Part shown: in pieces, positions 1-27,058 of the stretch
Numbering within the stretch: the first letter of the stretch is position 1
How the letters are laid out: the number at the start of each line of letters is the position of its first letter
Source: a virus
Reading direction: 5' to 3' (one strand)
DNA: 27,058 nt
Virus record (IMG/VR): IMGVR_UViG_3300017713_000065
Span: 1 to 27,058 of that record
The notes under the pieces: model-generated
The model's database searches: none
What the model was told of the DNA's origin: nothing
What the model saw: the letters and a program-made list of their open reading frames with translations, nothing else
Translations under genes and position numbers: made by a program

Positions 1-88
1 GAGGGATAAAAGGGAGGCCGTTTCCCACGCTTTTTAAAACGGATATTCATTATTTTGGTATTTTTGCCATACACCAAAACACAAGATT
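1..88. other. Left-end non-coding segment before terminase
   Basis: No gene is visible here. The segment holds a G-rich start, a 10-bp string CCGTTTCCCA at 18-27 that recurs as the last ten bases of the window (27049-27058), and a promoter box at 59-66. If the genome circularises, this segment joins the right end between the HNH gene and TerS. That is where cos sites lie in many HNH-encoding phages. The cos assignment is inference. Confidence 0.5.
59..66 (+). promoter_or_regulatory. Candidate -7 box for the packaging genes
   Basis: TATTTTTG is a full match to the Bacteroidota -7 consensus TAnnTTTG. It lies 22 nt upstream of the TerS ATG and is followed by an A/C-rich leader typical of this genome. 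No clear TTG lies at the expected -33 distance, so the call rests on the -7 box and its position. Confidence 0.5.
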
Positions 89-409
89 ATGAATAAATCG
101 GCACTAAAGCATTACAACCGATTGAAAAAATCGTTCCCAAGCGAAAAAATGGAACACGCCGCATTCGATGAAATGGTGCGAACATATGCGAATATTTGTA
201 GTGAAGAAGAAATGCTTCAGGAGTTCGTCGATAAACACGGGACGGCCTACGAAGTCGAAAACCGCGCCGGTGAGAAACTGTGGAAGCTATACCCGCAACA
301 CAATATGTTATCCAAGTTGAGGACGCAAAAGAACACCATGTTCGGGCGGTTGATTAAATACGTAAGGGACGAAGAAATTCAAGATGATGGCGAGGATTTA
401 CTACGATAA
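89..409 (+). CDS. terS: Terminase small subunit, P27-like
   Basis: 106 aa. The small terminase subunit recognises phage DNA and brings the large subunit to the packaging start site. The helical region around residues 27-91 (a YANICSEEEMLQEF stretch, then LSKLRTQKNTMFGRLI) resembles the P27 family, which has a pairing helix followed by a helix that packs long-range contacts. It is directly followed by, and overlaps by 26 nt, a clear large terminase gene, the standard order in HK97-like phages. The ATG at 89 follows an A/C-rich leader and a promoter box at 59-66. The family call is from sequence resemblance plus position; the role as TerS is quite safe. Confidence 0.8.
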   Translation: MNKSALKHYNRLKKSFPSEKMEHAAFDEMVRTYANICSEEEMLQEFVDKHGTAYEVENRAGEKLWKLYPQHNMLSKLRTQKNTMFGRLIKYVRDEEIQDDGEDLLR

Positions 410-2030
410 AGAAGGCGCCCCGGAATGGGTTCAGCGCGTAGTAAAACAAACCGAACCGCATTCCGACGGGTTTTATTTTGATTGGCGTGAAGCATTATTT
501 CGCGTTGAGTTTATCGAAAACCATTGCCGTTACCCGGAGGGATCGAAGGCCGGCGAATTGATGGTTTTAGACGATTGGCAAAAGGAGCGGATAATATACC
601 CGGCCTTTGGATGGAAAGAGCGCGAAACGGGACTAAGGCGTTACCGTATGGTTTTCGAAGTTATTCCGCGTAAGAATGCCAAAACAACATTAACCGCAGC
701 GATTGCGTTATCGATATTATTCCAAGACGGCGAAGAAGCGGCCCAAATTTACACGGCGGCCGGCGAAAAAGGACAAGCCCGGCTAATATATAAGGCCATG
801 TCGTACATGGTTGGCGCGTCTGAATTGATGTCGAAGCGTTCCAAGATTTACCGGAACGAATTAAGGTACCCCGAAAAACGTAGTTATGTGGAGGTACTGA
901 GCGCCGACGCACGTACAAAACACGGATTCAACGCGCACGCGATTTTGTTCGATGAGTTACACACCCAACCGAATCGTAATCTTTTTGATGTTTTGACATC
1001 TTCGCAATTGTCCAGGGAACAACCGATCACGTTTGTGATGACGACGGCCGGAACGGACACGGAGTCATTATGTTACGAAATGCTAGAATACGCGCGTTCG
1101 GTTGATTCGGGTTTAGTCGTCGACGATCGTTTTTTGTCGGTGTTATTCGAGGCAAGTTTAGAAGATGATTGGCATGATCCGGAGGTATGGAAAAAAGCAA
1201 ATCCGGCTTTGGGTTCGTTTTTAACAGAAAAAAATTTCCGCATCGAATACGAAAAGGCGGTAAATATGCCGTCATATATTAACACGTTTAAAAACTTGCA
1301 TTTAAATATTTGGACGCAATCGTTAGACAGTTGGATCGACAACGATACGTGGATGAAATGCGCCGGCACGTTTGACGAAAGTAAGTTGAAAAAGTTACCG
1401 TGTTGGACGGGTTTAGATTTGGCGAGTGTTCGCGATTTGTGTGCGTTCGCGGCGTTGTGGGTTGACGAACCGAACGGAAAATATTATTTGAAGGTTCACC
1501 ATTTCGTAAATTCTGAAATGGCCCGAAATAAAAAGTTAAGCGCCGGCGTTGATTACATCCAATTTCGGGACGAAGGTAGCGTATCAATAACACCGGGAAA
1601 CGCGACCGATCATAAATATATTCTCGATTATATTCGCGAGTTTTCGAAAAATTACGACATGAGGCAATTAGCATTCGACCGGCATTTGTCCGGATATATT
1701 GCGAGCGAATTGCATGAAAGTAAAATCGAGGTTGTCGAATTCGGACAAGGTTTTGTTAGTATGTCGCACCCAACAAAAGAATTTGAACGTAAAATTTTGA
1801 ACGGTGAAATTATCCACGACGGGAACGCGTGCTTGCGTTGGCAGATGCAATGCGTGATAATAACGCAAACGCCGGCCGGCGATATTAAAATCATAAAAAA
1901 CAAAAACAAGCAGCACCAAAAAGTTGATGGAATCGTTGCGGCGGTTATGGCGTTGGGGCAATATTTAGATTATAGAGGATCTCAACCTAAAGGCGGTAAA
2001 AGTTTCACCGTGTTAGGTTTAGATTTTTAG
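384..2030 (+). CDS. terL: Terminase large subunit
   Basis: 548 aa, full length for the HK97/Terminase_1 type. It is the ATPase motor and nuclease that pumps DNA into the prohead and cuts it. The ATPase half shows a Walker A-like segment VIPRKNAKTT (residues 93-102), a Walker B ILFDE (187-191) and a coupling motif TTAG (220-223). The RNase H-like nuclease half has acidic residues at D345 (GLDLA), D432 (FDRH) and D515 (KVDGI), matching the three-metal-ligand pattern. The start is one of two adjacent ATGs at 384/387 inside the end of terS, suggesting translational coupling. The portal gene follows 13 nt downstream. Confidence 0.97.
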   Translation: MMARIYYDKEGAPEWVQRVVKQTEPHSDGFYFDWREALFRVEFIENHCRYPEGSKAGELMVLDDWQKERIIYPAFGWKERETGLRRYRMVFEVIPRKNAKTTLTAAIALSILFQDGEEAAQIYTAAGEKGQARLIYKAMSYMVGASELMSKRSKIYRNELRYPEKRSYVEVLSADARTKHGFNAHAILFDELHTQPNRNLFDVLTSSQLSREQPITFVMTTAGTDTESLCYEMLEYARSVDSGLVVDDRFLSVLFEASLEDDWHDPEVWKKANPALGSFLTEKNFRIEYEKAVNMPSYINTFKNLHLNIWTQSLDSWIDNDTWMKCAGTFDESKLKKLPCWTGLDLASVRDLCAFAALWVDEPNGKYYLKVHHFVNSEMARNKKLSAGVDYIQFRDEGSVSITPGNATDHKYILDYIREFSKNYDMRQLAFDRHLSGYIASELHESKIEVVEFGQGFVSMSHPTKEFERKILNGEIIHDGNACLRWQMQCVIITQTPAGDIKIIKNKNKQHQKVDGIVAAVMALGQYLDYRGSQPKGGKSFTVLGLDF

Positions 2031-2031
2031 T

Positions 2032-2039
2032 TATATTTG
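2032..2039 (+). promoter_or_regulatory. Candidate leaderless promoter box before portal
   Basis: TATATTTG fits TAnnTTTG and ends 4 nt before the portal ATG, so a transcript starting at normal distance would begin at or near the A of the start codon. The base triplet at -33 is GTG rather than TTG, which weakens the call. The same geometry occurs at 6031 and 7837. Confidence 0.35.
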
Positions 2040-2043
2040 CATC

Positions 2044-3240
2044 ATGGGTTTTATTGATCGCGTGCGCGATTTATTCAGCGGTAATAATATCCGGCAGTCC
2101 GTCGGCTATACCGGCACGAAAAATTTTTGGATGAATTTAGGTCTTGGCCGCGAAACGAATAGCGGCCAACAAATAGGGCCAAACAATGCGATGCAGTTGA
2201 GCGTCGTATATTCATGTATTAATAAAATCGCGTCAACGGTTGCGATGCTACCGGTTAACGCACACCGCACCGAAGGCGGATTCGAACGCGTTGATAATAT
2301 TTCGAATTATCTTCTAAACGTTTCACCGGATAACAAAGGCACGGCGAACGAATTTAAACAGTCGTTAATAGCGATGTCGTATTTATACGGCGTTGGTTAC
2401 GCTCGAATAATCAGAGATAAAAGAACCGGCGACGTTTTAAACTTGGAATTGCTCCACAGTAATAAAGTAAAGCCGGGTGAAATCGAAGGGGCCGAAGTTT
2501 ACCAAATCGGCGAGGATGAATATATAATGCCGGATGATTTGATTATCGTGCCGGCGATATTAAGGAAAAGCCCGATAGAATTAAACGCCGAAAGTTTAGG
2601 TTTATTCAAAGCGGCACAATTTTACGCGGCGAAGTTTTTCGATGGCGGCGGCGTTATGAATGGATTGTTAACGAGCGACGAACCATTGGAAGCCGAACAG
2701 ATTAACACGTTGTTAGATACGTGGGAACGTCAAGCGGGGAAACAGACTCGAATGATGCCGTTCGGAATGAAATACCATCGTTTTGGAGTTGAACCGGACA
2801 AGGCACAAAACACCGACGCACGGAAGCACGAAGCCGAGGAGATTTGTAGGATTTTTAACATTCCGCCGGCGATGGTTGGTTTAGGTTCGTCGAGTTACGG
2901 CGATTATGAAAACCAAGCCCGTGCGTTTGTGAATCAATGTATTGCACCGATCGCGGCGAAGTTGGAAAACGAATACAATTTGAAATTGTTGAATCGCACC
3001 GATCGCGCGGCGGTTGGATTCCGCCACGATTTAGACGAATTGATGCGCGGCGATATGGCGGCACGTTCAGCGTTTTACGATAAAATGTTGATTAACGGCG
3101 TAATGAATCGTAACGAAGTAAGAGCGAAGGAAAGGATGAACGCGATACAAGGCGGCGACGTTCATACGGTTCAAGTTAATCAAATCGCGTTGACGGAGTT
3201 AGAAGCGTATTCGAAAAAAATTAGTGATGGCGGTATCTGA
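2044..3240 (+). CDS. Portal protein, HK97 family
   Basis: 398 aa. The dodecameric portal forms the vertex through which DNA enters and leaves and to which the connector binds. An early LSVVYSCINKIASTVAMLPV segment (about residues 54-73) is the typical first conserved block. Later blocks include a GLFKAAQFYAAKFFDGGG stretch (about 187-204), an IFNIPPAMVG stretch (about 272-281), and a region with QARAFVNQCIAPIAAKLENE (about 294-313). Length matches phage HK97-type portals. It sits between terL and the protease-capsid fusion, whose longer possible start overlaps its last codons. Confidence 0.95.
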   Translation: MGFIDRVRDLFSGNNIRQSVGYTGTKNFWMNLGLGRETNSGQQIGPNNAMQLSVVYSCINKIASTVAMLPVNAHRTEGGFERVDNISNYLLNVSPDNKGTANEFKQSLIAMSYLYGVGYARIIRDKRTGDVLNLELLHSNKVKPGEIEGAEVYQIGEDEYIMPDDLIIVPAILRKSPIELNAESLGLFKAAQFYAAKFFDGGGVMNGLLTSDEPLEAEQINTLLDTWERQAGKQTRMMPFGMKYHRFGVEPDKAQNTDARKHEAEEICRIFNIPPAMVGLGSSSYGDYENQARAFVNQCIAPIAAKLENEYNLKLLNRTDRAAVGFRHDLDELMRGDMAARSAFYDKMLINGVMNRNEVRAKERMNAIQGGDVHTVQVNQIALTELEAYSKKISDGGI

Positions 3241-3250
3241 TTTTCCAACG

Positions 3251-3257
3251 AAAGGAG
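3251..3257 (+). promoter_or_regulatory. Shine-Dalgarno deciding the capsid-fusion start
   Basis: AAAGGAG sits 5 nt before the ATG at 3263. It is the only conspicuous Shine-Dalgarno sequence I noticed among the structural genes; most other genes have A-rich leaders or ATGA overlaps. It favours the start at 3263 over the in-frame ATG pair at 3224/3227, and fits a gene whose product is needed in several hundred copies. Confidence 0.6.
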
Positions 3258-3262
3258 ATGAT

Positions 3263-5974
3263 ATGGCCGTTAGTTTACGAAATAGCGGATATGAGCGATT
3301 TGATCGCGATTACGCTGAAAAATTAAAATCGGATTATCCCGATATTTGGGCGGCGGGCGGAAACATCCGCGGGAATGATGCCTATAAATTATGGGGCCGG
3401 GCGTTGGAAGGTGACGACGCGCCGGCGGTGTTGGATTGGATTCGTGAACGTGAAGCATGGAGCGCCCGACATTTTAGAGATGGCGCACACCTAACCGACG
3501 AAGCTCCGAACGTTTCAAACGTTGCGGGGTTGGTTGCTCAAATAAAATGGGGAACCGTTGGCGTTTTGGGAATGGCGAAAATGAAAAGCGTTATTAACGA
3601 ATTGAAGGCGAAGATTGACGACAAGGCCCGCGCATGGGATGACGATTTAAGTGAAGCGATTGCCGAAGGTATTCGTAATAAGGTTGACGAATACAACGAG
3701 GACGAAGATAGAAAGACACACCGCGCAACGTTGCCGATGTTGGCCGAAGTTTTTAAACGTGGAATTGGTGCATATAAAACGAACCCGGAAAGCGTTAGAC
3801 CGACGGTAAACAGTCCGGAACAGTGGGCGTATGCACGAATAAATAGTTTTTTATATGCTATGAAAAATGAAAAATTTAGAAGCGGAAAGCACGACACGGA
3901 TTTATTTCCGGAAGGCCATCCGCTGAGAAGTAAAGACGAAGACGAACGCGCCCAGGTTGGAATGGTTGACGGCGAACCGGTATTTAGCACGAAGGCCGAA
4001 GCCGAAGCACACGCTGAAAAAATCGGGTGTGTTGGAAGTCACACCCACGAATTGAACGGGGAGACGGTTTACATGGCTTGTGAAAATCATAACGTTGCAA
4101 CCGGGAGCGGTTACGGTAAAAACTTGGAAAGTATGGAAAATAAAAAAATTGAAACACGCGAAGCGGCCCCGGTTGTTTCAAGTGTGAACGAAGAAAATAG
4201 AACGGTCGAGGTTACATTTGGAACTACGTACCCGGTTCAGCGTTTTGATGGTCAGAATAACACGTATTTTAATGAGGTGTTAAGTTTTTCGCCGGATCAT
4301 GTTAGAATGGAGCGAATGACAAACGGAACGGCCCCGGTTTTGAATAACCACATGAACACCGGGACGGATGGCGTTCTTGGAAAAGTTGAGGCGGCACGAT
4401 TAGAGGACGGCCACGGCGTTGCGGTTTTGAGATTTGCGAAAACCCCGGACGTAGATAATACTTGGATGAAAGTACGCGACGGTATTATTTCGGGCGTTTC
4501 GGTTGGGTATCGTGTTCACGAGTACACAATAACAGACCGTTCCGGCGATACACCGACGTACATGGCCACGAGTTGGGAACCGTTGGAAGTTAGTATTGCA
4601 CCGGTGCCGGCTGATCCGCGTAGTTCAGTAAGGAGCGCCACGACCGACGTTGAAATTTTAGGAAATGAAACAATTATTGAAGAAAATAAAGACATGGTTG
4701 CGCGCGACGCGGAACCGATTACTAAATCTAATAAAGCGAATAAAATGAATCTGAATGATTTGAAAGCGTCGCGTAAAGCGATGGAAAACGAATTGAACGA
4801 TTTGAACGTTTTGACCGAAATGGACGACGTGCAAAAAGTGAGATTTGAAGAACTAGTCGGTAAAATCGACGAAACAAGTAAAAGCATCGAATTGAAAGAA
4901 AAAGCCGAAGCGATGTTGAAAGCGCGCGCGGTTGCGGGTGCGGCGTCAAAGAGCGAAGAAAACGAAATTTCAGAAATGAAAAAAGGGTTTTCTATTACTG
5001 AAAGCGTTCGTGATTTGATGGATGGTAAAGGTTTGAACGGTGTAGCTTCTGAAATGAAGCAAGAGGCCGCAAGACAAGGACACCACGGCCAAGGGATTGT
5101 TATCCCGGCATCGTTCCAACGTACCGGAGCAGAAGATAATTTTCAAACAACGGGCGAAGGCGCCGGATTTGTTGCTACGGAAGTAGGGGCGTTTATCGAA
5201 GGATTGACTGCACCGCTAGAAGTTGAAGCATGGGGTACACAAGTTCTTAGAGGTTTGACCGGAAACGTTCAGTTCCCAAGAGAACACGACAAAGCGACGG
5301 CAACGGCTGAAGGCGAAGTGGATGATGATGCGGCTTCAGGTATGAACTTGGATGAGTTAACACTTTCTCCGAAGCGTTACGCTAATACCACGAAGTTTTC
5401 AAAACAGTTAATGTACCAAGCAACGGGCGACGTTGAAAACATTATCGCTAACGCGTTGAGAAGAGGACACGAAAGAAAGGTTCTTTCTGACATCTTCACG
5501 GGCGGAACGGGAATAACCGGAATCACGGGAATCACCGGAGTTAATGACATCGCGGCGGCTGATACGGCTGATTATGCGGCAATCATTGCGGCACTAGAAT
5601 CGGCGGTATTAGAAGATTCAGGCTTAACGCCTAACGCGCGTTTTGTACTTTCGCCATCGGCTTACGAGTACATTTCTAAAGCGGTTAACGTTGCGGGTGT
5701 TAGTGCATTGATCGATAACATGAATAACACGATCAGAGGATATAACTATCACAAAACGCCATACTTGGCGGATGCGTCTTCAAACGTTGGTCAAGCGGTA
5801 TTTGGTGATTGGTCAAACGCTATTTTATGTTACTTCGGGGCCATAGACATTGTTGTCGATCCATTTAGCAGTAAGAATCACGCACAAGTTGAGATAACAA
5901 TGAATCAATTTATTGATTTCAATCTTACACAACCGGCGGCGTTTGCATTCGAGAACGGAATTACGGCATCGTAA
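3263..5974 (+). CDS. Fused prohead protease-scaffold-major capsid protein
   Basis: 903 aa from this start (916 aa from 3224). Several parts are visible. Residues 1-220 are a helical domain ending in WAYARINSFLYA (188-199). A Cys/His cluster C256-x3-H260-x-H262...C273-x2-H276 looks like a small zinc site. Residues about 310-460 form an HK97-type S78 prohead protease with H363 (LNNHMN) and S413 (GVSVGY). Residues about 495-560 are a charged helical stretch like a scaffolding delta domain. Residues about 578-903 form an HK97-fold capsid protein. The protease would normally release the mature capsid by cutting near residue 560-620. A GITGITGITG run lies at 750-759. Protease-capsid fusions are known; the extra N-terminal domain and metal cluster in one chain are less usual. 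A terminator follows. Confidence 0.93.
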   Translation: MAVSLRNSGYERFDRDYAEKLKSDYPDIWAAGGNIRGNDAYKLWGRALEGDDAPAVLDWIREREAWSARHFRDGAHLTDEAPNVSNVAGLVAQIKWGTVGVLGMAKMKSVINELKAKIDDKARAWDDDLSEAIAEGIRNKVDEYNEDEDRKTHRATLPMLAEVFKRGIGAYKTNPESVRPTVNSPEQWAYARINSFLYAMKNEKFRSGKHDTDLFPEGHPLRSKDEDERAQVGMVDGEPVFSTKAEAEAHAEKIGCVGSHTHELNGETVYMACENHNVATGSGYGKNLESMENKKIETREAAPVVSSVNEENRTVEVTFGTTYPVQRFDGQNNTYFNEVLSFSPDHVRMERMTNGTAPVLNNHMNTGTDGVLGKVEAARLEDGHGVAVLRFAKTPDVDNTWMKVRDGIISGVSVGYRVHEYTITDRSGDTPTYMATSWEPLEVSIAPVPADPRSSVRSATTDVEILGNETIIEENKDMVARDAEPITKSNKANKMNLNDLKASRKAMENELNDLNVLTEMDDVQKVRFEELVGKIDETSKSIELKEKAEAMLKARAVAGAASKSEENEISEMKKGFSITESVRDLMDGKGLNGVASEMKQEAARQGHHGQGIVIPASFQRTGAEDNFQTTGEGAGFVATEVGAFIEGLTAPLEVEAWGTQVLRGLTGNVQFPREHDKATATAEGEVDDDAASGMNLDELTLSPKRYANTTKFSKQLMYQATGDVENIIANALRRGHERKVLSDIFTGGTGITGITGITGVNDIAAADTADYAAIIAALESAVLEDSGLTPNARFVLSPSAYEYISKAVNVAGVSALIDNMNNTIRGYNYHKTPYLADASSNVGQAVFGDWSNAILCYFGAIDIVVDPFSSKNHAQVEITMNQFIDFNLTQPAAFAFENGITAS

Positions 5975-5994
5975 TAAACAAAGGTTAAATTTAA

Positions 5995-6030
5995 AACGCC
6001 GGTCGGTATTGCATCGGCCGGCGTTTTTTT
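5995..6030 (+). terminator. Rho-independent terminator after capsid gene
   Basis: An 11-bp GC-rich stem (arms 5995-6005 and 6015-6025, one G-T wobble) closes an A/T-rich loop of about 8-9 nt and runs into a T-tract at 6024-6030. It separates the head genes from the connector/tail genes and may raise the capsid-to-tail ratio. Confidence 0.92.
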
Positions 6031-6038
6031 TATTTTTA
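6009..6038 (+). promoter_or_regulatory. Promoter overlapping the capsid terminator
   Basis: TTG at 6009-6011, a 19-nt spacer, and TATTTTTA at 6031-6038 (7 of 8 to TAnnTTTG on fixed positions with A for the last G). The -33 element lies in the terminator loop and the spacer is the terminator's right arm plus T-tract. The box ends 4 nt before the ATG at 6043, so the mRNA would be leaderless. The spacing equals that of the promoters at 14782 and 26240. Confidence 0.5.
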
Positions 6039-6042
6039 AATT

Positions 6043-6630
6043 ATGCGGGTAACATTTGAAAGAACAAGTTTAATGAGCGTAACGGGGACGAGCGTCTTAC
6101 CTTTGGCCGACGCGAAAACGTGGTTACGTGTTGATAGTGATGACGAAGATGCGTTGATAACCTCGTTGATTAACGTTTCAGTTGGAGCGGTTCAAAGTTA
6201 TATTGGCCGAGCAATGGTTACGATTACAGATTTTGAGTTTTATTTACCGGATTTTATTAATACGAATTTACCCGTTGGCCCGTTAACATCGATCAGAAGT
6301 ATAAAATATTTTGATCAAGGGAACGTTGAAAAAACTTTGGATTCGTCGCTATATTGGTTCGAGGCGGGAAGCCCGACACAACCGAAAATATTTTTTAAAC
6401 AACCTTTGCCGAGTGTTTATGATTACCGAGCGCAACCGGTAACAATAACTTGCAACGTTGGCGTTAAAGCGTCAGGCTTACCGCACGCGATTAAACACGC
6501 GGTTCGTTTATTGCTTTCTCAATATTACGATCAAAGGGAAAATTTCATTGTCGGAACCGTAGTAAGTAAGGAACTACCGAACGGAATTAAAGCATTGTTA
6601 TCACCGTACCGAAACGTTTATTTCGTATGA
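6043..6630 (+). CDS. Head-tail connector, gp6-like
   Basis: 195 aa. It resembles the phage gp6/phiE125 gp8 family of adaptor proteins that bind under the portal ring. The first 60 residues show the usual pattern: a leading LADAKTWLRVDSDDEDALI stretch (about residues 22-40), then a helix ending in AVQSYIGRAM. A predicted beta region follows, then a C-terminal helical LPHAIKHAVRLLLSQYYDQREN segment. It lies directly behind the capsid terminator and shares an ATGA overlap with the next connector gene, so the two are likely translated together. An internal ATG at 6073 is an alternative start and would still leave the conserved part intact. Confidence 0.88.
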   Translation: MRVTFERTSLMSVTGTSVLPLADAKTWLRVDSDDEDALITSLINVSVGAVQSYIGRAMVTITDFEFYLPDFINTNLPVGPLTSIRSIKYFDQGNVEKTLDSSLYWFEAGSPTQPKIFFKQPLPSVYDYRAQPVTITCNVGVKASGLPHAIKHAVRLLLSQYYDQRENFIVGTVVSKELPNGIKALLSPYRNVYFV

Positions 6631-6959
6631 GAATCGGTAGGCTAGATAGACGAATTACACTTAATCAAATGGTTCCGACGGTGAACGATTTTGGTGAACG
6701 TGTTGATGGATTTTCACAGATTGCCGAAGTGTGGGCGAATATAGACACGCGCGGCGGATCCGAACCGGCGAAATCGGAAACGGAGTTTCCAATACGTAAA
6801 TTGATTTTTACGATTCGATACCGTACCGACGTCGGCCCGGATGATGTGATCGTTTATAAAAGTGATACGTATGAAATTCAAACCGTTGAAGAAACACACT
6901 ACACGCGAAACAGATTTATGAAATTGCACGCGGTTTTAAAAGGCGTCCAAGATGGTTGA
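6627..6959 (+). CDS. Head closure / head-tail joining protein
   Basis: 110 aa. It matches the Phage_H_T_join type (SPP1 gp16-like stopper): an opening MRIGRLDRRITL, then an EVWANIDTRGGSE segment (about residues 34-46) and a KLIFTIRYRTDVGPDDVI strand pair (about 58-75). The small beta-barrel protein closes the portal channel after packaging and offers the docking surface for the tail. It overlaps its neighbours on both sides (ATGA with 6043-6630 and 8 nt with the next gene), the tight order expected in neck modules. Confidence 0.88.
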   Translation: MRIGRLDRRITLNQMVPTVNDFGERVDGFSQIAEVWANIDTRGGSEPAKSETEFPIRKLIFTIRYRTDVGPDDVIVYKSDTYEIQTVEETHYTRNRFMKLHAVLKGVQDG

Positions 6960-7446
6960 AATTGAATTCGATAAACGTTCCTTAAATAAGTTTTATAAAC
7001 GCGTAATGTACTGCGCTCAGTTCGGCGAAAAGAATGCGAAAAAAATGCGTTCGATAAATAGGAAAGCGACAAAAGCCTATGTAAAAGCGGCACGTTCTAA
7101 AATAGGGCAATCGAAAAGGCCGGTTATTATTTGGAAAAACGGTCAAAAAGATTTTACCGTTGAGCCTGGGCGGCTATATCGTTCCGTTGGAAGTTGGACG
7201 GCGCGAGGACATTCTAACATGGTTTTTGCCGGGCCGCGTGCTAGTATTAATGGAACTGTATCGGCTCACAGTCGACAAGATGGTTGGTTCGCCGCGATTA
7301 CGGAAGGCGGCCACGTTGGAAGCGAAAAAAGCCACAACACAAAATACAAAGGTTTATTCACGAAGGCGATGAAGCGAACGCATAAAATAATGAAGGCGCA
7401 ACAGATTGCGGGGTATCGTCGCGAGTTTAATAGTTATATGAAATGA
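6952..7446 (+). CDS. Tail completion protein, HK97 gp10-like
   Basis: 164 aa, basic. Members of the HK97 gp10 group help complete or dock the tail. Visible features are the basic helical N-terminal half (many Lys/Arg to residue 60), a central PGRLYRSVGSW stretch, and a WFAAITEGGHVGSEKSHN segment typical of the family's conserved region where a virion-proximal loop carries Gly/His. Its position between the stopper and the DUF3168-like tail terminator is the canonical one. ATGA overlap with the next gene. The family is fairly clear, the exact mechanical role less so. Confidence 0.8.
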   Translation: MVEIEFDKRSLNKFYKRVMYCAQFGEKNAKKMRSINRKATKAYVKAARSKIGQSKRPVIIWKNGQKDFTVEPGRLYRSVGSWTARGHSNMVFAGPRASINGTVSAHSRQDGWFAAITEGGHVGSEKSHNTKYKGLFTKAMKRTHKIMKAQQIAGYRREFNSYMK

Positions 7447-7823
7447 TTAACCTAGGAAAAGCCATAAAAGGAATATTAGAAAACGGAACGACGGCAACGA
7501 GTCCACAACCGGATTTTGCAAAAAACGAAACCGGAGACGATTATATCGTTTATTCGATTCGTAATAACACACCGAGCGACACGAAAAGCGGCGCGTCAAC
7601 GTTAGACGAAGTCGACGTAAATATCCGTATTTATTCGAAGTCGGTCGCCACGTTAGCGGATTTAAGCGCGAAGGTTCGGGCCGATTTGGATCGGGTAGCA
7701 CACGGCACGTATTACGGCATTGAGTTAAACGGCGTACAATACCAAGACGAGGATACCGATTTTAACCCGTTTACGAAACGATACGAGAATGAGCAAACCT
7801 ACGTTTTCCGGGTGAAAAGGTGA
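7443..7823 (+). CDS. Tail terminator, DUF3168-like
   Basis: 126 aa. Similar to the DUF3168/gp17-type proteins that cap the tail tube and join it to the neck. A typical start (INLGKAIKGILENG), a central strand pair around DYIVYSIRNNTPSDTKSG and a VDVNIRIYSKSVATLADLSAKVRADLD segment (about residues 57-83) are characteristic. The end with YENEQTYVFRVKR is a closing strand as usual in this fold. It is the last gene of the neck cluster. A possible promoter box follows 13 nt downstream. Confidence 0.85.
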   Translation: MINLGKAIKGILENGTTATSPQPDFAKNETGDDYIVYSIRNNTPSDTKSGASTLDEVDVNIRIYSKSVATLADLSAKVRADLDRVAHGTYYGIELNGVQYQDEDTDFNPFTKRYENEQTYVFRVKR

Positions 7824-7836
7824 TCATAAAATTTCG

Positions 7837-7844
7837 TATATTTA
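7837..7844 (+). promoter_or_regulatory. Candidate leaderless promoter box
   Basis: TATATTTA (TAnnTTT then A) ends 4 nt before the ATG at 7849, the same geometry as at 2032 and 6031. No TTG is present 19 nt upstream, so on its own this is weak. Confidence 0.3.
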
Positions 7845-7848
7845 CGGC

Positions 7849-8040
7849 ATGGTTTTAAAAGTATTAAAAGCGATAAAGGGCAAGCGTTGGAAAAAAGGCG
7901 ATAAAATAACCGTCGCCAATGAATACGGAAAAAAATTAATCGAACGGGGGAACGCTTGCGATCCATCTGAATATCTTAATAAAATGGCGGAAGCACCTAA
8001 GCCGAAGCCGAAAAAAACACCGGCAACGGATAAAAAATAA
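7849..8040 (+). CDS. Small basic protein preceding tail tube gene
   Basis: 63 aa, strongly basic with a Pro/Lys-rich tail (PKPKPKKTPATDKK). The first 40 residues (VLKAIKGKRWKKGDKITV, then EYGKKLIERGNAC) look like the short SH3-like proteins that many phages encode beside the tail tube gene. These typically have a 'GD...V...A..LI..G.A' pattern. No catalytic motif. It could be a structural accessory or a tail decoration; I cannot assign a function. It is 4 nt from the tail tube gene, so it is co-transcribed with it. Confidence 0.7.
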   Translation: MVLKVLKAIKGKRWKKGDKITVANEYGKKLIERGNACDPSEYLNKMAEAPKPKPKKTPATDKK

Positions 8041-8044
8041 ATAA

Positions 8045-8473
8045 ATGGCACAAACAACAAACGTAATGAACGGTACTGATTTGGCCGTTTATTTTTCAAC
8101 TACGAACGACTCGGAAGTTTTACTTGCTAGAGCAACGGAGTGTTCAATTTCAATGTCTGAGGACGCGCGCGATATTACCACGAAAGATTCAAGCGGATAC
8201 CGTGAATTATTGGAAGGGCTTAGATCGTTCACGTTGTCGAGTTCACACTTACACGCTGAGGATGACACAAACAACATCGACGATTTGTTTACGGCGTTCA
8301 ACGCGAGAAGCAAAGTATTTTTATTATTCAGCACCGAAGAAAGTGGCGACCGCCGTTTCAACTGCGAGGCTAGAATTTCATCGTTAGAAATGAACGCCGG
8401 AACCGAGGACAATGTAACTTATTCAGTTTCATTCGAAGGTACCGGAGCTTTAGTATACGAAACAATCAGTTAA
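8045..8473 (+). CDS. Major tail (tube) protein
   Basis: 142 aa. A TP901-1-type tail tube protein that stacks in rings around the tape measure. The opening MNGTDLAVYFSTTNDSEVLL is followed by an SISMSEDARDITTKDSSGY stretch (about residues 36-54), the most recognisable signature. Beta-rich segments follow, and the end EDNVTYSVSFEGTGAL is typical. Position between the tail terminator/accessory gene and the chaperone gene is the standard location. Confidence 0.9.
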   Translation: MAQTTNVMNGTDLAVYFSTTNDSEVLLARATECSISMSEDARDITTKDSSGYRELLEGLRSFTLSSSHLHAEDDTNNIDDLFTAFNARSKVFLLFSTEESGDRRFNCEARISSLEMNAGTEDNVTYSVSFEGTGALVYETIS

Positions 8474-8489
8474 TTCAAAACACGTAAAA

Positions 8490-8798
8490 ATGACCAAAAC
8501 AATAGAATTAAATGGGGAATCGTTCCCGTTTCGCCTAACATTGGGCGCAATGCATAAGTTCGATAATAAATTCAAAGCCGAGGGCATCACGTCGCTAAAT
8601 ATGCACGCGGGCGCCGGGCAACGAATTGAACACATGGCGTATTTGATGCTAGTGGGAATCGAAGCGGGATTGAAATACGAAGGCGAAGATGTTAAACGTA
8701 TTTCTTTGAATTGGATTTATGATAACGTGGAGGTGAAAGACATGAAAGAATTCACCGAAGTGTTAGCCGATGAATCCGACGAAGAAAAAAAAACGTAA
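8490..8798 (+). CDS. Tail assembly chaperone, short (G-type) product
   Basis: 102 aa. Tail assembly chaperones coat the tape measure before tube polymerisation and are usually made as a short form and a -1 frameshifted long form. This short form starts with a compact beta segment (IELNGESFPFRLTLGAMHKFD) like other phage chaperones of this size and ends in an acidic, Lys-tailed helix (ADESDEEKKT). The end contains a run of nine A's at 8785-8793 with an in-phase A AAA AAA heptamer, immediately before the stop at 8796. The next ORF lies in the -1 frame and has no ATG near its beginning, so the two are read as G and GT products. It lies between tail tube and tape measure as expected. Confidence 0.88.
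   Translation: MTKTIELNGESFPFRLTLGAMHKFDNKFKAEGITSLNMHAGAGQRIEHMAYLMLVGIEAGLKYEGEDVKRISLNWIYDNVEVKDMKEFTEVLADESDEEKKT
8786..8792 (+). promoter_or_regulatory. -1 ribosomal frameshift slippery heptamer
   Basis: A AAA AAA in phase with the upstream frame, four nt before its stop codon. After a -1 slip, the downstream frame continues without a stop as NVTKNGVLTWNELFEIGLGQ and onward to 9142. The total product would be about 217 aa. I did not see an obvious strong stem just downstream, so a structural stimulator is unproven; runs of nine A's can slip alone. Confidence 0.8.
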
Positions 8799-9142
8799 CA
8801 AAGAACGGCGTTTTAACATGGAATGAATTATTTGAAATCGGGTTGGGGCAATGCGGCCTTAGCCCGATTTCTTTTTATTCAATGACGTTCGAAGAATTTA
8901 ACGCGGCGGTTCGTGGCAAACGTAAATTAATCGAATCGGATCAGCGCGAAGAATGGGAGCGCGTTAGATGGCAAAGCGCGGTATTATTGCAACCGCATAT
9001 TTCGAAGGGAAAACGATTAACACCGCAAAAATTACTGCGATTCCCTTGGGAAAAAAACACAAAGGAAGCGCCAACAAGAAAGGAATTAAAGGCAAGTTTA
9101 GAACGAATTAAAAAACGCGATAAGGACAAATGGCAAAATTAG
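8792..9142 (+). CDS. Tail assembly chaperone, frameshift (T) extension
   Basis: About 116 codons in the -1 frame, reached from 8490 by slippage at 8786-8792. A TTG at 8843 is the only nearby independent start, and starting there would remove the conserved part TWNELFEIGLG. The sequence WNELFEIGLGQCGLSP...FYSMTFEEFNAAVRG closely follows the usual layout of phage chaperone C-termini: a Trp-x-x-Leu helix, Gly-Leu-Ser-Pro, then a '(M)T..E..AA.RG' helix. The remainder is basic and helical. It overlaps the tape measure start by 13 nt, as usual for G-T / tape-measure order. Confidence 0.85.
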   Translation, partial: NVTKNGVLTWNELFEIGLGQCGLSPISFYSMTFEEFNAAVRGKRKLIESDQREEWERVRWQSAVLLQPHISKGKRLTPQKLLRFPWEKNTKEAPTRKELKASLERIKKRDKDKWQN

Positions 9143-11460
9143 GTGATCTCGTTGCAAAGATTGGCGCCAATACTAAGGGCTTCAACGCGGCATTAGGCGA
9201 CGTAAATAAACGCACGCGAAAAATGTCCGGGAACATTTCGAACCTAGGCAAAAAAATGTCGATGTCGATCACGTTACCGTTAGCCGCCATTGGCGCGTCG
9301 TCGGTAAAAACGTTCATGTCATTTGAACAACAAATGGCGAAGGTGAAAGCCGTTTCCGGAGCGACGGCCGACGAATTCAGCCGTTTGCAAGCCAACGCGA
9401 AACAGTTGGGAGCGTCGACAAGGTTTAGCGCGTCGGAGGTTGCACAATTACAAACCGAGTTCGCAAAGCTAGGATTTACGGCGGATGAAATCACAAAAGT
9501 AACGGGCGCCACGTTAGCACTAGCCCAAGCCACGGATTCAGATTTAGCAAGGGCGGCCGAAGTTGCCGGCGCCACGTTGCGCGGTTTTGGATTGGAGGCA
9601 AGCGAAACGTCTCGCGTTGCCGACGTTATGGCGTCGTCGTTTAGTTCTACGGCGTTAGACATGGAAAGTTTTGCGGAATCAATGAAATTCGTCGCCCCGG
9701 TATCTAAGAAAGCGGGGTTGTCGATCGAGGAAACGACCGCGATGTTGGGCGCGTTAGCCAATTCAGGGATAAAAGGATCGCAAGCGGGTACGGCGTTGCG
9801 TCGTATTATTTCCGAACTAGGCGGGGAGGGTGAAAACGTAGCGGAACAAATTAAAAAATTAAATGACGAAGGGTTAAGCCTTGCGGGTTCCCAGGGTGAG
9901 GTAGGCCGATCGGCGTCGACGGCGTTGCTTGTTCTAGGCGAACAAATGGGAATGGTTAATTCCTTAACAACCTCATTCAACGGCGCGGCGGGATCAGCTA
10001 AAAACATGGCGGCGATTATGGACAACACCGCTTCCGGAGGTTTGGTCCGGATGCTTTCTGCAATCGAAGCGGCTCAGATTTCACTAGGCCAAGCATTAGC
10101 CCCGGCGGTTGAAAAGGTTATGCAATTTATCAGCCATTTAGCCGCGAAATTCGCCGCATTGGACGCCAACACAAAGAATTTTATAGTTGGAATCGCCGCC
10201 GCCGCGGCCGCAATCGGCCCGTTATTGGTAGCTATTCCCGCACTCGTTTCGGCCGTCAGTACATTAGGGCCGGCCTTTGCCGCACTAGCCGCCGCCGCAA
10301 CGGGGCCGATCGGTATAACCATTGCCGCGATTGCCGGACTAGGCGCCGCGATTTTCTTTATGTGGGACGACGTGAAAGGCCCGATTTTGAACCTTGTTAA
10401 TTCGTTTATAAAACTCTACAACAACGTCGCGGCGGTTCGTGTGATTATTTCCGTAGTCGTTCAGCATTTTAAAAACCAATTAACGGCACTAAAAACGGGC
10501 GTTATGTCGGTTATAAATTCGTTCGCGTTAATGGCGGACGTGATTTCAACGGCGGTAACCGATGGCGTTGGGGCGGCGTTTGAAAAACTAACAACGGGAT
10601 TGACCGATATAGGCGGCGATATTGTAGAAACCGGTCAACAAATCGGTGAAGATACTATTGCGGCGATGCAATCCGCAGTCGAAAAAGAACCGATTGAATT
10701 TGTAACGGATGAAAGTATTTCAAATTTAAAAGAAAAATTAGCCGAATTGATTCCGACGTTCAGCGGTGGAGGACAAAAGGCGAGAGAAGCGTTCAATCGA
10801 GGTTTGGCTATTCAAGGAAAAATGTCGCCACGTGGCGGTGCATTTGAAACCGCACCAACGCCACAGCTACAAACGCCGAAAACGGACAAAATGCCTGAAC
10901 AACCGGTTGACGATTTTATGGAAAAGCTCCAAAAACTAGAGGAAACCGCGAACGCCGTCGGTGGGGCGGTCGGTTCGGCGTTCTCACAAATGAGCGGCAA
11001 AATCGTGAATTCGTTAGGGTTGGCCGACACCGGGATGGAAGGGTTCGCTAAAAGCATGGCCGGAACCGTCACGGAACTAATTTCGATGTTCTTAAGTCAA
11101 TCGATTGCCGCGGCGATTACCGGAGGACAAACGGCGGGAACCGCAACGGGGCCGGCCGCAATCGTTACGAGTCCGGCGTTTATTGCTACGCTAGTGGGTG
11201 GAGTTTTAACGGCATTCGCCGCGATTCCAAAATTCGCCGAAGGTGGTTTAGTTTCCGGCCCTACGATGGGGCTAATGGGCGAATATACCGGCGCCCGAAA
11301 TAACCCGGAGGTAATCGCACCGCTTGATAAGTTACGCGGAATGATTGCCGACGTTGGCGGCGGGACATCGCAAGGCGGAACCCTGAGCGCTAGAATAAAG
11401 GGTAATGATTTAGTATTTTTACTAGAACGCGCTGAACGTGTTGTTAACCGAAACCGATAA
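9130..11460 (+). CDS. Tape measure protein
   Basis: 776 aa. It sets tail length and is ejected with or ahead of the DNA. N-terminal residues show a TP901-type core: LGDLVAKIGANTKGFNAAL, followed by a long Ala-rich helical stretch. Around residues 60-230 is the usual phage tail-tape-measure region with AKVKAVSGATADEFSRL and a repeated 'A..G..A.E' pattern. Residues about 345-412 are very hydrophobic (Ala/Ile/Gly-rich) and probably form the membrane-active segment. A C-terminal FAEGGLVSGPTMGLMGEYT segment with NNPEVIAPLDKL is common to the ends of these proteins. Using the family rule of roughly 0.15 nm per residue, the tail would be near 115 nm (inference). Confidence 0.95.
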   Translation: MAKLGDLVAKIGANTKGFNAALGDVNKRTRKMSGNISNLGKKMSMSITLPLAAIGASSVKTFMSFEQQMAKVKAVSGATADEFSRLQANAKQLGASTRFSASEVAQLQTEFAKLGFTADEITKVTGATLALAQATDSDLARAAEVAGATLRGFGLEASETSRVADVMASSFSSTALDMESFAESMKFVAPVSKKAGLSIEETTAMLGALANSGIKGSQAGTALRRIISELGGEGENVAEQIKKLNDEGLSLAGSQGEVGRSASTALLVLGEQMGMVNSLTTSFNGAAGSAKNMAAIMDNTASGGLVRMLSAIEAAQISLGQALAPAVEKVMQFISHLAAKFAALDANTKNFIVGIAAAAAAIGPLLVAIPALVSAVSTLGPAFAALAAAATGPIGITIAAIAGLGAAIFFMWDDVKGPILNLVNSFIKLYNNVAAVRVIISVVVQHFKNQLTALKTGVMSVINSFALMADVISTAVTDGVGAAFEKLTTGLTDIGGDIVETGQQIGEDTIAAMQSAVEKEPIEFVTDESISNLKEKLAELIPTFSGGGQKAREAFNRGLAIQGKMSPRGGAFETAPTPQLQTPKTDKMPEQPVDDFMEKLQKLEETANAVGGAVGSAFSQMSGKIVNSLGLADTGMEGFAKSMAGTVTELISMFLSQSIAAAITGGQTAGTATGPAAIVTSPAFIATLVGGVLTAFAAIPKFAEGGLVSGPTMGLMGEYTGARNNPEVIAPLDKLRGMIADVGGGTSQGGTLSARIKGNDLVFLLERAERVVNRNR

Positions 11461-11462
11461 AC

Positions 11463-14171
11463 ATGGGATTATTTTTATATAGCGAATTCCTTAATGATAG
11501 AAACGAACCGTTTCGAATCGAAATACACGACACCGATTTCAGCGGAACCGAAACAGAATTCCACGTCGGGGCGGATGGGTTCGTTTTGGAATACCAAGGC
11601 GACACGGAAAAACCATTTCAACCGATTGTCGGAAGTACGGTAACGATTGAATTACAAATCGAATCGGGTTCGCAAGGTTTAAACAATGCCACAACAATCG
11701 AGGGGTTTCTTGACGATCTATTAACGTCCGACGAAGATCGGTTTACGGTTGTTATTCGTGACGAACATAGTGCAACGGGCGGCGTTTTTTGGGTTGGAAT
11801 ATTACAACCGGAGCAAATCAATACGGCCGACGAAAGTTTCCCGCGCCGGATTGAGTTAACCGCGTCTGACGATCTAGCGAACTTGAAAGGAATCGACTAT
11901 AATAACGACGGTTCAGCGTACACCGGAACCGACACGATTCTAACGTACGTGTTGAACTGTTTAGGTAAAACACGAACAACGCAACATTGGGGCGCGTCGG
12001 TTAAATACTTGGTAAACAATACCTACATTCTAGGCCAAGAAACAACCGGAGGGACGCCAATAGAAAACTATAAACTATTAAACGAAGATTTTTATACCAC
12101 CGAAAGCGGGATAATAGAATATATCAGCGCTTACGAAATGTTAAAGCAAATTTGCGAATCGTTCATGTTTTCGATTTACCAAGCCCGCGGCGTTTGGGTA
12201 ATGGTTCCGAGAATGTACGTAACTCTAACCGGTACTTATTCGGCGAAATATTTCGACAAGTCCGGGGCGGTTGTCGCCGGTTCGGGTGCATATAATACGG
12301 TTAAATTAATCGATCAAACGCCGTCGAGTAGGGTACAACGTTTAACCGGCGGCGAATACGGACACCTGAACGCGTATAAGTCGGTTCGGAGAAACTACAC
12401 GTTTAACGGGAATATTCCGTTAATAAACGAGGATTTAGTCACGGCGGATTTAAACAGTACGACGTTTCAAAATTCGGTTTTTATTTTACCGTCGGGCGGT
12501 GAATTAGTTTGTCAGTTACAGTTAAATTTAACATTAGACGCGGACGCAACCGTTACGGGTGAAGAACGGGCAATTCGTTTTTTAGTCGAATTAGAGATAA
12601 ACGCCGGGGCGTATTACCTAAACCGTCCGGCCGCGTTAGTTGGCGGCGATTCGGTTTTCATATTGTCCGACGATGATTTAATCGACGTTTTTACGTTTCA
12701 ACTAGGCGCGGCGGAATGGAACACAACGGCATCGAACCGGCTCCAATGGTTCACCCCGGCGTTAGATTATGAAGCCGGCGATAATTCGCCGACAATGTTC
12801 GGGTTTAATATTCCCGGAATACCGGCCGACGCGACCGGATTAAGTGTGAAGGTTCACCTAACACCGTACAAAGCTGACGGAACTACGGCCGGGGCGTTTA
12901 CAACCGCGGTGTTAAATGACACAACGTTGAATTTTGGAAGCGTTAATTTTTTCGCCGGTGACGATGTGGCGTATAGCGGTGACGAAATAATTTATTCAGC
13001 GACGGCCGACAATAAGGCCCGCGACATTTTAGAGTTAGACGATGGAATTATAGGGGATCAAATTTCAACAACGGCAACACGCGGGGCAATACGTGGAAAC
13101 GATGACACCTATACCGCGGCGGATGAGTGGAGTACGATAAGCGCCCCAACGGATTACGATTTAATTTTGAGAACGTTAGTAAGTGAACATTTGGCATATC
13201 ATAACGTTCCGCGGGAGGTGTTGCGGTTTACGTTGTATGACGATGTTTTGTATTTCGACGATGTTTTTCAATTTGATTCGCGCCGTTTTGCGGTTATGAA
13301 CATGCGATTTACTGCGAACCTGGGCGAATACGAAACGGAGTTGATTGAAATGTCGCGGGATGGCTCCGGGATAACGGCCGCAACCGGCCCGAAAAAACCG
13401 ATTCGAAACCCGAAGGTAATAATTGATAAACCGCAAGAGGTTGAAACTTTAATGGGGTTGGGATCGGTTAACAAACGTGTAACGCTAAAACTTGGTTTAG
13501 ATTACGAAACGAATCCAAAAACTAAATTTAACAGTAAAAGCGCCGCAAGCGGTAAAGCCACGGATTTCGGCACGTTGTTACGTTCGGCCGATAATATGAC
13601 CGGTAAGGTTGAATTTGTTTTGCCGGAGGCCGACGGTAGTAACGGCGACGTATTAACAACGAACGGAAGCGGCGTAATGTCGTTCACGACACCGAGCGGC
13701 GGCGGTGGGGTTACTGCGCAAAATTTCCCGTTAAGTTTTGAAACGCAATTAACTAGCGGTGATTATTTTTTCGGAAACCTTAGATATGGGTGGAATTATG
13801 TCGTATGGAATCGAAGCGACAACAATATGCAGTTGGGATACTTTGAACTTGTGTCGGCGATGGTCGCTACGGATGACTACACGAGTATAAGCGTGAAGGG
13901 TATCGCCGGGAGTATGAGAACCACTAATTCTGTAACCATTGAATTTTCACTTTGGAAAGGGACGAATTCCGGAGGTACGGGGACATTTTCAACCACGGAG
14001 CAAGGTTCAACGACCGTAGACTATGACACAAACGACGAAATGAAACCGCTAGATTTTAGCGCGACGGGATTAACAATAAATGATGGGGATTACATTTTTT
14101 TCGCAGTTAGAAACCCATCCTATTCAGTAAGGGAGGACGTCGCGTGTTCCATTACGATCACATTTAGTTAA
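11463..14171 (+). CDS. Tail-tip hub / receptor-binding protein
   Basis: 902 aa, right after the tape measure where distal-tail and baseplate genes lie. The first 165 residues (FRIEIHDTDFSG..., EYQGDTEKPFQPIVGS, then VFWVGILQPEQ) match a type common as the single large tail protein in Bacteroidota phages. Residues about 165-640 are beta-rich. A glycine-rich GSNGDVLTTNGSGVMSFTTP stretch (about 723-742), like tail-fibre shaft repeats, leads to a C-terminal beta domain (about 750-902) that I infer to be the receptor-binding head. No further fibre gene follows, so one protein may serve as distal tail, hub and adhesin. Function of the parts is inferred; being a tail protein is safe. Confidence 0.8.
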   Translation: MGLFLYSEFLNDRNEPFRIEIHDTDFSGTETEFHVGADGFVLEYQGDTEKPFQPIVGSTVTIELQIESGSQGLNNATTIEGFLDDLLTSDEDRFTVVIRDEHSATGGVFWVGILQPEQINTADESFPRRIELTASDDLANLKGIDYNNDGSAYTGTDTILTYVLNCLGKTRTTQHWGASVKYLVNNTYILGQETTGGTPIENYKLLNEDFYTTESGIIEYISAYEMLKQICESFMFSIYQARGVWVMVPRMYVTLTGTYSAKYFDKSGAVVAGSGAYNTVKLIDQTPSSRVQRLTGGEYGHLNAYKSVRRNYTFNGNIPLINEDLVTADLNSTTFQNSVFILPSGGELVCQLQLNLTLDADATVTGEERAIRFLVELEINAGAYYLNRPAALVGGDSVFILSDDDLIDVFTFQLGAAEWNTTASNRLQWFTPALDYEAGDNSPTMFGFNIPGIPADATGLSVKVHLTPYKADGTTAGAFTTAVLNDTTLNFGSVNFFAGDDVAYSGDEIIYSATADNKARDILELDDGIIGDQISTTATRGAIRGNDDTYTAADEWSTISAPTDYDLILRTLVSEHLAYHNVPREVLRFTLYDDVLYFDDVFQFDSRRFAVMNMRFTANLGEYETELIEMSRDGSGITAATGPKKPIRNPKVIIDKPQEVETLMGLGSVNKRVTLKLGLDYETNPKTKFNSKSAASGKATDFGTLLRSADNMTGKVEFVLPEADGSNGDVLTTNGSGVMSFTTPSGGGGVTAQNFPLSFETQLTSGDYFFGNLRYGWNYVVWNRSDNNMQLGYFELVSAMVATDDYTSISVKGIAGSMRTTNSVTIEFSLWKGTNSGGTGTFSTTEQGSTTVDYDTNDEMKPLDFSATGLTINDGDYIFFAVRNPSYSVREDVACSITITFS

Positions 14172-14175
14172 TGAC

Positions 14176-14322
14176 ATGAATAAAAAAATAAACACAATTC
14201 AAGATACTTGGAAAGATTTGGAATTGTTAGATGATGACGTAACTAACGATGAACTAATCGAAAGAGTTAACACCTTAACGGAATACGTAAATTATTTATA
14301 TAAAAACCAAGTTGGTATTTAA
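14176..14322 (+). CDS. Small acidic protein of unknown function
   Basis: 48 aa, starting 4 nt after the hub gene's stop. Sequence is MNKKINTIQDTWKDLELL then an acidic helix-like DDDVTNDELIERVNTLTEYV. One helical hairpin or coiled coil is likely. It is too short for most gene finders but has a normal ATG and codon use. It lies between the hub and the M15 peptidase, so it may be a lysis or tail-accessory protein; no family recognised. Confidence 0.5.
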   Translation: MNKKINTIQDTWKDLELLDDDVTNDELIERVNTLTEYVNYLYKNQVGI

Positions 14323-14329
14323 TAATAAA

Positions 14330-14689
14330 ATGGAACTAAGATATTTCGAAATAAGTGAATTTGATTCGAAGGATTTAAAAGGTTCAGGCACGAACATGAA
14401 CCCGGAATTTTTGCAAATGATTGACCAAGCCCGGGCCGTCGCGGGGATTCCGTTTAAAATAAATTCGGGGTTTAGAACGGTTGCCCGGAATCAAATGTTA
14501 CCCGGCGCGAAAAGTAATTCATCGCACCTTAAAGGAATGGCGGCGGATATTGCCTGCACCGATTCGGTTAGCCGTTTAAAGATTATCACCGCCGCGTTAT
14601 CGGTTGGATTTACGCGAATAGGCATAGCAAAAACATTTATTCATATTGATAATGACGACACGAAGCCGGCGGCGTGTTGGGTTTATTAA
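14330..14689 (+). CDS. M15-type peptidase (endolysin-like)
   Basis: 119 aa from the ATG at 14330; a TTG at 14312 would add six residues inside the preceding small ORF and is less likely. It is a single-domain zinc D-Ala-D-Ala peptidase of the M15 family that cuts peptidoglycan cross-links. Motifs: INSGFRT (44-50), SSHLKGMAADI with H66 and D73, and FIHID with H105 as third ligand. No signal peptide. At the end of the tail operon and before a terminator, it could be the endolysin or a virion-associated lysin; no other lysin is visible in the genome, which favours endolysin. Confidence 0.9.
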   Translation: MELRYFEISEFDSKDLKGSGTNMNPEFLQMIDQARAVAGIPFKINSGFRTVARNQMLPGAKSNSSHLKGMAADIACTDSVSRLKIITAALSVGFTRIGIAKTFIHIDNDDTKPAACWVY

Positions 14690-14696
14690 AGAAGCT

Positions 14697-14711
14697 CCGC
14701 GGTTCTCGCGG
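14697..14711 (+). terminator. Short GC hairpin upstream of main terminator
   Basis: CCGCG / CGCGG arms around a 5-nt loop, 8 nt past the stop codon and followed by a T/G-rich stretch. It is the first of two tandem hairpins at the end of the late operon. Confidence 0.4.
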
Positions 14712-14730
14712 GCGTGTTTGTTTTGGTTGG

Positions 14731-14763
14731 CGGTCACCTTGGGAGGGGTGGCCGTTTTTTTTT
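14731..14763 (+). terminator. Rho-independent terminator ending the late operon
   Basis: Arms CGGTCACC (14731-14738) and GGTGGCCG (14747-14754) pair over 8 bp with one wobble, and nine T's follow (14755-14763). It separates the tail/lysin genes from the early promoter at 14782. Confidence 0.93.
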
Positions 14764-14781
14764 AATTATGTTGGTTAATTA

Positions 14782-14812
14782 TTTGGTAGTTCCAAAAAGG
14801 GTATTATCTTTG
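14782..14812 (+). promoter_or_regulatory. Main early promoter, Bacteroidota type
   Basis: TTTG at 14782-14785, a 19-nt spacer, and TATCTTTG at 14805-14812 fit both elements of the Bacteroidota primary sigma promoter. It sits between the late terminator and the first early gene. The predicted leader (about 14817-14841) is A/C-rich without a Shine-Dalgarno sequence. It likely drives the small genes and DNA metabolism block. Confidence 0.82.
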
Positions 14813-14841
14813 AGACATCAAACAAACAAAAACAAAACAAG

Positions 14842-15024
14842 ATGAAAACGTTGAACTTATCTATTAAGAAAGAAAGATTACAGTATTTGAAAGAGTTAAA
14901 GCAATTGATAAAAGAGTGCAAAGACAAAGGACAAACGGCTGCTGTTAAGAGTTTAGAATGGCTCTACGGTGAATTGGAAAGAGAAATTGAAGCGGGAACA
15001 TTCGAAGTAGAGAAATTTGACTGA
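14842..15024 (+). CDS. Small helical early protein, unknown
   Basis: 60 aa. First gene behind the main early promoter. It is Lys/Glu/Leu-rich (KKERLQYLKELKQLIKECK) and predicted to be two helices, possibly a coiled coil; the C-terminal part is acidic. No recognised family or catalytic residues. Being first in the early operon, it may be a host-takeover or regulatory protein, but that is only position-based. Base composition is AT-richer than the structural genes, as for the next two genes, suggesting exchange of accessory genes here. A perfect hairpin follows its stop. Confidence 0.7.
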   Translation: MKTLNLSIKKERLQYLKELKQLIKECKDKGQTAAVKSLEWLYGELEREIEAGTFEVEKFD

Positions 15025-15034
15025 TAAACCAACC

Positions 15035-15050
15035 GGGGGCGAAAGCCCCC
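15035..15050 (+). other. GGGGGC-GAAA-GCCCCC intercistronic hairpin
   Basis: A perfect 6-bp GC stem closed by a GAAA (GNRA) tetraloop, without a T-tract. It lies between two co-directional early genes. Likely an RNA stability or processing element or weak attenuator. The same stem sequence recurs at 25982-25999 between the two minus-strand genes. Confidence 0.6.
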
Positions 15051-15066
15051 ACAATAAAATTTAGTT

Positions 15067-15303
15067 ATGGACATTACAGATTTCACCACGAAAGAGCAAA
15101 TTATGAACCACGTGAACGTGGAAGGTGCTGATCGGCATTTATGCTTGATGAATATGAACGGAGAGGATTACGCAGTTCTTGAGGATTACGATGAACAGAT
15201 TGCATATTACTTTTTAAAAGTTAAAACTAACGACAATTGTGACAGCGGAGATAAATATGAATTCTACCATGATAACGAGATGGATGAATTTTTAATCGAC
15301 TAA
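15067..15303 (+). CDS. Small acidic early protein, unknown
   Basis: 78 aa, acidic (many Asp/Glu, few Lys). The sequence MDITDFTTKEQIMNHVNVEG reads as an N-terminal helix followed by beta-like segments (LCLMNMNGEDYAVLEDYDE; YYFLKVKTN). No family recognised. An acidic, small early protein could be a DNA mimic or inhibitor, but nothing here proves it. It is preceded by the 15035 hairpin and followed by the first copy of the duplicated leader. Confidence 0.65.
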   Translation: MDITDFTTKEQIMNHVNVEGADRHLCLMNMNGEDYAVLEDYDEQIAYYFLKVKTNDNCDSGDKYEFYHDNEMDEFLID

Positions 15304-15304
15304 T

Positions 15305-15339
15305 ACCAACACTAACCGAAAAACAAACATCATGAAAAA
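15305..15339 (+). repeat. 35-bp direct repeat, copy 1 (leader + start codon)
   Basis: Identical to 15689-15723. It covers the whole A/C-rich leader (beginning ACCAACACTAACCG), the ATG at 15332 and the following five A's. It duplicates a translation-initiation region, not coding content. Confidence 0.95.
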
Positions 15340-15688
15340 TCAATTTTTTAACACTATCAAATTAGAATTAGAATCTGTAATTCTTAGATACACTTATGAA
15401 AACAATCTTCATTTGAACCCTAACTTTTGCAAAGATGACGCAAGGGCTAAAGTCGTAGGGGCTTGCGCTCCTAATGCATTAGATAATCGATATATAAAAG
15501 GGTGCGATAATGCAAACAAATGGTTTGAAAAGCATAATATTACTGCATCCGAAGCCATCGAATTTGTTAAACAATGGGAGGACGATTGTTGTGAAGGAGG
15601 CTTTCAAGGCAATACTAAATCTGAATATATTGCCAACATGATAGCATATATTATTTCATTCGATTGCTTCTGTAAAGAGGCGGTATAA
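15332..15688 (+). CDS. Conserved phage protein, DUF7222-like
   Basis: 118 aa. The segment ALDNRYIKGCDNANKWFEKH (about residues 50-69), a helix ASEAIEFVKQWEDDCC, and a closing YIANMIAYIISFD resemble a group of phage proteins I know as DUF7222-type, in which 'DNRF..GC.NA..WF' and 'ANM.AY' are conserved. Function unknown. It is Cys-rich (seven or so), which may mean metal binding. Starts inside copy 1 of the repeated leader. AT-richer than the late genes. The domain name is from memory and should be treated as tentative. Confidence 0.65.
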   Translation: MKNQFFNTIKLELESVILRYTYENNLHLNPNFCKDDARAKVVGACAPNALDNRYIKGCDNANKWFEKHNITASEAIEFVKQWEDDCCEGGFQGNTKSEYIANMIAYIISFDCFCKEAV

Positions 15689-15723
15689 ACCAACACTAAC
15701 CGAAAAACAAACATCATGAAAAA
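15689..15723 (+). repeat. 35-bp direct repeat, copy 2 (leader + start codon)
   Basis: Second identical copy of 15305-15339, ending in the start of the 57-aa gene at 15716. The two copies are 384 bp apart and flank the 118-aa gene, so recombination between them would delete exactly that gene and keep an intact leader. Confidence 0.95.
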
Positions 15724-15889
15724 ATTACATTGCTACGCGAACGACTACGCGGACGTTAAAAACGCACTACAATCATGGGGCGTTACATTCACAGAAAAGG
15801 ACGGATTTTTTAAACTTGACACGATAGCCGCGCAAGCCGTAGCGGAAAAACTATACGTCGAAAAACTTTTATTCACTATTATATCATGA
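15716..15889 (+). CDS. Small protein of unknown function
   Basis: 57 aa, too short for many ORF cutoffs. It begins in the second repeated leader (ATG 15716) and its stop overlaps the next start as ATGA at 15886. Sequence MKKLHCYANDYADVKNALQS, then a central WGVTFTEKDGFFKL hairpin, then a helix DTIAAQAVAEKLYVEK, gives an alpha/beta pattern with good codon use. Clean start, leader and coupling to the following gene make it real. No family recognised. Confidence 0.75.
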   Translation: MKKLHCYANDYADVKNALQSWGVTFTEKDGFFKLDTIAAQAVAEKLYVEKLLFTIIS

Positions 15890-16218
15890 GCAAAACACAT
15901 TGGAAATCATTAGCCGGAAAGGAATACCTAGGGCATTGGGATTTAGACGGCGACACCGTTGTAACAATTACGAAGGTAGAACAACGCCCCATTAAGGGAA
16001 CCGGCGGGAAACAAGAGGATTGTCTAGTGGCAATTTTAAAGGATCAAAAACCTATGATAATAAACGCCACGAACGCCCGAACCATTTCGAAACTTTACAA
16101 GTCGGAATTTATCGAAGATTGGGCCGGCAAAATGTTAACGCTATATTCAACACAAGTTCGATTCGGTTCGGATATGGTTGGAGCGATTAGAGTAAGGACT
16201 AGAATACCACAAAAATGA
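15886..16218 (+). CDS. Conserved phage early protein, beta-rich
   Basis: 110 aa. The order LAGKEYLGHWDL, VVTITKVEQRPIKG, then an IINATNARTISKL helix, EDWAGKMLTLYSTQVR and GAIRVRTR is shared by a family of phage proteins beside recombination nucleases. The strand-rich layout would suit an OB-like fold, and a role with single-stranded DNA beside the RecE-like gene is plausible, but I cannot prove either. ATGA overlaps at both ends (15886 and 16215) tie it into the early operon. Confidence 0.75.
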   Translation: MSKTHWKSLAGKEYLGHWDLDGDTVVTITKVEQRPIKGTGGKQEDCLVAILKDQKPMIINATNARTISKLYKSEFIEDWAGKMLTLYSTQVRFGSDMVGAIRVRTRIPQK

Positions 16219-16400
16219 ACGCATACGAAGAAATAAAAAAACACGCAAGCGCCCAAGGCGTTACCGTTTGGCAATTGTGCAAACGTTGCGGGGTTCCATT
16301 TCACACCGTCCAACGGTGGAAAGACGTCGAACCTAAAACAATCAAAACCTTTAACAAACTTTTATCGTTCGAGAATGACAAACCAACAATATCACAATAA
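16215..16400 (+). CDS. Helix-turn-helix protein
   Basis: 61 aa. Residues 16-45 (VTVWQLCKRCGVPFHTVQRW, then KDVEPKTIKTFNKL) read as a Cro/XRE-like helix-turn-helix. The recognition helix would be around PFHTVQRW. Size fits a minimal DNA-binding Cro-type protein. It is translationally coupled to the upstream gene and overlaps the nuclease gene by 26 nt, so it is an embedded early regulator. It could instead be an excisionase-like accessory protein. Confidence 0.7.
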   Translation: MNAYEEIKKHASAQGVTVWQLCKRCGVPFHTVQRWKDVEPKTIKTFNKLLSFENDKPTISQ

Positions 16401-17097
16401 CCCGGCGGTAAGTCGTTCCGGCATCATCAAACTATTGAGATCGCCGGCACACTATAAAACGAAAACCGAAACAACGCGGGCGATGGAAATCGGAACGGCG
16501 GTACATTCCAAAATATTGGAAGGCCGCACCGATTACGTTGTGAATCCGTTCGATTCATTCCGCAGTAAGGAAGCTAGAGAATGGCGCGAAGCACAAACCG
16601 AAATCGTTTTAAACGACACCGAGGCGGCACAAATCGAGGCGATGGAAACCGCCGTTAACAATCACCGCGGCGCCATGAAATTGCTATCCAAGGGCGTGGC
16701 GGAACAAACCTATTTTTTCACCGAACCGCATACCGGCGTAAAGTGTAAAGTTCGGCCCGATTGGATTACCCCGGACGGGTTTTTAGTTGACCTAAAAACA
16801 ACGAACGACGCGAGCGAATCGGGTTTTAAAAAATCGGTTTATTCATTCCGGTACGATATTCAAACGGCGTTCTATTTGGACGGCGTAGAATACGCAACCG
16901 GGCAAAGGCCGAAAGGTTTTATTTTTATCAACGTCGAAAAATCCGAACCGTTCGGCGTTAGTTTATTCCAATTAAATGACGATTGGATTGAATCCGCTAG
17001 GTTCGAATATATCGAAGCATTAGAAACGTTTAAAACTTGCGAGGCGTCAAATCAATGGCCCGCATATTCACAAAAAATCCAAACCCTAATAAAATGA
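16375..17097 (+). CDS. RecE-like PD-(D/E)XK exonuclease
   Basis: 240 aa. Matches the DUF3799/RecE-type exonuclease VIII catalytic domain that makes 3' single-stranded tails for recombination. Visible are a leading SRSGIIKLLRSPAHY segment, GTAVHSKILEG with H44, the metal site D129...D139-L-K141 (KVRPDW; LVDLKTT), and RYDIQTAFYLDGV (Y160, Q163) as the motif-III helix. Length fits the stand-alone domain. No RecT/Erf annealase is recognised nearby; the neighbouring 110-aa protein is the only candidate partner by position. Confidence 0.88.
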   Translation: MTNQQYHNNPAVSRSGIIKLLRSPAHYKTKTETTRAMEIGTAVHSKILEGRTDYVVNPFDSFRSKEAREWREAQTEIVLNDTEAAQIEAMETAVNNHRGAMKLLSKGVAEQTYFFTEPHTGVKCKVRPDWITPDGFLVDLKTTNDASESGFKKSVYSFRYDIQTAFYLDGVEYATGQRPKGFIFINVEKSEPFGVSLFQLNDDWIESARFEYIEALETFKTCEASNQWPAYSQKIQTLIK

Positions 17098-17258
17098 TTA
17101 AAAATTTATTCAAAAGAAGTCATGTTTTCGTGTGTGCCACGGCAACCGGTGAAATTTTATTCGCGTGTTATAACCGCCGCAAGGTTCGCAAATTCGAGCA
17201 ACGGTATTATCTAAAAACCGGGCGCCGGTGTTTAGTTACGAAAACTAAAATTTTCTAA
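17094..17258 (+). CDS. Small basic protein, unknown
   Basis: 54 aa from the ATG at 17094, which overlaps the nuclease stop as ATGA. An ATG at 17055 or TTG at 17037 would lengthen it inside the nuclease gene and is less likely. Very basic (MIKNLFKRSHVF; NRRKVRKFEQRYYLKTGRRC) with two or three Cys. Probably a nucleic-acid-binding small protein; family not recognised. Confidence 0.6.
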   Translation: MIKNLFKRSHVFVCATATGEILFACYNRRKVRKFEQRYYLKTGRRCLVTKTKIF

Positions 17259-17641
17259 TGATGGCCAAAATAAACCCCTACGTTTTCCCCGGTCTTCATC
17301 CGATAGACCGTAAAATAATCGGAACCCTGGACGATGAGACAATCGAATTGGTGAACCAAACAATGATCGAAACCGCGAAGGCGTTCGGCATCAGCGTCAC
17401 AGAATTAAAGAGTAAAAAACGAAGCCAACCGATACCGACGGCGAAACGTGTTTACATTAATTTGTTGCATCTGAATTTAAGCATTCATCAAAATACGATA
17501 GCGCGAACGCTCGACATGGATCGCACTAGCATTTTACACCATATTAAAAACCATTGGAATGATATGCGGTTTTACCCACTATATCAGAAAGGCTACAATA
17601 AGGCGTTAAAAGAAATATTCATGGATCATGAAACTACGTAA
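17258..17641 (+). CDS. DnaA domain IV-type DNA-binding protein
   Basis: 127 aa. Residues about 40-105 match the C-terminal DNA-binding domain of the initiator DnaA. An FGISVTELKSKKRSQPI helix is followed by TAKRVYINLL, a HTH of LSIHQNTIARTLDMDRTSIL, and HHIKNHW. 'DMDRTSILHH' (86-95) takes the place of the DnaA signature 'RDHTTVLHA'. The AAA+ ATPase domain is absent, so it can recognise DNA but not form the ATP-driven helix. Could mark a phage origin, compete with host DnaA, or regulate transcription. Two adjacent ATGs are at 17258 and 17261. It overlaps the helicase start by 14 nt. Confidence 0.85.
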   Translation: MMAKINPYVFPGLHPIDRKIIGTLDDETIELVNQTMIETAKAFGISVTELKSKKRSQPIPTAKRVYINLLHLNLSIHQNTIARTLDMDRTSILHHIKNHWNDMRFYPLYQKGYNKALKEIFMDHETT

Positions 17642-18947
17642 ATATCAAGAACGCGATATTCAAAGGATTCGCGAAGCGTTCAAAACAAACAAGCGCGTTT
17701 TGTACGTACTACCAACGGGCGGCGGTAAAACGGTCACGTTTAACCATATCGCCGGAATCGCACCGGGCCGCGTTTTAATATTGGTGCATCGTAAGGAATT
17801 GCTGAACCAAGCCGTTGAAAAATTTGGCGGTGAATGCGGAACGATCGAAGCCGGGAAACCAACACCGGACGCCCGCGTTATTGTTGGAATGGTTCAAACC
17901 GTAGTGAATCGAATTAACGCGATGTTCAAACCGTCATTAATTATTATTGACGAAGCACACCACGCCAACGCGACGACGTACCAACGGATAACAAACGCGT
18001 TTCCTTGTTTTGTTTTGGGTGTTACGGCGACGCCATGCCGGGCCGATGGCTCAGGCTTAAAGGAATCGTTTGATACGATCGTCGAAGGGCCAACGATGAG
18101 CGATTTAATTAACGAGGGTTACCTAGTGAAACCGCGATGTTTTGCACCGACTACAATCGACACGAAGCAAATTAAAATCGTTCGTGGTGATTTTGACCAA
18201 CGCGAAACATTGGAAGCCGTGAACCGGTCAAGTATTACCGGCGACGTTGTCAAGCATTACAAAAAATTCGCCAATGGACGGCCCGCGGTTGTGTTTTGTA
18301 TTTCGGTTCAGCACGCCGTTAACGTTGCCGAAGTATTCCGGGATTCCGGTATTTCATCCGCGGCGGTTTACGGCGACATGAGCAAAACGGAACGCGACGA
18401 AACAATGCAAAAATTCGGTAATGAAATCGCGGTTTTGTGTAGTTGTAATCTAATTAGTGAAGGCGTGGATGTTCCCGGTATTTATGCGGCGATACTATTA
18501 AGGCCGACGCAATCCAAAGGTTTATTTTTGCAACAAGTCGGGCGGGCGTTACGTCCGGCGCCGGGGAAAACCGAGGCGATAATATTGGATCATGTTGGAA
18601 ATTGTCAGCGCCATGGATTACCAACGGACGGCCACGAATGGACATTGGACGCAAAGAAACGCCGCGGGCGTGTTGAAATTATCGAATCGGTTCACCAATG
18701 TGAAGAATGTTTTTATATTTACGAATCCGGGCGTACTTGTCCGGAGTGCGGACACGAACGCGAACCGACACCGAGAGAAATCGAACAACGTGAAGGCGAA
18801 TTGAAGGAGATCGAAAGCACAGAAAACCGAAAACAACAAGGCCGGGCGCGTGGATTAGATGAACTGATTCAAATAGCTAAGGCGAGAGGGTACAAAACCG
18901 GGTGGGCTTACATGGTGTACAATGCAAGAAAGAAAAATCCAAAATAA
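17628..18947 (+). CDS. SF2 DEAH-type helicase
   Basis: 439 aa. Complete two-RecA-domain SF2 enzyme of the RadD/SSL2-like type: Walker A PTGGGKT (29-35), DEAH (108-111), VTATP (132-136), and motif VI QQVGRALRP (302-310). After the core, four cysteines at 358, 361, 371 and 374 (CEEC...CPEC) form a likely zinc ribbon. A charged helical tail ends the protein. ATP-driven remodelling of branched or double-stranded DNA during replication or recombination is the expected role. Overlaps the DnaA-like gene before it and the VRR-NUC gene after it. Confidence 0.93.
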   Translation: MKLRKYQERDIQRIREAFKTNKRVLYVLPTGGGKTVTFNHIAGIAPGRVLILVHRKELLNQAVEKFGGECGTIEAGKPTPDARVIVGMVQTVVNRINAMFKPSLIIIDEAHHANATTYQRITNAFPCFVLGVTATPCRADGSGLKESFDTIVEGPTMSDLINEGYLVKPRCFAPTTIDTKQIKIVRGDFDQRETLEAVNRSSITGDVVKHYKKFANGRPAVVFCISVQHAVNVAEVFRDSGISSAAVYGDMSKTERDETMQKFGNEIAVLCSCNLISEGVDVPGIYAAILLRPTQSKGLFLQQVGRALRPAPGKTEAIILDHVGNCQRHGLPTDGHEWTLDAKKRRGRVEIIESVHQCEECFYIYESGRTCPECGHEREPTPREIEQREGELKEIESTENRKQQGRARGLDELIQIAKARGYKTGWAYMVYNARKKNPK

Positions 18948-19299
18948 AATAATGTTAGCCGTTACGAAGTTCGGGCGTATATTCCGCAACAACGTGGGCC
19001 GAACCTGGGCGGGTGCATCCAAACGAACAAAGGACGGCGGTATTTACATCGAAAAGCCCCGGCCGTTTCATTCCGGGTTATGCAAAGGAAGTTCGGATTT
19101 AATCGGGTGGGTTACAATCGAAATCGATGGCCGAAGGTTCGCAGTATTTACGGCCATTGAGGTAAAAACCGAAACGGGAAAAGCTACACCGGAACAAATT
19201 AAATTCATCGAAACGGTTAAGGAAGCCGGCGGAATTGCCGGAATTTGCCGGAGTGCTGAGGACGCGCAAACTATTATAGAAAAATTTATCAATAAATAA
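18922..19299 (+). CDS. VRR-NUC nuclease
   Basis: 125 aa. VRR-NUC PD-(D/E)XK domain of the kind found as stand-alone Holliday-junction or flap nucleases in phages. ERKIQNKIMLAVTKFGRIFRN opens it; GLCKGSSDLIGWVTIEI holds the catalytic Asp (D59), and AIEVKTETGKATPEQIKFI the E-x-K (E79, K81) and the Gln helix. It lies directly behind and overlaps the SF2 helicase by 26 nt, a pairing that suggests joint action on branched DNA. Confidence 0.9.
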   Translation: MQERKIQNKIMLAVTKFGRIFRNNVGRTWAGASKRTKDGGIYIEKPRPFHSGLCKGSSDLIGWVTIEIDGRRFAVFTAIEVKTETGKATPEQIKFIETVKEAGGIAGICRSAEDAQTIIEKFINK

Positions 19300-19322
19300 A
19301 CCAAACAAACGAGGTCGGTTAT

Positions 19323-19622
19323 ATGAGGTATAATGTATTATTTTGTGATGATGATCAACTTAGTGAAAGATCAAAATCGAGAATTGAACAAGTAATTGAA
19401 GAACTTCAAGATTCCGACGCGCTTCTAGCCGATGGATTTGACGCCGCATTAATTGGCTTAACACAAAGCCCAAACGTTTTAGCGGTTTACGAATACGATA
19501 TGTGTTTAAGGATTTTAATGGAAAGAGATGGCATGGAGCTTTTCGAGGCGGTCGATTTTATGGATTTTAATGTCTTATCGTGTCTAGGAGAAAATCACCC
19601 GGTATTTATATCACTTAGATAA
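19323..19622 (+). CDS. Conserved phage protein, unknown
   Basis: 99 aa, acidic. The core DAALIGLTQSPNVLAVYEYDMCLRIL, ELFEAVDFMDFNVL and a closing HPVFI form a pattern present in many phage early regions ('A.IG......AVY.Y......L...M..EEA.E...FN'). Its role is not known. Begins after a 23-nt A-rich leader with the ATG at 19323. The Val/Tyr-rich centre and acidic N-terminus are compatible with a small regulator or assembly factor. Confidence 0.7.
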   Translation: MRYNVLFCDDDQLSERSKSRIEQVIEELQDSDALLADGFDAALIGLTQSPNVLAVYEYDMCLRILMERDGMELFEAVDFMDFNVLSCLGENHPVFISLR

Positions 19623-19667
19623 TTGAACAGTTTTAAACGTATAAACAAAAACAAACAAAAAACACCC

Positions 19668-19976
19668 ATGAAATTCAAACTATTTTATACGCCGTTAGAT
19701 TCGAGCATTCAAATAAAACATTTCGACGAACACGAAGAAATGTTAACTTTTATTCATCATCAAGGTTTAAAAATTAATGAACCGTGCGGATGGTTATTAT
19801 TTCGAGCCGATCTAACTGACGTTTTTATTTCAGAAAGTAACGCAAGTGTTCAAGATTTTTTACGAAATAAATACCTTTGGCAACACCCGGCCGTATATTA
19901 TTTAATGCAATACGAAGGCACGGAAAACCCTTACGAACTCGCATTTAATAACATCCAAGACAACACGAGCGAATGA
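19668..19976 (+). CDS. Early protein of unknown function
   Basis: 102 aa from the ATG at 19668. An in-frame TTG at 19623 would add 15 Lys/Asn-rich residues that are really the A/C-rich leader, so it is rejected. Sequence MKFKLFYTPLDSSIQIKHF, then HEEMLTFIHHQGLKI and CGWLLFRADLTDVFI, suggests a mixed alpha/beta fold. Its stop overlaps the primase start as ATGA, so it is translated together with it. No family recognised. Confidence 0.7.
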   Translation: MKFKLFYTPLDSSIQIKHFDEHEEMLTFIHHQGLKINEPCGWLLFRADLTDVFISESNASVQDFLRNKYLWQHPAVYYLMQYEGTENPYELAFNNIQDNTSE

Positions 19977-22354
19977 ACGATTTACAAAACCTGAAACAAA
20001 CCGTTAACATCGTCGACGTTATCGGCCATTTCATAACGTTAAAACCTAGCGGATCTGAATTTGTTGGCCTTTGTCCGTTTCACGACGACACGCGGCCGTC
20101 AATGACCGTCGTACCGTCTAAGCAAATTTATTGGTGTCCGGTATGCGGCGCAACGGGTGACGCGTTCGATTTCGTTATGGAATACAAAAACGTAAAACTA
20201 TCCGAGGCCATACAAATTGTTCGGGATATTACCGGAAACATCGACACAACACCAACACCGAAACCCCGTAAAAAATCGAAACGATTAACGCCGGATAAAA
20301 ACGCGACGACACCGCCGCCGATTCCGGAGGGTTCCACGGTTTACAAATATTCGGAAACGGTTTACGTGACACGATCCAAAGACAAAAAAATAAGGCCGTT
20401 AACATTCAGCGGCGGGAAATGGCATCATAAAGCACCGGACAAACCGCCGTTGTATATCAAAGGCAACGGCCCGGCGATACTTGTCGAAGGTGAAAAAACG
20501 GCCGACGCGGTCGCCGCGTTAGGTTATCAAGCCGTCACGTGGATGGGCGGAACGAACCGATGGCAAAAAACGGATTTTTCCGGGTTACCGGCGAACGTTA
20601 TGTTTTGGCCCGATAACGATGAACCCGGCCGCAAATGCATGGAGGCCATTGCCACGAAATACGAAATGAATCCGGCATGGATTCCCGCACCCGAAAACGC
20701 TCCGAAAGGTTGGGACGCGGCCGATGGAAATACCGACGGATTAATTCAGCAAGCACAAAAACAAAAACGCAAACCGGCACAAAATTACACGGCCTTGGGA
20801 TTCTCAAAGAGGGCGATGCAGTTAACATACTTTTTCTACATTCACGATAAAAACCAAGTGACATGCTACACGAACAATCAAATAAACAAAACAACGCTCC
20901 GGGAATTACACCCGGAAATGGAACATTGGGGGAAAGACCACGACGAAGCCGCCGCAGAATTAATACACTTGTGTACACAACGCGGGTTATTCGATCCCGA
21001 TATGATACGGAACCGGGGGGCGTGGTTGGACGATAACCGCGTTATATTACACACCGGAAAAAAATTAATCGTAGACGGCACGCCGCACGAAATCGAAGAA
21101 TTAAAAACGGCATACATTTACGAGCGCCGGAAAACAATACCTTTTAATTTATCGAAACCTATAACCGCGGATCAAGGACAATTATTTGTTGATGCGCTGA
21201 GGTTGTATAATTGGGAACGAACCGTTAACGCGGAATTATTGGCCGGTTGGTGTTTCGTGGCTCCGATTTGTGGCGCGCTGAATTGGCGGCCCCATATTTG
21301 GGTAAGTGGTTCGTCCGGCGTAGGTAAAACGAAACTAATGAAAGATACGGTTTGGGCTTTATTAGACGACATCGCAATAACTCCGGAAGGCGAAAGCACC
21401 GAGGCGGGAATACGTCAAACGCTCGACGGCGAAGCGTTGCCGGTTTTATTCGATGAAGTCGAAGCCGATACACAACAAGCCCAGGCACGAATGGATGGAA
21501 TCCTTAACCTAATGCGTTCAGCAAGTTCGGGAAAATCCGGGCAAATAATGAAAGGCGGGGCAACGCATCAAGCGAAATCGTTCCGGATTCGTTCGTGTTT
21601 CGCGTTTAGTTCAATCGTTTACCAAGCCACAAAGAAAGCCGATCGTTCACGAATTACTGTTTTGGGTTTAGTACGTAACGCCGACACCGAGCAACAACGA
21701 AACGCATGGGATGAATATAACCAAACAATTCACGAACTAATTAACGCCGATTTTATTACCGGGTTCCGATCGCGAAGCGTTAAATATTTACGCGAAACAT
21801 TAGAGGCCGCGAAGGTATTTTGTGAAGTGATGGGCGTGGTATTGTCCGACCGTCGTTTAGGCGATCAAATCGGCACAATGATAGCCGGGTGTTGGATGTT
21901 AGAAAACGATTACACGCCGACGAAATCCGAGGCAGAAAGCTACGTTTCAAGCCGTAATTTTTACGACGATGATAACGATGAAATGGAGGATGAACTACAA
22001 TTATTACGGTTCATTATGCAACAAGGCGTGAACATCGACACGGATCGCAGTCGGTTCGATATGAACATCGGCGAGTTGATAAGCGAAGTAAACAACCGCG
22101 ACGCAATGAGCGACGATTTGCCAATCTTCAAGTCTAAGTTGGGGCGGATCGGGATGAAAGTAGAAAACAATAAATTAATCATTGCGAATTCAAATAGTAA
22201 CATTGCGCGAATGTTGGACGGTACGCAATGGGCAAAAAATCATCATAAAATTTTAAGACGCATCGAAGGCGCGAAGGCCGTCGGCGTTCAGCATTTTACA
22301 CAAGGGAACCGAAGCCGGGCCACGGCGATCCCGATTAAAACCGTACTTGGATGA
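19973..22354 (+). CDS. Primase-helicase: CHC2 zinc, Toprim and DUF927-type ATPase
   Basis: 793 aa. N-terminal CHC2-type zinc site with C34, H37, C55 and C58 (GLCPFHDD; YWCPVCGATG). A Toprim-like centre has E172 (VEGEK) and WPDNDEPG with D214/D216. The ATPase half around residues 430-560 has Walker A SGSSGVGKTK (444-453), Walker B VLFDEVEAD (491-499) and an Arg-rich segment, like DUF927/D5-type helicases. It would synthesise primers and unwind DNA at the phage fork. No DNA polymerase is encoded, so host polymerase is expected. Coupled by ATGA to genes on both sides. Confidence 0.93.
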   Translation: MNDLQNLKQTVNIVDVIGHFITLKPSGSEFVGLCPFHDDTRPSMTVVPSKQIYWCPVCGATGDAFDFVMEYKNVKLSEAIQIVRDITGNIDTTPTPKPRKKSKRLTPDKNATTPPPIPEGSTVYKYSETVYVTRSKDKKIRPLTFSGGKWHHKAPDKPPLYIKGNGPAILVEGEKTADAVAALGYQAVTWMGGTNRWQKTDFSGLPANVMFWPDNDEPGRKCMEAIATKYEMNPAWIPAPENAPKGWDAADGNTDGLIQQAQKQKRKPAQNYTALGFSKRAMQLTYFFYIHDKNQVTCYTNNQINKTTLRELHPEMEHWGKDHDEAAAELIHLCTQRGLFDPDMIRNRGAWLDDNRVILHTGKKLIVDGTPHEIEELKTAYIYERRKTIPFNLSKPITADQGQLFVDALRLYNWERTVNAELLAGWCFVAPICGALNWRPHIWVSGSSGVGKTKLMKDTVWALLDDIAITPEGESTEAGIRQTLDGEALPVLFDEVEADTQQAQARMDGILNLMRSASSGKSGQIMKGGATHQAKSFRIRSCFAFSSIVYQATKKADRSRITVLGLVRNADTEQQRNAWDEYNQTIHELINADFITGFRSRSVKYLRETLEAAKVFCEVMGVVLSDRRLGDQIGTMIAGCWMLENDYTPTKSEAESYVSSRNFYDDDNDEMEDELQLLRFIMQQGVNIDTDRSRFDMNIGELISEVNNRDAMSDDLPIFKSKLGRIGMKVENNKLIIANSNSNIARMLDGTQWAKNHHKILRRIEGAKAVGVQHFTQGNRSRATAIPIKTVLG

Positions 22355-23403
22355 AACACGCAACATTATTTAGCGGTATCGGAGGGCCGGAAATTGCCGC
22401 CGAACGTTTAGGGTGGGAGTCCGTTTTTACTTGCGAGTGGGAAGAGTTTCCACGGAAAATTTTACAATATCATTTCCCAAAAACAAAACATTATGGAGAT
22501 ATCAGAAAACTCGACGCAACAAAATACAGAGGAGAAATCGATGTGCTTACCGGGGGGTTCCCTTGTCAGCCGTTCTCAATTGCCGGAAGCCGAAAAGGCG
22601 CGACAGATGACCGCTACCTATGGCCGGAAATGCTTAGAATTATTCAAGAATGCCGGCCCAATTGGGTTATTGGTGAAAATGTTAGTGGACTCGTTACAAT
22701 GGGAATCGAGGGCGAACCGGTTGAAGTGGGAAGTCAAACCAATTTATTCGAGCAAAATAATACAATATACCAAAGAACAGACGCCGGCATCCTCTCAGGC
22801 ATCTGTGACGATCTTGAGCGAGAAGGTTACGAACTCCAAACGGTTGTTATTCCGGCTGAAGCCGTCGGGGCGCCACACCGACGAGATCGAGTGTTCATTA
22901 TTGCCAACGCCGACAAGTCACCAACAAAACACAAAATTCAAACAAGGGGGGACGTGTTTACAAGCACATTTTTCTCAGATGCTACCGACGCCCAACAAAA
23001 GAGATTGGAAAGGGAAAACAAAACCGGGCAAAAGAATATCAAAAAACGGTGTGATTCGGAAGTACGGCGAACAGTTACCCGATGCGGTCGAGAGGATAAT
23101 GCTACCGACGCCAACGAAAAGCTGCGCAAAGGAAGGAACCAAAGCAAAAAGGAAGGACGGAAAGACAAGAGAAACGGAACTAAATCATTGGGCCACGATA
23201 AACCGAAACGAAAACGAAGCACGTGGGAAAACTTCCCTATTGAATCCGCGCTTTGTGGCGGAAATGATGGGCTTCCCCGTGAATTGGACGGAATCACCTT
23301 TTCTGAATGGCGAAAAGAATCAATCAAAGCCTACGGGAACGCAATAGTTCCGGAGGTAATATTTAGAATATACGAAGCCATTGATAAACTTTCAAAACTA
23401 TGA
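22351..23403 (+). CDS. C5-cytosine DNA methyltransferase
   Basis: 350 aa. Motif I LFSGIGG (6-12), motif IV GGFPCQPFS with catalytic C72, ENV motif VI (109-111), VIII PHRRDRVFIIA (175-185), and motif X IKAYGNAIVPEV (325-336). It methylates cytosines with SAM, probably to protect phage DNA from restriction. The target-recognition region (about 190-292) is strikingly Lys/Arg/Asn-rich and looks weakly structured in this frame. A 284-codon ORF runs through the same DNA in the +1 frame and has a more protein-like composition there. Overlaps primase by ATGA and the next gene by ATGA. Confidence 0.92.
   Translation: MKHATLFSGIGGPEIAAERLGWESVFTCEWEEFPRKILQYHFPKTKHYGDIRKLDATKYRGEIDVLTGGFPCQPFSIAGSRKGATDDRYLWPEMLRIIQECRPNWVIGENVSGLVTMGIEGEPVEVGSQTNLFEQNNTIYQRTDAGILSGICDDLEREGYELQTVVIPAEAVGAPHRRDRVFIIANADKSPTKHKIQTRGDVFTSTFFSDATDAQQKRLERENKTGQKNIKKRCDSEVRRTVTRCGREDNATDANEKLRKGRNQSKKEGRKDKRNGTKSLGHDKPKRKRSTWENFPIESALCGGNDGLPRELDGITFSEWRKESIKAYGNAIVPEVIFRIYEAIDKLSKL
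22493..23347 (+). CDS. Second reading frame inside methyltransferase (+1)
   Basis: 284 codons from an ATG at 22493, +1 relative to the methyltransferase and wholly inside it. It carries three LPTP boxes (residues 137-140, 164-167 and 204-207) and a NPRFVAEMMGFPVNWTE segment (251-267). From memory, similar LPTP- and 'NP.FV..MMGFP..WT'-bearing proteins are annotated beside or as phage methyltransferases. The LPTP boxes are the +1 reading of DNA that encodes ATDA-like repeats in the main frame. Whether it is translated is unproven; codon constraint in the main frame could keep part of it alike in relatives. Confidence 0.45.
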   Translation: MEISENSTQQNTEEKSMCLPGGSLVSRSQLPEAEKARQMTATYGRKCLELFKNAGPIGLLVKMLVDSLQWESRANRLKWEVKPIYSSKIIQYTKEQTPASSQASVTILSEKVTNSKRLLFRLKPSGRHTDEIECSLLPTPTSHQQNTKFKQGGTCLQAHFSQMLPTPNKRDWKGKTKPGKRISKNGVIRKYGEQLPDAVERIMLPTPTKSCAKEGTKAKRKDGKTRETELNHWATINRNENEARGKTSLLNPRFVAEMMGFPVNWTESPFLNGEKNQSKPTGTQ

Positions 23404-23612
23404 CATTCTACAAAGCAATCTATACCGGGAACGATCATAAACATTTTCAGCACGGCGAAACTTACGAGATCGTTTTAGCTGAATTGTCGAATTCAATCGA
23501 GATGCGAATGAATCACGCGTTACATATAAAAACGCAACACAATAACATCGAATCATTACTTAATACGTGGGGTTTTATAATCCCTATAAAAATCAATAAC
23601 AAATCATTATGA
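23400..23612 (+). CDS. Small protein of unknown function
   Basis: 70 aa, starting in an ATGA overlap with the methyltransferase stop and ending in an ATGA overlap with the DUF3127-like gene. The sequence is His/Asn-rich (HKHFQHGETYEI; HIKTQHNNIESLL). An early beta hairpin typical of small SH3-like phage proteins is plausible. No recognised family. Double coupling argues it is a true gene. Confidence 0.65.
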   Translation: MTFYKAIYTGNDHKHFQHGETYEIVLAELSNSIEMRMNHALHIKTQHNNIESLLNTWGFIIPIKINNKSL

Positions 23613-23878
23613 GTTACACAGTAAAAGGTGAAATACACCAAATCGGCGAAACGTTTACCGTCGGAGCGAACGAATTGGAAAAACGAGAATTCGTAATCAA
23701 AACCCTAGGCGATTATCCGCAATTTTTAAAGTTTGAACAACTAAAGGAAAAAACGCGAATTATTGAAAACTACACCGAAGGCCAAGCCGTTGAAGTACAT
23801 TTCGACATAAACGGGCGGGAATGGAACGATAAATATTTCACTAACTTAACCGCGTGGAAAATCGACGCTATCACTTAA
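23609..23878 (+). CDS. DUF3127-type protein, OB-fold candidate
   Basis: 89 aa. Matches the DUF3127 pattern, a family found in Bacteroidota and their phages: a first strand pair with VKGEIHQIGETFTV, then KREFVIKTLGDYPQFLKFE, and INGREWNDKYFTNLTAWKI (the 'GREW...F..L.AW.I' signature). The fold is likely an OB-like barrel binding single-stranded DNA; the function of the family is not established. Position at the end of the replication genes fits a single-strand-binding role (inference). Confidence 0.85.
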   Translation: MSYTVKGEIHQIGETFTVGANELEKREFVIKTLGDYPQFLKFEQLKEKTRIIENYTEGQAVEVHFDINGREWNDKYFTNLTAWKIDAIT

Positions 23879-23898
23879 ATTTTTTTCATTGTTGGTCT

Positions 23899-24063
23899 AT
23901 GTTTCAGGCTTGCGATGAGTCCGGGCGCGTGTGGGAATTCTCACACCGTCCGGAAATTTACAATGGAATATGGAGCGCCGATGAGGGTTTTTGCACGCCC
24001 ACAACGTTCACTCATTCAAAGTATTGGTATTTAACTCTGTTTTCCCGGCACAATTTAAATTAG
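23899..24063 (+). CDS. Possible small protein, unknown
   Basis: 54 aa from the ATG at 23899; a GTG at 23854 would extend it into the previous gene. Aromatic-rich (MFQACDESGRVWEFSHRPEI; SKYWYLTLFSRHNLN). It ends just before the promoter-like box for the holin. A gene is plausible as the gap otherwise would be about 200 nt, but neither family nor coupling supports it strongly. Confidence 0.4.
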   Translation: MFQACDESGRVWEFSHRPEIYNGIWSADEGFCTPTTFTHSKYWYLTLFSRHNLN

Positions 24064-24071
24064 TATCTTTA
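24064..24071 (+). promoter_or_regulatory. Candidate promoter box before lysis genes
   Basis: TATCTTTA resembles TAnnTTTG with A last. It ends 5 nt before the holin ATG, near-leaderless. TTC rather than TTG lies at the -33 distance. Useful as an explanation for independent timing of lysis genes, but only moderate evidence. Confidence 0.35.
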
Positions 24072-24076
24072 GGGCT

Positions 24077-24505
24077 ATGAAAACGAGTTCAATTTTAGCC
24101 GTATTAACCGCCGCAACATTCCAAGAGTTTTTTCAAGAGTATTTTTTTGATGCGTGGGATTTCGCGCTATTCTTGGTTATTATGGTTATCGTTGACACCA
24201 TTACCGGAATTTGGGCCGCATATCAACGTGGTGAACTTAGTTCGTCGCCGATGGGTAAGGTTTTCACAAAATTAATTCTTTACGCTTTGGTTCTGATCGT
24301 TTTACACGGTTTAGAGTCGTTTCCTAAAGACGACATGACTAAAACAATATTTTCGTATATTACGAGCGTTGGATTCGCCGCATTGATCGGGCGCGAAGCG
24401 TTAAGCGTTATCGAAAACATCGCAAAAATTAAACCCGATTTATTGCCGCCGTGGATTCGTAAGCGTTTAAAGCAATTTAATGACACGGGCAATTTTAATA
24501 ATTAG
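24077..24505 (+). CDS. Holin, phage_holin_4 type
   Basis: 142 aa with three membrane segments: about 28-49 (FALFLVIMVIVDTITGIWAA), 62-79 (VFTKLILYALVLIVLHGL) and 91-106. The 'D..TGI.AA...GE..SS..G...K' layout around residues 40-65 is typical of the phage_holin_4 family. It opens the inner membrane at lysis, letting the endolysin out. Directly followed by and overlapping (26 nt) a spanin-like gene, which supports a lysis cassette. The C-terminal tail is basic and soluble. Confidence 0.92.
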   Translation: MKTSSILAVLTAATFQEFFQEYFFDAWDFALFLVIMVIVDTITGIWAAYQRGELSSSPMGKVFTKLILYALVLIVLHGLESFPKDDMTKTIFSYITSVGFAALIGREALSVIENIAKIKPDLLPPWIRKRLKQFNDTGNFNN

Positions 24506-24896
24506 CACGGTTTTTCTGTTCTCATGTAGAACAAAACAGATTATCCAAACCGAAACAACCACAACGGAACGAATCGACACCGTTCTAGTTTTGCCGCCGG
24601 TTAAATACGATAATGTTATCCCGATCCGGGAAATAATCGAACAACCGAAAACAATCGACAACGAACGCGCAAAGGTTCGGATTCAATACGATACGATAAA
24701 ACAGATTCTAAAGGTGAAAACATTCGTTAAACCGGACACCGTCGTTATCGAAAAAATTAAAACAATAACAACCAACGCAACCAACACCAAAACCGAACCG
24801 CTAAAGTTTAGCCGTTGGAAATGGTTCGCGGCCGGTTGCATCTTCATGTTAATTTCATCTTTAATGCTTCGGGCTTATGTTAAAACAATTATCTAG
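24480..24896 (+). CDS. Putative unimolecular spanin
   Basis: 138 aa. N-terminal lipoprotein-type signal (ILIISTVFLFSC) with Cys at residue 16, a linker of about 95 residues rich in Thr/Ile/Lys with likely coiled or beta structure, and a C-terminal membrane helix (about 115-133, WFAAGCIFMLISSLMLRAYV). A lipid anchor at the outer membrane plus a C-terminal inner-membrane helix in one chain is the layout of phage T1-type u-spanins, which fuse inner and outer membranes in the last step of lysis. It overlaps the holin and the next gene. The call rests on architecture and location; the lipobox has an unusual Phe at -2. Confidence 0.75.
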   Translation: MTRAILIISTVFLFSCRTKQIIQTETTTTERIDTVLVLPPVKYDNVIPIREIIEQPKTIDNERAKVRIQYDTIKQILKVKTFVKPDTVVIEKIKTITTNATNTKTEPLKFSRWKWFAAGCIFMLISSLMLRAYVKTII

Positions 24897-25716
24897 GACG
24901 GTTCACGTTTTTGAATGTGACCTATCAAAAAAGAGTCAGCACGTTTTACAAATCTCGGATGTTCATTTCGATTCGGTGAAATGCGATCGGGAGCTTTTCA
25001 CCAAACACCTAAAGCAAGCGGAAAAACGCAACGCTTTAGTTTTCATTAATGGAGACCTCACCGATTTGATGCAAGGCGCATATGATCCACGCAAGAATTA
25101 CAGTAATCTCAGACCGGAATACGTCGATGACAATTACTTAGACGCGGTAATAAACGACGCGATTCGTTTCTTGTCGCAGTTTAATGTTACGTATTTCATT
25201 GGAAGGGGAAACCATGAAACGAATATCACGAAACGAATGCATACCGATCCGATTGATCGGATTGTCCAGGGTTTAAAACAAAACGGTTTAGAGGCAATGA
25301 GCGGCGGGTATTCGGGTTGGTTTATATATAAATGCACTTATAACTACACCGGGGCGGCTAGTATCAAACAACATTATCACCACGGGAGCGGGGGCAATTC
25401 CGCGAGATCGAAGGGAATACTGAGCGCCGATATTGACCAAATGAAATTCCCGGACGCCGATATAATAACGCGAGGACATGACCATAATAAATGGCATCTA
25501 CCGAAAAACGTTACTAGACTCCAAACAAACTACCGGGTAAAAATATCCACGGTTCACCATCTTCGAACCGGTTCATATAAAAAGTTAGGCGATGGTTTCG
25601 CGGGTTGGGCCGTAGAAAAAGGATTCGATCAACCACGGTTAGGCGGTTGGTGGATGGAGTTGAAATGCGAGAAGGTGAAGCAAGCCCCGACGGTTTTTAT
25701 TAGTGAGGCACAATAA
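24877..25716 (+). CDS. Calcineurin-like metallophosphoesterase
   Basis: 279 aa. Full metallophosphatase motif set: D28-x-H30 (SDVHFDS), GDLTD (59-63), GNHE (111-114), HHGSG (168-172), GHDH (200-203). It should hydrolyse phosphoesters with two metal ions; the substrate (nucleotide, DNA end, or cell-wall lipid phosphate) cannot be read from the sequence. It sits behind the spanin, overlapping it by 20 nt, an unusual place for DNA metabolism, and ends the rightward operon. C-terminal 70 residues contain Trp/Gly-rich strands (GWAVEKGFDQPRLGGWW). No signal peptide, so cytoplasmic. Confidence 0.9.
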   Translation: MLKQLSRTVHVFECDLSKKSQHVLQISDVHFDSVKCDRELFTKHLKQAEKRNALVFINGDLTDLMQGAYDPRKNYSNLRPEYVDDNYLDAVINDAIRFLSQFNVTYFIGRGNHETNITKRMHTDPIDRIVQGLKQNGLEAMSGGYSGWFIYKCTYNYTGAASIKQHYHHGSGGNSARSKGILSADIDQMKFPDADIITRGHDHNKWHLPKNVTRLQTNYRVKISTVHHLRTGSYKKLGDGFAGWAVEKGFDQPRLGGWWMELKCEKVKQAPTVFISEAQ

Positions 25717-25743
25717 AAAAACGCCCCCACGTTTGGGAGCGTT
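25714..25743 (-). terminator. Rho-independent terminator for minus-strand operon
   Basis: On the minus strand a 9-bp stem (25735-25743 with 25720-25728) includes one G-T wobble and runs into a T7 tract (25714-25720). Read on the plus strand the same position is an A-C mismatch and no T-tract follows. The orientation therefore fits the two leftward genes; it may weakly stop the rightward operon too. Confidence 0.75.
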
Positions 25744-25799
25744 CCGCCTTAAACTAAACAAAAACTTTTATGAAAAAACTATTATCGCAAGTTACTAAA

Positions 25800-25964
25800 T
25801 TAAATTAATTCGCGCCACGGCGTCGGAGTTTCGGAAAACGTCGACGCGAGGCGGTCAATTATTTCTTGGTTCATGCTTTTGCCGGATTCGGTTTTGGCCG
25901 ATTGTAATTGATCCCACAACGACGCGGGAATCATTACGTTTTTATTATGCTTCGGTTCGCTCAT
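25800..25964 (-). CDS. Arc-like ribbon-helix-helix regulator
   Basis: 54 aa on the minus strand, shorter than usual ORF thresholds. Residues 8-43 (KNVMIPASLWDQLQSAKTES, then GKSMNQEIIDRLASTF) match the Arc/MetJ-type ribbon-helix-helix pattern: a short strand with alternating residues, a helix, a Gly-x-Ser turn, and an 'N.EI..RL' helix. Such proteins bind DNA as dimers with the strand in the major groove. It is the second gene of a leftward pair, behind the 67-aa gene and before the 25714 terminator. Autoregulation through the palindrome at 26253-26267 is an inference. Confidence 0.78.
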   Translation of the reverse strand: MSEPKHNKNVMIPASLWDQLQSAKTESGKSMNQEIIDRLASTFSETPTPWRELI

Positions 25965-25981
25965 TTTATTAAAGTATTAAA

Positions 25982-25999
25982 GGGGGCGCGATGGCCCCC
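25982..25999 (-). other. GGGGGC...GCCCCC hairpin between minus-strand genes
   Basis: A perfect 6-bp stem with a 6-nt loop (GCGATG on the plus strand), same stem sequence as the hairpin at 15035. It has no long T-tract and lies between two co-directional genes, as in the other location, so it is probably a processing or stability element. Confidence 0.55.
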
Positions 26000-26006
26000 G
26001 TTTGAT

Positions 26007-26210
26007 TTAGTATCCTCGTCTTAAAAGTTGTGCGATTCTTTTTGCAAATGATTTTTCATTTTTGTAGTAACGGTTATCATCTTCATCACCGTTATAAAAC
26101 GTAATCATGTGAATACCACCCCTTGAGATAGCATACCACCCCGCACAATCGTTGCTAAATGAAATAACACCTTTTTCGTTTCTTGTTTCTAGTATTTCTT
26201 GAATTTTCAT
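26007..26210 (-). CDS. Small protein of unknown function (minus strand)
   Basis: 67 aa, first gene of the leftward operon. It has an N-terminal helix (MKIQEILETRNEKG), a strand-rich centre (ISFSNDCAGWYAIS, HMITFYNGDEDD) and a basic C-terminal helix (KSFAKRIAQLLRRGY). A real promoter and A/C-rich leader lie upstream and an RHH gene follows, so it is a true gene. No family recognised; partner to the RHH protein in control is possible but unproven. AT-richer than the structural genes. Confidence 0.75.
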   Translation of the reverse strand: MKIQEILETRNEKGVISFSNDCAGWYAISRGGIHMITFYNGDEDDNRYYKNEKSFAKRIAQLLRRGY

Positions 26211-26239
26211 AACTCTGTGTGTTTGTTTGTTTGTTGGTG

Positions 26240-26269
26240 TAAATATACAAACGTTTATTTAATAAACAA
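26240..26269 (-). promoter_or_regulatory. Promoter of the minus-strand operon
   Basis: On the minus strand: TTG (26269-26267), a 19-nt spacer and TATATTTA (26247-26240). This is the same TTG-N19-TAnnTTT layout as the early promoter at 14782. A leader of about 25 nt, rich in A/C on the minus strand, precedes the ATG at 26210. Confidence 0.65.
26253..26267. promoter_or_regulatory. Operator-like palindrome inside the promoter spacer
   Basis: GTTTATT-T-AATAAAC is a perfect 7-bp inverted repeat around base 26260. It fills the space between the -33 and -7 elements, so a bound dimer would block the polymerase. The Arc-like RHH protein from the same operon is the obvious candidate binder (inference). 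Confidence 0.55.
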
Positions 26270-26461
26270 GCATAAACAAAAAAATATTACGCTTTCACGG
26301 AAAAATATTACGCTTTGTATCGTCTAGCGTAATATGTAACGCGCTGAAATACAACGGGTTGAAAAAAAATATTACGGTCTGAAAAAAAGCGTAATATTCC
26401 GGAAACCTGCGGCGCTCTAGGTTTTGCGGCATAATATATATAAAAATATTACGGTATATAA

Positions 26462-26512
26462 ATATATATATATAGGCGTATGCGTATGCGTGCGCGTGTG
26501 CGTGTGTGCGTG
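26462..26512. other. Alternating AT then 37-nt purine-pyrimidine tract
   Basis: An alternating AT run (26462-26474) is broken by GG, then bases 26476-26512 alternate purine and pyrimidine without exception (GC/GT/AT steps such as GCGTATGCGTATGCG). Such sequence favours Z-DNA or easy unwinding under negative supercoiling. It lies in the middle of the iteron-like cluster. Confidence 0.7.
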
Positions 26513-26557
26513 AGGGGCTATACTTTTTAGCGTAATATTGTAATACCGTAACTTAAT

Positions 26558-26622
26558 ACTGATTATCAGTTAGTTACGTGTTACGCTATGTAACACTTTT
26601 TGTTACATCGTTGATTATCAAC
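26558..26622. repeat. Two related 13-bp palindromes, 52 bp apart
   Basis: ACTGAT-T-ATCAGT (26558-26570) and GTTGAT-T-ATCAAC (26610-26622) are each perfect and share TGATTATCA. Their centres at 26564 and 26616 differ by 52 bp, close to five helical turns. Between them, GTGTTAC-gctat-GTAACAC (26578-26596) and GTAACA-ctttt-TGTTAC (26590-26606) form two mutually exclusive hairpins. The layout suggests protein-binding sites on one DNA face, just upstream of the HNH gene. Confidence 0.6.
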
Positions 26623-26645
26623 CATCTAAACGTAATATTTTATTA

Positions 26646-26975
26646 ATGGCATCAATACCCCGCAAAGGAAAACGGCATTCATGGCAACCGCCGAAAAGGA
26701 AACGAACCGGATCATTTAGCCGTGAAGTTGATAAGCGTTACAATTGTCAAAGGTGGCGAAGGTTCTCGAAAACTTATTTAGCACGGCATCCAATATGTAA
26801 GACCGAGGGTTGCGGAAAAATGAGCAAAGTAACCGATCACATCACGCCGGTGAGTCAAGGCGGTTCGTTTTGGGGCGGGCCGTTTCAAGCCCTTTGCCAT
26901 AGTTGCCATAATAGCAAGTCGTCAAAGGAACGAAACAATGTAAAAGGTAGTAACACCCCAAAGGGTTCGAGATAA
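26646..26975 (+). CDS. HNH endonuclease
   Basis: 109 aa, strongly basic N-terminus. HNH nuclease core: C51 and C56 (ICKTEGC), TDHITPVSQGG with H65 as catalytic general base, LCHSCHNSK with C84, C87 and H88. The two Cys pairs bind structural zinc, as usual. In HK97-like phages an HNH protein encoded next to terminase is needed for cos cleavage and packaging. This gene would be the direct neighbour of terS if the ends join, so that role is likely. Confidence 0.93.
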   Translation: MASIPRKGKRHSWQPPKRKRTGSFSREVDKRYNCQRWRRFSKTYLARHPICKTEGCGKMSKVTDHITPVSQGGSFWGGPFQALCHSCHNSKSSKERNNVKGSNTPKGSR

Positions 26976-27058
26976 TGCCTTCACGGTGCGTTAAAATAAG
27001 TTTTAAGGGGTACCGTGCTATATTTACGTAGTTATTTTCTATGCACAACCGTTTCCCA
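26976..27058. other. Right-end non-coding segment, candidate cos region
   Basis: No gene seen. A TATATTTA box at 27019-27026 could be a promoter reading toward terS across the junction, but no TTG lies at -33. The final ten bases, CCGTTTCCCA, repeat at 18-27. Position between HNH and terminase genes after joining is where cos would be expected. Confidence 0.45.

Follow-up and report, generated by a model that had tools for sequence, protein, structure and literature searches.

Origins of the lambda type (O protein) and of iteron plasmids (RepA) consist of iterons plus AT-rich DNA. The origin of known PICIs lies 3' of pri-rep and has a set of iterons on each side of an AT-rich region, and plasmid maintenance has been tested for EcCICFT073 (PMC6092414). 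Initiators of the SaPI type recognize their own iterons, and SaPI Rep does so with its C-terminal domain, while Cch2 uses its C-terminal domain to bind direct repeats that lie downstream of its own gene (PMC7581432). Here, we analyze an intergenic array of repeats in a tailed phage, represented by IMG/VR virus record IMGVR_UViG_3300017713_000065, positions 1 to 27,058, a stretch of 27,058 nucleotides that is called the window throughout. We conclude that positions 26283-26639 very probably are a replication origin of this phage, of the Pri-Rep-ori kind, for which the phage's own primase-helicase is the predicted initiator.

Two iteron arms around the least stable DNA of the record

The array occupies the interval between a minus-strand gene with its 5' end at 26210 and a plus-strand HNH endonuclease gene that begins at 26646. 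Seven exact copies of AATATTACG (26283+, 26304+, 26368+, 26390-, 26445+, 26531-, and 26631-) span 26283-26639, and a near copy with one mismatch is found on the minus strand at 26328-26336. Outside the array, the only exact copy in the whole window is at 6521 (shuffling expects 0.74), and the commonest non-simple 9-mer reached at most 3 copies across 2,000 dinucleotide shuffles of the intergenic region, compared to the 7 observed. The AATATTACG array is real and far beyond chance. The preliminary description had reported seven exact 9-mers and a near copy in about 360 bp, a single exact copy elsewhere, a 21-bp direct period for the first two copies, and a site beside divergent genes, and all of this agrees with our counts, shuffles, and coordinates.

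The geometry that had been read from the repeats fared less well. Two inverted pairs had been described as identical, but that description contains a shift of register, and the pairs are spaced by 24 bp (26304/26328) and 22 bp (26368/26390), with 10-bp arms and an 11-nt loop in the one and 9-bp arms and a 13-nt loop in the other. A 13-nt loop is common to both pairs only if the first is read as the shifted word ATATTACGC/GCGTAATAT. The argument that a protein binds one face of the DNA was built partly on this error, and the spacings between successive RTTACR cores in the window are 21, 21, 7, 36, 19, 58, 83, 8, 8, 26, 7, 9, 13, and 29. Moreover, a change of sign in GC skew, which had been proposed as a check, was not seen at the array. 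Contigs elsewhere that share the inverted pair of 9-mers exactly had two to four copies per contig and no array.

The RTTACR core, which was picked after relatives had been seen, occurs 15 times in 435 bp, compared to a genome mean of 1.6 per such stretch, 6 in the next best stretch, and 3.8 +/- 1.8 (maximum, 12) in 2,000 local shuffles. The strength of the array comes from counting ATTACG and GTTACR together, as GTTAC alone is only mildly enriched in the window, with 6 copies, a number reached by 31 of 2,000 shuffles. The earlier reading covered part of the array, and the stretch at 26535-26608 in the right arm adds cores in the forms GTTACR and ATTACA. Six cores lie to the left of a central AT tract, one lies inside it, and eight lie to the right. 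The left arm (26283-26398) comprises AATATTACG at 26283+, 26304+, 26368+, and 26390-, the near copy at 26328-, and GTTACA at 26335-. The right arm (26531-26639) comprises ATTACG at 26531-, ATTACA at 26539-, GTTACG at 26547-, GTTACG at 26573+, GTTACG at 26580+, GTTACA at 26589-, GTTACA at 26602+, and ATTACG at 26631-.

No 40-bp stretch of the 27-kb record is less stable than the AT tract between the arms (26434-26473; 4.3 SD above the mean), a candidate unwinding element with an iteron embedded at 26445-26453 on the plus strand. Beside it is a 37-bp alternating purine-pyrimidine, or Z-prone, tract (26476-26512), the only such run of at least 14 in the window. The palindrome TGATTATCA occurs twice in the whole window, at 26560-26568 and 26612-26620, both within the array, and is a possible site for a host factor. 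Matches to sigma-70-type promoters in the region are at chance level, and no Rfam family was found there. Finally, the word AATATTAC, which we take to resemble the nick-site word of CRESS-DNA viruses, was set aside as a nick site of that type, as a rolling-circle Rep was not recognized.

An origin at this site could instead be initiated by host DnaA or by a small phage protein with a DnaA C-terminal domain of the DnaA-box-binding type (17258-17641, plus strand), with the primase-helicase recruited afterwards. The phage does encode such a domain, and the array does contain a DnaA-box-like word at 26615, but the match is degenerate and single (0.3 expected) rather than part of a cluster, and the iteron is unlike the DnaA box. 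Moreover, the domain was not found in 13 array-bearing records, which may be incomplete and so only weaken the case, or in G001, G002, G004, G005, and G007, and initiators of the SaPI type recognize iterons of their own (PMC7581432). Initiation through DnaA or its phage-encoded domain is, in our judgment, very unlikely. The preliminary description had named the DnaA-domain protein and an RHH protein as binders, and both are unlikely in that role, as neither Pfam family was found in the same 13 records, possibly fragments. The DnaA-domain gene adjoins a helicase gene, and the domain is present in G013 too.

Arrays in relatives and beside primase-helicase genes

The closest relative in which this region is sequenced, L286 (68% identity to the window in TerL, 63% in HNH, and 49% in TerS), has an equivalent array. 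Fourteen GTTACG/GTTACA sites, which are RTTACR cores, lie at 4863-5182, directly upstream of HNH, and form two arms on either side of the 40 bp of lowest stability in the locus. One iteron lies in the AT tract, next to which runs an alternating purine-pyrimidine tract (5000-5016), and the 14-mer GTTACGTGTTACGC is common to L286 and the right arm of the window. Relatives with the surrounding genes and without the repeats had been suggested as a refutation; L286 has both the genes and the repeats. The 19-kb record of L286 is without the primase, and the contigs of L019 and L020, the two closest primase relatives, stop short of the array region, and therefore no single close relative shows the primase together with an array of this motif. 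Another relative, L045 (56% identity in the tape-measure protein and 52% in TerL), also counted among the primase-helicase homologues, has a different word, CGACCAGAA, upstream of HNH. Relatives that have HNH and terminase, and from whose available sequence this primase is absent, had no array, and therefore the array is not linked to the packaging genes. Few relatives were recovered when HNH or TerL was the sole query.

The same comparison bears on packaging. The HNH gene (26646-26975, plus strand), which stands in the same order in L286, comes before the terS and terL genes with which the record opens, and the repeats might be cos or pac side sites for the small terminase subunit, next to HNH-terS-terL. 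The array is 0.4-0.8 kb from the end of the record, and the records of relatives start just upstream of terS (positions 1-89 in the window, 1-62 in G008 [L195], and 1-23 in L285), as cos ends would. Relatives in the packaging genes, however, have HNH and terminase without any array, and the array of most primase homologues adjoins the primase rather than the terminase. We consider it extremely unlikely that the array is a packaging signal. The record starts of the three related phages in themselves suggest physical (cos) ends between HNH and terS.

Arrays accompany homologues of the primase-helicase. Seventy-five loci were drawn solely by homology to the primase-helicase, near-duplicates included, and 73 control loci were selected through a lysis-region phosphoesterase. 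At least six GTTAC sites per 340 bp were found at 38 of the 75 primase loci (6 to 14 sites), which do not amount to 38 independent cases because the set holds near-duplicates, and at 2 of the 73 controls, both partly in ORFs. At least five GTTAC sites within 170 bp of the least stable 40 bp were found at 35 of the 75 primase loci and none of the 73 controls, and an unbiased k-mer scan of noncoding DNA, with a threshold of -6, found arrays at 25 of the 75 and at no control. P4, a proven case, was positive at both ori and crr by the same method. No array was found by either criterion at 26 of the 75 primase loci, many of the contigs being partial. In the homologues, the array mostly starts at the stop codon of the primase gene (median position relative to the end of the primase match, -10 nt), and the AT minimum, which is the 40 bp of lowest stability at the locus, lies between the arms. 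The array of the window is 3.9 kb downstream of its primase gene, whereas it is adjacent to that gene in most homologues.

The layout is similar in homologues with other words, namely, GTAAAC (L044), TGTAGCAAA (L050), GTCCGCA (L043, about 60 bp past the primase stop), GTCAAC (L200, together with GTTAC), GTGTAAAC, and CCTAACC. Of 79 arrays, 29 contain the longest alternating tract of their locus (2.9 expected), and TGATWATCA, possibly the site of a host protein, occurs 9 times in the 79 arrays (0.71 expected); both enrichments were spotted first and tested afterwards. Other alternating tracts beside the AT tract are found in L044 (15913-15973) and L200 (5986-6042), and TGATWATCA is also found in L050, L057, L060, L062, L069, L221, and L236 despite their differing iterons.

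Some arrays stand apart. Two related Catenovulum elements have two arrays each (12838-12962 and 13591-13715 in L036; 12844-12968 and 13572-13696 in L037), which follow a primase/helicase-like gene, with DUF927 in L036. The word is CTGGTGACA in one element and CTGGGGACA in the other, with the same base difference in the copies, as though the iterons had changed in concert. Large CHC2-Toprim primases of about 1,100-1,380 aa (L051-L062, L065-L067, L069, L097, and L098) have arrays of words such as TCCTACAA, TGCACACA, and GTCATACA at the end of the gene or within a few kilobases of it, and these probably are further origins of the same general kind. The array in L042, by contrast with an origin, is a coding repeat in a collagen-like gene, and those in L046 and L196 are coding repeats in alanine-rich or low-complexity genes and likewise not origins. 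The genes in L196 (9507-10031) and L046 (6401-6958) are similar, their GC-rich internal repeats code for alanine-rich or low-complexity tails, and the repeat appears to be frame-shifted between these relatives.

The tie to the primase-helicase also bears on whether the array is an operator, at which an Arc-like RHH protein (25800-25964, minus strand) or another regulator would bind the repeats and regulate both the genes to the left and the HNH-terminase operon. Arrays are frequent targets of RHH proteins, the Arc-like gene is two genes away, and the array sits between diverging genes, with a 67-aa gene of no assigned function (26007-26210, minus strand) on its left and the HNH start codon abutting the last AATATTACG copy on its right. 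The Arc family, however, was not found in the 13 array-bearing records, an absence that weakens the reading without doing more, given that the records may be incomplete. Moreover, the array tracks the primase-helicase family, past whose stop codon it lies in most homologues, HNH-terminase relatives with other replication genes are without arrays, and an operator would leave the central AT minimum unexplained. Thus, we consider an operator improbable, and the master operator of the preliminary description gained no positive support.

The primase-helicase as predicted initiator

The candidate initiator of the origin is encoded at 19973-22354 on the plus strand and comprises a CHC2 zinc finger, a Toprim-like part, an AAA+ helicase, and a C-terminal domain. 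AlphaFold2 models of 13 primase-helicase homologues had a mean pLDDT of 80. Matches to the helicase part are SCCmec Cch (5dgk; Foldseek E, 1.6e-8) and the SaPI5 primase-helicase (7ola), and by fold match of the models it is predicted to be a helicase of the self-loading type (SaPI Rep/Cch/D5-like) fused to a primase. The C-terminal domain folded alone had a pLDDT of 90, and its best structural match, a weak one, was to residues 452-554 of SaPIbov1 Rep (8tch; Z, 5.2); Foldseek with the C-terminal domain alone returned nothing significant. Compared to L019, among the closest relatives, the helicase is 82% identical and the C-terminal part is 51% identical. Such divergence might reflect a specificity domain, and no simple correlation was seen between C-terminal identity and iteron type.

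From these parts we infer how the origin may work. Subunits of the primase-helicase would bind the RTTACR iterons of both arms through the C-terminal domain and assemble as ring helicases on either side of the AT tract. The rings would then melt 26434-26473, possibly with help from the adjacent alternating purine-pyrimidine tract, such that the protein would load itself, and the fused DnaG-type primase part would prime both strands. A phage origin had been one of two proposals in the preliminary description, and it draws support from the relatives, the position, the AT tract, and the tie to a primase-helicase of the self-loading type.

Comparison with known replicons

The initiators of lambda and of iteron plasmids differ from the predicted initiator here in that O and RepA are not helicases, and no initiator of the O or RepA type was recognized in the window. 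SCCmec Cch/Cch2 provides the best fold match of the window helicase (5dgk), but its putative origin has only three iterons, and the element is not a phage. P4 is alike in its fused primase-helicase initiator (alpha) and in its short iterons in both orientations, and it differs in the iteron (TGTTCACC at crr and ori versus RTTACR/AATATTACG) and in having two separate sites, compared to the one array found in the window. The crr site of P4 is 3' of alpha and ori is away from alpha, and thus an origin that adjoins the initiator gene is usual but not required for the wider kind.

The PICIs and SaPIs (SaPIbov1, SaPI5, and EcCICFT073) compare on more points. PICIs are satellites without the full set of virion genes, whereas the window has terminase together with long ORFs of structural size in the customary head-tail order, the head and tail names being a reading of the sequence and of synteny with relatives. 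Thus, having its own terminase and structural genes, the window is not a satellite; it is a tailed phage that encodes its own capsid and tail. The PICI origin is directly 3' of the initiator gene, a layout found in most homologues, while 3.9 kb separate the two in the window. The primase part is of the DnaG type (CHC2/Toprim-like) in the window and archaeo-eukaryotic in SaPIs, and the window has a long alternating purine-pyrimidine tract beside the AT tract, which is a further difference. In the literature that was searched, from which subscription papers were mostly absent, we found no account of an origin of this kind in a tailed phage of the Bacteroidota type, which is weak evidence.

It is conceivable, if somewhat short of an even prospect, that tailed phages use, as a widespread class, a satellite-type Pri-Rep-ori replicon with a Z-prone tract next to the melting site and the palindrome TGATWATCA as additional conserved parts, that this organization, described as unique to PICIs, also belongs to autonomous phages, and that its iteron words diverge with a C-terminal domain that changes fast. 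Arrays in dozens of phage contigs that encode a related primase-helicase suggest that Pri-Rep-ori is common in tailed phages also. They offer a direct, sequence-based route to phage origins, a large natural set in which to study the joint change of initiator C-terminal domains and iterons, and a hint of exchange of replication modules between satellites and phages. The likeness to PICIs and SaPIs is one of both site and protein: two sets of short iterons surround an AT-rich stretch in the window and in L286, and the initiator helicase, which occurs with or fused to a primase, matches in the fold of the helicase, and its C-terminal domain may resemble that of SaPI Rep, the best match being weak.
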